From an uncultured Caulobacterales bacterium (GTDB lineage Bacteria > Pseudomonadota > Alphaproteobacteria > Caulobacterales > Caulobacteraceae): a stretch of DNA of 64,000 nucleotides. Positions 1 through 64,000 of this stretch are shown here, piece by piece. The stretch's first letter is position 1, and each line of letters opens with the position of its first letter. The stretch lies in assembly GCA_903862425.1 (NCBI GenBank), contig CAIOYC010000037.1, positions 62,001 to 126,000 on the forward strand, written 5' to 3'. A model generated the notes under the pieces. The model worked only from the letters and a program-made list of their open reading frames with translations, made no database searches and was not told where the DNA came from. Both the position numbers and the translations under genes were made by a program.

Positions 1-692
<692 letters not shown>

Positions 693-727
693 ACGCTTCA
701 GTCGCGGTCCCCGGGCGCCGTTCGAAA

Positions 728-2035
728 ATGCGTACCTTTGATCTTGCTTGGTATCAACTTCAACGCGCAGATTCGCCCGTAGATCGGCTTGGCGGATTCA
801 GCCATTTCAGAGAGGTGGGGAGCATTGCTTGGTGCTCTCCATCGCCACTGTTTGATGTAGCATTTTATCTGCGCCAAGCCGGCCCAGCTGCGTTTGCTTC
901 GCCTTACGCCCACTATGAGAACCATGGCGCCGCAGACAATCTGAGCCCGCACCCACTCATCGATGCGCCGGCCTATCGACAGGCGCATGGCTTGGCTACC
1001 CAGGTCGAGATACTCGCCTACGCCGCCGCCAATCCTGACGCCCCTCCACTCAATGACCTTTTTGATCAGGGCTGGTACGAGCAGCAGCGAGGCCAAAGCT
1101 TCGTGTCGTCGTTTGACGCCTTTGCGGACTACGTCGCCGTCGGCCAGGCGCGCGACATGAGTCCATTTTCCTTGTTCGATCCCGTCTACTACAGAAGCCA
1201 TAGCCCATTCCTGACCACCTGGCCGTTTGAGGACTATTGGACAGGCGCCCCCGACTCCAAGCTCTGCGGTTTTCCACTCGCCGACCCTGTATTCCTGAAA
1301 GGATGTGAGAGCGTTAGCGAGCAGGCGACTTGGGGCGCGGCCCAGCCTCCTATCAGCCGGCTACTCGATCCTTTTGAGAAGAGTTTCTCGGTTGAATTCT
1401 CGCTCAACACCTATCTAGGCCGCATTGTGCGTACTGGGTTGCAAACGATCCTGCACAGCGCGGCAGCGGTCGCGAATAAGTCGCCAAGGCCGCAGGACCC
1501 CACAGTCGCTGCGGAACAATGGGAGGCGCCGCTCCCGGCCGACCATGGCCAACCCAGACACGCCGTGCTTACGTCTATCCCTTCTACTGTTCGTCTCGAT
1601 GCCGAAAACGTCGATCTCCTTATCATCGGCTCTTGTCGAGCTCTCTCAGATGACACGGTAAGGCGTCTGGCGATCCTTGCCGGTCTGCCAGGTGTGGGCA
1701 TGGTGGGGGGCTTAAACGACGCGGATAGGAAGCCCGGCGCCCATCGCCACGCGATCGTGCCCTTTCGTTCGCTCTTTGCGATTAACCGAGAGACCCTCAG
1801 AGCCAGCGGCGGTTTTGACCCTGATTTCGCCTCGGCGTCAGCAGCGAGCGCAGACCTCGCGCTGCGACTTTCGGAGCGAGGATTCCGCAACCTTGAAATG
1901 ATCGTGGCGCCTGAGCTCGGCCCCATCCCCAAAATGCGAGATATGATCGATTCAATACTTCTCTTTGATCGTCACGCCGCCAAACTTAAGATTTTCGAAA
2001 CCGCTGAACGCTTAAGTCAGGGTGGAAGATTTTGA
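728..2035 (+). CDS. Repeat-bearing protein with C-terminal half of a family 2 glycosyltransferase
   Basis: This is a 435-residue protein. The first ~200 residues hold five or six degenerate units of about 37 residues built on FD-x3-Y ... HY-x2-G-x5-SP (for example SPLFDVAFYL near residue 40 and SLFDPVYYRS near 150). Such repeats often sit at the N-terminus of polysaccharide glycosyltransferases. The C-terminal ~130 residues resemble the acceptor-side half of a GT2 domain (AINRETLRASGGFDPDF, then ADLALRLSERGFRNL). I see no N-terminal GT2 strand (VIPxYN type) and no DxD, so catalysis is doubtful. It overlaps the next gene by four bases (TTGA), which implies coupled translation. It may be an adaptor or a decayed transferase. 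Confidence 0.75.
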   Translation: MRTFDLAWYQLQRADSPVDRLGGFSHFREVGSIAWCSPSPLFDVAFYLRQAGPAAFASPYAHYENHGAADNLSPHPLIDAPAYRQAHGLATQVEILAYAAANPDAPPLNDLFDQGWYEQQRGQSFVSSFDAFADYVAVGQARDMSPFSLFDPVYYRSHSPFLTTWPFEDYWTGAPDSKLCGFPLADPVFLKGCESVSEQATWGAAQPPISRLLDPFEKSFSVEFSLNTYLGRIVRTGLQTILHSAAAVANKSPRPQDPTVAAEQWEAPLPADHGQPRHAVLTSIPSTVRLDAENVDLLIIGSCRALSDDTVRRLAILAGLPGVGMVGGLNDADRKPGAHRHAIVPFRSLFAINRETLRASGGFDPDFASASAASADLALRLSERGFRNLEMIVAPELGPIPKMRDMIDSILLFDRHAAKLKIFETAERLSQGGRF

Positions 2036-3849
2036 ACCTTATACTATTTTCCCACTGCGACTTCGACGGCAACAGCGCCCTGCATGTGCACTCTGTCGCA
2101 AAGGCTTTGCGCGCTCGCGGTCATGATTGCGTCATTGCTCTGCCGGGGGCCATGAATACAGCGCCACCTGACACATCCATAAAGATCGAGAGTTATCAAG
2201 AATTGGAGTCACACGATCTCGTATTCAATGACGGGCGCGGGCCCGACCTGATCCATGCTTGGACGCCGCGGGCGCACGTTGCGCGGCTTGTATCCAAAAT
2301 CGCGAGTCGGTTGCATTGCCGCTATATAGTCCACATGGAGGACAATGAGGATGTCATCGTCGCTCGGGAATTGCCGGCCGCGCTCAATCTGGAATTGATG
2401 CGGTCGTGGCCTTTCGATCTCGTTGAAAAAATATTGGCGAATGACGCGCGGACGAATATCTCGGTCGAGAATGACTTTCTGACAAAGTCGAATGGCTATT
2501 CCTGTTTAACAGAAGCGCTTCTCAAATTTGCGCCCAGTAACAAGCCTTCCTGCGTGTTTTCGCCCGGCTTCGACCCAGCCTTTGCGACAATACCCGAGCG
2601 AGACCAGAGCTTGGACCGGCAAAATCTCGGTATAGACGATGGGCGGTTGGCCGTAACCTACTGCGGCAACGTCCATCAAGCGAATATCTCTGATATGCGA
2701 TCGCTATATGCAGGCCTTGCTTTGATGGGCCGCCGGCGTGATGAATCCGTGTTGTTGCTCCGGACCGGCTGGGATCAGATACCGTTCGAGGTAGCCGACA
2801 CGCAGCACCTTGAGGTAAGAAAGTTCGGTTTCGTCGAACGAGATGCTCTACCGGCGTTAGTTTCTGCCGCGGACTTTCTGGTGCAACCCGGGGCTGTCGA
2901 CGAATTTAACGCTTACAGATTTCCTTCAAAAGTGCCGGACTACCTTGTATCGGGTCGCCCCGTTATTCTACCGAACACCAATATCGGCCATAGGCTGACG
3001 GACGGCGAGCAGACAATCAAGCTTACGACCGGAGATGCCTTCGATATCTGCGCATGTGCGAGCAAGCTTGCCGATGACCCAGGATTGGGGACGCGAATAG
3101 GTGCCCGCGGGCGGGCCTTTGCACTGCAACAGTTGACTTGGGCTAGGGCTGCAGAAACCATTGATCGCTTGTATCGGGAGGTGATGTCGCGCCCGGTCGG
3201 CGATGCTCCGCAGGCCCTGGCAAGAGGGCGATTTCCGGTAAAACTCGTCGGTGTTTTGCCCGCTGGCTTCCCCAAGGATGGAGCGCGGCGATCTTTGCTG
3301 GACGAAGCGGGGATCGAGATATCGTTGGACGATTCAGGCCTGAGCACCGGCATGGACGACCCAACAGAGCTGGAGAGTATAACGGCGGCCGCCTTGGAGA
3401 CTTGGCGGGCTTGGTCGGTGAAAAAGCCCGAGGAACAGGACTACATGTTGACGGCCGCACGCGAGATCGCTCGTCTCCCGAACTTGGCGGGAGCGGTTCG
3501 GTTTGTCGCGGCGCCCGAAGCGCTCGCATTGGCCAGCGTCCATGCTTACGGGCAATGGCTTCGCATCGCCGTGCGCCATGCTTTTTCAGAATTCCCTCAT
3601 CGTCCCTTCATTTTCCTTGGGGGGATCGAGTCGATCATCGAGGATGCAATCCGCGGCGACAGACGATGCCGTGCGATTTTGATCGCCACTCGTTTTGCAC
3701 TTATCGCCGGCATACAGGACTACGTTCGCCCCTTCAGCGTCGAGGACGAGGCCCGCTTTCTGGCGGAGACCGTTTACAGGGAGGGCGAGAAGCGCTCATC
3801 CTCCCCGATATTGCCCTCCGACGCTCCTGAAAGGCCGAACTGCGAATAG
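2032..3849 (+). CDS. Glycosyltransferase family 4-like protein with extra C-terminal domain
   Basis: The protein has 605 residues and starts at TTG, which overlaps the previous stop as TTGA. Residues 1 to ~390 look like a GT-B glycosyltransferase: an N-terminal FSHCDFDGNSALHVHSVAKAL segment, YCGNVH at the interdomain region, and a GT4-type donor-site stretch FPSKVPDYLVSGRPVI near residue 297. Residues ~400-605 form an additional domain that I do not recognise; it contains PHRPFIFLGGIESIIEDAI. The family transfers sugars from nucleotide donors at the cytoplasmic face during O-antigen assembly; the donor here is unknown. Its last 76 bases overlap the convergent gene on the other strand. Confidence 0.82.
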   Translation: MNLILFSHCDFDGNSALHVHSVAKALRARGHDCVIALPGAMNTAPPDTSIKIESYQELESHDLVFNDGRGPDLIHAWTPRAHVARLVSKIASRLHCRYIVHMEDNEDVIVARELPAALNLELMRSWPFDLVEKILANDARTNISVENDFLTKSNGYSCLTEALLKFAPSNKPSCVFSPGFDPAFATIPERDQSLDRQNLGIDDGRLAVTYCGNVHQANISDMRSLYAGLALMGRRRDESVLLLRTGWDQIPFEVADTQHLEVRKFGFVERDALPALVSAADFLVQPGAVDEFNAYRFPSKVPDYLVSGRPVILPNTNIGHRLTDGEQTIKLTTGDAFDICACASKLADDPGLGTRIGARGRAFALQQLTWARAAETIDRLYREVMSRPVGDAPQALARGRFPVKLVGVLPAGFPKDGARRSLLDEAGIEISLDDSGLSTGMDDPTELESITAAALETWRAWSVKKPEEQDYMLTAAREIARLPNLAGAVRFVAAPEALALASVHAYGQWLRIAVRHAFSEFPHRPFIFLGGIESIIEDAIRGDRRCRAILIATRFALIAGIQDYVRPFSVEDEARFLAETVYREGEKRSSSPILPSDAPERPNCE

Positions 3850-6800
3850 AGTTCCTGGGCGTAAGCGCGCCCGCGGCGTTTGAGCGATGGTGGAACGTCC
3901 ACAGTCCGCCGCACGATCTGCTGAAGCTCCAAAATTTCCACCAACTGCTGCGCGTTCAATCCACCGATCGTAACGCCGCCCACGTGCCGTCTATGCACGT
4001 TCGCCGCGTGTGAGTTGAAGGCCACGCGTCCTTTCTCCAGCAATTTGACATATACGAGCCAGTCGCCAGCGAAGCGCAGCCGACCCAGGACTTCGCGCTG
4101 TTCACGGAGCACATCGAGCAGAGCTTGGCGCCGGAACAAGACGGCGCTCACGTTCGGGATCGTATTCTTTACCGACAAGCCTAATTTTATTTCATCCACA
4201 CCATCGGCCACATAGGAGCGTCGCCACCGCGTCGTCGAAACATCGTCTGTGTAGGCAAAATAGTCCGCGCCAAGATGCAGGCCGTGGCCATCGATCTGAC
4301 GTGACTGCACATAACTCATCACGACGGACGGGTCAGCGAAGGCGGCGACAGCGGTGGCGATCAGATCCGGGTCCGCCAAGTCATCAGCCTCGGCAATCCA
4401 CGCCAGATCGCCCTTTGCAGCCTCCACCCCTTTGAGCCATTGCAAGAAGACAGAACCCGAGTTCAGATCGTTCTCGAACAATTGCCAGGGAAGCCCCAGA
4501 GTTGGCGCGATCATCCGGATCGCTTCCAGACTGTTGTCGGAAGAAGCATCGTCCAGGATCACCAACTCATAAACCGGCACCGTCTGACTGGCGATGGAAT
4601 TGAGCCGCGCCTCCATATATCGAGCATAGTTATAGTTCGGTACGATCGCCGAGACTTGGAGCAGCCCTGGATCCGCGAATTTGGCGACGTCGAACGCGTA
4701 ACGGCGAAAATTAAAATCCTGCGCGAGGCGCGCCCGGCCCGCCTCGCCATATTGCGCGGCGGTCTGGCTATTGGAGAGCAGGCTGTTCACCCTGTTCGTG
4801 AAAGCCGGAATGTCAAATTGAGGCGCAGTCAGGCCGCTCCCTTCCGCAAGCACGCGATCAAAACCACCTGTGCCGGCAAACGCCACAACAGGCAGTCCCG
4901 CATCGAACGCTTCCAGCACCACGGTAGGAAATGGATCTTCACGAGAGGTCAGTGCGTAAACATCCGCGGCGCTGTAGAAATCATCAGTCGCCTCCTGAAA
5001 TCCGGCCAGTACGAGGTGACCTGAAGATGCGAATTGCGCAAGACTGGCAAATCGCGCTGTCGTTTCACCGACCCAGACGAAGACGGCATCCGTGCGACGC
5101 TTGGCGAGCTCACCGGCGCATTCCATGAACAGGTCAAAACCCTTCCGTTCATCGCCGTAGCCGACGCCGAGGACGATGCGATCAGTTGGGGAGATACCGA
5201 GCTTTCGCCGGACACGGCTCCTTGCGGCCATGCGCTCTTCGAACGTCTGGTTGCAATTTCGCTTATAAGCCCCCTGCGTGCGAATCAGCGCCGCCGCGAT
5301 CGGATGGCCGACAAACTTTTCGAAGCTTGCACGGACTTCATCCGCGGGAAATACTACCCATTTGGCGTCAGTCCCGATCGCGTCCGCATGGGCTGCCAAT
5401 CCCATCTTTCCCAGCAGCGTCGCCATCTCGTGAACCAGACTGATGCAGGGAATACCGGCGGCGCTGAGTGTATGCAGGAAAAGTCCGGTAACCGTGGTGT
5501 TACAGATTCCGCCGATCGCGCCCTCCTGACTGAGCCTAAGCGCTAGATTTCGCGCACGTTCGCCATCCGGCGCGCATCCAGCCAGGCTATGGACGCGGCC
5601 AAATCGCCTGAACATCGACTCCAGCGGTCCGCCGTCCAGCAGAACGATGTCGAGGCCATAGTTCAGGTCCTCGAACAGAATCTGCGCCAGATGAAGCGCG
5701 AGAAACTGAGCCCCATGACGAAAGGCGTCATGAACGACAAGCACCAATCGGCCGCGACGGCCAGCCGAGGCGATCTCCAGGGCGTCACGCGTCGCCTGAA
5801 GATGGGCATAGCCAAGCCTTGCGTCGGGCTCGAGAATTGCCCCCTCTGCCCATTCGTTCCATGCATTGATGAACACAAGTCGGCCATCGTAATCGGGGCT
5901 ACGGTCAAGCGTATCCTTCGCGGCAAGGCTCAACCATCGCCGATAGAGTTCGGGCTTGGCTCCAGCAAAGCTCGTACCCACGCCGGGGCGGCGGGCCTCG
6001 TTGTCCCAGGCCGGAAACACACCACGATACAGGGTGTAGTCCGAGTGAGGATAGTTTTCGGCCCGCTTAGGGTAGACCGTGTAGTCATACACTGTACTGC
6101 GGAAATTGGATTCGAGGGGCCGCAGATCGGTCGCGAGCGGCGGCGCTGTATTATTGGGGGGAAACTCGATGGCGGAATCGAAATCGTACAAGGCCGGATC
6201 GACCGACTCGAACGATTGCGTATAGGCCAGATGGATTTCGCCGACACCATTGCTGCGACACCAGTCTCGCCATCGCCTTGCCGTGCCCAACGGATCAGGG
6301 AGCAGACTTGGCCGATAGACGATCAGCAGCGGCCGGCCGTGGACGCGCAGATAACGCGGAGATTTCAGGTGGCCCGATATATGACTGATGAAGGCCAGAT
6401 CATCCTCGGCTGAGTGCGCCTGCGCCAGAAGAATCTCATGATCGAGTCCATCCCATCGGCGCGACCAATTCTCATTGGCCCAGCATAGACAATAAGGAAG
6501 CGTAATTTCGGGGTCTTCTGAGAAGAGCTTTATCGGCCCCTCAAGAAGCGTTTGGCCGGCGAACCAATAGAAGTAGAAGCAAAAACCCTCGATCCCGTAG
6601 ACCTGAGCCAAATTCGCCTGTTTTTTCTGGATGCCTTGCGTTTCGAGGAGATCATAATAGCCAAGATCTCCTGGCACGAGTGGCTGCGCCTGCCCTTCAT
6701 AGCGGGGACGGCCCCGCCGAACATTGGTCCACTCTGTGAAGCCCTCGCCCCACCATGCGTCATTTTCCGGGATTGGATGGAATTGCGGAAGATAAAAAGC

Positions 6801-7310
6801 GACCAGCCGAACCGGAAGGGGAGGCGGCGCCTCGATGGTCAGGCGAACCGGCAACCGATATGCGGCCGACTCGGTTCGAGACGCTTTGAAGCGAAGGGAG
6901 TAGGCTGAAATTTGGCGTACGACCTTGCTGGCTCGAGCGGCTTCGACAACTTTCAACATGAACCGTTTGACTGCCCGCACGGGCGCGGTCATCTTCCAGG
7001 AACTGCTCTGGAGGTGGTCTTGGTGACGCGCTTCCAGAGCGGCTAGATCGCTCCTCAGTCTTTGAAGCTCCTGCTCTGCTTCAGCTCTCCAAGCCTTGGC
7101 GGCGAGAGCTTCGTCCATCGACGTCCGAATTTGTGCCAGCTGGAACTCGACGAGCTCGCGAGCCCGTTGATGGGCGCTTCGCACAAGCGCGAACCGAACC
7201 TCATCCACCTCGTCTTCCAACCCGCCGATCGGCGACGGATCTGCAGCAGCTTCAGCCTTGAAAAGGCTGCCGATGTGCTCAGGCGCCTTTTCGTCCTCTC
7301 GCTCCGTCAC
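3774..7310 (-). CDS. Three-domain WbsX-GT4-GT2 polysaccharide biosynthesis protein
   Basis: This is a 1178-residue multidomain protein. Residues ~30-130 are likely coiled coil and end in the SSSWKMTAPVRAVKRF signature common at the N-terminus of O-antigen glycosyltransferases. Residues ~160-500 are a WbsX-like (GH99-like) domain, with AFYLPQFHPIPENDAWWGEG at its start and INAWNEWAEGA near 483. Residues ~515-870 are a GT4 domain with REDPFPTVVLEAFDAGLPVV near 795. Residues ~880-1130 are a GT2 domain with VSAIVPNYNYARYMEARL and the acidic motif AEADDL near 973. It probably adds several consecutive residues to a surface glycan. The 3' end overlaps the convergent GT4 gene by 76 bases. Individual donors cannot be read from sequence. 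Confidence 0.88.
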   Translation of the reverse strand: MTEREDEKAPEHIGSLFKAEAAADPSPIGGLEDEVDEVRFALVRSAHQRARELVEFQLAQIRTSMDEALAAKAWRAEAEQELQRLRSDLAALEARHQDHLQSSSWKMTAPVRAVKRFMLKVVEAARASKVVRQISAYSLRFKASRTESAAYRLPVRLTIEAPPPLPVRLVAFYLPQFHPIPENDAWWGEGFTEWTNVRRGRPRYEGQAQPLVPGDLGYYDLLETQGIQKKQANLAQVYGIEGFCFYFYWFAGQTLLEGPIKLFSEDPEITLPYCLCWANENWSRRWDGLDHEILLAQAHSAEDDLAFISHISGHLKSPRYLRVHGRPLLIVYRPSLLPDPLGTARRWRDWCRSNGVGEIHLAYTQSFESVDPALYDFDSAIEFPPNNTAPPLATDLRPLESNFRSTVYDYTVYPKRAENYPHSDYTLYRGVFPAWDNEARRPGVGTSFAGAKPELYRRWLSLAAKDTLDRSPDYDGRLVFINAWNEWAEGAILEPDARLGYAHLQATRDALEIASAGRRGRLVLVVHDAFRHGAQFLALHLAQILFEDLNYGLDIVLLDGGPLESMFRRFGRVHSLAGCAPDGERARNLALRLSQEGAIGGICNTTVTGLFLHTLSAAGIPCISLVHEMATLLGKMGLAAHADAIGTDAKWVVFPADEVRASFEKFVGHPIAAALIRTQGAYKRNCNQTFEERMAARSRVRRKLGISPTDRIVLGVGYGDERKGFDLFMECAGELAKRRTDAVFVWVGETTARFASLAQFASSGHLVLAGFQEATDDFYSAADVYALTSREDPFPTVVLEAFDAGLPVVAFAGTGGFDRVLAEGSGLTAPQFDIPAFTNRVNSLLSNSQTAAQYGEAGRARLAQDFNFRRYAFDVAKFADPGLLQVSAIVPNYNYARYMEARLNSIASQTVPVYELVILDDASSDNSLEAIRMIAPTLGLPWQLFENDLNSGSVFLQWLKGVEAAKGDLAWIAEADDLADPDLIATAVAAFADPSVVMSYVQSRQIDGHGLHLGADYFAYTDDVSTTRWRRSYVADGVDEIKLGLSVKNTIPNVSAVLFRRQALLDVLREQREVLGRLRFAGDWLVYVKLLEKGRVAFNSHAANVHRRHVGGVTIGGLNAQQLVEILELQQIVRRTVDVPPSLKRRGRAYAQELYSQFGLSGASEGNIGEDERFSPSL

Positions 7311-7357
7311 GTCCGCGACCTCAACTCGTGCCGGTGGGGCATGACAGGCGAAGCACC

Positions 7358-8236
<879 letters not shown>

Positions 8237-8362
8237 CCTGATCTCCCCATGTGCGCGTTGGCCCTTTCTGTTCATAGCGTCGGGAACCTAGCTTGAGGCG
8301 ATCACCCCGGAGCCGGTCGATACGTCGCCGAAGCGGCCATTTCAAGCGCCGCATTTTACCCG

Positions 8363-10468
8363 ATGTTCACATTGACAATGGCTAGGTTTGGCGGCTTGTC
8401 CAACGGTATGACTCAATCGCCGCGACCGACGATCTTCACGATTGTGTCGCGCAATTACGCCGCCCAAGCCGCCGTTCTGATGGAAAGCCTCGCGCGCCAC
8501 CAGCCAACGGCTGAGCGGGTGGTCGTCGTAAGCGATGGCGACATGTCATCGCTGGAGGTCGCTGGCGCCAAGGTCGTGAGAGCCGAAGACTTGATGGACG
8601 CCGCGCTGGTGCGCGCCATGTCGACCTATTACAGCCCTCTAGAGTTCAATACAGCAATAAAGCCGTTCTGCTTCATCTCGCTTTTGAAGCTGAACGAAAC
8701 GGTCGTCTATCTGGATCCCGATATTCGCCTCTACGACGATCTTTCGCCCATCTGGGAGGCATTTGACGATTCAGAACTGCTCCTGACACCCCACCTTCTC
8801 AGACCCACCCGCGAGACTGGCCATCCGGATGGCACGGATATTTTGAGATCGGGCGTCTATAATCTTGGCTTTGCCGGACTGAGGCGAAGCCTTCAGGCAA
8901 ACGAATTTGCCGCCTGGTGGGCGGATATGTGCAGGCTCGATTGCCGTGTGGACTTCGCATCTGGGCTGTTTACCGATCAACGCTGGGTAGATTTGGCGCC
9001 GGGTTTCGTGGAGCGTACCCGGATCTTGCGCGATCCGGGCCTGAACGTCGCCTATTGGAACTTGCCTGAACGCCCGCTCGAAAAGCGGGATGGCGGATGG
9101 ACAGCCGACGGCGAGCCGCTCCGATTTTTCCACTTCTCCGGCTTTCGGCCCGATCGCCCAGACCTGCTTAGTAAACATCAGGACCGTATCGTCGTACGGC
9201 CGGACTCCGCGCTTTCCAGCCTGCTCAAAGACTATGCCACAGCAATGAACGAAGCGGGCGCGGCGCGCTCCAGCGCCCGGCCTTATGGCTTCTCGATTTT
9301 TGAAAACGGCCAGTTGGTTACGCCGCCCATGCGCCGTAGCTTTCTAGAGGCTGCCCGTAGCGGCCGAAACCTGGATGACGGGCTAAGCAACGCCCAGTTC
9401 GAATGGCTGCAGCGGTTGGAGCCGAAAAGCATAGCGAAAGGACAGCCGCAAACTTGGGGTGGTGCTCGTTGGAATGATCATGCGCTTGCCCCGATCGAAG
9501 ATGCCATGGAAAAGGACACGCCCTGGCTTGGGCCGGCTCGCCAAGCGGCGCGCTGGCTGCTGGACGACACCGTCAAGCCGGACCGCACCATCAAAGCATT
9601 CTTAAGACCCCGGCGTGACCTTCAGCTTATGGCACCGGAGATTCAGGGCGACGAGGAGGCCACTCTTTTTGCACTGTTGATCGGATCCGAAGCGGCCGCT
9701 AACCGGTTTGCTGTCGATCTCCTGCCTCCATCCACGATCAAGCGCCTGACGAAAAGGCCCTCGATTCTCATCGAAGCGGCCCGGCTCTGGCGACCGGATG
9801 GGCCTACCGACATAGCTGCTCTTACTGTGATCGCCAGATATGGATTGGCCCCTCGCGCCGCTTGGCCGAAGGCTCTCTTTGATGTGCTTGACCAAGAGCC
9901 GAAGCCTGTGGAAGCGCTCTGGGCCAGTCGACCCGACCTGCAGGCGGCGTTCGACCTTCGCCTTCTGCGCGATCGATTGCGACTAAAGCGCTGGCTGGGT
10001 TCGGTGGGCGTCGATGAATACGGATTGGATAGAAAGCGTATGCCAATTCTGAGCCGCGCTAGCGGTGCTGGGCGAAGCGGAGCGGCCCGCCCATTGCGGC
10101 CTCGTCACCGCGAGTGCGTAGTCTGCACCCCCACTCGTCTTATCGGCGAGGTACGCATAGGCGTTTGCTTTGATACTCATGAAGGCAGGATGGTCGATGG
10201 TCAGGCGCTGCCCAGCCGTGTGGCCCTCTGTATACACTTCGGCGAACTGGCTGAAGCGGCGCTGGGCTGGATCGCCCTCTATCGCCAAGGGATCCAAGTG
10301 AAGAAGCACCTCTGGGCCCCCGCCACTGGCGCAATGCGGCCAACGCCCGAAGACCCCGCCTGGTCATTCGTGGACGCTGTTTGTCCATTACCGAACTGGA
10401 CCGGTGAATACGCCCGGCCCGTGGCCAAAGATCTCCCGCCGGGCTTGATTACGCTGGGCCATCCATAG
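8363..10468 (+). CDS. Large glycosyltransferase with GT-A type N-terminus
   Basis: This is a 701-residue protein; a second in-frame ATG lies at 8408, just before TQSPRPTIFTIVSRNY, and could be the true start. Residues ~20-300 look like a GT-A fold transferase: FTIVSRNYAAQAAVLMESL, EFNTAIKPFCFISLL, then YLDPDIRLYDDL near residue 118 with a DxD-like metal motif, and RFFHFSGFRPDRPD near 255. Residues ~300-560 are helical and unrecognised. The last ~140 residues (from about 10045) are rich in Arg, Pro and Cys and look unlike the rest, so a frameshift or a lineage-specific tail is possible. The stop is followed 10 bases later by a terminator-like hairpin. Donor and acceptor are unknown. Confidence 0.72.
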   Translation: MFTLTMARFGGLSNGMTQSPRPTIFTIVSRNYAAQAAVLMESLARHQPTAERVVVVSDGDMSSLEVAGAKVVRAEDLMDAALVRAMSTYYSPLEFNTAIKPFCFISLLKLNETVVYLDPDIRLYDDLSPIWEAFDDSELLLTPHLLRPTRETGHPDGTDILRSGVYNLGFAGLRRSLQANEFAAWWADMCRLDCRVDFASGLFTDQRWVDLAPGFVERTRILRDPGLNVAYWNLPERPLEKRDGGWTADGEPLRFFHFSGFRPDRPDLLSKHQDRIVVRPDSALSSLLKDYATAMNEAGAARSSARPYGFSIFENGQLVTPPMRRSFLEAARSGRNLDDGLSNAQFEWLQRLEPKSIAKGQPQTWGGARWNDHALAPIEDAMEKDTPWLGPARQAARWLLDDTVKPDRTIKAFLRPRRDLQLMAPEIQGDEEATLFALLIGSEAAANRFAVDLLPPSTIKRLTKRPSILIEAARLWRPDGPTDIAALTVIARYGLAPRAAWPKALFDVLDQEPKPVEALWASRPDLQAAFDLRLLRDRLRLKRWLGSVGVDEYGLDRKRMPILSRASGAGRSGAARPLRPRHRECVVCTPTRLIGEVRIGVCFDTHEGRMVDGQALPSRVALCIHFGELAEAALGWIALYRQGIQVKKHLWAPATGAMRPTPEDPAWSFVDAVCPLPNWTGEYARPVAKDLPPGLITLGHP

Positions 10469-10478
10469 ACTGCTCGGG

Positions 10479-10504
10479 GAGACCGAAGCCTATACTTCGG
10501 TCTC
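10479..10504. terminator. Bidirectional terminator-like hairpin between convergent genes
   Basis: GAGACCGAAG at 10479-10488 pairs perfectly with CTTCGGTCTC at 10495-10504 around a six-base loop (CCTATA). It lies between the stop of the glycosyltransferase at 10468 and the stop of the wzt-like gene at 10513 on the other strand, the expected place for a shared terminator. Neither side has a clear T-run, so intrinsic termination is not certain. Confidence 0.6.
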
Positions 10505-10512
10505 GATGGGCC

Positions 10513-11328
10513 TCAGGGAACCGTGCCGCTCGCCGCAAGTTCCGCTTCCTGGCGCTTTGCGGCGGCGACTAGGGCGACGTCGCGATCGTAAGATTCGAAA
10601 AAGGCGTCTTTACTGCCGAGGAAATCGACCTTTCCGTGATCCAGAACCATGACGTGAGTTCCGAAGAATCGCGCGAGTTCGAAGTTATGTGTCGCCATAA
10701 CGATGATTTGAGAGTGCTCGGTAAGGCTATCCATGCGCGCAGCGGCTTTCTCTACGAAGCTGGCGTCGCCCGCACTCAACCACTCTTCGAGCAATAAAAC
10801 ATCGTGGTGAAACGCCGTCGCTGTAGAAAAGAGAAGGCGGGCCAGCATGCCGGAGGAGTAGGTCTTTACGGGCATCTGGGCGAAGGCACCCAGTTCGGAA
10901 AATTCCACGATCTCGTCTATCTTGCTGCGCAGACGCCAAGGCGAATATCCGCGCATACAGGCCAGCGAGCGAATATTCTGGACGCCTGTAGCATCCATGT
11001 CGAGGCCGGATCCTATATCTAGCATCGACGATACTGTTCCCTGTACTTGACAGGTTCCACGCGTCGGTTCGTAGATCCCTGCCAGCACGCGGAGCAGGGA
11101 AGACTTACCCGACCCATTCACACCGAGGAGCGCAAGACGATCACCCGCCTTAAGCTGAAAAGATATATCGTGAAGCGCACGTATCACGACCCTGTCGTCG
11201 CGCTTATCCCGCATCAGAATTCCGCCGATCGCGATATTGACTGCGGTCGAGCGGAGCGACCTGCCGCGGACAGAATAAATCGGGTATTCCAGAGAAAGGT
11301 GGGAAACTTTTACAGTAGTGTTCGACAT
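10513..11328 (-). CDS. wzt: O-antigen/polysaccharide ABC exporter, ATP-binding subunit
   Basis: This ATPase of a Wzm/Wzt-type exporter moves undecaprenyl-linked glycan across the inner membrane. The chosen ATG at 11328 gives 271 residues (MSNTTVKVSHLSLEYPIY) and lies 5 bases after the permease stop; the longer open frame upstream would run into the permease gene. Walker A is GVNGSGKSS (residues 69-77), the signature is YSSGMLARLLF, and Walker B is VLLLEEWLSAGD. The length is that of the short RfbE/KpsT class, without the ~150-residue C-terminal carbohydrate-binding domain of long Wzt proteins, so export should not depend on a terminal cap recognised by Wzt. Confidence 0.9.
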   Translation of the reverse strand: MSNTTVKVSHLSLEYPIYSVRGRSLRSTAVNIAIGGILMRDKRDDRVVIRALHDISFQLKAGDRLALLGVNGSGKSSLLRVLAGIYEPTRGTCQVQGTVSSMLDIGSGLDMDATGVQNIRSLACMRGYSPWRLRSKIDEIVEFSELGAFAQMPVKTYSSGMLARLLFSTATAFHHDVLLLEEWLSAGDASFVEKAAARMDSLTEHSQIIVMATHNFELARFFGTHVMVLDHGKVDFLGSKDAFFESYDRDVALVAAAKRQEAELAASGTVP

Positions 11329-11333
11329 CGGTC

Positions 11334-12116
11334 TCAGACCCAATAAGGGATGCGGGGCCGCAGCCAGTTCAACATCAAAAGACAAAAGCTCCAGCCAGCA
11401 ACAAAGGTAATAGCTAGAACCGTCCAATCAATTGGATCGGGCCAACCCCCGAGGAGGGGCTTTCTTATCATATTAATTAGATAGTAAAATGGGTTGTAGG
11501 CGAAGATCGCGCGTCTGGGCCCTGAGACGGTATCCGTGACCCAAAATACAGGCGTCACAAAGAAAATGATCGGACTGAAATTTTGAACTAACTGAACAAA
11601 GTCTCGAAATCTTGCGCAGAGCATGCCCAACAGAAATCCAAATGGGGCGCAACACATCGCCACCAAAATCGCCGTCACCACTACAATGGGATTGATGATG
11701 GGCATGTGATGGAAGAACGGCATTATCAGAATGAAGGCTAGTACGTTGTGCAGAAAGAGGATCAGGTTCCGCATCGCTGCCCTGAATGCATGGATCAGAT
11801 AGGGCATATTCTGATTTCGAATGATGCCCGAGGCGCTGAGCAACAAGCCCGACGAGTCGATAATGGATGCTGGGCCAACCATCCAGGCGGTCATGCCGGC
11901 AAGAATATAGGGAAGGATATTGGCTAGCGGCGATTTGAACACCGCGCCGAACACCACGGACAGAGCGATCGCCTGGCCGAGCAGGTATGCGGAATTCCAA
12001 AGCGGGCCAAGCAGGGTTTGACGGTATCGCTGGGCAACTTCGGTAAGCGCTAGGTAGCTCCACACCTCGCGCAATCGGATAGAGCCTCTAATATCCTCAA
12101 TAGCTCGGGCCCGCAC
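11334..12116 (-). CDS. wzm: O-antigen/polysaccharide ABC exporter, permease subunit
   Basis: This 260-residue ABC-2 type membrane protein is the partner of the ATPase encoded 5 bases downstream. It has the usual pattern of about six hydrophobic segments. The N-terminal IRLREVWSYLALTEVAQRYRQTLLGPLWNSAYLL is the cytoplasmic interface helix region typical of Wzm/KpsM/TagG permeases, and FFVTPVFWVTD and YNPFYYLINMIRKPLLG are family landmarks. The start is GTG at 12116, with GAGAGG about six bases upstream. Its DNA is noticeably A+T-rich compared with the second half of the window, fitting an O-antigen locus of separate origin. Confidence 0.9.
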   Translation of the reverse strand: MRARAIEDIRGSIRLREVWSYLALTEVAQRYRQTLLGPLWNSAYLLGQAIALSVVFGAVFKSPLANILPYILAGMTAWMVGPASIIDSSGLLLSASGIIRNQNMPYLIHAFRAAMRNLILFLHNVLAFILIMPFFHHMPIINPIVVVTAILVAMCCAPFGFLLGMLCARFRDFVQLVQNFSPIIFFVTPVFWVTDTVSGPRRAIFAYNPFYYLINMIRKPLLGGWPDPIDWTVLAITFVAGWSFCLLMLNWLRPRIPYWV

Positions 12117-12203
12117 TCAACACCTCTCACGATTCCGCTGTGATCTAGCATCTGGGGGGTTGAGGGGGCCAGCGCTAAAACTGCCAGGGCGATTGTATCG
12201 AGC

Positions 12204-13076
12204 CTAGATAAGCCCTCGGAATCGCGGCGGTATGGTCACATTCACCGTATCAAGGTCGTGGCTGTAGACCCACATCCCCGACCCTTGGTCGAAACGCACC
12301 GCATCCATGACCCGGCTCAGATATTCCGTTCGATTCAAGGCCTCATCGCCCTCCTCCGTCCCGCGCCGCGATAGTTCGGCGTGGAACGCTTCGATCTGGC
12401 TGCGCGGCGTCTCGTAATAGCCCCTGATGAACGGGTCGTTGTGGATACGCACCGCCATGTAGGCGTTCCAGCGCTCCTGCAAATCTATGTCCGCCCGCTT
12501 CATGTGGAATAGATAGAGATGGTGGAAAACGGGTGGAGTGGAAGTCATATGGAACCCGCGGTCCCACGTCAGGGGGACGGAGGTGATCGCAGTCTTGCAA
12601 AGCGCGCTCAGGCCAAACGCGAACCCACGCTGCTCACCCAGGATAGGGCGCCTCAGATCTAGAGGCGGCTCCTCTGACTTTTGAAACACATCAAATCCCC
12701 GCGCCGTGACATAAGGCTGGTCGAGGCGATCAACATAGTCCCGCAGATCGTGATAGAGCCGTGGCTCCGCAACCAGAAACTCGTCCGTGTCCACCCGGAC
12801 CACAACGTCATGCGTTTCGAGCAGCTCCTCGACGTAGCTGGTGATGAAAGTCAGCCTATCGCTATCGTCGTAAGAGGCGTGGATCGTGCGCACTTCAGCC
12901 AGGGGAAAGGCGGAAAACAGGCCCTCGCTACCGGCCAACGTCGCCACATGTAGCGCCGAGTGGCCGAACAGTCTGCCATAATAATCATGCCATTTCGGAA
13001 AATAAAAGTCGGCAGAAAGGCTGTCCGTAACAACCGCAACCTTACGACTGGACAAAAACCCATCTCCGAACGTCAT
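12204..13076 (-). CDS. Glycosyltransferase-like protein with DTDEF motif
   Basis: This 290-residue protein resembles the group of family 2-like transferases that carry a DxDEF motif (here VVVRVDTDEFL, residues 92-101), used for metal and nucleotide-sugar binding in GT-A folds. The N-terminal VAVVTDSLSADFYFPKWHDYYGRLFG and the later FHHLYLFHMKRADIDLQERWNAY are consistent with a small capsule/LPS transferase. No membrane segment is seen. It is read in the same direction as the AlgX-like gene upstream and the Wzm/Wzt genes downstream, so it probably belongs to one transcription unit with them. Sugar specificity is unknown. Confidence 0.7.
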   Translation of the reverse strand: MTFGDGFLSSRKVAVVTDSLSADFYFPKWHDYYGRLFGHSALHVATLAGSEGLFSAFPLAEVRTIHASYDDSDRLTFITSYVEELLETHDVVVRVDTDEFLVAEPRLYHDLRDYVDRLDQPYVTARGFDVFQKSEEPPLDLRRPILGEQRGFAFGLSALCKTAITSVPLTWDRGFHMTSTPPVFHHLYLFHMKRADIDLQERWNAYMAVRIHNDPFIRGYYETPRSQIEAFHAELSRRGTEEGDEALNRTEYLSRVMDAVRFDQGSGMWVYSHDLDTVNVTIPPRFRGLI

Positions 13077-13136
13077 TTAGTTGAAACTAGAAAAGCCATC
13101 GCCCGCGGTATTATTGGGGCTTTTGAATTTTTGCTA

Positions 13137-14087
13137 TCAAGGATTTGCAGCTTCGTAAGCGGCAATACGTTCTTGAGGAAATACGTCAAGATCCAAATCG
13201 TCAGTAGGAACGTAATTCATGAATCGCTCAGCCAGCTCGGTTACAACAATGTCCGGCTTTACCCTGTCGATATAATTCCAGTCGATGCGCGCAGACCAGA
13301 CAAAATGCAACTCCCGTACGGTCTCCGCGAACAGACCGGTCAACAAAATTGGCCTGTATTCCGCGTATGAATCACCGAATATGATCATTCGCCTTGGGTC
13401 TGCTTCCGGAGAGTCATTGAAGAAGACAACGCTTGAGCCCCCATGAAGCCCCGCAACGCTTTCGAGCTGGCGCTGCTCCTTGTAAGACACCAAGGAATTT
13501 GCGTTTATTCGGCGCGCTTTCTTTTCGATATGTTGAGTCTTGTATACCTCGGTAATCGGTGGGTGAAATTTTCCTCCAAGATCGAGAACCATTTCACCGT
13601 AGTTGAACCCGCGAAACGCAATCTGCCGATCCGGCTCAAGGCACAGGCGGGCGCACAAGCTGAGATAGGCCTGCCATGCGCCGAAGAATGTCCAGTGCGT
13701 GTCGGTCTTCCAATAGAGTAACTGCCCATCATCCTTGGCGATCGCCAGATTTGGCAATAGATCCACGTAGACCTTTTGCAGGTCTTTTCGTCGAGAGTTC
13801 GCTGCAATTGCACCCGGCAATGCAATCGAAGGGCAAGCCTCGTACGATGACAGCGAATCCGGAAAAAACTCGGGATATATGGTCAGTTTCTCGGGCGGCG
13901 CTATATGCGCATAGGCTATCCGGCGCGACGCGAACTGATCGTATCGGTTGGCCAGAAGCTCCAGCCACCCTTGCCGCTCGGCTTCTCCGAAAAAATTGGG
14001 ATCGGTATAGAATCGGAGCGGATTGTTGGCACCGCCAGCGAGAAACAACCAGCCGTCATTTCCAGCGATGACATCGTTCTCCGCCAT
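13137..14087 (-). CDS. AlgX/AlgJ-like SGNH polysaccharide acetylation protein
   Basis: This 316-residue protein is related to the SGNH-type domains of AlgX, AlgJ and DltD-like proteins, which move acetyl groups onto exported polysaccharides. It starts with the IAGNDGWLFLAGG motif typical of that group, carries DTHW at residues 129-132 (the Asp-His part of the triad) and IFGDSY at 236-241 (the nucleophile Ser block). I see no signal peptide or membrane anchor, which is odd because AlgX/AlgJ act in the periplasm. No MBOAT acyltransferase partner is encoded in the window. It sits between a 72-residue membrane protein and a glycosyltransferase, pointing to modification of the local glycan. Confidence 0.78.
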   Translation of the reverse strand: MAENDVIAGNDGWLFLAGGANNPLRFYTDPNFFGEAERQGWLELLANRYDQFASRRIAYAHIAPPEKLTIYPEFFPDSLSSYEACPSIALPGAIAANSRRKDLQKVYVDLLPNLAIAKDDGQLLYWKTDTHWTFFGAWQAYLSLCARLCLEPDRQIAFRGFNYGEMVLDLGGKFHPPITEVYKTQHIEKKARRINANSLVSYKEQRQLESVAGLHGGSSVVFFNDSPEADPRRMIIFGDSYAEYRPILLTGLFAETVRELHFVWSARIDWNYIDRVKPDIVVTELAERFMNYVPTDDLDLDVFPQERIAAYEAANP

Positions 14088-14148
14088 TCACACTCCCTTG
14101 AGCTCACCGCACTGAATAGGCTGGGGCCGTTCAAAATGGAAGACCCGT

Positions 14149-14367
14149 CTAGCTGGCCGGCGGAGTCTGTGGGGTGGATGTCCGCCCAGGTCGGTATGTG
14201 GCGGGATCGACAATCGAGTTCGCGGGTTGGGCAAGCCTCCGATGGCTCGCCAAGGTGACGCCGCCCACGATCAAAACTGCCAAAAGAGAGATCGCGAGCA
14301 GCCATAGCCCGGCCCGCATTTTCCGCGGAACCACTGCAGGAGCGCTTCCAGGATCAGGGTCGGCCAT
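14149..14367 (-). CDS. Small single-span membrane protein, hypothetical
   Basis: This 72-residue protein has one strong hydrophobic segment (LWLLAISLLAVLIVGGVTLA, about residues 19-38) after a short Pro- and Arg-containing N-terminus, followed by a soluble tail of ~30 residues rich in Pro and Thr. I chose the ATG at 14367 because AGAGAGG stands about eight bases upstream; longer versions back to 14505 would overlap the rmlC start. The gene lies 61 bases upstream of the AlgX-like gene on the same strand. It could anchor or recruit that protein, which lacks its own membrane segment, but this is only suggested by position. Confidence 0.5.
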   Translation of the reverse strand: MADPDPGSAPAVVPRKMRAGLWLLAISLLAVLIVGGVTLASHRRLAQPANSIVDPATYRPGRTSTPQTPPAS

Positions 14368-14482
14368 GTTCCCTACCTCTCTTAGCCCCAAGAACAGCAC
14401 TTCAACTAAATGGTTCCCGCGAGCTTTGAGCCGGCCTATACCGACCCGGGCCGCCGAAGGCTGATTAGCGCGCAATCGAACG

Positions 14483-15091
14483 GTGAAGATTTCAACTCTC
14501 AACATGCCGGGGGTGTTGTTGGTCGAGCCGACGCGTCTCGGAGACGTACGGGGTTTCTTTTCGGAAACCTATCGACGGACTGCACTGGCCGAGGCAGGCT
14601 TCGACGCGGAGTTCGTGCAGGAAAATCAGAGTGTTTCCGAACTTATCGGCACCGTTCGAGGACTGCATTTCCAGCGACCGCCCTATGCACAGGACAAACT
14701 GGTGCGGGTTATCTCCGGACGAATTCTAGACGTCGCTGTCGATGTGAGATCCGGTTCGCCAACCTTTGGAAAGAGCGTCGTCGCGGAATTATCGGCGGAC
14801 AATTTTCGGCAACTCCTGGTTCCGGCAGGTTTTGCACATGGCTTCCAGACCCTGACCCCTGGAGCGGTTGTTCTCTACAGGGTCACCGAATATTATCGCG
14901 CGGAGGCCGAGGGCGGTTTGCTATGGAGCGATCCGGATCTCCAGATCGACTGGCCGATTCCTCCGACCAGGGCGACGATCAATGGGCGAGACGCGGCACT
15001 GCCGAAGCTCGGTGCGTTTCGCAGCCCCTTCACCTATGAAGCGCCCGCCAAGGGCAGAGGCTTCGCCCCTCACGGCAGGAAGTTCGAATGA
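14483..15091 (+). CDS. rmlC: dTDP-4-dehydrorhamnose 3,5-epimerase
   Basis: This is the third enzyme of dTDP-L-rhamnose synthesis; it epimerises C3 and C5 of dTDP-4-keto-6-deoxyglucose. The 202-residue sequence shows RGFFSETYRR, FVQENQSVS, the catalytic-His segment VRGLHFQRPPYAQDKLVRV, and the cupin stretch VPAGFAHGFQTL followed by YRVTEYYRAEAEGGLLWSDP. The start is taken as GTG at 14483 (MKISTLNMPGV); an ATG at 14504 is an alternative. The ribosome site is weak in either case. The stop overlaps the rmlB start as ATGA, so the two are co-translated. The upstream gene is divergent, leaving a ~115-base promoter region. Confidence 0.95.
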   Translation: MKISTLNMPGVLLVEPTRLGDVRGFFSETYRRTALAEAGFDAEFVQENQSVSELIGTVRGLHFQRPPYAQDKLVRVISGRILDVAVDVRSGSPTFGKSVVAELSADNFRQLLVPAGFAHGFQTLTPGAVVLYRVTEYYRAEAEGGLLWSDPDLQIDWPIPPTRATINGRDAALPKLGAFRSPFTYEAPAKGRGFAPHGRKFE

Positions 15092-16146
15092 GAGTTCTAG
15101 TCACCGGCGGGTGCGGTTTCATCGGGTCGGCCGTCTGCCGTCATTATGTCGGCGTCGGGGCGCACGTGGTCAATATCGACAAGATGACCTATGCCGCGAC
15201 CGAGGGATCGACCGCGGGCCTGCCGGATACCCATTATACTCACCTGCGTGCGGATATTGGCGATCCGGCTGCGATGGCGGCGGCGTTTGATGGCTTCAAG
15301 CCAGACGTAGTGATTCACCTTGCAGCGGAGAGCCACGTCGATCGTTCGATCTCGGGACCGGACGCCTTCATTACCACCAATATCGTCGGCACCTTTCAAT
15401 TGCTGAACGCGGCCCGTCACTATTGGGAGAGGCTTGCCGCGGAAGCGGCCGAACGCTTCCGCTTCCTTCACGTCTCGACCGATGAGGTCTATGGCGCGCT
15501 CGGGGTGGGCGGCGCCTTTACGGAAACCACGCGCTATGCGCCGACATCGCCCTATTCCGCCTCCAAGGCAGGTTCGGACCACTTGGCACTGGCTTGGCGT
15601 CACACCTATGGCCTTCCGGTCATTATCTCGAACTGCTCCAACAACTACGGACCCTTTCAGTTTCCCGAGAAGCTGATCCCGTTGACGATCATAAACGCGC
15701 GGTTGGGGCGGCCCCTGCCGGTCTATGGCGCGGGGACGAATGTCAGGGACTGGCTGCACGTGGACGACCATGTGGATGCGCTGGACACCGTCCTCACCCA
15801 CGGCGCCCCTGGCCAGAGCTACAACATCGGCAGTCGCAATGAGCGGACCAACATCGAGCTTGTGCGGACTCTCTGCGCCCTGATGGACGAGATCGCGCCG
15901 TCAATGTCGCCCCACAGCAATTTGATCCGGTTCGTAGAAGACCGGCCCGGTCACGATCACCGCTATGCCATCGATCCCACTAAGCTCGAGCGCGAACTCG
16001 GCTGGCGCTCGCGACGCAGCTTCAAGGACGGACTGCGCGAGACGTTGAACTGGTACCTGGACAACGAAACCTGGTGGGGACCGATCCGACAGAGGGATGG
16101 CGATGTGCGCCTCGGCCTCCTGCCGGAACCGATAGCGCAGGGCTAG
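15088..16146 (+). CDS. rmlB: dTDP-glucose 4,6-dehydratase
   Basis: This second enzyme of dTDP-rhamnose synthesis removes water from dTDP-glucose using bound NAD. The 352-residue extended short-chain dehydrogenase begins with the Rossmann motif VTGGCGFIGSAVCRHY, has HLAAESHVDRSI, the STDEVYG catalytic Thr-Asp-Glu motif, YSASKAGSDH with Tyr and Lys, and NCSNNYGPFQFPEKLIPL, all diagnostic for RmlB. Length is normal. It is joined to rmlC by a four-base ATGA overlap. Its last four bases overlap the 3' end of the convergent methyltransferase. Confidence 0.96.
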   Translation: MRVLVTGGCGFIGSAVCRHYVGVGAHVVNIDKMTYAATEGSTAGLPDTHYTHLRADIGDPAAMAAAFDGFKPDVVIHLAAESHVDRSISGPDAFITTNIVGTFQLLNAARHYWERLAAEAAERFRFLHVSTDEVYGALGVGGAFTETTRYAPTSPYSASKAGSDHLALAWRHTYGLPVIISNCSNNYGPFQFPEKLIPLTIINARLGRPLPVYGAGTNVRDWLHVDDHVDALDTVLTHGAPGQSYNIGSRNERTNIELVRTLCALMDEIAPSMSPHSNLIRFVEDRPGHDHRYAIDPTKLERELGWRSRRSFKDGLRETLNWYLDNETWWGPIRQRDGDVRLGLLPEPIAQG

Positions 16147-16961
16147 AACACGTTAGGCGAAAGTGCGCGCGGTTTAGTCGCCTCACGGTGTTCTGAGCTC
16201 CCGAATCTAGACCCTTTTGTCCATTTCGGATGGCTCCCTATGAGCCAGAAAGGGTCTAGGCGGGACGCCGAACTAAGGCTCAGACAGTCGAGGCTTGGTA
16301 ACTCCCAGTCCATCAAAATCTGCTCGACCACCTCCAGTCCTGCATCCGCAACATATTCATTGAAGAGGGCCTGGGTCATATGATTGCGACCGCGCGGATT
16401 GTGGCCGTAGTGCACAGTCGTATCGGGCCAAAAATAGTTTGAGTGATGAAGCAGGGCCATTCCGCCGGGCTTCAATACGCGCCGCGCATCCTTGAGATAG
16501 GACGCGACGAGGTCGCGGCTAAAATGCACTATAGCGTCGTAGCAGAAGATGGCGGTGACGCTGGCGTCCGGCTGGGGCTGAAAATCAAACCCATTGCAAA
16601 GCTGATAGGCGATATTGGGATGATCCCTCAGTCGCAGTGCGCAGATTTCGAGGTTCGATTCGAACACGTCCACCAGGGTCAGACGACCGCAGACGGCGGC
16701 AATCTCCGCCGCATGTCGCCCGTGCCCACAAGCGAGCTCGATAACCGCCCCAGTATCCAGTCGGTCGAACAGAGTCCTGAACGGGCGACCCGCTTGCCAG
16801 AAGAGCCAAGTCCATTCCTCCGACCCGTTATTATAAAGCAGATTGTCGTCCCAAGGCGCCGCAACCAGCTCCTCCGATCGCTGTAGGGATTGGAGATGTT
16901 GCCGCTGCTCGAAACTGACGGGCGACCCTTCCTGACCGGCGGCATCGGGCGACCCGCTCAG
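16143..16961 (-). CDS. SAM-dependent methyltransferase, probable CTG start
   Basis: This class I methyltransferase has 272 residues if started at CTG 16961. Reading back from the conserved core (DVFESNLEICALRLRDHP, then YDAIVHFSRDLVASYLKDARRVLKPGGMALLHHSN) the frame stays open through motif I, VIELACGHGRHAAEI, at residues 74-88. No ATG, GTG or TTG lies upstream of motif I before an in-frame stop at 16967. A GTG at 16673 is internal (residue 97) and would remove the SAM site. The CTG at 16961 overlaps the aminotransferase stop as CTGA, the same geometry as many coupled starts in this window. A frameshift from the ATG at 16945 is the alternative. It probably methylates a glycan sugar. Confidence 0.75.
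   Translation of the reverse strand: MSGSPDAAGQEGSPVSFEQRQHLQSLQRSEELVAAPWDDNLLYNNGSEEWTWLFWQAGRPFRTLFDRLDTGAVIELACGHGRHAAEIAAVCGRLTLVDVFESNLEICALRLRDHPNIAYQLCNGFDFQPQPDASVTAIFCYDAIVHFSRDLVASYLKDARRVLKPGGMALLHHSNYFWPDTTVHYGHNPRGRNHMTQALFNEYVADAGLEVVEQILMDWELPSLDCLSLSSASRLDPFWLIGSHPKWTKGSRFGSSEHREATKPRALSPNVF
16207..16259. repeat. Nested inverted repeat inside methyltransferase 3' end
   Basis: CTAGACCCTTT at 16207-16217 is exactly complementary to AAAGGGTCTAG at 16249-16259, and inside the loop GGCTC (16232-16236) pairs with GAGCC (16242-16246). The structure lies within the last ~40 codons of the methyltransferase and close to the convergent rmlB stop. It could act as a terminator for both genes or be a small inserted palindrome that lengthened the methyltransferase tail. 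I saw no second copy in the window. Confidence 0.5.
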
Positions 16962-18112
16962 CCGTTATAGCCCAGCACAGCCTCGATGATACAGTTCTGA
17001 GTGTCCGCACCGAGATAGGCGTGCATGGGCAGGGCGATCACCTTGTCTGCAGCCGCTTCCGACACCGGCAAACCGCCGGGTTGGGGATAACGGGCATAAG
17101 GCGCCTGCAGGTGCATGGGCACCGGATAGTAGGCGGCGCTGGGCACGCCCTGGGTCTTGAGATGCGCTGCCAGACCGTCGCGGTCGTCGTGCTCCACCGT
17201 GTACTGAGCCCAAACAGAGACGCCGCCCTCGATCACCGCCGGGACCTTGACCGCTCCCGCCAGCCCCTCGGCATAGCGGGCCGCCACGGTCTGACGGGCA
17301 TCGATCTCGTCGGCGAAGATGGTCAGTTTCTCAAGCAGGATGGCCGCCTGGATGGTGTCGAGGCGGGAGTTCATGCCGATCCGGGTGTTCAGGTACTTGG
17401 GGTCGTGATGGAAGCTGCGGCCGATCAGATCGCCGGCCACCGCCTTGCCGTGCACCCGCAGGCTGTCCATCACGTCCCACAGCGCGTCGTCATTGGTCAG
17501 CACCGCGCCGCCATCGCCGTAGCAGCCGAGCGGCTTGGCCGGGAAGAAGCTGGTGGTCGTCACGTCGGCCCAATGGATCGGGTGCTTGCTGTCAAGGGTA
17601 CAGCCGAAACCCTGGGCGCTGTCGGCGATCAGCTTCATGCTGTGACGCTGCGCGATCTCGGCAATCTTCGGATAGTCGGCCGGTTGGCCGAATAGATCGA
17701 CGGCGACGATGACCTTGGGCATCAATCGGCCCTCTGCCTTGATGGCGGCGATGGCGGCCTCGAGTTTCCCCGGGTCGAGATTGTAGGTGTCGGGCAGCAC
17801 ATCCACGAACACGGGTTCCGCACCAGTCCAGGGCACGACCTCAGCGGTGGCGGTGAAGGTAAACGAGGGGCAGAACACCGCATCGCCAGGCCCGATCTCC
17901 CAGGCCATCAGCGGCAGTGCGATGGCATCGGTGCCGTTGGCGCAGGATAGGGCGCGCCTAGCCTTGCCGAATTCGGCCAGTCTGGCCTCAAACACGCGCA
18001 CCTCGGGACCCATCACATAGCCGCCGTGCGCCAGCACCTTCTGGATAGCGGCGTCTATTGCCGGCTTGATCCGGCGTTGCTGGGCGGCCAGGTCGATGAA
18101 GGCGATGGACAT
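16958..18112 (-). CDS. DegT/DnrJ/EryC1/StrS family sugar aminotransferase (WbpE-like)
   Basis: This PLP enzyme installs an amino group on a keto sugar nucleotide. The ATG at 18112 gives 384 residues starting MSIAFIDLAAQQRRIKPAID; a longer open frame upstream runs into the divergent manC-type gene. The sequence follows WbpE/WlbC enzymes closely: GGYVMGPEV, SCANGTDAI, DSAQGFG, the internal-aldimine Lys in TSFFPAKPLGCYGDGGA, and RIGMNSRLDTIQAAILLEKL. WbpE acts on UDP-2-acetamido-3-keto-glucuronate, but its pathway partners WbpA/B/D are not in the window, so a GDP- or dTDP-keto sugar is equally possible. The stop overlaps the putative CTG start of the methyltransferase. Confidence 0.88.
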   Translation of the reverse strand: MSIAFIDLAAQQRRIKPAIDAAIQKVLAHGGYVMGPEVRVFEARLAEFGKARRALSCANGTDAIALPLMAWEIGPGDAVFCPSFTFTATAEVVPWTGAEPVFVDVLPDTYNLDPGKLEAAIAAIKAEGRLMPKVIVAVDLFGQPADYPKIAEIAQRHSMKLIADSAQGFGCTLDSKHPIHWADVTTTSFFPAKPLGCYGDGGAVLTNDDALWDVMDSLRVHGKAVAGDLIGRSFHHDPKYLNTRIGMNSRLDTIQAAILLEKLTIFADEIDARQTVAARYAEGLAGAVKVPAVIEGGVSVWAQYTVEHDDRDGLAAHLKTQGVPSAAYYPVPMHLQAPYARYPQPGGLPVSEAAADKVIALPMHAYLGADTQNCIIEAVLGYNG

Positions 18113-18245
18113 ATTTTTCCGCTGCGATGCAACCGATGTTGTGGCGGGCACATATAGGACGGCCGGAGCGCTTGCGACACACAAGCTGTGACCGGTTGTT
18201 GCGCCGTCCCGCATGTGGTTTGATGGTCTGGTTGAGGAGAACGCC

Positions 18246-19295
18246 TTGGTCATATTGCCGGTGATCATGTCGGGCGGGTCGGGGACCCGACTGTGGCCGG
18301 CCTCCACCGATGCGAGGCCCAAGCAGTTCCATGCCCTGGGCTCCACCGGCACCATGATGCAGGATACTGCCGAGCGCGTGGTCGCCGAAGGTTTCCTGGC
18401 CCCCCTGATAATCGGCAATGAGCAGCATGGCGCGGAGGTGAGGGCGCAACTCGCGGTCATCGGCGTCACGCCTGCCGAGGTGATCCTTGAGCCGTTTGGC
18501 CGTAACACCGCGTCGGTCGGCGTGATCGCCGCCGCCTGGGCCCAGCGCCACGCGCCGGAGGCCCTGGTCCTGCTCATGCCGGCAGACCACGTGATCGCCG
18601 ATGCGAGTGGCTTCCGCGAGGCGGTCGCCCATGCCGCCAAAGCGGCGGAGACGCAAATCGTCACCTTCGGCATTGAACCGCAGGGTCCCGAGACCGGCTA
18701 CGGCTATATCCAGAGCGGCGCGGCCCTCTATGACGGAGTCTTCCTGGTTCGCCGTTTCGTTGAGAAACCGCACAGGGCGGTAGCCGAGGCCTATCTGGTG
18801 GAGGGTGGATACTCCTGGAACGCTGGCATCTTCCTCTATGACCCGGCCGTGTTCATGATCGAGGCGGAGCGGCTGTGCCCGGCGGTAGTGGCCGCCGCCA
18901 TGGGCGCTCTGAGCGCCGCCAAGCCGACCACGTCGGGCGTCCTGCTCGATGCAGAGGTGTTCGCCACCTGCCCCTCCGAACCCATCGACATCGCGGTGAT
19001 GGAAAAGACCCACAAGGCGGCGGTCATGCCGGTTTCGGTGGGCTGGGCCGACATCGGCTCGTGGAGCGAGCTGTGGCGCCACGGGGCGGAGCACGGCGAG
19101 GCCAATCACAGCCGGGGCGATACGGCCACCATCGAGACCTCCGGCTCGCTCTTGTGGTCGGACGGCCCGACCATCTCGGTGATCGGCATGAGCGACATCA
19201 TCGTCGTCGCCACCGCCGACCATGTGCTGGTCCTGCCCAAGGACCGGGCACAGGATGTGAAGAAGATCGTTGAACACTGGAAGTCCAAGTCGTGA
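18246..19295 (+). CDS. manC: Mannose-1-phosphate guanylyltransferase
   Basis: The enzyme makes GDP-mannose from mannose-1-phosphate and GTP, feeding Gmd and mannosyl transfer. I start at TTG 18246 because GAGGAG stands six bases upstream, giving 349 residues; an ATG at 18213 would add 11 residues before the conserved part. Landmarks are LPVIMSGGSGTRLWPAS, RPKQFHAL, ILEPFGRNTA, LMPADHVI, FVEKPHRAVAEAYL, YSWNAGIFLYD and WADIGSWSELW. It is the short, monofunctional type without the C-terminal phosphomannose-isomerase cupin of the long type; the isomerase role is probably supplied by the AGE-fold protein encoded next, with a four-base GTGA overlap. Confidence 0.93.
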   Translation: MVILPVIMSGGSGTRLWPASTDARPKQFHALGSTGTMMQDTAERVVAEGFLAPLIIGNEQHGAEVRAQLAVIGVTPAEVILEPFGRNTASVGVIAAAWAQRHAPEALVLLMPADHVIADASGFREAVAHAAKAAETQIVTFGIEPQGPETGYGYIQSGAALYDGVFLVRRFVEKPHRAVAEAYLVEGGYSWNAGIFLYDPAVFMIEAERLCPAVVAAAMGALSAAKPTTSGVLLDAEVFATCPSEPIDIAVMEKTHKAAVMPVSVGWADIGSWSELWRHGAEHGEANHSRGDTATIETSGSLLWSDGPTISVIGMSDIIVVATADHVLVLPKDRAQDVKKIVEHWKSKS

Positions 19296-20401
19296 GCGAC
19301 CTGCCGGACCTCTCGTCGGATCTGATGCACTGGCTGAACGACGCCGCCCTGCCGCTGTGGTGGCGCAAGGGTGCCGATCACCAGCGCGGCGGCTTCCACG
19401 AAGCCTTGGATATGCAAGGCGAACCGGTCGCCGCAAACCGGCGGGCGCGGGTGCAGGCGCGGCAGGTCTATGTCTACGCCACCGCCGGGCGGCTCGGCTG
19501 GAACGGTCCGTGGCGAGCGGCGGTGAACCATGGGCTGGACTTCTTCTTGGCCCGCTACCGGCGTCCGGACGGCCTGTACCGCACTGTGGTGGCGCCGGAC
19601 GGATCGCCCGTGGATGAGGCCGCCTGGCTGTATGATCAGGCCTTCGCCCTGTTCGCCATGGCCCAGGCCTCCAGCGCCATCTCCGAGCGGCGAGACGAAC
19701 TGCTCGGCGCGGCGAACGCCCTGCGCCGGGCCCTGGACGGCTGGCGCTGGCCCGACGGCGGCTTCAAGGAGCCGGAGGCGAAATACATCCGCCAGTCCAA
19801 CCCGCACATGCACCTGTTCGAAGCCTGTCTGGCCTGGGCCGAGGTGGACCAGGACCCGGCCTGGAATACCCTGGCCGACGAGATCGCCGAGCTGGCCCTG
19901 ACCCACTTAATCGACGCCAACGGCGCCCTGCATGAGTTCTTCGCCGAGGGCTGGGCCCTGGCGGACGGGGTAGACGGCCGCATCGTCGAGCCGGGCCACC
20001 AGCTCGAATGGGCCTGGCTGCTGGAGCGCTGGGCGCGGCTGCGGGGCCGCGACGATGCGCACCGGGCGGCGGAGCGCCTGTTCCACATTGGCGTGGAATG
20101 GGGCGTGCGCGACAGTCGCGGCGTCGCCACCCAGCAACTGCTCGACGACCGTTCGATCCATGACGACGTGGCGCGCCTGTGGCCGCAGACCGAGCGGATC
20201 AAGGCGGCCCTGATCCTGAGCGATCCCGCCGAGGCCGCGCGAGGCATCTCAGGGTTGAAGCTCTATTTCGATACCCCGGTCCCGGGCCTGTGGCGCGACA
20301 AGCTGCACCCCGATGGGACCTTTACCGATGAGCCGGCCCCGGCCTCCTCCTTCTACCACATCGTCTGCGCCATCGCGGAGCTGCGAGCCGCCGACGGCTG
20401 A
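19292..20401 (+). CDS. AGE family epimerase/isomerase, probable mannose-6-phosphate isomerase
   Basis: This 369-residue protein has the N-acylglucosamine 2-epimerase (alpha/alpha barrel) fold: LPLWWRKGADHQRGGFHEAL at the start, RVQARQVYVYATAGRLG, a DQAFALFAMAQ segment, PHMHLFEACLAWAE with a conserved His, EPGHQLEWAWLLERWA with another catalytic His, and FYHIVCAIAEL at the end. Members isomerise mannose or mannose-6-phosphate, or epimerise N-acyl sugars. Position directly after manC, with GTG start overlapping its stop, favours mannose-6-phosphate isomerase for GDP-mannose supply. It also shares the TGATG junction with the glycosyltransferase that follows. Confidence 0.85.
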   Translation: MSDLPDLSSDLMHWLNDAALPLWWRKGADHQRGGFHEALDMQGEPVAANRRARVQARQVYVYATAGRLGWNGPWRAAVNHGLDFFLARYRRPDGLYRTVVAPDGSPVDEAAWLYDQAFALFAMAQASSAISERRDELLGAANALRRALDGWRWPDGGFKEPEAKYIRQSNPHMHLFEACLAWAEVDQDPAWNTLADEIAELALTHLIDANGALHEFFAEGWALADGVDGRIVEPGHQLEWAWLLERWARLRGRDDAHRAAERLFHIGVEWGVRDSRGVATQQLLDDRSIHDDVARLWPQTERIKAALILSDPAEAARGISGLKLYFDTPVPGLWRDKLHPDGTFTDEPAPASSFYHIVCAIAELRAADG

Positions 20402-21624
20402 TGTCCATGGGGGGGGTCGAGACGCTGCGCGCCTTTTGGCGAAAGACAGTTCCGCTGGAGGCGCGGCAGCGGGCGGGCGTCCTGCTGCAACCGGTGGCCA
20501 TCGCCCGAACCCTGGCACGGGCCAAGCGTAGCTTCGGCTCAGCCGGCGAGGGCCTGCCCGCCCTGGTGGGCTTTTTCAAAGGCGCGAGCGGCATCGCCCT
20601 GTCGGCCCAGCTCGCCGGCCGCGCCCTGGATCATCTCGGCATTCCGCACCGCCGGGTGGATGTGGGCGATCTCAGCGCGCCCAATTCCCCGGACAGCCTG
20701 TCGGCTTCAGCCTGGATGTTCCACCTTAACGCGCCCGAGCTCCTGACCCTGTTGCCTTTCTGGGGCACCGATCGGCTGGCTGGACCCCGGTTCAGCTACT
20801 GGGCCTGGGAGCTGCCCAAGGCTCCGCCGCTGTGGCTGCGCACCGCCGCCGTGATGGACGGCGTAATGAGTCCCAGCCCCTATACGGCCGAGGCCTTTGC
20901 CGGCGCCCGGACCACGCTCACCGCCGCGCCCCATCCGCTGATCGCTTCGGAGTTCGCCGGCGTTTCCAACCAGTCGGCCCGCCAGGCCGGCGAGGCGTTC
21001 CGGGTGGTGGGCATGTTCGATTTCAAGTCCTCCGCCGCACGCAAGAACCCCGAGGGCGCCATGGCGGCCTTCGCGGCGGCGTTCGGCGACGACCCCGCCG
21101 CACGCCTGGTGATCAAGACCCATAACGCCGACTTCGCTCCCGAGGCGGCGCGGCGGCTGCGCGAGCGGGGCGGGGCTAATGTGGAGTTCGTCGATGCGGT
21201 GTGGGACCGCGCCGAGGTGCTCCGCTTCATCGCGTCGGCCGACGCCTTCCTCTCCCTGCACCGGGCCGAGGGGTTCGGCCTGACCCTGGCCGAGGCCATG
21301 GTGCTGGGCACGCCGGTGGTGGCCACCGGCTGGTCGGGTAATCTGGCCTTCATGGATGCCGACACGGCCTGCCTGGTCCCTTCACGCCTCACGGCCGTCG
21401 AGGATCCGCAAGGCATCTATAGCGGCCAGATGTGGGCCGAGCCGGACATCGCCGCCGCAGCCGCCCAGCTTCGCCGGTTGCGCGACGACCGCGCCTTCAC
21501 CGAGGCCCTCACTATCCGCGCCAAGGCCCATGTGATCGATCGGCTCAGCCCCAAACGCTGGTTCGAAGCCCTGCCTGCCCCGCTCAGGGCCGCATTCGAC
21601 GGGTCACGGCGCTCCGTCGGCTGA
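20401..21624 (+). CDS. Glycosyltransferase family 4 protein
   Basis: This 407-residue GT-B type transferase is the third gene of the manC operon, with its ATG overlapping the previous stop. The N-terminal half contains GFFKGASGIALSAQLAGRAL and FSYWAWELPKAPPLWL. The C-terminal half has RVVGMFDFKSSAARKNPEGA, VIKTHN, and the donor-site block FLSLHRAEGFGLTLAEAMVLGTPVVAT, where the E-x7-E pattern binds the nucleotide sugar. GDP-mannose is a reasonable guess for the donor because of the operon, but it is not shown by sequence. The last 41 bases overlap the convergent GT2 gene. Confidence 0.88.
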   Translation: MSMGGVETLRAFWRKTVPLEARQRAGVLLQPVAIARTLARAKRSFGSAGEGLPALVGFFKGASGIALSAQLAGRALDHLGIPHRRVDVGDLSAPNSPDSLSASAWMFHLNAPELLTLLPFWGTDRLAGPRFSYWAWELPKAPPLWLRTAAVMDGVMSPSPYTAEAFAGARTTLTAAPHPLIASEFAGVSNQSARQAGEAFRVVGMFDFKSSAARKNPEGAMAAFAAAFGDDPAARLVIKTHNADFAPEAARRLRERGGANVEFVDAVWDRAEVLRFIASADAFLSLHRAEGFGLTLAEAMVLGTPVVATGWSGNLAFMDADTACLVPSRLTAVEDPQGIYSGQMWAEPDIAAAAAQLRRLRDDRAFTEALTIRAKAHVIDRLSPKRWFEALPAPLRAAFDGSRRSVG

Positions 21625-22564
21625 GCGCCAGCGGCGACCAGCTCAGGCTGTGGGCTATTGTAAGAGCCGATCCGCGACGGGTCGGCGGCGTCCGCCAGGG
21701 CGCCTCGGGGCTGAAGGCGGCGCGCAACCCTTTCAGCCGGACCGGCAGGAGAGCTGGGCTCCGCGCCAGCACATAGACGATGAGCAGGAAGTGCGCGGGC
21801 AAGGCGATGGGCATGAGCCACAGCGGCATATTCCGTGCGAAGGTCCATAGCCGGTTGCGGGTCCCGTGATACTCGGCGAAGGCCGAGCCCTTGCCGCCGC
21901 TGGAGGCGCCGCCCAGGTGGCGCACCACCGCGGCAGGCTCCAGCACACAGCGCCCACCCATGAGGCGCAGCCGGAACCCCAGGTCCACATCCTCGCAATA
22001 GCAGAAGAACCGTTCCTCGAACCCGCCTAGCGCCTCGAAGGCGTCGCGGCGATAGAGCGCCGCCGCGCCACAGGCGGAAAAGACTTGGCACGGTTCGGTC
22101 GGGGCGCTGGAGCGCGGATGGCCATAACCACCGCGCCACGGGATGCCCGCAATGGACATGCAGTCGCCGGCGCCATCGAGGATATCCGGGTCGGCGTCAT
22201 CCAACTGAAGGGAGGCGATCGCCTCCGCCCCGTAGGTATCGGCCGCTGCCACCAGCCGCGCCAGCCAGTCCGGCTCGGCGAAGGCGTCGGGATTGAGGAA
22301 GGCGATCAACGCGCTGCGCGATAGTTCGGCCGCGCGGTTGTTGCCCGCGGCGAAGCCAAGGTTCTCGTCATGGCGCACGACCCGTATCTGACCCCCGACG
22401 CGAAGCCGCGCGATGGCGTCGTCGACCGAGGCATTGTCCCACACCACGGCCTCCCAGTCGGTGAAGCTTTGCGCTTCCAGGGCGTCGATACAGCGCTGCA
22501 GGGTGGCGGCGGAGTTGTAGGCCACCACGATCACCTGCACCCGAGGCGAGGCGGCCTCGGTCAC
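21584..22564 (-). CDS. Glycosyltransferase family 2 protein (rhamnosyltransferase-like)
   Basis: This 326-residue GT-A enzyme has VQVIVVAYNSAATLQRCIDAL at the start, WEAVVWDNASVD, ENLGFAAGNNRAAELSRSALIAFLNPDAF (the nucleotide/metal motif region), and GFEERFFCYCEDVDLGFRLRLMGGRCVLEPAAVVRHLGGASS, a block typical of rhamnosyltransferases and other O-antigen GT2 enzymes. A C-terminal hydrophobic stretch (PLWLMPIALPAHFLLIVYVLA) may attach it to the membrane. Its GTG start overlaps the rmlD stop as GTGA, which supports use of dTDP-rhamnose, though this is inference. Confidence 0.9.
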   Translation of the reverse strand: MTEAASPRVQVIVVAYNSAATLQRCIDALEAQSFTDWEAVVWDNASVDDAIARLRVGGQIRVVRHDENLGFAAGNNRAAELSRSALIAFLNPDAFAEPDWLARLVAAADTYGAEAIASLQLDDADPDILDGAGDCMSIAGIPWRGGYGHPRSSAPTEPCQVFSACGAAALYRRDAFEALGGFEERFFCYCEDVDLGFRLRLMGGRCVLEPAAVVRHLGGASSGGKGSAFAEYHGTRNRLWTFARNMPLWLMPIALPAHFLLIVYVLARSPALLPVRLKGLRAAFSPEAPWRTPPTRRGSALTIAHSLSWSPLALSRRSAVTRRMRP

Positions 22565-23433
22565 GCCTCAGCCAGGCAGATGTCCACCGTCTCGCGCCAG
22601 GGACGGGGCGACCAGCCCGCCGCCGCCTGCAGCTTGCCGGTGTCGAGGCGCGAATTGGCCGGGCGCCGCGCCGGGGTGGGATAGTCGGCGGTGGTGATCC
22701 GCTCCAGCATCGGGCGGCGGCCGGTGCGCCGCTCGGTGTCGGCGAACACCCGCTCGGCCAGATCGGCCCACACCGCGTCATCGGCCCCGGCCAGGTGGAA
22801 CAGGCCCTGCAGCGAGGCGTCCCCCGCCATGCCGCGCCGCGCCGCCTCCAGACACAGGGCGGCGATGTCGGCGGCCAGAGTGGGGCGGCCGTGCTGATCG
22901 GCCACCACCCGCATCAGATCGCGCTCGGCGGCGAAACGGCGCATAGTGTTGATGAAGTTGGCGCCCTTGGGGCTCACCACCCAGGCGGTGCGGAAGATGG
23001 TCCAGGCCCCGCCCGCGGCCACGATCTCGGCCTCGCCTTGGGCCTTTGACCGCCCATAGACGCCGAGCGGCGCGATGGGGTCGCTCTCCACATAGGGGCC
23101 TGCTTTCGCGCCATCGAACACATAGTCGGTGGAGATGTGCACGAACGGAACGCCCAGACCGGCGCAGGCCCGCGCCATGGCGGCGGGCGCATCGCGGTTC
23201 AGTCGCAGGGCCGCCTCGGGCTCGATCTCCGCCTTGTCCACTGCGGTATGGGCGGCGGCGTTGATCACGGCGGCGGGGCGTGTGGCCTGGATCAGGGCGC
23301 CGGGATCGGCGGTGAGCAGGTCGCAGCGCTCCCGCCCGGCGAAGTCCAACGCCAGGCTGGCCGGCGCCGTCTCGGCCAGGGCCTGCGCCACCTGACCCGA
23401 GCGTCCGAACACCAGGACCATGGGCTCAGCCAT
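22561..23433 (-). CDS. rmlD: dTDP-4-dehydrorhamnose reductase
   Basis: This last step of dTDP-L-rhamnose synthesis is an NAD(P)H-dependent reduction of the 4-keto group. The 290-residue protein starts with VLVFGRSGQVAQAL, has INAAAHTAVDKAEIEPEAALRLN, FVHISTDYVFDGAKAGPYVE, YGRSKAQGEAEI with the catalytic Tyr and Lys, and FRTAWVVSPKGANFINTM. Length and motifs are normal. It overlaps gmhB upstream by 8 bases and the rhamnosyltransferase-like GT2 gene downstream by 4, so all three form one operon on the minus strand with corA. Confidence 0.94.
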   Translation of the reverse strand: MAEPMVLVFGRSGQVAQALAETAPASLALDFAGRERCDLLTADPGALIQATRPAAVINAAAHTAVDKAEIEPEAALRLNRDAPAAMARACAGLGVPFVHISTDYVFDGAKAGPYVESDPIAPLGVYGRSKAQGEAEIVAAGGAWTIFRTAWVVSPKGANFINTMRRFAAERDLMRVVADQHGRPTLAADIAALCLEAARRGMAGDASLQGLFHLAGADDAVWADLAERVFADTERRTGRRPMLERITTADYPTPARRPANSRLDTGKLQAAAGWSPRPWRETVDICLAEA

Positions 23434-23965
23434 GCACCGTCTCCAGCGTGGCCAGCAGACCGCCCACCAGGGCGTTCAGATCGCCCCCCTCGAACAGCAC
23501 GCCCTTCACCCCGGCCCGTTCGGCCGCCAGCATGTCGGAGGGCTTGTCGCCGATCATCACCGCCCGGGCCGGATCGACGCCGTGATCCTTCATGGCGCGC
23601 AGCAGCATGCCGGGATTGGGCTTGCGGTCGGGATGATCGGCCACGCGCAGGGCGGGGTCGGCGGCGTCCTCGTGGTAGGGGCAAAAGTAGAAGGCGTCGA
23701 TCCGCGCGCTGGCCTTGGCCAATCCCGCCGAGATGGCGGCGTGAAAATCGTGCATCTGCGCCTCGGTATAGTAGCCGCGCCCGATGCCGGACTGGTTGGT
23801 CACCACCAGAGCCAGCACCCCCGCGTCGTTGGCCGCCTTGACCGCCTCGCGTGCGCCCTCGACCCAGACCAGCCGGTCGGGGTCGTAGCTATAGCCCTCG
23901 TCGACGTTCAGCACGCCATCGCGGTCGAACAGAATAGCCGCCCCACCCCCGCCCGGTTTACCCAT
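23426..23965 (-). CDS. gmhB: D-glycero-beta-D-manno-heptose 1,7-bisphosphate 7-phosphatase
   Basis: This HAD-type phosphatase of heptose synthesis for LPS core has 179 residues from the ATG at 23965. Motifs in order: ILFDRDGVLN (nucleophile Asp and acid Asp), VVTNQSGIGRGYYTEAQM, FYFCPYHEDAADPAL (the Cys/His zinc loop of the GmhB/HisB-N subgroup, here with few Cys), KPNPGMLLRAM and MIGDKPSDMLAAERAG. The histidinol-phosphatase function is an alternative within the same family, but the LPS context favours heptose. It begins two bases after the corA stop; frames further upstream lie in corA and are not real. Confidence 0.85.
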   Translation of the reverse strand: MGKPGGGGAAILFDRDGVLNVDEGYSYDPDRLVWVEGAREAVKAANDAGVLALVVTNQSGIGRGYYTEAQMHDFHAAISAGLAKASARIDAFYFCPYHEDAADPALRVADHPDRKPNPGMLLRAMKDHGVDPARAVMIGDKPSDMLAAERAGVKGVLFEGGDLNALVGGLLATLETVHG

Positions 23966-23967
23966 GC

Positions 23968-25065
23968 TCACATCCAGCCCCGAATTTTGAACCAGACCAG
24001 CGGGATGATCGTCGTGAAGATCATCAGGCCGATCGACAGCGGATAGCCCCACGGCCAGCTTAGCTCCGGCATGGCGTGGAAGTTCATGCCGTAGATGCCG
24101 GCGATCAGCACCGGCGGCACCCCCGCGATGGAGGCGATGGTCAGCACCTTCACGATGTCGTTCTGCTCGATATTGATGAAGCCCAGGGTGGCGTCGAGCA
24201 GGAACTGCACCTTGTTGGCCAGGTGCGCCTCGTAGTCGTTGAGCGACAGGATATCGGCCTTCACCGCGCTCAGGCGCTGCTTCAGCTCCGGCTTCCAGTC
24301 GCCGCATGCGGTTTCGAGCAGGTAGCCGACGATGCGGCCGACGCCGAGCAGGCTGTCGCGGATCTGGGAGGTGCGGTCGCCCATCTGGCCTATGCGGCGG
24401 AGCGCATGGCGCAGCTTTTCGGTGGAGGCGGCGAGATTTTTGCGGGTGCGCCGGGATTGATCAACGTGAAAGGCGTCGTGGCTGACCTTGTCGAGCTCTT
24501 CGCCGATCCGCTCAAGAAGGTCCGCGCCCTTGTCGACGATGCTCTCCATCAGCCGAACCAGGACTTCGGAGGGAGTCAGGTCCGCCACGTTCGCTACCTG
24601 CTCGCCGACCAGCTTGAACGCCACGAACTCCGAATAGCGCACGGTGATCAGCACATCGTGGGTCAGCACGAACCCCGCCGGCGTCAGCGCGCCATCGGGC
24701 GAAAAGGCGCGGGCGATCAGGGGTGTGGAGAGATAGGTGGCCCCGCCGTCCTGATAGACCCGGCTGGAGCTTTCGATCTCGCGCAGCGCGTCGCGGGTGG
24801 GCACGCGCAGCCCGGTGGATTTCTGGACCTGCTCGATCTCCTCGTCCGTGGGATTGAGCAGATCGATCCAGGCGGGATGGGTGCCGACCTCGGTCTTGCC
24901 GGTCGCCCTGGCCCGGGTCGAGGGGCGCTTGGGCGCCGCTTCGCCGACCTCGCCCGACTTGTCGGGCAGAGACGTCGGCCCCTTGTCCGCCGCATCGTCG
25001 GCGGTCGACCTGCCCGCCCCTTTGGACACGGTTTCGCCAGCGGACTTGGGATAGGACTGGAGCAT
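23968..25065 (-). CDS. corA: CorA family magnesium/divalent-cation channel
   Basis: This 365-residue inner-membrane channel has a ~60-residue low-complexity N-terminus rich in Lys, Ala and Asp, then the cytoplasmic funnel domain from HPAWIDLLNPTDEEIEQVQ, long helices (SIVDKGADLLERIGEELDKVSHDAF), and two C-terminal membrane helices. The selectivity motif YGMNF follows the first helix near residue 327, and the protein ends in a basic tail (WFKIRGWM). It is the first gene of the minus-strand unit corA-gmhB-rmlD-GT2 and is divergent from the CPA2 antiporter, with a ~85-base region between them. Confidence 0.93.
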   Translation of the reverse strand: MLQSYPKSAGETVSKGAGRSTADDAADKGPTSLPDKSGEVGEAAPKRPSTRARATGKTEVGTHPAWIDLLNPTDEEIEQVQKSTGLRVPTRDALREIESSSRVYQDGGATYLSTPLIARAFSPDGALTPAGFVLTHDVLITVRYSEFVAFKLVGEQVANVADLTPSEVLVRLMESIVDKGADLLERIGEELDKVSHDAFHVDQSRRTRKNLAASTEKLRHALRRIGQMGDRTSQIRDSLLGVGRIVGYLLETACGDWKPELKQRLSAVKADILSLNDYEAHLANKVQFLLDATLGFINIEQNDIVKVLTIASIAGVPPVLIAGIYGMNFHAMPELSWPWGYPLSIGLMIFTTIIPLVWFKIRGWM

Positions 25066-25149
25066 GGCGTCCCTTAGCAGGCCTCAGGGCTCTACGCCTA
25101 TGGGCCATAACGGGTTGCCCTCGGCGCGCGGCTCTTGCACACCTTGGCC

Positions 25150-26958
25150 ATGGCTCCTGCCCATGTCGCCGCCGCAGATTATAAGGATCTGGTCCTGTTC
25201 CTGGCCACGGCCGGGATCGTCGTGCCCCTGTTCAAGCGGCTGAAGGTGAGCCCGATCCTCGGCTTCCTCGGCGCCGGGGTGGCGCTCGGCCCCTCCGGCC
25301 TCGGCGCGCTGGAAGGGACCGTGCCGTGGATCGGCGCGGTGACGGTGGGCAAGCCGGAGGAGGTGGCTCAGCTGGCTGAGTTCGGCGTGGTGTTCCTGCT
25401 CTTCACCATCGGGCTCGAACTGTCGTGGGAGCGCCTGCGCGCCATGCGCCGGATGGTGTTTGGTCTCGGCGTGCTGCAGGTGACGCTGGGCGCGGCCTGT
25501 ATCGCGGCGTTGGCCATCTTCGGCTTCCATACCCGAATCCTTGTGGGTCTGATCCTCGGCTTCGGCCTCGCCCTGTCGTCCACCGCCCTGGCCATTCCGG
25601 CTCTGGCGGAGCGCAAACGGCTCGCGGCGCCGGCGGGTCGGGCGGTGTTTTCGGTGCTGCTGCTGCAGGATCTGGCCGTCGCCCCGCTGCTGGTGGGCCT
25701 CAGCGTGATCGGCAGCGGAACCCAGGGAGTCTCCTCCGGCGTACTTCTCGCCCTCGCGCCACGTGTCATCGGCCTGATCGTCATCGCCGTGGCGGGCCGG
25801 CTCTTGCTGCGCCCCATGATGCGTTCGGTGGCCAAGGCCAGGAGCGAGGAGCTGTTCATGGCCGCCAGCCTGCTGGTGGTGATCGGCGCGGGCCTGATCG
25901 CGGCGGCCAGCGGTCTGTCCATGGCGCTGGGCGCCTTCGTCGCCGGCCTGCTACTGGCGGAGACCGAATACCGCCACGAGGTCGAGGTGGTGGTCGAGCC
26001 GTTCAAGGGCCTGCTGCTCGGTCTGTTCTTCGTCTCAGTGGGTATCGGCCTCGACGTATCGCTGGTGCTACGACGGCCCGCGCTGGTATTCGGCTTCCTG
26101 GCCGGGTTGCTGGCGCTGAAGGCCCTCGGCGTATTCGGCCTCGCCCGTCTGTTCGGCCTCAAGACCCGCAGCGCGATGGAAACGGCGCTAGCCTTGGCGG
26201 CGGGGGGCGAATTCGCCTTCGTCATGCTGAACCAGGCCATGGGCAGCCATCTCGTGCCCCATGGTGTCGGCAACGCTGCGCTGACGGCGGTGACGCTTTC
26301 CATGTTCGCCGTCCCGGCCCTGACGGCGCTGGGGGCCAAGCTGGGAATGGGCGGCGGCGGCTCCGCCTTGCCCCACGCTGTTCCCCCCGCGGTCACCGAC
26401 GGCGAGGCGCGCGTCCTAGTGGTGGGCTATGGCCGGGTCGGGCGGCTGGTGGCCGATATGCTGTCGCGCCACGACAAGCCCTGGATCGCCATCGAGCGCG
26501 ACGCCCGCGGCGTCGAGTCCGAACGTCGCAAACTCGTAGGCCGGCCTGGCGCGGCCCTCTATTTCGGCGACGCCTCCCGCCCCGAATTGCTCAAGCGTTG
26601 CGGCCTGGAGACCGCCACCGCCCTGGTCATCACCATGGACAATCCGGACGCCGCTGAAGCCGTGGTGCGCGCCGCCCACGAGCTCAGACCCGACCTCACC
26701 ATCGTCGCCCGCGCCCGCGACGCCCGTCATGCCGCGCGCCTGTACGAACTCGGCGTCACCGATGCGGTGCCGGAGACGGTCGAAGCCTCGCTGCAGCTCT
26801 CGGAATCGGTGCTGGTGGACATCGGCGTGCCCATGGGCCTGGTCATCGCCTCGATCCACGAGAAGCGCGACGAATACCGCAAGGCCCTGAACCGGCCCCA
26901 GGCCCTGGGCGCCCGTGTGCGCCGCGCCCGCGACGCCGCCGCGCGCAAAGGCGGCTAG
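25150..26958 (+). CDS. CPA2-type cation:proton antiporter with TrkA-N domain (KefB/KefC-like)
   Basis: This is a 602-residue membrane protein. The first ~400 residues carry about 12 hydrophobic segments typical of the Na+/H+ exchanger fold, including LGFLGAGVALGPSGLG, FTIGLELSWERLRAM, FGFGLALSSTALAIPAL and LLLQDLAVAPLL. From ~420 a Rossmann-type RCK/TrkA-N domain follows: VLVVGYGRVGRLVADML, YFGDASRPELLKRCGL and VITMDNPDAAEAVVRAA. Kef proteins release potassium under electrophile stress when glutathione adducts bind the RCK domain; the exact ion here is not shown. The ATG at 25150 is preferred over a TTG at 25135. Confidence 0.9.
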   Translation: MAPAHVAAADYKDLVLFLATAGIVVPLFKRLKVSPILGFLGAGVALGPSGLGALEGTVPWIGAVTVGKPEEVAQLAEFGVVFLLFTIGLELSWERLRAMRRMVFGLGVLQVTLGAACIAALAIFGFHTRILVGLILGFGLALSSTALAIPALAERKRLAAPAGRAVFSVLLLQDLAVAPLLVGLSVIGSGTQGVSSGVLLALAPRVIGLIVIAVAGRLLLRPMMRSVAKARSEELFMAASLLVVIGAGLIAAASGLSMALGAFVAGLLLAETEYRHEVEVVVEPFKGLLLGLFFVSVGIGLDVSLVLRRPALVFGFLAGLLALKALGVFGLARLFGLKTRSAMETALALAAGGEFAFVMLNQAMGSHLVPHGVGNAALTAVTLSMFAVPALTALGAKLGMGGGGSALPHAVPPAVTDGEARVLVVGYGRVGRLVADMLSRHDKPWIAIERDARGVESERRKLVGRPGAALYFGDASRPELLKRCGLETATALVITMDNPDAAEAVVRAAHELRPDLTIVARARDARHAARLYELGVTDAVPETVEASLQLSESVLVDIGVPMGLVIASIHEKRDEYRKALNRPQALGARVRRARDAAARKGG

Positions 26959-26963
26959 CGCGG

Positions 26964-27989
26964 CTATTTCGGACGGGACCGGGCGAAGACATCCTGCCAT
27001 TCGGCGACCACGGCGGCCTGGCTGAACTCGCCCTCGGCGCGGGCCCGGCCCGCTTCGACCAGGCGCGGGACCAGACCCGGTTCGGTGAGCAGGCGGCGAA
27101 TGGCGAACGCCAGGGCGGCGGCGGCGTTGACTGGGACCAGCAGGGCGTCTTCCTCGTCGCGCACCAGGGCGGCGGGACCGATGCTGGCGGCGGTGACCAG
27201 GGGGCGACCATAGGCCCAGGCCTGGATCACCACATTGCCGAGGGGCTCCACCCGGCTTGGGAACATCACCACGTCGCAGGCGCGATAAAGGGCCCCGGCA
27301 TCCTCGCGCCAGCCGAGGAACCGCACCCGCTCCGCCACGCCGAGCCGCGCCGCGAGGGCCTTCAGCTCCGCCTCGAGCGGGCCGGACCCGGCGATCCACA
27401 AATACGCCTCGGGTAGATCGACGAGGGCGTGCAGGCTGATGTCATGCGCCTTGTCCGAATGCAGACGGCCCATGCCGAGCAGCAACGGGACGCCCACGGG
27501 CGTGTCCAACGCGGCGCGCGGCAGGGCTGGATGATCGTCCGGCGAGGCGAAGTTGGGGATGTAGCGCGCCTTGTCCGCCGGCCAGCCGCCCTCGATCATG
27601 TGGCGGACGATGTCGTGGGTATTGGCCACGAGCAGGTCCAGGCCCTTGAAATATTTCATGTGATAGTAGCCGCCGAGACGGCCGATGCGCGCCCAGGGTC
27701 CCGCCGGGGCGGCGGCGGCGGCGCGGCTCATCCAGGCCAGCAGAATGTCGGCCTCCATCTCCCTGGCGAAAGCCTTCACCCCCATCCGCGTCAACGGCGT
27801 CAGGGCGGGGACGAAGGGCAGGGTGCGGGTCGGGATGTCGAGAGCGGCGAGAGCCCGCTCGCGCGCCGGATGGGGGCGGATCGCCGCCGCCTGTCGCTCG
27901 CCGGTGGGCTTCAGGGCCTCGATCAGGCTGAGAAAATAGGTCTCCGCCCCCCCTTCGCCCGGCGCGCCGAGCAGGTGCAGGACGCTCAC
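26964..27989 (-). CDS. Glycosyltransferase family 4 protein
   Basis: This 341-residue GT-B transferase starts at GTG 27989, overlapping the asparagine-synthase stop as GTGA; the longer upstream frame lies inside that gene. It opens with VLHLLGAPGEGGAETYFLSLIEAL, a GT4 acceptor-domain start, and later shows LGMGRLHSDKAHDISLHAL, ERVRFLGWREDAGALYRACD and the donor-site block FPSRVEPLGNVVIQAWAYGRPLVT. It is somewhat short for the family (usual ~370-400). Pairing with a glutamine-dependent asparagine synthase is common in polysaccharide clusters. It ends 5 bases from the convergent antiporter gene. Confidence 0.87.
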   Translation of the reverse strand: MSVLHLLGAPGEGGAETYFLSLIEALKPTGERQAAAIRPHPARERALAALDIPTRTLPFVPALTPLTRMGVKAFAREMEADILLAWMSRAAAAAPAGPWARIGRLGGYYHMKYFKGLDLLVANTHDIVRHMIEGGWPADKARYIPNFASPDDHPALPRAALDTPVGVPLLLGMGRLHSDKAHDISLHALVDLPEAYLWIAGSGPLEAELKALAARLGVAERVRFLGWREDAGALYRACDVVMFPSRVEPLGNVVIQAWAYGRPLVTAASIGPAALVRDEEDALLVPVNAAAALAFAIRRLLTEPGLVPRLVEAGRARAEGEFSQAAVVAEWQDVFARSRPK

Positions 27990-29740
27990 CGACCCGCCTC
28001 GGCCAGGACGATCGCGATGTCGTGCTCGGCCGGGATGCCGAGAATGCGGGTGGAGTGCCAAAGGGAGTAGTAGAGCAGGCTCCAGGCCGGCTGGTCACGG
28101 CGGGCGGCGTCGCCGATGATCGCCTCCACCGTGGTCGGCGTGAACAGTTCGCGCACGCCGGGCTGGCGGGCCACCAGGGGCGCGATCTGCGGCGCGCGGG
28201 CGGCGATCCAGCCGCCGACAGGGGTGTTGAAGCCGCGCTTCTTGGCCATGGCCGGATATTGCGGATCGGCGGCGGCCAGCCAGCGGCGCGGAAGGATCTT
28301 GCCGAGGTCCGCCTGGATCTTGAGGGTGTCGGGCAAGGTGGCGGCGAACTTGGCCACCTCGGGGTCGAGATAGGGCGTACGGCCCTCGACGCTGTGGATC
28401 ATCAGGCAGCGGTCGAGCTTGACCAGCAGGTCGTTGGGCAGCCATTCGGCCACGTCCAGCGCCTGTAGCCGCTGGGTGGCGCCGGACCAGCGACCGCGCA
28501 CCTCGGCTTCCGCCGCCGCGATTCCCACCCGCCAGTCCGTCCCGAACGCTACGCCCTCGCTCTTGTCGAACACAACCTTGCGCGGCATGTCGCCCCGCAG
28601 GCGCTTCAGAAGGTTGGGGCGATAGCGGCGATAGCCGGCGAACAGTTCGTCCGCCCCCTCGCCGCACAGGGTGACCTTCAGCCCATCCTCCCGCGCCGCG
28701 CGGCCGAGCAGCCAGGTGGGCAGGACAGCGGCGTCGCAGGTGGGATCGTCGATGGCGGCGGCGATCCGAGGCGCGAGACGAAAGAAGTCGTCCTCGCCCA
28801 TCTCCACTCGATGGCATTCGGCGCCGTGCCGCTCGGCGAAGCGCAGGGCCGCCTGGCTCTCGTCCATGGCCGGATCGCCCGCATAGCCGACGGTGATGGC
28901 CCGGATTTGTGTCTTCGACAGGCGCTGCATGAGCAGAAGCAGGATGGAGCTGTCGATGCCGCCCGACAGGAACAGGCCATAGGGCACGTCGGTGTGCAGA
29001 TGCTGCTCCACCGAGTCTGTCATCACCTTGTCGAAGGCGGCCAAAGCCCCATCCAGCCTGGTGCGGCCGGCGCGAGCGGGCAGGGCCGGTATGCGCTGGC
29101 GCTCGGCGATGGCGCCGTCGCGGATCACCAAGGTCTCGCCAGGCAGGAAACGTTCGATTCCGGCATAGATGGTCTGGCGGCCCACGGTATATTTTAGCTG
29201 CAGCAGTTCGTCCCGCTGCGCCTCCACCACCTGCGGCGCGACGATGCCCGCGGCGATCAGGGCCTGAGGCTCTGAGGCAAAGAAGAAGCCGGCTTCGTTC
29301 TGCACGTAGTAGAGCGGCTTGATCCCGAACGGATCGCGGGTGACCACCAACTGTTCGAGCGCCGGGTCCCAGATCGCGATGGCGTACATGCCGCGCAGCG
29401 CGCTCGCATACCCCGCTCCGTCCCGCTCATACAGGTGCGCCGCCGGCTCACAATCGGACCCGGTGAGGAAGGTGTGGCCGACGAGGGCCGCGCGCAGGTC
29501 CGGATTGTTGTAGATCTCGCCATTGGCCACGAGCACGCTGCCCGCTGGGCCGTAGAGCGGCTGGTTTCCGCCCGCCACGTCCATGATGGCCAGCCGGTCG
29601 GACAAGAGGCCGACCGATCCCTCGCGCCACAGGTCGGTGGAGTCCGGACCGCGATGATACAGGGCGTCGGCCAGCGCCTGCAGCACCGGGGCCTCCGCCG
29701 CCGCGCCGCCGCGCATGAACATGCCCGCAATGCCGCACAT
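27986..29740 (-). CDS. asnB: Asparagine synthase (glutamine-hydrolysing)
   Basis: This 584-residue protein starts at ATG 29740 so that Cys2 (MCGIAGMF) is the free N-terminal nucleophile of the class II glutaminase domain; a longer frame upstream would bury it. The N-terminal domain contains HRGPDSTDLWREG and LVANGEIYNNPDLRAAL. The C-terminal ATP domain has YGLFLSGGIDSSILLLLM (pyrophosphate-binding SGGxDS) and LCGEGADELFAGYRRY. The family makes asparagine from aspartate, but copies beside glycosyltransferases often amidate a uronic acid or peptide on a surface polymer, and the adjacent GT4 gene suggests that possibility. It is divergent from zwf. Confidence 0.9.
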   Translation of the reverse strand: MCGIAGMFMRGGAAAEAPVLQALADALYHRGPDSTDLWREGSVGLLSDRLAIMDVAGGNQPLYGPAGSVLVANGEIYNNPDLRAALVGHTFLTGSDCEPAAHLYERDGAGYASALRGMYAIAIWDPALEQLVVTRDPFGIKPLYYVQNEAGFFFASEPQALIAAGIVAPQVVEAQRDELLQLKYTVGRQTIYAGIERFLPGETLVIRDGAIAERQRIPALPARAGRTRLDGALAAFDKVMTDSVEQHLHTDVPYGLFLSGGIDSSILLLLMQRLSKTQIRAITVGYAGDPAMDESQAALRFAERHGAECHRVEMGEDDFFRLAPRIAAAIDDPTCDAAVLPTWLLGRAAREDGLKVTLCGEGADELFAGYRRYRPNLLKRLRGDMPRKVVFDKSEGVAFGTDWRVGIAAAEAEVRGRWSGATQRLQALDVAEWLPNDLLVKLDRCLMIHSVEGRTPYLDPEVAKFAATLPDTLKIQADLGKILPRRWLAAADPQYPAMAKKRGFNTPVGGWIAARAPQIAPLVARQPGVRELFTPTTVEAIIGDAARRDQPAWSLLYYSLWHSTRILGIPAEHDIAIVLAEAGR

Positions 29741-29829
29741 GGGCGCGCTTTTGCACGCGTCCGCGCCTTTGGCAAACCTTTGCCGATCCTCCCCTTTCAA
29801 CCCTTGGCCCGCTGAGGCATTTAAGCGCC

Positions 29830-31272
29830 ATGCGGACGCTGGTGATCTTCGGCGCGACGGGCGACCTCGCCGCGCGCATGCTGTTTCCCTCTCTCTACTT
29901 TCTGGAGCGGGACGGCCTTTTGACCCCTGACCTGCGCATCATCGGCTCCTCGCGCGGGGCGATGACCCAGGAGGCGTTCCTGGACCTGGCGCATACGGTC
30001 ATCCGGTCTCGAAGCGAGGGCTATTACGAGGACGGCGCCTGGGAGCGGCTGAAAGCCCGTCTGTCCTATGTGGCGGCCGACGCCGCCGAACCGGACTCGT
30101 TCGCCGACTTGGCGAGTGCGCTGGAGGGGGACGAGGAGACGGTCTTCTACCTCTCGACCTCGCCGACCCTGTTCGTGCCGATCGCGCAGGCCCTGGGCGC
30201 CAGCGGCGCGGCGACACCCACCAGCCGCATCGTCATCGAAAAGCCCATAGGTCGGGACCTGAAGTCCTGCCAGGCGATCAACGACGCCATCGGCGCGGTC
30301 TTCTCCGAGCGGCGAATCTTCCGCATCGACCACTATCTGGGCAAGGAGGCGGTGCAGAACCTGCTCGCCCTGCGGTTCGCCAACACCCTGTTCGAGCCTC
30401 TTTGGAACAAGGTCTCCATCGACCATGTCCAGATCACCGTGGGCGAGACGGTGGGGGTGGAGGGTCGGTTCGGATACTATGACGAGTACGGCGCCATCCG
30501 CGACATGGTGCAGAACCACATCCTGCAGCTGCTGTGCCTAGTGGCCATGGAGCCGCCGGCCAGCCTCGACCCCGACAGTGTGCGCAACGAGAAGGTCAAG
30601 GTGCTGCGCTCGCTACGGCCCATTCCTGGCGGCGAGCTTTCCAAGCGCACGGTGCGCGGCCAGTACGCGCGCGGCGTCGCCGAAGGCCACACCGCGCCCG
30701 GCTATCTGGAGGAGGCCGGCGCGCATCCCAGCCGCACGGAAACCTTCGTCGCCCTGCAGGCCAATGTGGACAACTGGCGCTGGGCGGGCGTCCCCTTCTA
30801 CCTGCGCACGGGCAAGCGCATGGCCGAGCGCGCGTCGGAGATCGTGATCCAGTTCCGCGAGGTGCCCTATTCCATCTTTTCCGGTCAGGAGCTGCTCGCC
30901 AACCGGCTCGTGATCCGCCTGCAGCCGCAGGAGGACATCGCCCTCAGCGTGATGAACAAGACCCCGAGCCTGGCCCAGGCGGGCGGGATGCAGCTCATGC
31001 CCCTGTCGCTCAACCTGTCGCTCAGCCACGCCTTTCCCACCCAGCCGCGCCGGCGGATCGCCTATGAGCGCCTGTTGCTCGAGGCCCTGAATGACAACCC
31101 GACTCTGTTCGTCCGCCGCGACGAGGCGGAGGCGGCCTGGGTGTGGATCGACGGCATCGTCCAGGGCTGGGAGCAGCACGCCATGGCCCCCGCCCCCTAC
31201 GCCGCCGGCAGCTGGGGTCCCGCCGGGGCCTTCGCCCTCACCGAGCGCAACGGCCACAGCTGGGCGGGGTGA
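29830..31272 (+). CDS. zwf: Glucose-6-phosphate dehydrogenase
   Basis: This enzyme oxidises glucose-6-phosphate to 6-phosphogluconolactone, entering the Entner-Doudoroff and pentose-phosphate routes and making NADPH. It has 480 residues. It starts VIFGATGDLAARMLFPSLYFL (dinucleotide-binding GxxGDL), has VIEKPIGRDLKSCQAIND, the active-site motif RIDHYLGKEAVQNLL, and WAGVPFYLRTGKRMAER, all family hallmarks. The expected neighbours pgl, edd and eda are absent from the window. The ribosome site before the ATG is weak. It is divergent from asnB with ~90 bases between. Confidence 0.96.
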   Translation: MRTLVIFGATGDLAARMLFPSLYFLERDGLLTPDLRIIGSSRGAMTQEAFLDLAHTVIRSRSEGYYEDGAWERLKARLSYVAADAAEPDSFADLASALEGDEETVFYLSTSPTLFVPIAQALGASGAATPTSRIVIEKPIGRDLKSCQAINDAIGAVFSERRIFRIDHYLGKEAVQNLLALRFANTLFEPLWNKVSIDHVQITVGETVGVEGRFGYYDEYGAIRDMVQNHILQLLCLVAMEPPASLDPDSVRNEKVKVLRSLRPIPGGELSKRTVRGQYARGVAEGHTAPGYLEEAGAHPSRTETFVALQANVDNWRWAGVPFYLRTGKRMAERASEIVIQFREVPYSIFSGQELLANRLVIRLQPQEDIALSVMNKTPSLAQAGGMQLMPLSLNLSLSHAFPTQPRRRIAYERLLLEALNDNPTLFVRRDEAEAAWVWIDGIVQGWEQHAMAPAPYAAGSWGPAGAFALTERNGHSWAG

Positions 31273-31379
31273 TCGATACTGGAGCCGCGCCCTCGCCGCC
31301 TGTCTTGGTGCGACGCGGGTTGGCGTCTAGGCTCGCGGAGGGCTCGTGATCGACCGGCGCAAATCTAAAGGGGGTGGAG

Positions 31380-31829
31380 ATGCGGGTGTTAAAGGTCTTG
31401 GCGGGCGTCGCCGTCGGCGCGGCCATGGTTTCTGCGGCGATCCAGGCGGGAGCGCAGACGGTCGGCCATGTCACCGGCGTCGGCGGGGTCTTTGTGAAGA
31501 GCAAGAACCCCAAGGCTCTGGCCGCCTGGTATCGCGACGTGCTCGGCCTTGAGATCAAGCCCTGGGGCGGGGCGGTGCTGAGCTACGACGCGCCGGGGCA
31601 TCCGCCCAAGCTCGCCTGGTCGGCCTTTGCGGAGAAGGGCGACGACATGGCGCCATCGAGCCGCGAATTCATGATCAATTTCGCTGTCGACGACATGGAC
31701 GCCATGGTCGCCCGCCTGACCGCCAGGGGCGTGGCCATCCTCAAGCGCGACGATACCGATCCCAATGGCCGCTTCGCCTGGATCCTCGATCCCGACGGGA
31801 CCAAGATCGAGCTTTGGCAGCCGAAATAG
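31380..31829 (+). CDS. Exported VOC-family (glyoxalase-fold) protein
   Basis: This 149-residue protein has an apparent signal peptide (MRVLKVLAGVAVGAAMVSAAIQAGAQ, cut after AQA/GAQ) followed by one vicinal-oxygen-chelate domain: VGGVFVKSKNPKALAAWYRDVLGLE, FMINFAVDDMDAMVARLTARGV and WILDPDGTKIELWQP. The domain includes the usual C-terminal Glu metal ligand. VOC proteins act as glyoxalases, dioxygenases or antibiotic-binding proteins; the substrate here is unknown and a periplasmic location is unusual. An AAAGGGGGTGG stretch precedes the ATG at 31380; a GTG two codons earlier is an alternative. It is convergent with argG. Confidence 0.85.
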   Translation: MRVLKVLAGVAVGAAMVSAAIQAGAQTVGHVTGVGGVFVKSKNPKALAAWYRDVLGLEIKPWGGAVLSYDAPGHPPKLAWSAFAEKGDDMAPSSREFMINFAVDDMDAMVARLTARGVAILKRDDTDPNGRFAWILDPDGTKIELWQPK

Positions 31830-31855
31830 GCCGCCGCACCGACCAGCCCGCCCAG

Positions 31856-33133
31856 CTAGCCCCCGTTGCGCTGGTCGCGCTTGGCGGCGACGCGCAGACG
31901 CAGGGCGTTCAGCTTGATGAAGCCGGCGGCGTCGCGGTGATCGTAGGCCACCTTACCCTCCTCGAACGTCACCAGATCCTGGTCGTAGAGCGAGTAGGGC
32001 GAGGTGCGACCGATGATGGTGACATTGCCCTTGTAGAGCTTCACGCGCACTTGGCCGGTCACCAGCTTCTGCGACCAGTCGATGGCCGCCTGCAACATCT
32101 CGCGCTCGGGGGCGAACCAGAAGCCGTTATAGACGAGCGACGCGTACTTCGGCATCAGCTCGTCCTTCAGGTGCATGGCGCCGCGATCGAGGGTGATGGA
32201 CTCGATGCCCCGGTGCGCGGCCAGCAGGATGGTCCCGCCCGGCGTCTCATAGACTCCGCGCGACTTCATGCCGACGAAGCGGTTCTCCACCAGGTCGAGG
32301 CGACCCACGCCGTTATCGTGGCCGAGCTGGTTCAGTTTGGTCAGCAGCTTGGCGGGCGAGAGCTTTTCGCCGTCGATGGCCACCGGGTCGCCGTGCTCGA
32401 AATCCATCGTGAAGACGCTCGCCTTGTCCGGCGCGTCCTCCGGCGCGATGGTGCGCTGATAGACCATTTCCGGCGCCTCGACCGCCGGGTCCTCAAGCAC
32501 CTTGCCCTCGGAGGAAGAGTGCAGAAGGTTGGCGTCCACCGAGAAGGGGGCGTCGCCGCGCTTGTCCTTGGTGATCTGGATCTGGTGTTTCTCGGCGAAG
32601 TCGAGCAGGGCCTCGCGGCTCTTGAAGTCCCACTCGCGCCACGGGGCGATGACGCGGATGTCGGGCTCCAGGGCGTAATAGCCGATCTCGAAGCGCACCT
32701 GATCGTTGCCCTTGCCGGTGGCGCCGTGGCTGACCGCGTCCGCGCCGACCTTGCGGGCGATCTCGATCTGCTTCTTGGCGATCAGCGGGCGGGCGATGGA
32801 GGTGCCCAAGAGGTACTGGCCCTCATAGACGGTGTTGGCGCGGAACATGGGGAAGACGAAGTCGCGGACGAACTCCTCCTGCACGTCCTCGATGACGATG
32901 TTCTCCGGCTTGACCCCGGCGGCCAGAGCCTAGGCCCGTGCCGGCTCGATCTCGCCGCCCTGGCCAAGGTCGGCGGTGAAGGTCACCACCTCCGCGCCGT
33001 ACTCGGTCTGCAGCCATTTCAGGATGATGGAGGTGTCGAGCCCTCCCGAATAGGCCAGCACCACCTTCTTCACCGTACCATGCTTGGCGTTGTGCTCGAA
33101 GGGGCGGATGTCTTCCAGGGCGTTCTCGGCCAT
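31856..33133 (-). pseudogene. argG: Argininosuccinate synthase interrupted by an in-frame amber codon
   Basis: ArgG joins citrulline and aspartate using ATP in arginine synthesis. Both parts are in one frame and each matches ArgG: residues 1-67 ([19 protein letters not shown] with the P-loop, then [15 protein letters not shown]) are followed by TAG at 32932-32930, then [20 protein letters not shown] and the full synthase domain to 31856. Intact ArgG proteins have Lys at this place (ARAKAL), so one base change, AAG to TAG, explains the stop. A downstream GTG at 32884 cannot rescue function because it lacks the ATP site. The rest is well conserved, so the change is recent, an assembly error, or read through. 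Without the stop it would be ~425 residues. Confidence 0.9.
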
Positions 33134-33258
33134 AGCGCGGGATCCAGACGTGGAGGGAAAGTCGCGCGCGCTTTAGAGCATTTACGGCAGGAGGACACCC
33201 CTTAAGCCGTTCGCGGAGCCGAATGCCTCATCCTGAGCCGAGGCTATGGCATGCCCCG

Positions 33259-34953
33259 CTAGTTCCGCCCCTCCTCCAGCAGGCGGCGGGCGATGACCTG
33301 GGCCTGGATCTCGCCGGCGCCTTCGAAGATGTTGAGGATGCGGGCGTCGGCCAGGACGCGGCTGATCGGGTATTCCATCGCGAAGCCGTTGCCGCCGTGG
33401 ATCTGCAGGGCGTTGTCGGCGGCGGCCCAGGCCACGCGCGCGCCGAGCAGCTTGGCCATGCCGGCTTCCAGGTCGCAGCGCCGACCCTGGTCCTTCTCGG
33501 CGGCGGCGAAATAGGTCAGCTGGCGCACACCCATGATCTCCGCCGCCATCATGGCCAGCTTGTTGTGCACGCGGGGGAACTGGAAGATCGGCTGGTCGAA
33601 CTGGATACGCCCCGTCGCGTAGCTGACGCCGGTCTCAAGCGCGCACTGGGCCACGCCGATAGCGCGGGCGGCGGTCTGGATACGGGCGCTCTCGAAGGTG
33701 GCCATCAGCTGCTTGAAGCCCTGGCCCTCGACCCCGCCGAGCAGGTTCTCGGCCGGCACGGTGAAGCCATCGAAGCCGATCTCGTACTCCTTCATGCCGC
33801 GATAGCCGATCACCTCGATCTCGCCGCCGCTCATACCCTTGGCCGGGAAGTCGTCGCCCGCGGTCCCGCGCGGCTTGGGCGCGATCAGGAGAGACAAGCC
33901 GCCATAGCCCTTGGTGTCCGGGTCGGTGCGCACCAGCAGGGTCATGATGTCGGCGCGGGCGGCGTGGGTGATCCAGGTCTTGTTCCCGTTGACGACATAG
34001 ACGTCGCCATCCTTGACCGCGCGGGTGCGCAAGGAACCGAGGTCGGAGCCCGTATTGGGTTCGGTGAAGACGGCGGTGGGTAGGATCTTGGCCTCGGCGA
34101 TACCGGGCAGGTAGGCGTCCTTCTGCGCCGGCGTGCCCGCCGACAGGATCAGGTCGCCAGCGATCTCCGAGCGGGTGGGCAGGGAGCCGACGCCGATATA
34201 GCCGCGCGACAGCTCCTCGCTGACCACGCACATGGCGGTCTTGCCGAGGCCCGAACCGCCATATTCCTCCGGCAGGGTCAGGCCGAACACGCCGAGCGCG
34301 CCCAACTCCTCGATCAGCTCGAGGGGGATCAGCTGATCGTCCAGGTGCCACTGGTGGGCGAAGGGCTTAACCTTCTCCTCGGCGAAGGCGTGGAACTGGT
34401 CGCGGATCATCTCGAACGTATCGTCGAGACCGGTCGCTTCCACGGTGGGACGCCCCTGCGCCTGCACCACGAGGTCGGCGAGACGGGTCTTGCTGGCCTG
34501 GCTCGCGCAGGGCCTGAGCGCCTCGGCCCAATCGCCGGCGTAGAAGGCGCCCAGGACTTCACCGGACAGACCGAAATCGCTGGGGCGGATGGTCTCACCC
34601 TGGTTCATCGGAATGCCGCCCATGAGCTGGGCCGAATATTCGCAGACCAGCAGACCGGCCAACCGTTGCTCAGTGTCGCCGAACGCGCCCATGGCGTCGA
34701 GCCGTCCGGCCCAGCCATGCACCTGACGAAACAGCTCGGCATAGGTGGCGTACCAGGCCAGGCCGTGCACCGCGTGCTGTTCGCGATCGAGCGCCACGCG
34801 GTCGAGCTTGCCATTGGTGGAGACCCGGGCCCGCAGCGACGTAGTCGCCGCACGCACGAACCGGTCCGCCGCATCGGCCGCGGCGGCCAGCGCGGGGATC
34901 AGGTTGGCCATCGGCTGGACGGCGGCGACATCGGTCGGTTCGATCAGGCTCAT
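33259..34953 (-). CDS. Acyl-CoA dehydrogenase family protein, possibly methylsuccinyl-CoA dehydrogenase
   Basis: This 564-residue FAD enzyme is longer than usual acyl-CoA dehydrogenases (~380-400) because of a ~150-residue N-terminal extension with HAVHGLAWYATYAELFRQVHGWAGRL. The core begins near residue 170 (FEMIRDQFHAFAEEKVKPFAHQWH), with LTLPEEYGGSGLGKTAMCVVSEEL, TAVFTEPNTGSDLGSLRTRA, NGNKTWITHAARADIMTLLVRT and ALQIHGGNGFAMEYPISRVL. The extension and length match the (2S)-methylsuccinyl-CoA dehydrogenases of the ethylmalonyl-CoA pathway, but no other gene of that pathway is present here, so substrate is inferred. It is divergent from the GST gene. Confidence 0.85.
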   Translation of the reverse strand: MSLIEPTDVAAVQPMANLIPALAAAADAADRFVRAATTSLRARVSTNGKLDRVALDREQHAVHGLAWYATYAELFRQVHGWAGRLDAMGAFGDTEQRLAGLLVCEYSAQLMGGIPMNQGETIRPSDFGLSGEVLGAFYAGDWAEALRPCASQASKTRLADLVVQAQGRPTVEATGLDDTFEMIRDQFHAFAEEKVKPFAHQWHLDDQLIPLELIEELGALGVFGLTLPEEYGGSGLGKTAMCVVSEELSRGYIGVGSLPTRSEIAGDLILSAGTPAQKDAYLPGIAEAKILPTAVFTEPNTGSDLGSLRTRAVKDGDVYVVNGNKTWITHAARADIMTLLVRTDPDTKGYGGLSLLIAPKPRGTAGDDFPAKGMSGGEIEVIGYRGMKEYEIGFDGFTVPAENLLGGVEGQGFKQLMATFESARIQTAARAIGVAQCALETGVSYATGRIQFDQPIFQFPRVHNKLAMMAAEIMGVRQLTYFAAAEKDQGRRCDLEAGMAKLLGARVAWAAADNALQIHGGNGFAMEYPISRVLADARILNIFEGAGEIQAQVIARRLLEEGRN

Positions 34954-35078
34954 GACATCCCTCTTCCTCGGTCTTTATTGCACTTGCGAACCAGCCTTCC
35001 AAGGCGCGGAGGCGCTGGCGCGACCAATGGCCAGCCGCTAGGCTTCGGCAAAAGCCGCAAGGCCTGCAGGAAACCCCG

Positions 35079-35705
35079 ATGATCAAGATCCATCACCTGA
35101 ACGAGTCGCGCTCGCAGCGCATCCTGTGGCTGGTGGAGGAGCTCGGCCTGCCCTACGAGATCGTCTCCTATAGCCGCAACGCGACGACCCGACTGGCGCC
35201 GCCGGAGCTGGAGACCATCCATCCGCTCGGCAAGTCGCCGGTGCTGGAGGACGGCGCGGTGAAGCTGGCCGAGAGTGGCGCCATCGTCGAATATCTGTGC
35301 GACACCTATGGGCAGGGCAAGCTGGTGGTCCCCGCCGAACCGGCCGAGCGCGCGGCCTATCAGGAATGGCTGCACTACGCGGAAGGGTCGGCCATGCTGC
35401 CGCTCATGCTCGGCATGTATGTGGCGCGGCTGGGCGAAGCGGGCGCGCCGCTGCATCCGCGCATTGAGAGCGAGACCAAGAACCACCTGAGCTATGTGAA
35501 CGACGCGCTTGGCGGCAGGATGTACCTGCTGGGCGAGGGTTTCAGCGGGGCGGACGTGATGATGAGCTTCGTCGCCGAGGTGGCGCGCGCCTTCGGCAAG
35601 CTGAAGGATTATCCCAACCTCGACGCCTGGCTCGACCGGGTGCACGCCCGCCCGGCCTGGAAGGCGGCGCTCGACAAGGGCGGCGCCTATGCGCTCGGCC
35701 GCTAG
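35079..35705 (+). CDS. Glutathione S-transferase family protein
   Basis: This 208-residue cytosolic GST begins with a thioredoxin-fold domain: IKIHHLNESRSQRILWLVEELGLPYEIVSY, in which the Ser/Arg pair near residue 9 is the usual thiol-activating region, and HPLGKSPVLEDGAVKLAESGAIVEYL, the glutathione-binding loop with the cis-Pro and ESGA motif. The helical C-terminal domain includes YLLGEGFSGADVMMSFV. The family conjugates glutathione to electrophiles or reduces peroxides; the substrate is unknown. The 3' end overlaps the small lipoprotein gene by 17 bases. Confidence 0.92.
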   Translation: MIKIHHLNESRSQRILWLVEELGLPYEIVSYSRNATTRLAPPELETIHPLGKSPVLEDGAVKLAESGAIVEYLCDTYGQGKLVVPAEPAERAAYQEWLHYAEGSAMLPLMLGMYVARLGEAGAPLHPRIESETKNHLSYVNDALGGRMYLLGEGFSGADVMMSFVAEVARAFGKLKDYPNLDAWLDRVHARPAWKAALDKGGAYALGR

Positions 35706-36057
35706 GGTCGCCCTGGCCGCCTCAGTGGCGGCGGCGACGCTGGGCGGCTGCGGCGGCGGCCCGCGCCACACCTTCCAGCGGCTGGAGAACGGCGACCACA
35801 CCCTGGTCGCCACCATCGACTACGAGAAGGTCGCTTTCGGCTACAGCCGCAACGCCATCGTTTCGCTGCAGGAGAAGCAGGGGCTGGCCAGCCTCGTGGC
35901 CACCTTTCACAATATCGAGCGGTTCGAGGTGGCTTGGCTGGGGCCGGAGGACCTCAATATCTGCCAGACCGGCCAGGTGATCGGCTACAAGACCGCCGTG
36001 GAGCTCAACACCTCCAAGGGCAAGCGCACCGTGCACGTCCATTACGGGTGCAACTGA
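35689..36057 (+). CDS. Small predicted lipoprotein, hypothetical
   Basis: This 122-residue protein starts inside the GST gene (17-base overlap, different frame). The N-terminus is a lipoprotein signal: basic MRSAARVALAASVAAATLGGC with LGGC as the lipobox, so Cys21 would be lipidated. The mature part (residues 22-122) contains a predicted beta-rich region with RLENGDHTLVATIDYEKVAF, Cys residues near 104 and 121 that could form a disulfide, and no family I recognise. The translation coupling to GST suggests joint expression but gives no function. Confidence 0.6.
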   Translation: MRSAARVALAASVAAATLGGCGGGPRHTFQRLENGDHTLVATIDYEKVAFGYSRNAIVSLQEKQGLASLVATFHNIERFEVAWLGPEDLNICQTGQVIGYKTAVELNTSKGKRTVHVHYGCN

Positions 36058-36161
36058 CCCTGCAGGGCAATTGTAAAATTTATGCGCGGGCGCTGTCATG
36101 ATCAGTGCGCTTATGGCTAAGCTAGCCTTCATGAAACGTCGAATGGCGGCGGGAGGCGAAG

Positions 36162-36878
36162 ATGTGGAAGAAACTGGCGGCTGAATTCATCGGCACCGCG
36201 TGGTTGGTCCTCGGCGGATGCGGCGCGGCCGTGCTGGCGGCGGGATTTCCGACCCTGGGCATAGGCTTTGTCGGCGTCTCACTGGCTTTCGGCCTGACCG
36301 TGGTGACCATGGCCTACGCCATTGGCCACGTCTCGGGCTGTCACCTTAACCCGGCGGTATCCGTCGGGCTGTGGGCGGGTGGACGGTTCAGCGCCAGGGA
36401 CCTGCCCGGCTACATCATCGCCCAGGTGCTCGGCGGCGTCTTCGGCGCGGGCATCCTTTACGTGATCGCCAGCGGCCATGCCGGTTTCGAGCTCTCGGCC
36501 GGGTTCGCCAGCAACGGTTATGGCGAGCATTCACCCGGCGGCTACGGACTGGCGGCGGCCCTGGCCTGCGAATTCGTCATGACCTTCGCCTTCCTGTTCG
36601 TGATCATGGGCGCCACCCACGGCAATGCGCCCCGCGGCTTCGCGCCCCTGGCCATCGGTCTCTGCCTGACCCTGATCCACCTGATCTCGATCCCGGTGAC
36701 CAACACCTCGGTGAACCCGGCCCGCTCCACCGGCCCGGCGCTGTTCGTCGGCGGTTGGGCCCTGTCGCAGCTCTGGCTGTTCTGGGTCGCGCCCCTGCTC
36801 GGCGCGGCCGCTGGCGGCGTGGTCTATCGCTTCGTGGCCGGCGACAATCCCAAGCCCACGGAAGTCTCGGGCGACTGA
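36162..36878 (+). CDS. aqpZ: Aquaporin Z
   Basis: This 238-residue six-helix water channel is of the AqpZ subgroup. The two pore half-helices carry [10 protein letters not shown] (residues ~65-74) and [21 protein letters not shown] (second NPA at ~187). The aromatic/arginine filter Arg follows the second NPA as in orthodox water channels (NPARS), while GlpF-type glycerol channels have Asp at the following position. The N-terminus [19 protein letters not shown] is typical. GGGAGGCGAAG lies directly before the ATG as a ribosome site. Function is rapid water flux across the inner membrane under osmotic change. Confidence 0.95.
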
Positions 36879-36894
36879 CCAGGATGGAGCGGCC

Positions 36895-38010
36895 CTAGCT
36901 CCGCCACCGCAGGGTCGCGGCCTCCACCGGATTGACGAAGGCACGGCCCTCGGCGCGGCTTTTGATCCATTCGCGCTTCAGGGCCTGATACCACTTGGCC
37001 TGCTTGTCGGCGTCGTCGATCCAGATCAGGGGCGGATCATATCTCAGCCCCTCGTTCTGCAGGTTCACCATGTCGCCGTCCTGGCGCAGAAAGGCCCTCG
37101 CCCCGGCGGCGATGAAGGGCTTCAGGACGATAAAGGCGGGATGGTCGGACCAGATGATCTGGGTGATCCGCGTCTTCGTCGCCGTCACCGGGGTCAGGCA
37201 GGTGAGGGCCAGCACCTGCCGCGCGCCGACCTTGATGTGCTCCCAGCGGTAGCCGGGCAGGCGGAAGGTGATCTCGGTCTCCGGCGCGCCGCCGAGGATG
37301 CGATAGGCGCGGGAATTCTTCGACGGAGCATGGCGCACCATGGCGAAACCGAGGGGCCGCGGCTCGAACCGCTTGGCCTTCTCCAGCTGTCTGGCCTTGG
37401 AGCGCCACCACCACTGCTGATGCACATAGGGGCCATGGGTGGGGTCCATCAGACCGACCACCGCCTGGTCGATGTGGGTGTCGAAGTCCATCCGGTCGAC
37501 CAGCTTGGGCGCCCCGCCGACGACGCCGGGAAATTCGGGCGGCTCGTCCAGCGTGGCGCTCTCGCGCGGGTCTGAAGCGAACCAGACGAAGATCATCCCC
37601 TGGCGCTCGCACACCGGATAGGACCGCACGCGGATACGCTCCACCTCCAGATCCTGGTCGTCGAGCAGGGAGGGGACCGAGGTGCAGGCGCCGTCCGCCG
37701 CGCGGAAACGCCAGCCGTGATAGGGGCATTCGACGCTTTCGCCTTCGGACCCCATCTTCACGATCCGTCCAGCGGAAAGCGGCGCGGCGCGGTGGGGACA
37801 GATGTCACGCAGCGCAAACGCCTGCCCGCGCCGGGTACGGCCGACCAGCACCGGCTCGCCCAGCATCTCGATCCGCCGCAGCGACCCGGGCTTCACCGCC
37901 CCGGACAGGGCGGCGAAGTACCACTGGTCGAGGATGAAGCCGCGTCCGAAGGCGGTCTCCGCCTTCCCCGCGGTTCTTGCATCTAGGATCGGGGCGTCGC
38001 CGTCGGCCAT
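36895..38010 (-). CDS. Rieske aromatic ring-hydroxylating oxygenase, alpha-subunit type
   Basis: This is a 371-residue non-haem iron oxygenase. The Rieske [2Fe-2S] domain spans residues ~25-130 with CPHRAAPLSAG (C-x-H) and CPYHGWRF (C-x2-H), both ligand sets intact. The catalytic domain has DTHIDQAVVGLMDPTHGPYVHQ, giving the Asp-His-His type mononuclear iron site. The family hydroxylates or demethylates aromatic or related compounds with electrons from a separate reductase; no reductase or ferredoxin is encoded nearby. The substrate is unknown. It faces aqpZ convergently with 16 bases between the stops. Confidence 0.9.
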   Translation of the reverse strand: MADGDAPILDARTAGKAETAFGRGFILDQWYFAALSGAVKPGSLRRIEMLGEPVLVGRTRRGQAFALRDICPHRAAPLSAGRIVKMGSEGESVECPYHGWRFRAADGACTSVPSLLDDQDLEVERIRVRSYPVCERQGMIFVWFASDPRESATLDEPPEFPGVVGGAPKLVDRMDFDTHIDQAVVGLMDPTHGPYVHQQWWWRSKARQLEKAKRFEPRPLGFAMVRHAPSKNSRAYRILGGAPETEITFRLPGYRWEHIKVGARQVLALTCLTPVTATKTRITQIIWSDHPAFIVLKPFIAAGARAFLRQDGDMVNLQNEGLRYDPPLIWIDDADKQAKWYQALKREWIKSRAEGRAFVNPVEAATLRWRS

Positions 38011-38062
38011 AGGCCTCGTTTACGCGAAACCGCACGGACGCCCAACACTCTCGAGGTCGCTG

Positions 38063-38752
38063 TCACGCCTCGTCGAGCCGGAAGGTGATCTCCGCTTCCA
38101 GGCCGCCGGGCAAGAGCTCGATCCGCGACGTTCCGCCGAGCCCCCGCGCCAGACGACTGATCAGCAGCGATCCGCTGCCCTCGCGGACGCTCGGGGCCAA
38201 GGGCGCGACGACGGACTCCCGCCAGTGCAGCACGCCGCCAAGCGCGCTGGCGCGGCATTCGACCACGAGCCGGCCGCTCGGCTTGGCGAGGGCGCCGTAC
38301 TTGGCCGCGTTGGTGGCCAGTTCGTGGAAGATCAGGCTGAGGCTGAGGGCCGCCGCAGACGACACCTTCAAGGGATCGCAGATCAGCGTCACCTGGCCAT
38401 TATCGTCCAGATAGGGCTGAAGCTCAGTCTCGAGCGCCGTCTGCACGCTCACCGCCTGAACCTGGCCTCTGAGGAGCAGGGCGTTTGTGCGCGCCATGGC
38501 CTCGATGCGTTGGCCGAAAGCGACCTGGAACTCGTCCACCGTATCCACCGTGCGCGCCGTCAGGCGCGAAAGGGCGAGGACGATGGACAGGGTGTTCTGC
38601 AGCCGGTGGTGCAGCTCGCCCACCAGAATGGTGTGCTGGGCCGAGGCATTGGAGCGGTCTGCGGCATGATCAATCAAGGTGTCGCTGCCGACGGGTGGCC
38701 GAAAGCTGTACGATCCCACCGGAGCTTGGTCTTCCAGGGGGTTTTCGCTCAT
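38063..38752 (-). CDS. HWE/HisKA_2-type sensor histidine kinase lacking an N-terminal sensor
   Basis: This 229-residue kinase starts at ATG 38752 (MSENPLEDQ); an earlier start at 38785 is less likely. The H-box is GELHHRLQNTLSIVLALSRLTA near residue 48. The ATPase N-box is LIFHELATNAAKYGAL near 146, with the His that marks the HWE group, followed by VLHWRES and SGSLLISRLARGLGG. No PAS, GAF or membrane segment precedes it, so it likely takes its input from another protein. No response regulator is beside it. Such short kinases in Alphaproteobacteria often act in the general stress or light-signalling network. It is divergent from rlmH. Confidence 0.88.
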   Translation of the reverse strand: MSENPLEDQAPVGSYSFRPPVGSDTLIDHAADRSNASAQHTILVGELHHRLQNTLSIVLALSRLTARTVDTVDEFQVAFGQRIEAMARTNALLLRGQVQAVSVQTALETELQPYLDDNGQVTLICDPLKVSSAAALSLSLIFHELATNAAKYGALAKPSGRLVVECRASALGGVLHWRESVVAPLAPSVREGSGSLLISRLARGLGGTSRIELLPGGLEAEITFRLDEA

Positions 38753-38958
38753 TTCGCCTCCAGCGCCGTATCGGCGGGAGCACACTGCCGCTCTCGATCG
38801 CCATAGAGCCCAGGGTCATCTGTCGACCAAGCGACGCTAACACGACGCCAGGCGAGCGTCGATCAGCTTTGCCATAAACAGGACGCGCCTGCTCCAGAGG
38901 GCTCGGCGGCGGCTTCGTCCCCATTTGCGAACCTCTGGGCCGCCGCTAGTGTCGGGCC

Positions 38959-39429
38959 ATGCGTATCGCTCTTCTCGCCATCGGCAGGCTCGGCCGCGAT
39001 CCGGCGGCGGCGCTGGCGCGGGACTATGCGGAGCGGGCCACCGCCTCGGGCCGCGCACTCGGCCTTGGGCCGGTGGAGATCATCGAATTGGAGGCGCGAA
39101 AGCCCGGCAAGGCGGCGGAAGCGGAGGCCCTGCGCACCGCCCTGGGGGCCGAGCCCACCTACCTGATCGCCTGTGACGAGCGCGGCAAGGCCCACCCCTC
39201 CCGCGCCTTCGCCGAGCGGATCGGCCGGCTGCGCGACGGAGGCGAACGGCGACTGGCCTTTGTGATCGGCGGGGCGGACGGGCTCGACCCCGCCTTCGTC
39301 GCCGAGGCGCGCGAGACCCTGGCCTTCGGTCCCCAGACCTGGCCCCACGCCCTGGCCCGCGCCATGCTGGCCGAACAGGTCTATCGTGCCGTGACCATTC
39401 TCGCCGGGAGCCCCTATCACCGTGATTAG
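38959..39429 (+). CDS. rlmH: 23S rRNA pseudouridine-1915 N3-methyltransferase
   Basis: This 156-residue SPOUT methyltransferase modifies pseudouridine 1915 in helix 69 of 23S rRNA. The sequence ends with the trefoil-knot signature: FVIGGADGLDPAFVAEA, then LAFGPQTWPHALARAMLAEQVYRAVTILAGSPYHRD, where the C-terminal Tyr-His is used for catalysis. CDERGKAHPSRAFAERI is also conserved. Length is that of the family. It overlaps the downstream envC-type gene by 8 bases, and the rlmH-envC-ctpA order is typical of Alphaproteobacteria. Confidence 0.95.
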   Translation: MRIALLAIGRLGRDPAAALARDYAERATASGRALGLGPVEIIELEARKPGKAAEAEALRTALGAEPTYLIACDERGKAHPSRAFAERIGRLRDGGERRLAFVIGGADGLDPAFVAEARETLAFGPQTWPHALARAMLAEQVYRAVTILAGSPYHRD

Positions 39430-40471
39430 CCGCCTTCCGGCCATCGGCGCAGTGCTGCTGCTCATCGCCGCCGCGCCCGCCGACGATCTGGCGGGTCTGC
39501 GCGCGCGGCTGGTGCAGCTAGCCCAGCAGGAACGGTCGGGCGTCGCCAGGGCGCAGACGGCGGCGGCGCGGCTGTCGGCCCTGAACGCGGCGGAGGCGGG
39601 ACTGAAGGCGCGTATCGGCGCCAACCAGGTCTCCCTCACCAAGCTGCTCGGCGCCCTGCAGACCTATCAGCGCCACCCGCCCCCGGCGCTGCTGGTCTCC
39701 CCGCGCTCGGCCAAGGATGCGGTGAACGCCGCCATCCTGATGCGCGCCATCGCGCCGGAGCTGGAGCGGCGGGCCAGAACCTTTGCCGACGAAAGCAAGC
39801 ATCTGAACGCCCTGCGCCGCCAGATCCTGCTCGCCGACGGCGACTTTCTGGGTGCGGAACATGACGTGGCGGATCGTCGCGCGGAAATGGACGCCCTCAA
39901 TGAGGAGAAGGCGCGACTGGAGGGTCATGCCGATCCTGCGCTCTCCGCTTCCGCGGCGCGGGTAGGGGCCATGGCCGGCTCCCTCGACGAACTGGCCCAG
40001 GGCGCGGCGGCCCTCGGTAATACAACGGCTCCAGCGGCGACGCTTGCCCCCACAAAGCTTGCCCCGCCCTTGCCCGGCGCGCCGGTCCGCCGCTTCGGCG
40101 ACGCCATCCCCGGACACGCCCCGTCGGAGGGCTGGAGCTGGTCGGCGCCGGAGGGCGCGCTGGTGGTCGCCCCGACAGGAGGTCGCATCGTCTATGCCGG
40201 GCCTTTGAAAGGCTGGGGTTTTGTGGTGATCTTAAGAAGTCCTGGCGGATACCATGTGGTGCTTGCGGGGCTCGAACGGGTGAGTGCGCGCGTGGGCGGC
40301 GAGATGGCGGCGGGAGAACCCGTCGGACGCATCGCCAAACCGCCTGCGACCAGCCCCGGAAAAGCCACGGCGGCGCCCGAGCTCTATCTCGAGGTGCGCA
40401 AGGGCGCCCAGCCCATCGATCCGGCTCCCTTTTTCGCGGGAACGGCGTCGGCGGGACGAGCGGGCCGATAG
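39422..40471 (+). CDS. EnvC-like murein hydrolase activator with degenerate M23 domain
   Basis: This 349-residue exported protein has a signal peptide (ISRLPAIGAVLLLIAAAPA), a long coiled-coil region (residues ~25-190, with two helical stretches), a Pro/Ala linker and a C-terminal M23-like domain (GALVVAPTGGRIVYAGPLKGWGFVVIL, then ELYLEVRKGAQPIDPAPFF). The zinc-binding residues of active M23 peptidases are not seen: SWSAPEGA replaces the HxGxD segment and VVLAGL replaces LYxHL. EnvC proteins are similarly inactive and activate amidases at the division site; that is the likely role. It sits between rlmH and ctpA. Confidence 0.85.
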   Translation: MISRLPAIGAVLLLIAAAPADDLAGLRARLVQLAQQERSGVARAQTAAARLSALNAAEAGLKARIGANQVSLTKLLGALQTYQRHPPPALLVSPRSAKDAVNAAILMRAIAPELERRARTFADESKHLNALRRQILLADGDFLGAEHDVADRRAEMDALNEEKARLEGHADPALSASAARVGAMAGSLDELAQGAAALGNTTAPAATLAPTKLAPPLPGAPVRRFGDAIPGHAPSEGWSWSAPEGALVVAPTGGRIVYAGPLKGWGFVVILRSPGGYHVVLAGLERVSARVGGEMAAGEPVGRIAKPPATSPGKATAAPELYLEVRKGAQPIDPAPFFAGTASAGRAGR

Positions 40472-40516
40472 CGTGTGTACAGTAGCGTTCTAGTGGGCGG
40501 CTTTTCGAGGAACCCG

Positions 40517-42109
40517 ATGCGCAAGATTCTCCTGATCGGTATTTCGACCTTCGCCCTGGGGGCCGCCGCCATGGCCGCCGCCGAACAGCAGTTCGCGTCG
40601 AAGGACGAAACCTATCGGATGCTGAACCTGTTCGGCGATGTGCTCACCGCCGTCGACCAGCAATATGTGGTGCCGGTGGACAACAAGAAGCTGATCGAGG
40701 CGGCGCTCGACGGCATGCTGACCTCGCTTGATCCCCACTCTGGCTATCTGGACCCGACCGGCTTCAACGACCTGTCGGACCAGACCCGCGGCGATTACGG
40801 CGGACTCGGCATCCAGGTCGGCGGCGAGGACGGGGCGGTGAAGATTGTCGCCCCTATGGACGGCACCCCCGCCGCCCGCGCCCACCTGCAGGCCGGCGAC
40901 TACATCACCGCCATCGACGGTCAGTCCATCCTCGGCCAGTCGCTGAACGACGCGGTCAAGTCCATGCGCGGCCCCGTGGGCTCCAGCTGTGTGCTGACCA
41001 TCGCCCGCGACAAGTCCGATCCCTTCACCGTCAAGCTGACCCGCGAAGTCATTGCGGTGAAGTCGGTGGCCCGCCAGATGATGGGCGACTACGGTTATGT
41101 TCGCGTCGCCGGCTTCGACGAGAAGACGGGCCAGGAGACCACTGCCGCGATCAAGGCGCTGAAGGCGCAGAACCCGGCCATGAAGGGCATGATCCTGGAT
41201 CTGCGCAACAATCCGGGCGGCCTAGTCAATCAGGCGGTGGCGGTGGCCTCCGACTTCCTCGACGGCGGCGAGGTGGTGAGCCAGCGCGGCCGCGATCCGC
41301 GCGACATCCAGCGCTATAACGCCCGCCCCAATGGCGACCTGATCAAGGGCCTGCCCCTGGTGGTGCTGGTCAACAACGGCTCGGCCTCAGCCGCCGAGAT
41401 CGTCGCCGGCGCGCTGAAGGATCGGGAGCGGGCCACGGTGGTGGGCCTGACCACCTTCGGCAAGGGTTCGGTGCAGTCGGTCATCCCGCTGCGCGACGGC
41501 AAGGACGGGGCGCTGAAGCTGACCACCGCCAAATACTACACCCCGGCCGGCATCTCGATCCAGAAGACGGGCATCACCCCGGACCTGCAGGTGGCCTATT
41601 CCCACCGCCAAGCCGAGGCCATCTTCGACGAGTCCATGCAGTTCTCCGAGGCCAGCCTGAAGGGCGCCCTCGACACCCAGGAAGGCAAGTCCCGCAAGGC
41701 GCCGGCTTCGATCGAAGTTCCCGCCGCCGCCGCGGATCCGGTGAAGATCGCCGAGGCCAAGGCCGCGCTGAAGAAGGCCAAGGAAAGCGGCAAGGGTGCG
41801 GACGAAGCCAAGCTGGAGAAGACCGCGTCCACCTCCATCGACGGGGATGACGACGATACGCCCCAACTGGCCAATACCGGCATTGCGCGCCTGACCACCA
41901 AGACCGACTTCCAGCTTGCCCGTGCGCTCGACGTGCTGAAGGCCGGCGGCGCACAGCAGGCGATCAAGCTCTTCCCGGCGGAAAACTACTCTCCCGCCAA
42001 GCCGAAGTTCACCACCGCCTCCATCGCGCCGGCCAAGGGCGCATCGGCCTCGGTCGGCAAGGCGGAAGCCACCCCGGCCAAGCCCGCCGCCCCCGGCAAG
42101 ACGCGCTAA
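40517..42109 (+). CDS. ctpA: C-terminal processing protease (S41 family)
   Basis: This 530-residue periplasmic serine protease starts at ATG 40517 with GAGGAACCCG before it; the signal peptide is MRKILLIGISTFALGAAAMA. A PDZ domain lies at residues ~85-170 (GGLGIQVGGEDGAVKIVAPM, then AGDYITAIDGQSI). The catalytic domain contains MILDLRNNPGGLVNQAV, VVLVNNGSASAAEIVAGAL with the nucleophile Ser, and TFGKGSVQSVIPL with the general-base Lys. The C-terminal ~130 residues are Lys/Ala/Glu-rich and not conserved. CtpA trims C-termini of envelope proteins. Pairing with EnvC suggests a role in regulating cell-wall hydrolysis. Confidence 0.93.
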   Translation: MRKILLIGISTFALGAAAMAAAEQQFASKDETYRMLNLFGDVLTAVDQQYVVPVDNKKLIEAALDGMLTSLDPHSGYLDPTGFNDLSDQTRGDYGGLGIQVGGEDGAVKIVAPMDGTPAARAHLQAGDYITAIDGQSILGQSLNDAVKSMRGPVGSSCVLTIARDKSDPFTVKLTREVIAVKSVARQMMGDYGYVRVAGFDEKTGQETTAAIKALKAQNPAMKGMILDLRNNPGGLVNQAVAVASDFLDGGEVVSQRGRDPRDIQRYNARPNGDLIKGLPLVVLVNNGSASAAEIVAGALKDRERATVVGLTTFGKGSVQSVIPLRDGKDGALKLTTAKYYTPAGISIQKTGITPDLQVAYSHRQAEAIFDESMQFSEASLKGALDTQEGKSRKAPASIEVPAAAADPVKIAEAKAALKKAKESGKGADEAKLEKTASTSIDGDDDDTPQLANTGIARLTTKTDFQLARALDVLKAGGAQQAIKLFPAENYSPAKPKFTTASIAPAKGASASVGKAEATPAKPAAPGKTR

Positions 42110-42127
42110 GGGCTCGGTAGGGCCGCT

Positions 42128-43453
42128 CTATTCGGGCCAGGTGGCCGGGTCCATGGCCAGCACCTCGCCGGCCATGTAGAGCGAGCCGCACAGGATGACA
42201 TGGGGCGGGGGTCTATCCTCCGCCCCTTTCCGTTCAAGCGCGAGGGTCAGGGCGGCGAGGGGATCGGCGGCTATCTCCACATCCAGCCCGGGCGCGGCGG
42301 CGGCGAGGCTCTGCGGGGTCGCCGCGAGGTCGGAGGCGAACCCGGTGACGATCAGGCGGGCGTCGAGGTGGCGGAAAGCGTCGAACACACCTTCCGCGTC
42401 CTTGCGCGCCACCAGCCCGACGATCAGCGTCACGGGCCGCCCATCGCGCGCCCGCATGACTCGCGCCACCTCGGCCAGCGCGCGTGCGGCATGGGGATTA
42501 TGGCCCCCGTCGAGCCACAGGTCTGCGCCAGCAGCCTCGGCCATGGCCCCCAGAGGTCCACGTGTCAGGCGCTGCATGCGAGCGGGCCAGCTAGCGGTGG
42601 TCAATCCTCTGGCTATGGCCGCCTCGGTGATGCGCGGGTCGCCCAGGGCCAGGGCGGCGGCGATCGCCGTTCCCGCATTGTCGATTTGGTGCGGACCCAG
42701 CAAGCTCGGCGCCGGCAGGTCGAACAGGGCCTCGCCGTGCTGGAAGTTCATGCCGCCGCGCTCCGCATAGGCGTCGTAGTCGCGCCCGCCGAGAGTGAGC
42801 GGTGCGCCGAGACGCTCGGCCTCCGTCTCGATCACCTCCAGCGCCTCCTGCTGCTGGCGGGCGGACACCACCGGGCGGCCCGGCTTGATGATCCCTGCCT
42901 TCTCCGCCGCAATCAAGCCGATGGTGTCGCCGAGGTACTCCTTGTGGTCGATATCCACCGGCGCGATCACCGAGACGGCGGGACGGTCGATCACGTTGGT
43001 GCTGTCGAACCGCCCGCCCAGCCCCACCTCGATGATGCACAGATCAGCCGGTACGGAAGCAAAGGCGGCCAGCGCCGCCACGGTGGTGATCTCGAAGAAG
43101 GTGATCGGCTGGCCCGCATTGACCCGCTCCACCTCCAGGATGAGGTCATTCAATTGATCGTCGCTGATCAACTTGCCCGCCAGGCGAATCCGCTCCGCGA
43201 AGCGCACCAGATGCGGCGACGTGAACACGTGCGTTCTCAGGCCCGCCGCCTCGGCGATGGCGCGCAGGAAGGCGATGGTCGAGCCCTTCCCGTTGGTGCC
43301 GGCCACATGGATCACTGGCGGCAAGCGATCCTGGGGCCGTCCGAGATCGTCGAGCAGGCGCAGGGTCCGGCCCAGCGACAGGTCGATCTTGATCGGGTGA
43401 AGCGCCCGCAGCCGCTCCAGCGCCGCGTCGTGGGGGAGAAGGACGTCGCTCAT
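42128..43453 (-). CDS. folC: Bifunctional folylpolyglutamate/dihydrofolate synthase
   Basis: This 441-residue Mur-ligase-fold enzyme adds glutamate to dihydropteroate and to folates. Key segments are VIHVAGTNGKGSTIAFLRAI (P-loop), HVFTSPHLVRFAERIRL, EITTVAALAAF, EVGLGGRFDSTNVI and DHKEYLGDTIGLIAAEKAGIIKPG, then LDGGHNPHAARALAEV. All ligase motifs are intact. In many Alphaproteobacteria folC directly follows accD; here the two are about 6 kb apart with nth, mscL, the hemerythrin/Rieske pair and the trp genes between. It is convergent with ctpA. Confidence 0.95.
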   Translation of the reverse strand: MSDVLLPHDAALERLRALHPIKIDLSLGRTLRLLDDLGRPQDRLPPVIHVAGTNGKGSTIAFLRAIAEAAGLRTHVFTSPHLVRFAERIRLAGKLISDDQLNDLILEVERVNAGQPITFFEITTVAALAAFASVPADLCIIEVGLGGRFDSTNVIDRPAVSVIAPVDIDHKEYLGDTIGLIAAEKAGIIKPGRPVVSARQQQEALEVIETEAERLGAPLTLGGRDYDAYAERGGMNFQHGEALFDLPAPSLLGPHQIDNAGTAIAAALALGDPRITEAAIARGLTTASWPARMQRLTRGPLGAMAEAAGADLWLDGGHNPHAARALAEVARVMRARDGRPVTLIVGLVARKDAEGVFDAFRHLDARLIVTGFASDLAATPQSLAAAAPGLDVEIAADPLAALTLALERKGAEDRPPPHVILCGSLYMAGEVLAMDPATWPE

Positions 43454-43471
43454 GGTCCGGGCTCGTAGGCC

Positions 43472-43957
43472 CTAGTCGTACCGCTCGGCAAGGGCGTCCG
43501 CCATGGCGCCGCGCAGGCGATCCGCCAATCGGCTGCGCTCGTCCTGGCCCAGCGCCTGACCGATGGCGATGGAGCGGTTGGACAGGTGCAGGGAGAGGCG
43601 GCGCGCCTGCTCGCTTCCCTCGAAGCGGATACGGGTGAAGGCGGTGGGCGAGGTCCATACCACCGCCACGCCCCGCTTGCCCTCGCGCGACACCACGATC
43701 CGGTCGGCATCCACCCGCACCCGCTCGGCGCGGCTGGCATAGAGGCGATAGACGCGAAAGGCGATCACGACACCGATCAGATCCACCCCGAGGAAGATGG
43801 GCACGGGATAGGCGCCGATCATAAACAGGAAGGCGGCGACCCAGAGATTGAACAGGGCGAACACACCGAGCACGATCCACATACCGCGGTCCGACAGCGA
43901 GCGGTTGGGCTGGATCACCGCATCCATGTAAAGCGGGCGGATCGTCTGGTCCGACAT
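43472..43957 (-). CDS. DUF2244-type membrane protein
   Basis: This 161-residue protein has two hydrophobic segments near the N-terminus (GMWIVLGVFALFNLWVAAFLFM and PIFLGVDLIGVVIAFRVYRLYA, about residues 25-72), then a soluble beta-rich domain with RVRVDADRIVVSREGKRG and VVWTSPTAFTRIRFEGS. This layout matches the DUF2244 family, a conserved alphaproteobacterial inner-membrane protein of unknown role. The ATG at 43957 was chosen; 43966 is possible. It lies 18 bases before folC in the same direction and is divergent from nth, with only nine bases between starts. Confidence 0.75.
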   Translation of the reverse strand: MSDQTIRPLYMDAVIQPNRSLSDRGMWIVLGVFALFNLWVAAFLFMIGAYPVPIFLGVDLIGVVIAFRVYRLYASRAERVRVDADRIVVSREGKRGVAVVWTSPTAFTRIRFEGSEQARRLSLHLSNRSIAIGQALGQDERSRLADRLRGAMADALAERYD

Positions 43958-43966
43958 GGAGCACAT

Positions 43967-44692
43967 ATGGGCACGACTATCCCGAAGGCGCCAGCGGCCC
44001 GCAAGCCGGCGCGCAAACCTGCACCGAAACGACCCGCCAAGCGCATGACGCCCAGGGACCGCGCCCGGGTGGACGAAATTTTCGCCCGCTTCGCCACCGC
44101 GACGCCCGAGCCGCGCACGGAACTTCGCTTCGAGAGCCCCTACACCCTGGTGGTGGCCGTCGCCCTTTCGGCCCAGGCGACGGATGTGTCGGTCAACAAG
44201 GCCACTGACCGCCTCTATCAGGTCGCCGACACGCCGCTAAAGATGCTGGAGCTCGGCGAGGCGGGACTGACCGACTACATCAAGTCCATCGGACTCTATC
44301 GCACCAAGGCCAAGAACGTGATCGCCCTGTCGCGCATCCTGATGGAGCAGTATCATGGGGACGTGCCGCTGAACCGCGAGGCGCTGGAGTCTCTGCCGGG
44401 CGTCGGTCGCAAGACCGCCAGCGTGGTGTTGAACGAGCTGGGCGTCGAGCCGGCGATCGCGGTGGATACCCACGTGTTCCGCGTCGCTCATCGGCTGAAG
44501 CTGTCCACCGCGACGACGCCCGACGGTGTGGAGCGCGACCTGATGGCCATCACGCCCGAGCCCTATCGTACCCGCGCGCACCACTGGCTGATCCTGCATG
44601 GTCGTTACACCTGCATCGCCCGGCGACCGAAGTGCGAATCCTGCCTGATCGCCGACCTTTGCCCCTCGCGTGAGCTGTTCCTGGGCGCCTAG
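43967..44692 (+). CDS. nth: Endonuclease III
   Basis: This 241-residue DNA glycosylase/AP lyase removes oxidised pyrimidines. A ~25-residue Lys/Pro/Ala-rich N-terminus precedes the core ([16 protein letters not shown]). The helix-hairpin-helix is [20 protein letters not shown] with the catalytic Lys, followed by [14 protein letters not shown] with the catalytic Asp. The [4Fe-4S] loop is C-x6-C-x2-C-x5-C ([17 protein letters not shown]). The ATG at 43967 was chosen because everything upstream in the frame lies antisense to the DUF2244 gene. Confidence 0.95.
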
Positions 44693-44757
44693 AGGTTGAC
44701 GCACCGCCGCGAACCGGGCGAGCTTGGCCACAAGGTGGTGTTTTGGAGCCCTGGAAG

Positions 44758-45168
44758 ATGAGTATGGTCGAAGAATTCAAGGCGTTCATCGCCCGCGGCA
44801 ATGTGGTCGATCTGGCGGTCGGCGTGATCATCGGCGGCGCCTTCGGCAAGATCGTCACCGGGTTGGTGGATCAGATCGTCATGCCGCCGATCGGCCTCAT
44901 CCTGGGCGGGGTGGACTTCTCCGGCCTGAAGATCGTGCTGAAGGCCGCGGACGCCGCCACCAAGAAGCCTGAGGTGGCCATCGCCTATGGCGCCTTCATC
45001 AACACCCTGATCCAGTTCTTCATCATCGCCGTGGTGATCTTCCTGATCGTAAAGGCGCTGAACGTCCTGCAGCGCAAGCAGGACGAAAAGCCCGCCGATC
45101 CGCCCGCACCCACCACCAGTGAAGCCTTGCTCATGGAGATCCGCGACGCCCTAAAGGCTCGGCCTTAG
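44758..45168 (+). CDS. mscL: Large-conductance mechanosensitive channel
   Basis: This 136-residue pentameric channel opens under membrane tension to release solutes on osmotic downshock. TM1 follows the amphipathic N-terminus: [28 protein letters not shown] is the classic block. The loop has [18 protein letters not shown]2 is [21 protein letters not shown], and the tail is charged. GGAAG lies just before the ATG at 44758; another ATG two codons on and an upstream TTG are alternatives. TTGACG at 44696-44701 could be the -35 of its own promoter. Confidence 0.95.
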
Positions 45169-45659
45169 ACGGGCACGTTCGGTCCGCCAATGAGCAAGAT
45201 GCGACTGTTCAGAAAGCGATAGGGCGGGACAGCAAGACTCTTCTTGGCTGGGCCGATCAGTGGCCGACCAGCCAGAGAATAGCGCGTACCGCAGCACGGG
45301 CAGGTCCAGCGCGCGTCCGTTGGAGCGGACGCTTCGATACCGTGCGGGTCAACCACACAGCGATGTCCCGGCATGGTGCACGCGAGGTCGAGCACGACAT
45401 ACCGCGGCGCCATGGGTGAAGAGTCGAGCACCAAGGCCTCATCAGCCGCTAGCCCCCGAACGCCAATTGGTCGCCCAAGAACGGCTAAGGTCTTAAAGAA
45501 GCCGTCTGGCTTCGTAGGCAAGGCGACGCGTACACGGGGGTCGTCCACGACCGGCTGAGCGGAACTGAGTAGGGATTAACCTGCCGCACCTAGACCGCCG
45601 ATACCCATCGCCCAGCCCAGAAAGCCGATGAAGGTCCGACGAGCGGGCGCCTCAGCCAT
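45165..45659 (-). pseudogene. Tat-type Rieske-like protein gene with in-frame ochre stop and altered ligands
   Basis: From ATG 45659 the frame reads MAEAPARRTFIGFLGWAMG, a twin-arginine signal, then TAA at 45578-45576, then continues open to 45165 with a Rieske-like domain. The start overlaps the hemerythrin stop as TGATG, which supports a real coupled start. In the domain the two iron-sulfur motifs read CTMPGHRC and CPCCGTRY, with GPAKKSL after them; the normal motifs are C-T-H-x-G-C and C-P-C-H-G. So one His is Met and the other is Cys. A GTG at 45548 would give a 127-residue cytosolic version without the Tat signal. Either the gene is decaying or the domain holds a different centre. Confidence 0.75.
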
Positions 45660-46489
45660 CAGACCAGCTTCAGCGCCTCGCGGTGCATGGCGCGGGTGAT
45701 GCGGTGACCGTCGGCGGGGGCGAGACCAGCGTGGAAGCCGGGCAGGACCTGCTCCTCGCCCTCGATATGCTCCTCCACCAGCTTTTGCAGGGCCTTGGCC
45801 TTGCGCAGCCAGCGCGGGTCGTCCTTGGGCAGAGCTTCCAGTTCGTACAGATAGGTCTTGATCTCGAACAGCTCGGCCGCGAGGTGCATGGACGAAGCTC
45901 CCTGATCCGTGGCCCGCAGGGCCGGATAGAGCACGTTCTCCTTCTGCAGGGCGTGGCGGGTCAGAAGGGCGTTCAGCTGGTCGAGCAGCCGGGTGCGCTT
46001 GGCCACCTGTACGTCGCCAGTCTCGCCGATCTGCTTGAACAGTTTCTCGATCCGGCGGTGCTCGCCGGTAAGGCCCTCGTACCAGTCGCCGGTCATGGCG
46101 GTGGTGGCGGTGGCGGCGGCCTTGCGCGAATTGACCAGGGCGAAGGCGGTGACGAAGCCGACGCCCAGGGCGGCGGCGACCATGGTCCAGGAGACGCGCT
46201 CATTGCGCGCCCGGTCGAGCGCATAGTGGGCGCCCTCGTCGGCCCGCTTGGCGGCTACGCGGCTAAGTTCGGTGATCAGGCTGGCCCCGTCGCCGGTGCG
46301 GCGGGCCGCTTCCTTGCCGAAATCCGTCAGCAGGTTGGCACCGTCTCCCGTACGCCGAGCGGCCTCACGGCTGAGTTCGGACAGGAACTGTGCGCCGTCG
46401 CCGGTCCGGCGCGCGGCTTCGCGGCTCAGATCCTTCAGCACACCACGCGCGTCTTCCAGGCGGTCCTTGGCGTCGTCGAACACAGGCAT
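45659..46489 (-). CDS. Membrane-anchored hemerythrin-domain protein with four 18-residue repeats
   Basis: This 276-residue protein starts at ATG 46489, with GAGAGG nearby upstream. Residues 21-92 are four 18-residue units (LSREAARRTGDGAQFLSE, then close copies), all helical and basic. A membrane segment follows at 99-119 (VSWTMVAAALGVGFVTAFAL). The hemerythrin domain is from ~134 to the end: GEHRRIEKLF, TRHALQKENVLYPAL and EEHIEGEEQVLPGFH supply His and Glu ligands for a di-iron site that binds O2 or NO. The repeats face the cytoplasm or periplasm depending on topology. The stop overlaps the Rieske-like start, implying an oxygen- or redox-linked pair. Confidence 0.85.
   Translation of the reverse strand: MPVFDDAKDRLEDARGVLKDLSREAARRTGDGAQFLSELSREAARRTGDGANLLTDFGKEAARRTGDGASLITELSRVAAKRADEGAHYALDRARNERVSWTMVAAALGVGFVTAFALVNSRKAAATATTAMTGDWYEGLTGEHRRIEKLFKQIGETGDVQVAKRTRLLDQLNALLTRHALQKENVLYPALRATDQGASSMHLAAELFEIKTYLYELEALPKDDPRWLRKAKALQKLVEEHIEGEEQVLPGFHAGLAPADGHRITRAMHREALKLV
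46214..46429 (-). repeat. Four tandem 54-base coding repeats in the hemerythrin gene
   Basis: The DNA encodes four copies of an 18-residue unit (residues 21-38, 39-56, 57-74, 75-92). EAARRTGDGA is identical in the first three; the fourth has diverged to VAAKRADEGA. The copies differ at synonymous positions, so the array is old or selected at protein level and not a recent slippage product. Confidence 0.85.
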
Positions 46490-46628
46490 AGGTATATCCT
46501 CTCCCCCGCACCGTTTTGGGCATCTGGGGCCTTGCCTTCCACAACGCAACGGTTGGCGTGGCTGTTCCCCGATCCCGACTCGTCTCGTCGCCCTTGCCAG
46601 GGCGCGCTTTCGGGGCCATGGCCCCCTC

Positions 46629-47285
46629 ATGCCCACACCAGCCGCCACACAGGCCAAGCTTTGCGGTTTGTCTACCCCCGAAGCCGTTAACGCCGCGCTT
46701 GCGGGCGGGGCGGCCATGATCGGATTCAACTTTTTTGCCAAAAGTCCGCGGGTCGTGACCGTGGAAACCGCCGCGCGCCTCGCCCAGTCGCTGGCCGGCG
46801 GCCCGATGCGGGTCGTGGCGGTGACGGTCGATCCCGATGACGCGCTGGTGGACGAGATCGCCCGCGTGCTGAAGCCCGACCTGATCCAGCTGCACGGCAA
46901 GGAGACCCCCGCACGGGCCATGGCGATCAAGGCGCGGAGCGGGGTGGGGGTCATCAAGGTGATCTCGGTGTCCGAACCCGCCGATCTCGACGCTGCCCGC
47001 CCCTTCGACGGTCTGGTCGACCATCTGATGTTCGACGCCAAGACGCCCAAGGATGCGCCCCTGCCCGGCGGGATGGGCGTGCGCTTCGGCTGGGACATGC
47101 TCAAGGGCCGGCGCTTCGAGCGCCCCTGGTTCCTGGCCGGCGGGCTCGACCCCTGGAATGTGGCGGACGCCGTAGCCCGCAGCGGCGCGCCCCTGGTGGA
47201 CGTTTCCTCTGGCGTGGAGCGCGGGGCGGGGCTAAAGGACCCGGCTCTCATCACGGCCTTCCTGGAAGCCGTCCGTAAAGCCTAG
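46629..47285 (+). CDS. trpF: Phosphoribosylanthranilate isomerase
   Basis: This 218-residue TIM-barrel enzyme of tryptophan synthesis performs the Amadori rearrangement of phosphoribosylanthranilate. The general base Cys is in [30 protein letters not shown] follows, [10 protein letters not shown] marks the third strand, and the general acid Asp is in [16 protein letters not shown]. The ATG at 46629 gives the usual length; everything upstream in the frame is antisense to the hemerythrin gene. It is the first gene of trpF-trpB-trpA-accD, 11 bases from trpB. Confidence 0.95.
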
Positions 47286-47295
47286 AAGGCTCTTC

Positions 47296-48516
47296 GTGAA
47301 CGCAGTCCTGCAACCCAACGATTACACCGCCTATCCCGACGCCGAAGGGCGGTTCGGCGACTATGGCGGGCGCTATGTGCCCGAAACCCTGATGCCGCTG
47401 GTGCACGAGCTGGACGCCGCCTATAGCGCCGCCAAGGCGGATCCGTCCTTCCAGGCGGAACTGAATGGCTATCTGACCCACTATGTGGGACGCCCCTCCC
47501 CACTCTATTTCGCCGAGCGGCTCACCGAGCACTTCGGCGGGGCCAAGATCTATTTCAAGCGCGACGAGCTGAACCATACCGGCGCGCACAAGATCAACAA
47601 CTGCATGGGCCAGATCCTGCTCGCCCGCCGCATGGGCAAGACCCGGATCATCGCCGAGACGGGCGCCGGCCAGCACGGCGTGGCCAGCGCCACCGTCTGC
47701 GCCCGCTTTGGCTATCCATGCGTGGTCTATATGGGCTCCCTCGACGTGGAGCGGCAAAAGCCCAACGTCTTCCGCATGAATCTGCTGGGCGCCGAGGTGA
47801 GGCCGGTGACGGCGGGCACGGGCACGCTAAAGGACGCCATGAACGAGGCCATGCGCGACTGGGTCACCAACGTGCACGATACCTATTACATCATCGGCAC
47901 CGCCGCCGGCCCGCACCCCTATCCGGCCATGGTGCGCGACTTCCAAAGCGTGATCGGGACCGAGGCGCGGGCGCAAATCCTCGACCGGGAAGGGAGGCTG
48001 CCCGACGCCGTGGTGGCCTGTATCGGCGGGGGCTCCAACGCCATCGGCCTGTTCCATCCCTTCCTCGCCGACGAGGGCGTCAGGCTGGTGGGCGTGGAGG
48101 CGGCGGGCCATGGCCTGTCGAGCGGGATGCATGCGGCCTCCCTCACCGGCGGGCGCCCCGGCGTTCTGCACGGCAACAAGACCTACCTGCTGCAGGACGA
48201 CGACGGGCAGATCATCGACGCCCACTCCATTTCCGCCGGCCTCGACTATCCCGGCATCGGCCCCGAGCACGCCTGGCTGCACGATGTGGGCCGGGCCACC
48301 TATGTCTCCTCCACCGATGAAGATGCGCTGGACGCCTTCCAGCTCTGCTCCAGGCTCGAGGGCATCATTCCCGCCCTGGAGCCCGCCCACGCCCTGGCCC
48401 GTGTCGGCGAGATCGCCAGGGACGTGGGCAAGGGCGGCATCGTGCTGATGAATCTGTGCGGCCGGGGCGACAAGGACATCTTCACCGTCGCCGACCACCT
48501 GGGGGCGCGGCTTTGA
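47296..48516 (+). CDS. trpB: Tryptophan synthase beta chain
   Basis: This 406-residue PLP enzyme joins indole and serine. It begins at GTG 47296. Landmarks are [34 protein letters not shown], the PLP-Lys motif [35 protein letters not shown] with the catalytic Glu, and the phosphate-binding loop [15 protein letters not shown]. Length is normal. The stop overlaps the trpA start as TTGA, so the alpha and beta chains are made in a coupled way, as fits an alpha2beta2 complex that channels indole. Confidence 0.97.
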
Positions 48517-49343
48517 CCACGCCACGGATCGACGCCCGCTTCGCTGCGCTGAAGGCCGACCACCGGGCCGCCTTCGTGCCCTACATCATGGCCGGCGATC
48601 CGGACGAGGCGACCACGCTCGCCATCCTGCGCGGACTGCCGTCGGCGGGGGCGGACCTGATCGAGCTCGGCTTCCCCTTCTCCGATCCCATGGCCGAGGG
48701 CGTGCCGATCCAGAAGGCCGCCCAGCGCGCGCTGAAGAGCGGCATGAGGCTTCACAAGACCCTGGCCCTGGTCCGCGCCTTCCGCGAACAGGATCAGGCG
48801 ACCCCGATCATCCTGATGGGCTATCTCAACAACGTCCTCACCTACGGCTACGAGACCTTCGCCCACAACGCCGCCGAGGCCGGCGTGGACGGCTTGATCG
48901 TAGTGGACTGCCCGCCGGAGGAGTCCGCCCCCCTCGCCGACGCCTTGGATGCCGCGGGCGTCTCGCTGATCCGCCTCGCCACCCCCACCTCGGACGATGC
49001 GCGGTTGAAGGTGATCGCCGCCCGGACCTCCGGCTTCGTCTATTACGTCTCCGTCGCCGGCGTCACCGGGCAGAAGGAGGCGGACGAGACCGCCGTGGCT
49101 CCCATGGTCGAGCGGGTGCGCCAAGCCTCGGGTCTGCCGGTGGCCGTCGGTTTCGGCATCCGCACGCCGGAGCGGGCGGAAGCCGTGGCGCGGGTGGCCG
49201 ACGCCGTGGTGGTCGGTTCGGCCCTGGTGGATGAGCTCGCCAAGGCGTTGGATGAGAACCAATCCCCGTCCGAGCGGGTTCTAGCTCTGGCGAAGCGCCT
49301 GGCCGAGGCCGTGCGCAGCGCCCGCGTCCCGGTTTCCGCCTGA
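48513..49343 (+). CDS. trpA: Tryptophan synthase alpha chain
   Basis: This 276-residue TIM-barrel protein cleaves indole-3-glycerol phosphate to indole. The start is TTG 48513, overlapping the trpB stop; the upstream frame lies in trpB. Conserved parts are [18 protein letters not shown], the catalytic Glu in [59 protein letters not shown] and [12 protein letters not shown]. accD follows after 17 bases in the same direction. Confidence 0.96.
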
Positions 49344-49360
49344 GGGGCAAGAAGCAGTCC

Positions 49361-50335
49361 ATGACCGCCAGAGACACTCCCGCGCCACCAGCCGAGACCC
49401 CGGCGAGTACGCCTGTCGCCGATAAAGCTGCCGCCGGCGCCGCGGACAAGGCGTCCAAGCCAAAGTCCGGCTGGTTGTCGCGGCTCAGGCCCGGTCTGAA
49501 GCAGCAAGCCTCGCCCCGCGCACAGGAGACGCCCGACGACCTGTGGCTGAAAGATCCCGATACCGGCGAGCTGCTCTACCGGCCGGACCTGGAGGCGGCG
49601 CTCTGGGTCACGCCGTCCGGCCATCATATGCGCCTGACGCCGGACCAGCGCTTCAGCATCACCTTCGACGCCGGCGCCTTTGAGCGGATACAGGCTCCTT
49701 CGACAAAGGATGATCCGCTCGGTTTCCGGGACCAGAAGCCGTATCCGCACAGGCTCAAGGCCGCGCGCGAGACGTCTGGTGAGGTGGACGCCATGTCCAT
49801 CGCTTTCGGCAAGATCGCCGGGCGCAATGCTGTGGTTCTGGTGCAGAATTTCGGCTTCCTCGGCGGCTCCCTGGGCCAGGCAGCCGGGCAGGGCTTTATC
49901 GCCGCGACCCGTGAGGCCGTCCGCCGGGACTGCCCGCTGGTGGTGTTCACCGCTTCCGGCGGCGCGCGCATGCAGGAGGGCACACTCAGCCTGATGCAGA
50001 TGGCCCGCGCCACCCTGGCGATCCAGGAGCTGAAGGCCGTCGGCCTGCCCTATATCGTCGTGTTGACCGACCCGACCACCGGCGGTGTCACCGCCTCCTA
50101 CGCCATGCTAGGCGATGTCCAGTTCGCCGAACCGGGCGCTTTGATCGCCTTTACCGGCCCGCGAGTCATCGAGCAGACCATCCGCGAAACCTTGCCGCCG
50201 GGCTTTCAGCGGGCCGAGTATCTCGAAGACAAGGGCGTGGTCGATCGGGTGACGCCACGCCGAGACCTTGCTGCGGCCCTCGGCAATGTGATCGGCATCC
50301 TCATGGATGGCCGGGCCCGCATTCGCGCCGCCTGA
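49361..50335 (+). CDS. accD: Acetyl-CoA carboxylase carboxyltransferase subunit beta, zinc-ribbon cysteines absent
   Basis: This 324-residue subunit carries carboxyl from biotin to acetyl-CoA with AccA. A low-complexity Pro/Ala/Lys N-terminus (~40 residues) precedes a segment LWLKDPDTGELLYRPDLEAALWVTPSGHHMR, which aligns to the zinc ribbon of other AccD proteins, but none of the four expected Cys is present; the only Cys is in RRDCPLVVF. The carboxyltransferase core is intact: GFLGGSLGQAAGQGFIAATR, FTASGGARMQEGTLSLMQMA, LTDPTTGGVTASYAMLGD and FTGPRVIEQTI. It follows trpA, as in many Alphaproteobacteria. Confidence 0.95.
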   Translation: MTARDTPAPPAETPASTPVADKAAAGAADKASKPKSGWLSRLRPGLKQQASPRAQETPDDLWLKDPDTGELLYRPDLEAALWVTPSGHHMRLTPDQRFSITFDAGAFERIQAPSTKDDPLGFRDQKPYPHRLKAARETSGEVDAMSIAFGKIAGRNAVVLVQNFGFLGGSLGQAAGQGFIAATREAVRRDCPLVVFTASGGARMQEGTLSLMQMARATLAIQELKAVGLPYIVVLTDPTTGGVTASYAMLGDVQFAEPGALIAFTGPRVIEQTIRETLPPGFQRAEYLEDKGVVDRVTPRRDLAAALGNVIGILMDGRARIRAA

Positions 50336-50352
50336 GGCGCGCGACAGCCCCT

Positions 50353-50844
50353 CTACGCCCCCGGCGCGTCTTCCGTATTGGAGGTCCAGCCGTGTTGGGG
50401 CGCCGGCGGTTCGGTGGGATAGGCGCGATCACGCGGACGGCCATCGCCCGTGGGGTCATCGACGGGACGTGGCGCGTAGGTATCCGCCATCTCCGCGCGC
50501 AGGCGGGCATCGAAGGCGCGCTGTTCGGCCTGGGCGGCGGCCTGCTCACGGCGATCCTGCTCGATCATGGCCTGGAGTTGCGGATCGAGCGGCTCGGCGG
50601 CCGCGGCCGGTTGGGCCTCTTGTGACGGGTCGAGCGTCGCGAGCTTGCCGTTCGGAACCGGCGGCGCTTCACGGCTGTATTGGATTTGTACCGGCAGGCG
50701 GCCCGTGGAGGCGAGGTCCGGCGCCTTGGCGTCGGGACGATCTGCGCCGGCGAGGGCGAAACCGCACAGGGCGATCGCCGCCACACCTGCGACAGCACCG
50801 ATCTGCAGGCGACGGTCACGGATCAAGGTCTCGAAACGGTTCAT
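50353..50844 (-). CDS. Membrane-anchored hypothetical protein next to parB
   Basis: This 163-residue protein has a short basic N-terminus (MNRFETLIRDRRLQ), one hydrophobic segment (IGAVAGVAAIALCGFALAG, residues ~15-33), and a long polar tail. The tail contains a Glu/Gln/Ala-rich helical stretch (PQLQAMIEQDRREQAAAQAEQ, residues ~88-108) and ends in a Pro/Asp-rich disordered region. I do not recognise a family. The ATG at 50844 was preferred; 12 more residues are possible from 50880. It lies 77 bases downstream of parB in the same direction and is convergent with accD. Confidence 0.6.
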   Translation of the reverse strand: MNRFETLIRDRRLQIGAVAGVAAIALCGFALAGADRPDAKAPDLASTGRLPVQIQYSREAPPVPNGKLATLDPSQEAQPAAAAEPLDPQLQAMIEQDRREQAAAQAEQRAFDARLRAEMADTYAPRPVDDPTGDGRPRDRAYPTEPPAPQHGWTSNTEDAPGA

Positions 50845-50921
50845 GGCCAGCCTCCATGCGATCTGCGCCCGTCGAAGCAACGCGTGCAGGGCCGGCCGGT
50901 TCAGCGGCTATCGGGACATCG

Positions 50922-51809
50922 TCAGCGAGAAAGGCGGCGGCAGAGTTCATCCAGCTGTTCCAGCGTGTCGTAACGGATGCTGAGCACGCCCCGGCCATCC
51001 TTGTCGGCGATCTCGACCGGTAGACCTACGGCTTCGGAAAGGTCCATTTCGAGAGCGCGCGTATCCGGATCCTTGCTCTGGATCGCCGGTCTCACCAGCT
51101 TGGGGGGCGGAGCCTTAGGATCACGGATGCCGGCGCGGGCAATATATTCCGCCTGGCGCACCGATAGACCCCATTCGACGATCTTGTCCGCCAGCTTGTC
51201 CGCCTCGGGGGAGGTGGCGATTGCGCGCGCGTGGCCGGCGCTGAGCCGCCCCTCGATGAGATGGGTGCGCACGCCTTCCGGCAGGGCGAGCAGGCGCAGG
51301 GTATTGGCCACATGGCTGCGGCTCTTGCCCACCACCTCGGCCACCTGCTCCTGGGTCCTGCCGAAACGCTCGATCAGCGTCTGATAGCTCTGACCTTCTT
51401 CCAGGGGGTTGAGATCGGCGCGCTGGACGTTCTCGATGATGCCGATCTCGAGCACGTCCTGTTCGGTCAGGTCCTCGCGAACCACGACCGGCAAAGCGCG
51501 AATGCCTGCCCGTTGGGCGGCTCGCCAGCGGCGTTCGCCCGCCACGATCTGGTATTCGCCGAGCGCGCCGGGGGCGGGACGGACGAGCAGCGGCTGAAGC
51601 ACGCCCTTGTCACGGATTGAGGACGCCAGTTCCTCCAGCGCCGCTTCGGCGAAGAGCTTGCGCGGCTGATCCGGATTGCGGCGTAGGAGTTCGATGGGCA
51701 CTTCCCGGATCGGGCCGGCTTCTGCGACAGCTTCTGGCGCGGGCGCATCCGTTTCCCCGAGCAGCGCCGATAGTCCGCGCCCCAGGCCGCGCCGTCCGCC
51801 TTCCGCCAT
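50922..51809 (-). CDS. parB: Chromosome-partitioning protein ParB
   Basis: This 295-residue CTP-dependent DNA clamp binds parS and organises the origin region with ParA. The N-terminal domain has LGRGLSALLGE and VPIELLRRNPDQPRKLFAEA, and the CTP-binding GERRWRAAQRAG motif. The central helix-turn-helix is RFGRTQEQVAEVVGKSRSHVANTLRLLALPEGV. The C-terminal dimerisation region ends the protein (SIRYDTLEQLDELCRRLSR). It is the last gene of mnmE-mnmG-rsmG-parA-parB, 11 bases after parA. Candidate parS sites lie 3.4-8.5 kb away at 55205, 56397 and 59348. Confidence 0.97.
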   Translation of the reverse strand: MAEGGRRGLGRGLSALLGETDAPAPEAVAEAGPIREVPIELLRRNPDQPRKLFAEAALEELASSIRDKGVLQPLLVRPAPGALGEYQIVAGERRWRAAQRAGIRALPVVVREDLTEQDVLEIGIIENVQRADLNPLEEGQSYQTLIERFGRTQEQVAEVVGKSRSHVANTLRLLALPEGVRTHLIEGRLSAGHARAIATSPEADKLADKIVEWGLSVRQAEYIARAGIRDPKAPPPKLVRPAIQSKDPDTRALEMDLSEAVGLPVEIADKDGRGVLSIRYDTLEQLDELCRRLSR

Positions 51810-51820
51810 TCCCGTACTCC

Positions 51821-52642
51821 TCAGGCCGCCACGGCGGCGCGGCGTGCGCGCTCACGGACGACGACTTCGCGGGCCAGCTTCAGATAGGCCTGGCTACCCG
51901 CACATTTCAGGTCGTAGATCAGCGCCGGCTTCCCGAACGACGGCGCCTCGGACACGCGAACGTTGCGTGGTATCACCGCATCATAAACCTTGTCGCCAAA
52001 GTGCTCGCGGACATCGCGCGCCACCTGATCCGACAAGCTGTTGCGGCGGTCATACATGGTGAGCACTACCCCTTGTATTTCAAGGGTCGGGTTCAGGTTG
52101 CCTCGAACCAGCTCCACGGTTCGCATGAGTTGAGTCAGGCCCTCAAGCGCGAAGAACTCGCACTGCAGCGGCACCAGAACGGCGTCGGCGGTGGTCATGG
52201 CGTTGACGGTGAGCAGGTTCAGGGAGGGCGGACAGTCGATCAGAATATAGGAGTAGGGCTGAGTCAGACCTGCAACGGCCTCGCGCAAACGGTAGGACCG
52301 GCGCGGATGACTGCCGAGTTCGATCTCAACGCCAGACAGATCTGCGTCCGAAGGAACGAGGTCCAGACCAGGTACGGCCGTATTCACGACGGCATCCGAC
52401 ATGGCGTTGTCGCCCACCAGAACGTCATACAGTGTGGTCTTGCGATCCGCCCGCGGCACACCGAGCCCCGTTGAGGCGTTTCCCTGCGGATCGGCGTCGA
52501 GCAGGAGCACCTGTTCACCGACGGCGGCCAGGGCGGTGCCGAGGTTGATAGCCGTCGTGGTCTTGCCGACGCCGCCCTTCTGATTGGCGATGGCCAGAAC
52601 GCGCGGGCGCGCAGGGGCTCTGGCTTTGGAATTATCGGACAC
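51821..52642 (-). CDS. parA: Chromosome-partitioning ATPase ParA
   Basis: This 273-residue deviant-Walker ATPase forms DNA-bound gradients that move ParB-parS complexes. Walker A is NQKGGVGKTTTAINLGTAL with the signature Lys, Walker A' is VLLLDADPQGNASTGLG, and Walker B is YILIDCPPSLNLLTVNA. The C-terminal part contains TMYDRRNSLSDQVARDVREHFGD and the DNA-contact region VIPRNVRVSEAPSFGKPAL. Its start overlaps the rsmG stop by about 11 bases and it is followed by parB. Confidence 0.97.
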   Translation of the reverse strand: MSDNSKARAPARPRVLAIANQKGGVGKTTTAINLGTALAAVGEQVLLLDADPQGNASTGLGVPRADRKTTLYDVLVGDNAMSDAVVNTAVPGLDLVPSDADLSGVEIELGSHPRRSYRLREAVAGLTQPYSYILIDCPPSLNLLTVNAMTTADAVLVPLQCEFFALEGLTQLMRTVELVRGNLNPTLEIQGVVLTMYDRRNSLSDQVARDVREHFGDKVYDAVIPRNVRVSEAPSFGKPALIYDLKCAGSQAYLKLAREVVVRERARRAAVAA

Positions 52643-53300
52643 GGCGGAGCCTCTCGATGCGCAGAATCCGGCCGCGTGGGTCGCTGAGGCTGGGGCTGCG
52701 TGCCACGTGGAAATCCCACGTCGCTTGGGCGTCGGTCAATTCCTGTTGGACGCTTTCACCCTTGAGAAAGAGGCCAATAGTCTGCTCCGGCGTCTTGTTC
52801 CCCAAGAGTGGCCAGGCAAAGCCCAAAAGGCGGGCAAGGGGGGCGCAGGCGCGCGCGGTAACGACCTCGACCCCGCCGATCCTGACCTCTTCGGCGCGAG
52901 CGTTGTGGACCTCGACCGGCAGCTGGAGCCGCGTAGCCACCTCACGAAGAAATACACAGCGCTTGGCCATGCTCTCCACCAAGTGAACCCGCGTACTGGG
53001 CACATCCTTGAGCAGGACGGCGAGAACCAGACCCGGAAAGCCCGCTCCGGCCCCGAGATCGGCCCAGACGCGAGCCTTGGGAGCCAGGGGCAGTAGCTGG
53101 GCGCTGTCATAGGCATGCCGGAGCCAGAACGCGTCGAGCGCGCTTGGGCCGACGAGATTCATCCGTGCGTTCCACTCGGCGATGAGGCCGCGATAAGCGA
53201 TCAGGTCCGCCATGGCCCGCGTATCGGCGCCGGTGGCGGCCGCGAAGGCTTCCGGGCCAAAGCCTTCGACGGTTTCAGGCGGCGCTGGCGCGTCGGACAT
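52632..53300 (-). CDS. rsmG: 16S rRNA (guanine-527-N7)-methyltransferase
   Basis: This 222-residue enzyme, formerly GidB, methylates G527 of 16S rRNA. From ATG 53300 the protein contains the family block [29 protein letters not shown], the SAM motif [20 protein letters not shown], and [17 protein letters not shown]. Length is normal. It overlaps the 3' end of mnmG by 26 bases and the start of parA by 11, so the whole group from mnmE to parB is probably co-transcribed away from the predicted origin. Confidence 0.96.
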
Positions 53301-55140
53301 GGGCAAGGAGAGCTGTGAGGGCGCCGGGCGTCACCCCCTCGATGCGGCCGGCTTGACCGAGGGTGAGAGGTCGGATTGCGGAGAGTTTCTCGCGACATTC
53401 GGCGGATAGGCCGCCGATGCGTCGATAGTCGAGGTCGGCGGGCAGGCGCAGGGACTCGTCGCGCTGGAAGGCGGCCACATCGGAAGCCTGCCGGTCGAGA
53501 TATCCCGCATAGGCCGCGTCGATCTCCACCTGTTCGCGGACCTCCGCCGGCCAGTCGGCCAGTTCCGGCCAGACGGGGATAAGGTCGTCGAAGCCGATCT
53601 CCTGATAGGCCAAGAGTTGGGTCAGGGTGCGCAGCTTGCCGTCATCATTGACACGGAAGCCCTTCGCAGAAGCCTCACGCGGGGTGAGCTTGAGGACCTG
53701 AGCGCGCATTCGCGCCGCGTTGATGGCGGCGGCCTTGGCGGCAAAGGTGGAGGCACGGTCGGTGCCGACCAAGCCAAGGGCCTCACCGCGCGGCGTCAGC
53801 CTCTGGTCGGCATTATCGGCGCGCAGGGTAAGCCGGAACTCAGCCCGCGAGGTGAACATACGATAGGGCTCGCTGACGCCACGTGTGACGAGATCGTCGA
53901 TCAGGACGCCGATATAGGCCTCGTTGCGGGCGAAGGTGACGCCCTCCTGCCCCCCTGCGGATCTGGCCGCATTCATGCCCGCGACAAGACCCTGGGCCGC
54001 CGCCTCCTCATAACCCGTCGTGCCGTTGATCTGGCCGGCTAGATACAGGCCGGGCAGGCGCTTGGCCTGAAGGTGTGGATCGAGTTCGCGTGGATCCACA
54101 TAGTCGTATTCGATCGCATAGCCGTAGCGACGCACGCGCACAGACTCGAGTCCCACCATGGTGCGCAGGAAGGCGTCCTGGGTCTCGGCAGCGACCGAGG
54201 TAGAGACCCCGTTAGGATAGACGAGCTCGCCCGCCTCCGTGCCTGGCAAACCTTCGGGCTCCAAAAACACCTGGTGCGCCGTCTTGTCGGCGAAACGAAC
54301 CACCTTGTCCTCGATGGACGGGCAGTAGCGTGGACCCCGGCCCGTGGCGCGCCCGCCATAGACAGCCGATTCCCCAAGGCGGTCGGCGATCAGCCGGTGG
54401 GTATCGGCATTGGTATAGGTCACCCCGCAGGCGATCTGGGGTGTGGTGATCGCCCTAGTCAGAAACGAGAACGGCGAAGGCGTTTCATCGGCCTCCTGCA
54501 TCTCGACCCGATCCCAAGCGATGCTGGCTGACTCCAGTCTGGCCGGGGTGCCGGTCTTCAGCCGTCCCATGGCGAAGCCCAGGGCGTAGAGGCGTTCGGC
54601 AAGGCCGATAGCGGGCTGATCTCCGTGGCGTCCAGCGGCTATCCGCTCCTCACCTCTATGGATGACGCCTTTTAGAAAGGTGCCCGTGGTCAGGATGACG
54701 GCGCCGGATCGGTGCGCCACGCCGCTCGCATCGATCACCCCCGTGACACGGCCAGCCGTGACGACCAGATCCTCAACCGCGGCGGCGCGGATGGTGATGT
54801 TAGGGACGGCGGCCAATTCGGCCTGCATCGCCGCGCGATAGAGGCCCCTATCAATCTGCGAGCGCGGGCCGCGTACGGCCGGACCCTTGGAGCAGTTGAG
54901 CAGGCGAAACTGGATGCCGGCTCGGTCGGCCAGACGGCCCATGAGACCGTCGAGCGCGTCGATTTCCCGAACCAGATGGCCCTTCCCCAGCCCGCCGATA
55001 GCCGGGTTGCAGGACATTTCGCCGATGGTATCGAGCTTGTGGGTCAGCAGCAGGGTGCGCGCACCGACGCGCGCCGAAGCCGCTGCCGCTTCGCAGCCTG
55101 CGTGACCGCCGCCGATAACGATGACATCCCAGTCGAACAA
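53275..55140 (-). CDS. mnmG: tRNA uridine-34 carboxymethylaminomethyl modification enzyme MnmG
   Basis: This 621-residue FAD protein, formerly GidA, modifies U34 of several tRNAs together with MnmE. The N-terminus has [22 protein letters not shown] (FAD site), [38 protein letters not shown], and later [16 protein letters not shown] and [24 protein letters not shown]. The C-terminal helical domain ends at 53275. Length is normal. It lies 80 bases downstream of mnmE; that gap contains a parS site. Confidence 0.97.
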
Positions 55141-55204
55141 GTTGCGCTCCGTGAGGCGCGCTATTTAGGGGCCTCAGCCCGTTAACGCCACCGACTTCGG
55201 CGTC

Positions 55205-55220
55205 TGTTTCACGTGGAACA
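55205..55220. other. parS-like ParB-binding site in the mnmE-mnmG gap
   Basis: TGTTTCACGTGGAACA differs at one base from the 16-base palindrome TGTTTCACGTGAAACA used by ParB in most bacteria. It lies immediately after the mnmE stop and 65 bases upstream of the mnmG start, within the par operon. Confidence 0.8.
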
Positions 55221-56579
55221 CTACTTGCCTATGCAGAACTCAAGGAAGATGGCGTCAAGCACGGCTTCCGTATCGACCCGTCCGGTCATGGCCTCGAGCG
55301 AGCGAGCCGCCAGCCTGACGTCCTCCGCCATTAGCTCGGGATCGCCAAGTCCGTCGGCCAGGGCGCGCTGCACATGCTCCGCCGCCTCTGCAAGCAGGAG
55401 ACGATGCCGCAGCCGCGTAGCCGCGATGGGCTCCCCACCACCGAGATCACGAATAATCCGCCGCTCCAGCGCCGCCTTGAGTTCCGTCAGGCCGTCCGGG
55501 TCGATCGCCGAAGCATCAACCGGCTCCCACTCCAGGGCATCGCCGGCGGACATGACGGCCGGCAACGCCGAACCTTCAGGCCGATCGGCCTTGTTCAGCA
55601 CGAGCAGATCGCCTTGCCGCAGGACATCGAGAGCCGACCTCCACGCCTCGCCGTCGTCGGACCGGTCCACGATCCAGAGGCGGAGGTCGGCGCCCTCCGC
55701 CCAAGCGCGCGCCCGCCGGATTCCCTCAGCTTCGATCCGCTCGCCCGTCTCCCGGAGCCCCGCCGTATCGGCGAGCAGGACGCGATAGCCCGACAGCTCG
55801 AGGGGCTGCTCCACGACATCGCGTGTCGTCCCGGCAACCTCTGTGACGATAGCTGCCTCCCGGCCGATGAGGCCGTTGAGGATGGATGACTTTCCCGCAT
55901 TGGGCGCGCCGACCAGGGCGATCCGGTACCCATCTCGAACCCGGTCCCCTCGCAGATCGGCGGCGGCGGCGCGAAGGTCTTCGGCCAAGGCGAGCAAGGG
56001 TCGTCGGGCTCGGGCTCCGACTTCCGTAGGCAACTCCTCGTCCGGAAAATCGATCGCGGCTTCAAGCGAAGCCAGAGCCTCTATCAGCCTAGTCCGCCAA
56101 CCACTCACGACCGCCGTGGTCGATCCCGTGAGCTGGCGCAAAGCCTGGCGGCGCTGGGCCGCGGAATCAGCGTCGATCAGGTCGGCGACCGCCTCGGCCT
56201 CTGTCAGATCAAGCTTGCCGTGCTCGAAGGCGCGTCGGGTGAATTCGCCCGGACCGGCGGGCCGAAGGCCCAAACCCGCCAAGGTCTCCAGCACGGCGGA
56301 CGTCACCGCGGCGCCGCCATGAAGGTGCAATTCCACGACGTCTTCGCCGGTAAAGCTCGCCGGGCCCGGCATCCACAATACCATGGCCTGATCGAGTGTT
56401 TCACGTGAAACAGGCTCTACCAATCGGCGGACGGCAGCGTACCGCGGCGGAGGAATGCTCCGGGTAAGATTGAGCAGGACTTCCTTGGCCCCCGGCCCCG
56501 TTATACGCACAACGGCAAGCGCGGCACGGCCCGGCGCGGTCGCCAGCGCGAAGATCGTGTCGTCTGCGCCCGTGATCAT
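55221..56579 (-). CDS. mnmE: tRNA modification GTPase MnmE
   Basis: This 452-residue GTPase, formerly TrmE, works with MnmG on U34. The N-terminal folate-binding domain starts TIFALATAPGRAALAVVRITG. The GTPase domain near residue 220 has the G1 loop GAPNAGKSSILNGL, the switch EVAGTTRDVVEQPLEL, ADTAGLRETGERIE and NKADRPEG. The C-terminus ends in FCIGK, the invariant Cys motif of active MnmE. An exact parS palindrome encodes VSRET at codons around residue 58. Its start overlaps the DUF6489 gene as ATGA. Confidence 0.96.
   Translation of the reverse strand: MITGADDTIFALATAPGRAALAVVRITGPGAKEVLLNLTRSIPPPRYAAVRRLVEPVSRETLDQAMVLWMPGPASFTGEDVVELHLHGGAAVTSAVLETLAGLGLRPAGPGEFTRRAFEHGKLDLTEAEAVADLIDADSAAQRRQALRQLTGSTTAVVSGWRTRLIEALASLEAAIDFPDEELPTEVGARARRPLLALAEDLRAAAADLRGDRVRDGYRIALVGAPNAGKSSILNGLIGREAAIVTEVAGTTRDVVEQPLELSGYRVLLADTAGLRETGERIEAEGIRRARAWAEGADLRLWIVDRSDDGEAWRSALDVLRQGDLLVLNKADRPEGSALPAVMSAGDALEWEPVDASAIDPDGLTELKAALERRIIRDLGGGEPIAATRLRHRLLLAEAAEHVQRALADGLGDPELMAEDVRLAARSLEAMTGRVDTEAVLDAIFLEFCIGK
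56397..56412. other. Exact parS site within mnmE
   Basis: TGTTTCACGTGAAACA is a perfect match to the conserved ParB-binding palindrome. It lies inside the mnmE coding region and encodes part of PVSRET, a peptide that commonly overlies parS in MnmE genes of other bacteria. Confidence 0.93.
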
Positions 56580-56830
56580 TCCCCGCGCGAGACGCCGCCC
56601 ATACTTGCCGCCGCTGCCGCTGTCATCAGCTTACGAAACTGCTCTGTCGCTTGGCCTCCCAGCGACATCCAGGTCTTCATCAATTCGTCGGGCTGAAGCA
56701 TGGCGACATTCTGATCCATGCGCGCCTTCATCTCATTCACCAGATGGGTGTTCAGTCCGGTCACATCGGGCAGTCCGAGAAAGGTTCGCGCCTCCTCGGG
56801 GGTACAGTCCACCTCGATCTTCAACTTCAT
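56576..56830 (-). CDS. DUF6489-type small protein
   Basis: This 84-residue protein starts MKLKIEVDCTPEEARTFLGLPDV and continues with LNTHLVNEMKARMDQNVAML, LQPDELMKTWMSLGGQATEQFRKLM and a short Gly-rich tail. It looks like the alphaproteobacterial DUF6489 family, which often lies beside mnmE; the role is unknown. The ATG at 56830 was chosen over one five codons earlier. Its stop overlaps the mnmE ATG (ATGA), so it is the first gene of the mnmE-parB operon. Confidence 0.7.
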   Translation of the reverse strand: MKLKIEVDCTPEEARTFLGLPDVTGLNTHLVNEMKARMDQNVAMLQPDELMKTWMSLGGQATEQFRKLMTAAAAASMGGVSRGE

Positions 56831-56935
56831 CGGCGGTCTCCACACAATCGGACGAAGCCGATGCGACCCACGACTTTGTTATGGGCGGGATTGGCCGGGA
56901 AAGGCTAGTAGCCTCTCCGAGCACAGGAGCCCTTC

Positions 56936-57643
56936 ATGACCGCACCGATGTCGATGTCCATCTCAACCACAGCCGGTTCGTTCGGCGCGTACGTTGCGAC
57001 ACCTGCCGGGGCTGGCCCCTTCCCGGCGATCCTCGTGATCCAAGAGATCTATGGGGTCAACGCGGTGATGCGCGGTGTCGCCGACCACATGGCCAGCCTC
57101 GGCTATCTCGCCGTCTGTCCAGACCTGTTCTGGCGGATCGAGCCCGCCATCGACCTCACCGATCAGACCGATGCGGGCAACACCCGCGCCTTTGAACTGT
57201 TCGGATTGTTCGACGTGGAAACCGGCGTCGAGGATATCGCGGCGACCCTGGAGACCATCCGCGCTGACCCGCGCTGCAACGGCAAGGTGGGCGCCATCGG
57301 CTACTGCCTCGGCGGTCTCCTCGCCTTTCTCACAGCGACGCGCACCGACGTGGACGCCAGCGTCGGCTATTACGGCGTGTCCATCGACAGTCGCCTTGCG
57401 GAGGCTGCCAAGCTTGAGACCCCGCTGATGCTGCACATCGCTGGCGCGGACGGGTTCGTTGATCAGGCCGCTCAGGCCGCCATCACCGCTGGGCTGGGCG
57501 CTCATCCCAAGGTCACGCTCCACACCTACCCCGGTCGGGGACACGCCTTCGCCCGCGTCGGCGGCGCGCACTATGATGCGGCGGACGCCGCCCTCGCCAA
57601 TCAGCGTACCGAGAGCTTCCTCGCGAAGGCGCTCAAGGCATGA
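56936..57643 (+). CDS. Dienelactone hydrolase family protein
   Basis: This is a 235-residue alpha/beta hydrolase. The nucleophile is Cys in GAIGYCLGGLLAFL (G-x-C-x-G), the Asp is in LHIAGADGFVDQAA and the His in PGRGHAFARVGG, the Cys-Asp-His triad of carboxymethylenebutenolidase. Early motifs FPAILVIQEIYGVNAVMRGVADHM and YLAVCPDLFWR are typical. The biological substrate is not known; no catechol pathway genes are nearby. It overlaps the quinone oxidoreductase gene by four bases (ATGA), so the two are made together. Confidence 0.92.
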   Translation: MTAPMSMSISTTAGSFGAYVATPAGAGPFPAILVIQEIYGVNAVMRGVADHMASLGYLAVCPDLFWRIEPAIDLTDQTDAGNTRAFELFGLFDVETGVEDIAATLETIRADPRCNGKVGAIGYCLGGLLAFLTATRTDVDASVGYYGVSIDSRLAEAAKLETPLMLHIAGADGFVDQAAQAAITAGLGAHPKVTLHTYPGRGHAFARVGGAHYDAADAALANQRTESFLAKALKA

Positions 57644-58611
57644 GGGCGATCGAGATAACCCAAACCGGCGGCGCCGAGGTCCTTACGGCGGTGGACCGGC
57701 CCATCCCGACGCCCGCGAAAGGACAGGTCTTGGTCCGTCACGAGGCCATCGGGCTGAACTTCATCGACATCTATTTCCGTACCGGCCTCTACCCCGCAAA
57801 GCTCCCTCTCACGCCCGGCAGCGAAGCCGCCGGGGTGGTCGAGAAGATCGGCGAAGGGGTTGTCCACGTGAAACCCGGCGACCGTGTCGCCTATGCCCAA
57901 GGCGCCGGAGCCTACGCCGAATTTGCCGCCGTGCCCGCTGACAGGCTGGTCAAGGTCCCCGAAGGCGTGGAGCTCCGCACCGCCGCCGCGGCTACGCTAA
58001 AGGGCATGACCGCCCAATTCCTAGCCGAGCAGATCTGGCCGAATCTCAAGCCTGGCGACGCCGTTTTGGTCCATGCCGCTGCGGGCGGCGTCGGCGGGAT
58101 GCTCACCCAATGGCTGAAGCATCGCGGCCAGATCGTCATCGCCGCTGTCGGCGGATCGGCCAAGGCGGAGATCGCTCGCAAACACGGTGCGGACCATGTG
58201 CTCGACTACGATCAGGACGACGTCGCCGCGAAGGTAAGGGACATCACTGCCGGCACGGGTGTGCGCGTGGTCTACGACTCCGTCGGCAAGAGCACCTTCG
58301 AGGCCAGCCTCAACAGCCTCGGCAAGCGAGGCCTCCTCGTCTGCTATGGCAACGCCTCGGGCCCGCCGCACGCCATTGAGCCCGGCCGATTGTCGCGTCT
58401 CGGCTCGCTCTTCCTCACCCGCCCGACCCTGTTCGACTACATCGCGACGCCGGAGGCGCTGCAGGCCTCGGCCGATGCGCTCTTCCGGATGATCGAGAGC
58501 GGTGCGCTGAAGGTCGATATCGGCCAGACTTGGCCCCTCGCCGAAGCCCGCCAGGCGCACGAAGCGCTGGAGGGCCGGAAGACCACCGGGGCGACCCTGC
58601 TCATCCCCTGA
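57640..58611 (+). CDS. NADPH:quinone oxidoreductase (zeta-crystallin type)
   Basis: This 323-residue medium-chain dehydrogenase is of the quinone-reductase subgroup. It lacks the zinc-binding Cys of alcohol dehydrogenases. Features are the substrate region GLNFIDIYFRTGLYPAKLPLTPGSEAAG, the coenzyme fold VLVHAAAGGVGGMLTQWLKHRG, HGADHVLDYDQDDVAAKVRD and VVYDSVGKSTFEASL. It reduces quinones by one electron with NADPH, or acts as a general enone reductase. It is coupled to the dienelactone hydrolase gene. A degenerate parS-like CACGTGAAAC half-site lies near 57866. Confidence 0.9.
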   Translation: MRAIEITQTGGAEVLTAVDRPIPTPAKGQVLVRHEAIGLNFIDIYFRTGLYPAKLPLTPGSEAAGVVEKIGEGVVHVKPGDRVAYAQGAGAYAEFAAVPADRLVKVPEGVELRTAAAATLKGMTAQFLAEQIWPNLKPGDAVLVHAAAGGVGGMLTQWLKHRGQIVIAAVGGSAKAEIARKHGADHVLDYDQDDVAAKVRDITAGTGVRVVYDSVGKSTFEASLNSLGKRGLLVCYGNASGPPHAIEPGRLSRLGSLFLTRPTLFDYIATPEALQASADALFRMIESGALKVDIGQTWPLAEARQAHEALEGRKTTGATLLIP

Positions 58612-58626
58612 CGGCAGGCCGAGATC

Positions 58627-58641
58627 GTTCACTGTTTGTTT
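58627..58641 (+). promoter_or_regulatory. LexA-type SOS box before ruvC
   Basis: GTTCACTGTTTGTTT matches the alphaproteobacterial SOS box GTTC-N7-GTTC with one change (GTTT). It lies about 60 bases upstream of the ruvC start and overlaps a likely -35 element, where LexA would block transcription. ruvCAB is SOS-controlled in Caulobacter relatives. Confidence 0.65.
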
Positions 58642-58667
58642 ACGCCGATAGCGCGCTTTGCTAGCGA
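58639..58667 (+). promoter_or_regulatory. Candidate housekeeping promoter of ruvCAB
   Basis: TTTACGC at 58639-58645 and GCTAGCGA at 58660-58667 are separated by 14 bases, resembling the Caulobacter sigma-73 pattern TTGACGS-N10-14-GCTANAWC with mismatches in both elements. The -35 overlaps the LexA-like box. Confidence 0.45.
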
Positions 58668-58699
58668 CAAAGGGCGAAGCGTCTCACACTGGATGGACA

Positions 58700-59215
58700 A
58701 TGGCGGATGCGGTCAGGATCATCGGGTTGGACCCCGGATTACGCCACCTTGGCTGGGGTGTGGTGACCTGCGAGGGCTCGCGCCTGTCATGGGTCGCGCA
58801 CGGCGTGATCTCACCACCTGAGACCCTGCCCTTCCCCGCGCGCCTGCTCCACCTGCTTGAAGCACTTGAGGGAATCCTTGCCGAGCAGGCTCCGCACGAG
58901 GCCGCCGTAGAGGAGGTGTTCGTCAACATGAACCCCTCGTCGACGCTGAAGCTCGGCCATGCCCGCGCCTGCGCATTGCTTGCCCCCGCCCGCGCCGGAC
59001 TGCCGGTAGCGGAATACGCCACCCGGCTGGTGAAGAAGGCGGTCGTCGGCACGGGCTCGGCAGACAAGACCCAGGTGGCCTTCATGGTTCGCCGCCTGCT
59101 CCCAACCGCCGGCGACGTCAGCGCGGACGCCGCTGACGCCCTCGCGGTGGCGATCACCCACGCCCACCTGCGCCGCGCCGCCACCCTCACACGCTCGCAT
59201 CGAGGCGCCGCATGA
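58700..59215 (+). CDS. ruvC: Crossover junction endodeoxyribonuclease RuvC
   Basis: This 171-residue Holliday-junction resolvase starts at ATG 58700 ([14 protein letters not shown]). The catalytic acids are in [35 protein letters not shown] and [14 protein letters not shown]. Other conserved stretches are [28 protein letters not shown] upstream at 58658 gives 14 more residues that are unlikely. It is the first gene of ruvCAB, with ATGA overlaps at both internal junctions and a LexA-type box upstream. Confidence 0.96.
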
Positions 59216-59829
59216 TCGGGCGGCTGCGAGGTCTGGTCGCCGAGGTCGAGGTCGAGGATTGCGTGCTCGACGTCATGGGCGTCGGCTACCAGGTCCGCTG
59301 TGGATCGCGCACCCTCGCCCGCCTGCCCGCGCTCGGCGAGGAGGCTGTGTTGCACGTGGAACATGCCTGGTCAGCCGAACAGGGACCACGTCTCTATGGT
59401 TTCCTCTCGCGCGACGACCGCGCCGCCTATCGCCTGCTCACCGCCATCCAGGGCGTCGGCCCTAAGGCCGCCCTGGCTGTGCTCGACATCCTGCCGCCGC
59501 CCGAACTCGCCGCCGCTGTCGCGCGCGACGACAAGGGCGCTATCGGTCGGGCCAATGGTGTAGGCCCTAAGCTCGCCCAACGCATCGCCACCGAACTCAA
59601 GGGCAAACCCCTCGGCGCCGGCCTCGTCATAGGCGATAGCGCCGACCTCTCACCCGCCTTTTCGGCGCCCGCTTCAACCGCGACCGGTGACGCCGTAGCC
59701 GCCTTGATGGGTCTCGGCATTGCCGAACCGCTCGCCCGCCGCGCCGTCGATCAGACCTTGGCCAGCGAAGGGGCGGAGGTCGATCTACCGACGCTGATCC
59801 GCCTATCGCTCCGTGAGCTCGGCCGATGA
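59212..59829 (+). CDS. ruvA: Holliday junction helicase subunit RuvA
   Basis: This 205-residue tetrameric protein binds the four-way junction and loads RuvB. It begins [31 protein letters not shown], then [32 protein letters not shown], the first helix-hairpin-helix, and [20 protein letters not shown], the second. The C-terminal domain III ([20 protein letters not shown]) contacts RuvB. The start overlaps ruvC and the stop overlaps ruvB, each as ATGA. A parS-like sequence lies within it. Confidence 0.97.
59348..59363. other. Degenerate parS-like site in ruvA
   Basis: TGTTGCACGTGGAACA matches 14 of 16 bases of the parS palindrome and keeps the central CACGTG. It lies within the ruvA coding sequence, about 3 kb from the exact site. 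ParB tolerates some mismatches in Caulobacter sites, so binding is possible but unproven. Confidence 0.45.
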
Positions 59830-60854
59830 CGCGGCTGGTTTCGGGTGAAGCGGAGCCGCTGGAGCCTTCCGACAGGGCTATGCGTCCGCAGACCCTGACT
59901 GAATTCGTCGGGCAGTCGGCGGCCAAGGCCAACCTGAAGATCTTCATCGAGGCGGCCCGGGCGCGCGGCGAGGCCCTCGACCACGTCCTGCTGTTCGGCC
60001 CGCCCGGTCTCGGCAAGACAACCCTGGCCCAGATCACCGCCCGTGAGCTCGGCGTGAATTTCCGCGCTACCTCCGGCCCCATACTGAACAAGCCTGGCGA
60101 CCTGGCTGCGATCCTGACCAACCTCGAACCGCGCGACGTGCTGTTTATCGACGAAATCCACCGCCTGCCGCCCACGGTGGAGGAGATCCTTTATCCGGCC
60201 ATGGAGGACCACGTCCTCGACCTGATTATCGGCGAAGGCCCCTCCGCTCGGAGTGTGCGCATCGACCTGGCGCCCTTCACCCTCGTGGCGGCGACGACCC
60301 GCGCAGGCCTGCTCGCCACGCCGCTGCGCGATCGGTTCGGCATTCCCATCCGGCTCGAATTCTACACGACCGAGGAACTGAAATCGGTGGTGCTGCACGC
60401 CGCGCGCAAGATGGGGGCCGCCCTGTCGGACGGAGGTGCGGCCGAGATCGCGGCACGGGCGCGAGGCACACCGCGGGTCGCGGGACGACTTCTACGCCGC
60501 GTGCGCGACTTCGCCGAGGCGGACGGCGCCGCCCAGATCGACCGCGCAGCCGCCGCCCGCGGCCTTGCCCGACTTGAGGTCGACGAAGCGGGCCTGGACA
60601 GCCTGGACCGTCACTATCTGCGCGCCCTGATCGAGACCTATGGCGGCGGGCCGGTCGGCGCTGAGACGCTGGCGGCGGCCCTGGCCGAGGCGCGGGATTC
60701 GGTCGAGGACGTGATCGAACCCTACCTGCTGCAGCAGGGCTATGTGCTGCGAACACCCCGCGGCCGCGTGGCTGGCGGCAAGGCCTATCTGCATCTTGGC
60801 CTGACCGCTCCGGCCCCGACCGGCAAGACACAGCCCGGCCTGTTCGAGGAGTAG
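59826..60854 (+). CDS. ruvB: Holliday junction branch-migration ATPase RuvB
   Basis: This 342-residue AAA+ motor is a hexamer that drives branch migration. The N-terminus has [26 protein letters not shown], Walker A is [16 protein letters not shown], Walker B is [23 protein letters not shown], sensor 1 is [19 protein letters not shown], and the C-terminal winged helix ends with [24 protein letters not shown]. Length is normal. It is the last gene of the operon and is convergent with dnaQ, with four bases between stops. Confidence 0.97.
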
Positions 60855-60858
60855 CCGA

Positions 60859-61581
60859 TCAGTTGACGGTCGCGGTCTCGTACTGTCGCCAGACCACCTC
60901 GCCCTTCAGCGAGGCCACGAAGGCGGCGTGCGCCGCCTGCTCCTCGGCAGTGATCCGCGACGGCAGGGATCGAGGCCGCGATCCATAGCTGGCGATGGCG
61001 GCCGCCACGGCCTCGGCGCTTTCCGCAGCCGTGATCACCGGCGCAAACTCCAACGCACGGTCCTTGCCGCCATGCAGCTCGAGATAGACCATGGCCAGCA
61101 GCTTGGTATCGATCAGCGCGCCGTGCTTCTCCCGCTCGACCAAGGAGATCTTGAAGCGCTTACATAGGGCGTCCAGCGAGTTGTACATGCCCGGAAAACG
61201 GACCTTGGCCAGCTCGTAGGTGCAGGTCCATTGCGGGGTCGGTAGAGGCGCACGGCCGATCCGCTCCAGCTCGGCATTGACGAAGCCGCGGTCGAACGCC
61301 GCGTTGTGCGCCACGATGGTGCTCTCGCCGACGAAGTCCAAGAAGGCCTCGCAGATGTCGGCATGGTCAAAGGTCGGCTTGCCCTGCAGCATCCGACGGG
61401 AAATCCCGTGGACCTTTTCCGCCTCGGGATCGATCTCACGCTGAGGATCGATATAGCGGTGGAAATGCTTCCCCGTAGGAATATAGTCCTCTATCTCGAT
61501 GCAGGCGATTTCGATTATGCGATGCCCAGAGCGGGGATCGAGGCCGGTGGTCTCGGTGTCGAGGACGATTTCGCGCGCCAT
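60859..61581 (-). CDS. dnaQ: DNA polymerase III epsilon subunit
   Basis: This 240-residue 3'-5' proofreading exonuclease has ExoI REIVLDTETTGLDPRSGHRIIEI, ExoII IVAHNAAFDRGFVNAELERIG and ExoIII HGALIDTKLLAMVYLELHGG, with the DEDDh catalytic set. The C-terminal segment after ~190 contains the clamp/alpha-binding region. It follows coaE by 6 bases in the same direction and lies near the predicted origin, as in Caulobacter. Confidence 0.96.
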   Translation of the reverse strand: MAREIVLDTETTGLDPRSGHRIIEIACIEIEDYIPTGKHFHRYIDPQREIDPEAEKVHGISRRMLQGKPTFDHADICEAFLDFVGESTIVAHNAAFDRGFVNAELERIGRAPLPTPQWTCTYELAKVRFPGMYNSLDALCKRFKISLVEREKHGALIDTKLLAMVYLELHGGKDRALEFAPVITAAESAEAVAAAIASYGSRPRSLPSRITAEEQAAHAAFVASLKGEVVWRQYETATVN

Positions 61582-61587
61582 GCGATC

Positions 61588-62226
61588 TTATTGAGCCGCG
61601 TCGCGTGCGTCGTCCAGACGGGCGTTTCGCCTCGTCCACCAGTCCGGGTCATGGAGATCGCTCAACAAGGCGCGAACCTGCTTGCTGGCCAAATCGAAAC
61701 CCTCGCCAGTATCAATGACGAAGTCCGCCTGTGCCCGCTTCTGGTGGTCGGGCATCTGGCGAGCCAGGATGGCCTCGAGCTTCTCCGCTGTCATGCCCGG
61801 TCGCTCCAGCACCCGCGCACGCTGCACAGCCTCCGGAGCAGACACCACGGCCACCGCGTCCATGGCCCGCTCGCCCCCGGTCTCGAACAGAAGCGGTATG
61901 TCCAGCACCACCACCGGACTATCGGCGAACCGCTCGAAGAACGCGAAACGATGACCGCCCATCAGCGGGTGGACTATGGCTTCGAGCCGCTTCAGCGCTT
62001 CCGGATCATTCAGCACACGCGGGCCAAGCAGGGCGCGGTCGATGAAGCCCTTCGGAGCCACGCCCGGAAACGATGCCGACACCGGCGACACCGCCGCACC
62101 GCCAGGACCATAGATCTCATGCACCGCCGCATCGGCGTCGTAGACCGGCACGCCTTCGGCCTCGAACATCTTCGCCGTGGCGGATTTACCCATGCCGATG
62201 GAGCCGGTCAGGCCGAGCTTGATCAT
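61588..62226 (-). CDS. coaE: Dephospho-CoA kinase
   Basis: This 212-residue kinase phosphorylates dephospho-CoA to coenzyme A. The P-loop is [19 protein letters not shown], followed by [40 protein letters not shown] and [24 protein letters not shown]. The C-terminal end is ~10 residues longer than in many orthologues. The start overlaps the aroE stop as ATGA; dnaQ follows. Confidence 0.95.
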
Positions 62227-63059
62227 CGCAACGTTTCCAAAAGGAGCGCGCGGGCGTCCACCGAAGCCGGCGCCTCGATACCGTAAAAGGCCGCGAAGCT
62301 CGGTCGAGCCTGACCGATCAGCATGGCGAGACCATCAACTACCGGCATGCCCCGCGCCTGCGCCTTGCTGAGCAGCGGCGTGATCAGCGGCTTATAGACC
62401 ATGTCCATCACCGCCGCAGCAGGCGGCGCTGCGTCGAGCGGCCAGTCCAGGGCCTCACCCGTCAGTCCAGCGGAGGTGGTGTGGATGATGGCGTTGGCTC
62501 CATCGAAGGCCTCTTCAGCCCGATCCAGCCCGAACGCCGCAGCGTGAAAGGCTTCCGCCAGCCGCTCCGCCCGATCAAGCGAGCGATTGACGATACGTAG
62601 TGCGCCAACCCCAGCCGCCCGCAACGCCGCAGCGGCGCCTCGCGCCGCGCCGCCCGCTCCCAGCAACACCACCGGCCCGGCCCGTAAATCCGTCATGGAC
62701 GCCTGTTCCGCGAACGCGGCCAGCAGGCCGATACCATCGGTATTGCGCGCCGCCACCGAACCGTCGGCATGAAACAGCAGAAGGTTAGCCGCCCCAGCCG
62801 CGGTGGACGCGGCATCGGCCTGGTCCGCCAGCGCCAGCGCCGCTTCCTTGAACGGTACGGTAACGTTCAACCCGCGTACAGCGCCGCCGCGCAGCCCCCC
62901 AACCAGTCGCGCAAACCCGTCTTCAGCCGGCGCGAACGGCACATAGGCCGCATCGAGCCCGGCGGCGGAGATCCAGGCATTATGCAGCCGAGGACTGAGG
63001 GAATGAACGATCGGTCGCCCGACCACGCCCGCGACCATGGCCTTGCCGCTGACGCTCAT
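62223..63059 (-). CDS. aroE: Shikimate dehydrogenase
   Basis: This 278-residue enzyme reduces 3-dehydroshikimate in the chorismate pathway. From ATG 63059 the sequence contains [20 protein letters not shown] (substrate site with Ser-x-Ser), [20 protein letters not shown] with the catalytic Lys, [21 protein letters not shown] (NADP fold) and [21 protein letters not shown], ending [17 protein letters not shown]. Starts farther upstream lie in maf. It overlaps maf (ATGA) and coaE. Confidence 0.96.
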
Positions 63060-63649
63060 GTGCTCGCCAGTCCACGCTGACGCAGAGCGTGGAGCAGTCC
63101 CAGCAGGGGCAGGCCGAGAATGGCGAAGTGGTCGCCCTCGATCCGTTCGAACAACTGCACGCCCAACCCCTCGATCCGATAGCCCCCCACCGATCCCAGC
63201 ACCGACGAACCTTCGCTCGCCAGATAATCGTCGAGGAAGCCGTCGGAAAAGTCGCGCATGGTGAGGCGTACCGTCGCCACCTCCCGCCACGTCGCCTGGC
63301 CATTTTCCACCAGGACCAGGGCCGCATGAAGCTTGTGCGTCTGGCCGCGCAGCCGCGTGAGTTGGCGGCGCAAATCCTCCAGATCGACGGGCTTGTCGAA
63401 GGCCTCGTCATCGAATTCCAGGGTCTGGTCGCAGCCAAGGGTCGGTGCGCGGGTCCTCGCCCACCCGGCGTGAGCCTTGAGTTCGGCCAGGGCGTCGGCG
63501 AGATCGCGCGGAGACAGGCCGTCATGTCGGAACGCCGCCTTGGCCGCGTCCTCATCGACGTTGGGGGCCACGGCCTCGAACGCGACGCCCGCCTGCTCAA
63601 GTACCCGCCGCCGGGTGGGGCTTGTGGAGGCCAGGACCAGACGGCTCAC
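63056..63649 (-). CDS. maf: Maf-like nucleotide pyrophosphatase
   Basis: This 197-residue house-cleaning nucleotide pyrophosphatase starts at GTG 63649, which overlaps the ppsR stop as GTGA. Family motifs are LVLASTSPTRRRVLEQAGVAF, GCDQTLEFDDEAFDKPVDLEDLRRQLTRLRGQTHKLH and SSVLGSVGGYRIEGLGVQLFERIEGDHFAILGLPLLGLL. Maf proteins remove non-canonical or modified nucleotides and delay division in some bacteria. It belongs to ppsR-maf-aroE-coaE-dnaQ. Confidence 0.93.
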   Translation of the reverse strand: MSRLVLASTSPTRRRVLEQAGVAFEAVAPNVDEDAAKAAFRHDGLSPRDLADALAELKAHAGWARTRAPTLGCDQTLEFDDEAFDKPVDLEDLRRQLTRLRGQTHKLHAALVLVENGQATWREVATVRLTMRDFSDGFLDDYLASEGSSVLGSVGGYRIEGLGVQLFERIEGDHFAILGLPLLGLLHALRQRGLAST

Positions 63650-64000
63650 GGCAGAACTCCGCCCGCGGCCGGCGGAGGAGGCGTGCCTGCTACCGGACCG
63701 GTCATAAGCGCCGCCACCTTGCGGGCGTTGAGCAGATTGATCACCGCCGCCGCCGTTTCCTCCACCGACCGGCGGGTCACGTCGATCACCGGCCATTCGT
63801 GTCGTTCGAACATCCGGCGCGCGGCGATGATCTCCGCGCGCACTGCTTCGGCATCCACATAGTTGGTGCCCCGGTTCTCGTTCAGGGACAGCAGCCTATT
63901 ACGGCGTACCGACAACAGCCGCTCAGGCGAGACCATAAGGCCCACCACCAGCGGTTTCTTCACCTTGAACAGGGAATCCGGCGGGGCCACGCCGGGCGCC
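63646..64000 (-). CDS. Pyruvate phosphate dikinase/PEP synthase regulatory protein (DUF299), 3' part
   Basis: This is the C-terminal ~117 residues of a DUF299 bifunctional kinase/phosphotransferase that switches pyruvate phosphate dikinase or PEP synthase on and off. The visible part starts APGVAPPDSLFKVKKPLVVGL, then MVSPERLLSVRRNRLLSLNE, the basic motif of this family, and RHEWPVIDVTRRSVEETAAAVINLL. The N-terminus, including the P-loop, lies beyond the right edge. It is the first gene of the block ppsR-maf-aroE-coaE-dnaQ, which in Caulobacter starts at the replication origin. Confidence 0.92.
   Translation of the reverse strand, partial: APGVAPPDSLFKVKKPLVVGLMVSPERLLSVRRNRLLSLNENRGTNYVDAEAVRAEIIAARRMFERHEWPVIDVTRRSVEETAAAVINLLNARKVAALMTGPVAGTPPPPAAGGVLP

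Follow-up and report, generated by a model that had tools for sequence, protein, structure and literature searches.

Is a Rieske-like gene that carries a stop codon in its export signal and has lost both cluster histidines simply decaying, or does it encode a metal centre with an altered ligand set? This question is raised by a frame on the minus strand of the window, i.e. the whole analyzed stretch of 64,000 nucleotides from an uncultured Caulobacterales bacterium. The matter is of interest as the histidine ligands of Rieske proteins set a high, pH-dependent potential that enables quinol oxidation. An earlier note on this DNA had left both answers open. Our results favour decay of the window copy, but they do not attribute all of its peculiarities to it: the cysteine in the second ligand motif (box 2) did not arise through this decay, because an unbroken homologue from another genus also reads CPCCGTRY.

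Organization of the locus

The Rieske-like frame starts at ATG 45659 and overlaps the TGA of the upstream hemerythrin gene by one base (TGATG). Its first 27 codons (45579 to 45659, minus strand) form a twin-arginine (Tat) leader and are followed by an in-frame ochre stop at codon 28 (TAA, 45578-45576); the translation up to this stop is MAEAPARRTFIGFLGWAMGIGGLGAAG. Another 136 codons are then open until a second TAA at 45167-45165, and from GTG 45548 a Rieske-like domain of 127 amino acids can be read (45165 to 45548, minus strand). The earlier note had placed the overlapping ATG, the Tat signal, the stop and the Rieske-like continuation in one frame, and this is indeed how they are read. The translation also confirms the ligand motifs given there: box 1 is CTMPGHRC (45380-45357) where CTHxGC is canonical, and box 2 is CPCCGTRY (45302-45279) where CPCHGSxY is canonical. 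The claim that both cluster histidines are replaced holds for the substitutions themselves, Met in box 1 and Cys in box 2. However, box 1 has changed by more than His to Met: two extra residues give C-x6-C instead of the usual C-x4-C, with a displaced His.

The frame is wedged between two neighbours and overlaps the stops of both. Upstream lies the hemerythrin gene (HHE domain at 45743 to 46078, minus strand; PF01814, E = 1.2e-14), and on the other side the stop of the convergent mscL gene (44758 to 45168, plus strand; PF01741, E = 2e-46) overlaps the final stop of the Rieske frame. The hemerythrin protein itself (45662-46528, minus strand) carries N-terminal repeats of about 22 residues (SREAARRTGDGA...) and a hydrophobic stretch ahead of the HHE domain; a comparable architecture is seen in a genome of the same genus (G002, L139:1099-2307).

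An unbroken homologue in another genus

Searching 100 relatives, the best non-self match to the 127-residue ORF was obtained in G019 (58% identity over residues 80-122), a Caulobacterales MAG of a genus different from that of the window (isolate RH-23may17-1067; locus L050, CANJID010000015.1). The lack of a homologue in any relative, named by the earlier note as an outcome that would speak against its reading, is therefore not what is observed. The G019 homologue is an unbroken Tat-Rieske ORF of 223 codons, with its Rieske domain at roughly residues 47-175 and the motifs CTHEPC and CPCCGTRY. Of the 39 residues from CPCC onwards, 25 are identical in the two copies. These include the segment SLAVPPY and three residues of CPCCGTRYxL (T, R, L), and the box 2 Cys is retained in both despite divergence elsewhere. 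The Tat regions align without gaps (11 of 24 residues identical, the stop position excluded), placing the window TAA (45576 to 45578) opposite TGG, which encodes the Trp in the Tat helix of G019.

The features for which the earlier note proposed a check of conservation do not behave alike: the box 2 Cys is common to both copies, whereas the TAA and the box 1 Met, together with the longer box 1 loop, are seen in the window copy only. Relatives with intact motifs and no stop, which that note had linked to simple decay, are matched in part, as the G019 copy is free of stops and keeps its CTH, but has the Cys in box 2 as well. Both histidines are present in 74 of 75 motif pairs, the single exception being G019; these pairs stem from the best-scoring loci of the 100-relative, class and order searches rather than from a random sample, and the pattern used to read them presupposes a C-x-C-x-G box. 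Outside this set, one genome of the window's class carries a QPxY-type Rieske as its second copy (L093:7409-8071), and this one reads CHCHG instead of CPCHG.

Family assignment

Both copies resemble the PetA/QcrA Rieske subunit (TIGR01416, PF00355) in their Tat leader, two-box layout and GPAxxxLxVPPY-like tail, and both differ from it by the box 2 Cys. For the G019 copy the further characteristics of a bc1-type Rieske are in place: a TIGR01416 score of 106.5 (cut-off 97.4), a PF00355 match above cut-off (E = 1.3e-8), a box 1 that keeps its Cys and His (CTHEPC), and an uninterrupted N-terminus, next to CPCCG in box 2. In the window copy the ligand His of box 1, that of box 2 and an uninterrupted Tat-anchored N-terminus are all absent, and the box 1 loop is longer. 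The proteobacterial bc1 Rieske model TIGR01416 does recognize the 127-residue ORF (E = 1.7e-9), but below the cut-off (37.9 bits against 97.4), and reading through the stop as X brings no gain (37.8 bits). With Pfam, zero families were found for the window domain at E <= 10, hence no PF00355 match. AlphaFold2 models built from two-row alignments had a mean pLDDT of 36.6 (G019) and 44.3, too low to interpret fold or geometry.

Two trivial explanations were considered. Chance similarity to Rieske proteins is ruled out by the TIGR01416 E-value together with the 25/39 identity to G019. A canonical gene distorted by sequencing errors is unlikely: converting the Trp codon TGG into TAA requires two base changes, the box 2 Cys is also found in another genome, and a separate canonical Rieske is present in the same genome.

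Orphan genes at two separate sites

That canonical Rieske (CTHLGC, CPCHGS) lies on contig C25 of the window genome (G000), and adjoining it are the only matches in the genome to cytochrome b (PF00033) and c1 (PF02167), one each. The pattern in G019 is similar: one match to each profile, both on C14 next to a canonical Rieske. No cytochrome b or c1 match is located near either CPCC gene in these two genomes. Since the sole cytochrome b and c1 genes adjoin another, canonical Rieske in both cases, neither CPCC gene has its own bc1 complex, a further difference from PetA/QcrA. A second bc1 complex served by the CPCC Rieske was considered and not found, each genome having a single cytochrome b and a single c1.

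The surroundings of the two genes were compared with those in relatives. Two genomes of the same genus were available for the window site. In G001 mscL and hemerythrin are convergent with approximately 42 bp between them and no Rieske; in G002 the gap holds an unrelated pair of overlapping ORFs (L139:2324-2973, minus strand), which we take to resemble a PIN-type toxin and its antitoxin. This unrelated pair marks the gap as a variable site. When Rieske pieces of the window and G019 were compared by tblastn with 12 hemerythrin loci, nothing better than E = 0.25 was obtained. The G019 gene occupies a different site, between ETF-QO and uracil-DNA glycosylase (UDG). In a survey of 20 loci from 30 genomes searched (19 besides that of G019), the distance between ETF-QO and UDG is at most about 220 bp in 14 of the 19 others and about 750 bp in L197, while four showed no ETF-QO; the G019 locus is the only one with a CPCC gene between the two. 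Because the G001 gap is without a Rieske and ETF-QO and UDG are adjacent without one in other loci, both copies are best seen as single-gene inserts at separate sites, and remnants of repeated loss are less likely.

Divergence and ancestry

The window and G019 copies have diverged strongly (dN 0.85, dS 1.33, dN/dS 0.64). For the same pair of genomes, dN/dS is 0.34 for the canonical Rieske and 0.36 for mscL. Their dS values (0.65 and 0.60, respectively) are likewise below that of the CPCC copies. Core genes may, however, have a dS depressed by codon selection, and the upstream part of the CPCC copies aligns poorly. The higher dS of the CPCC pair would fit a separate acquisition of copies that had already diverged.

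A tree of 73 rows joins the two CPCC sequences at 99/92, outside the rest. Their branches, at 8.0 and 3.1, are very long, the bootstrap of this tree had not settled, such long rows are placed unsurely, and the pairing derives mostly from the 39-residue block. We disagree with the box 1 alignment of the two copies produced by MAFFT and take the CVV shared after the second Cys as anchor instead. With the window row left out, a branch of 96/93 separates G019 and six QPxY-type rows from the remaining 26, of which 23 belong to the window's class; the six by themselves are grouped at no more than 90/36. Among the matches listed for 398 phylum genomes, the best non-window profile match (1.3e-24) is in G1384. 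This Rieske, one of the six QPxY-type rows, has both histidines present, and the genes after it encode cytochrome b and a cytochrome c1. Relatives of this kind suggest that the ancestor of the CPCC genes was probably an ordinary bc1 Rieske, a direction of change that we infer from sequence comparison.

Search for further CPCC genes

An exact pattern (CPCCGT, then Arg or Ser, then Tyr), which other CPCC variants would escape, occurs in 2 of 390 genomes of the family, those of the window and G019. In genome_contigs, which perhaps does not cover the window's own genome, the pattern was found at 22 loci and only L050 is a Rieske; in viral_contigs it was found at three loci, none of them a Rieske. 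Protein or profile searches were also run on overlapping sets of genomes from the class (385), order (398) and phylum (398). Among the matches listed, the motifs read in 30 class loci, 16 new order loci and 11 phylum loci (including G1384) are all canonical. The plasmid search matched 112 records, all with less than 60% identity. In the literature we found no Rieske with CPCCG and, under those phrases, none with a histidine ligand replaced by cysteine; among the papers listed, titles and abstract openings named no natural His-to-Cys Rieske.

Probable decay of the window copy

The coding signal of the window frame is the highest among the six frames, but poor in absolute terms: it scores -0.015 per codon against a gene mean of 0.522, only 4.7% of 149 real segments are as low, and 22% of 745 wrong-frame segments score at least as high. 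Its GC content by codon position is 0.68/0.54/0.68, against 0.73/0.47/0.84 for hemerythrin. The test is biased against foreign genes, as the training genes had a GC3 of at least 0.72. The G019 copy is also weak in this respect (0.079 versus 0.672; 8.8% of 34 real segments are as low).

Across its 164 codons the window copy is interrupted by a single stop and is free of frameshifts. Given that 2.2% of single base changes produce a stop and that only one is present, the decay phase was probably short, at less than about 0.5 substitutions per site (beyond 0.5: P 0.026). In the 39-residue block that starts at CPCC, 12 of the 25 identical residues use different codons and pN/pS is 0.57 (95% 0.32-0.96), indicating that selection acted for part of the time. 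Overall, the window copy appears to be decaying and is probably a pseudogene.

On balance we favour, with reasonable but by no means full confidence, the following history. A bc1-type, Tat-exported Rieske gene would have parted from its partner genes for cytochromes b and c1 and travelled horizontally between genomes as a single gene, the second cluster His having presumably changed to Cys in the ancestor common to the window and G019 copies. In the window lineage the gene would have landed between hemerythrin and mscL and then decayed: the Trp codon of the helix would have become TAA, the first cluster His would have been lost and the box 1 loop would have lengthened. Most likely this copy has lost its function and yields no working Rieske protein, but at most a peptide of 27 amino acids through coupling to hemerythrin.

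Alternative explanations

It is possible, though we lean against it, that the G019 copy encodes a functional Rieske variant in the periplasm with a predicted natural low-potential 3Cys-1His [2Fe-2S] cluster, the window copy being its dead relative. The unbroken ORF, the Tat signal and the TIGR01416 score above cut-off agree with this, as do the retained CTH, with only the box 2 His changed to Cys, and the preservation of that Cys in both copies amid divergence elsewhere. Moreover, in the Sulfolobus solfataricus ferredoxin ARF the replacement H64C is reported to allow a low-potential 3Cys-1His [2Fe-2S] cluster, whereas replacement of His44 failed (review, PMC2946596), and by our reading of the numbering His64 is the box 2 His, so that the change would be equivalent. 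Against a working gene, however, it is known from a single genome (a MAG), is without its own cytochrome b or c1, has weak codon usage and a start without Shine-Dalgarno (-2.7 kcal/mol), and its structure prediction is unusable. Its frame also overruns the domain by 48 codons with a coding score of -0.285, for which reason the G019 copy may be decaying too. To us this stretch (L031:8413-8557) has the appearance of an intergenic repeat that the frame runs into; if so, the normal stop of the gene may be lost.

We regard it as improbable that the window copy is alive, with the TAA ending a short Tat leader peptide and translation restarting at GTG 45548 or at TTG 45434/GTG 45431 to yield a cytosolic all-Cys domain (C-x6-C plus CPCC) with zinc, mononuclear iron or [2Fe-2S]. 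The 136 codons still open past the TAA are in line with such a product, and CPCCG conforms to the CPxCG knuckle that rubredoxins and zinc ribbons contain, but the first Cys pair is C-x6-C rather than CxxC and the coding signal falls in the range of wrong frames. At GTG 45548 no Shine-Dalgarno was found (-2.4 kcal/mol; random median -3.3); this is weak evidence, as the G019 start has none and trpB little (-3.8 kcal/mol). A Shine-Dalgarno-like stretch (-8.6 kcal/mol) does precede TTG 45434, but starts at this position or at GTG 45431 would truncate the domain. The engineered ferredoxin likewise points both ways: the triple mutant H44I/K45C/H64C is reported to have produced an Fe(Cys)4 site of the rubredoxin type, but the double His-to-Cys replacement largely impaired cluster assembly (PMC2946596).

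Finally, that two decaying Rieske paralogues each changed His to Cys independently is very improbable: both genes are fast-diverging orphans that differ greatly upstream of CPCC, but they share the residues of the 25/39 block and group at 99/92, none of the 74 other motif pairs has Cys at the box 2 His, and this replacement takes two base changes.

Relation to known clusters and implications

Under the favoured history, in which the window copy is the decaying member of a pair of orphans, this gene alone is a probable pseudogene and the interest rests with its G019 homologue. Proteins of the mitoNEET/CDGSH type have a fold and motif other than those of Rieske proteins. They share with the G019 copy the ligand count of 3Cys-1His, predicted in the latter. 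The mitoNEET ligands are given as Cys72, Cys74, Cys83 and His87, and the average g of its 3Cys-1His cluster as near 1.945, compared with 1.91 for Rieske centres (PMC9737848). The closer parallel is H64C ARF, in which one His is likewise replaced by Cys and the other kept (PMC2946596); it differs in being a laboratory-made archaeal ferredoxin, whereas G019 carries a natural bc1-type gene with a predicted cluster. The two natural copies follow the ARF pattern, the one with a single His replaced being unbroken and the one that lost both being broken, which with two cases is suggestive only. The novelty lies in the G019 copy as a predicted natural 3Cys-1His Rieske, the counterpart of the engineered protein. 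Annotation by TIGR01416 would label it an ordinary bc1 subunit.

A bolder proposal, which we put forward tentatively and consider rather unlikely, is that a whole natural Rieske lineage with a predicted 3Cys-1His low-potential [2Fe-2S] cluster and no bc1 complex of its own is spreading as a mobile gene. The window copy would then be a further step, with both histidines lost, and would either be silent by now or have been converted to an all-Cys metal site in the cytosol. If true, such a lineage would be the wild counterpart to H64C ARF, where the box 2 His, unlike the other, is reported to be replaceable by Cys without loss of the cluster (PMC2946596). By trading one His for Cys, it would show what the Rieske fold does once it is freed from quinol chemistry.
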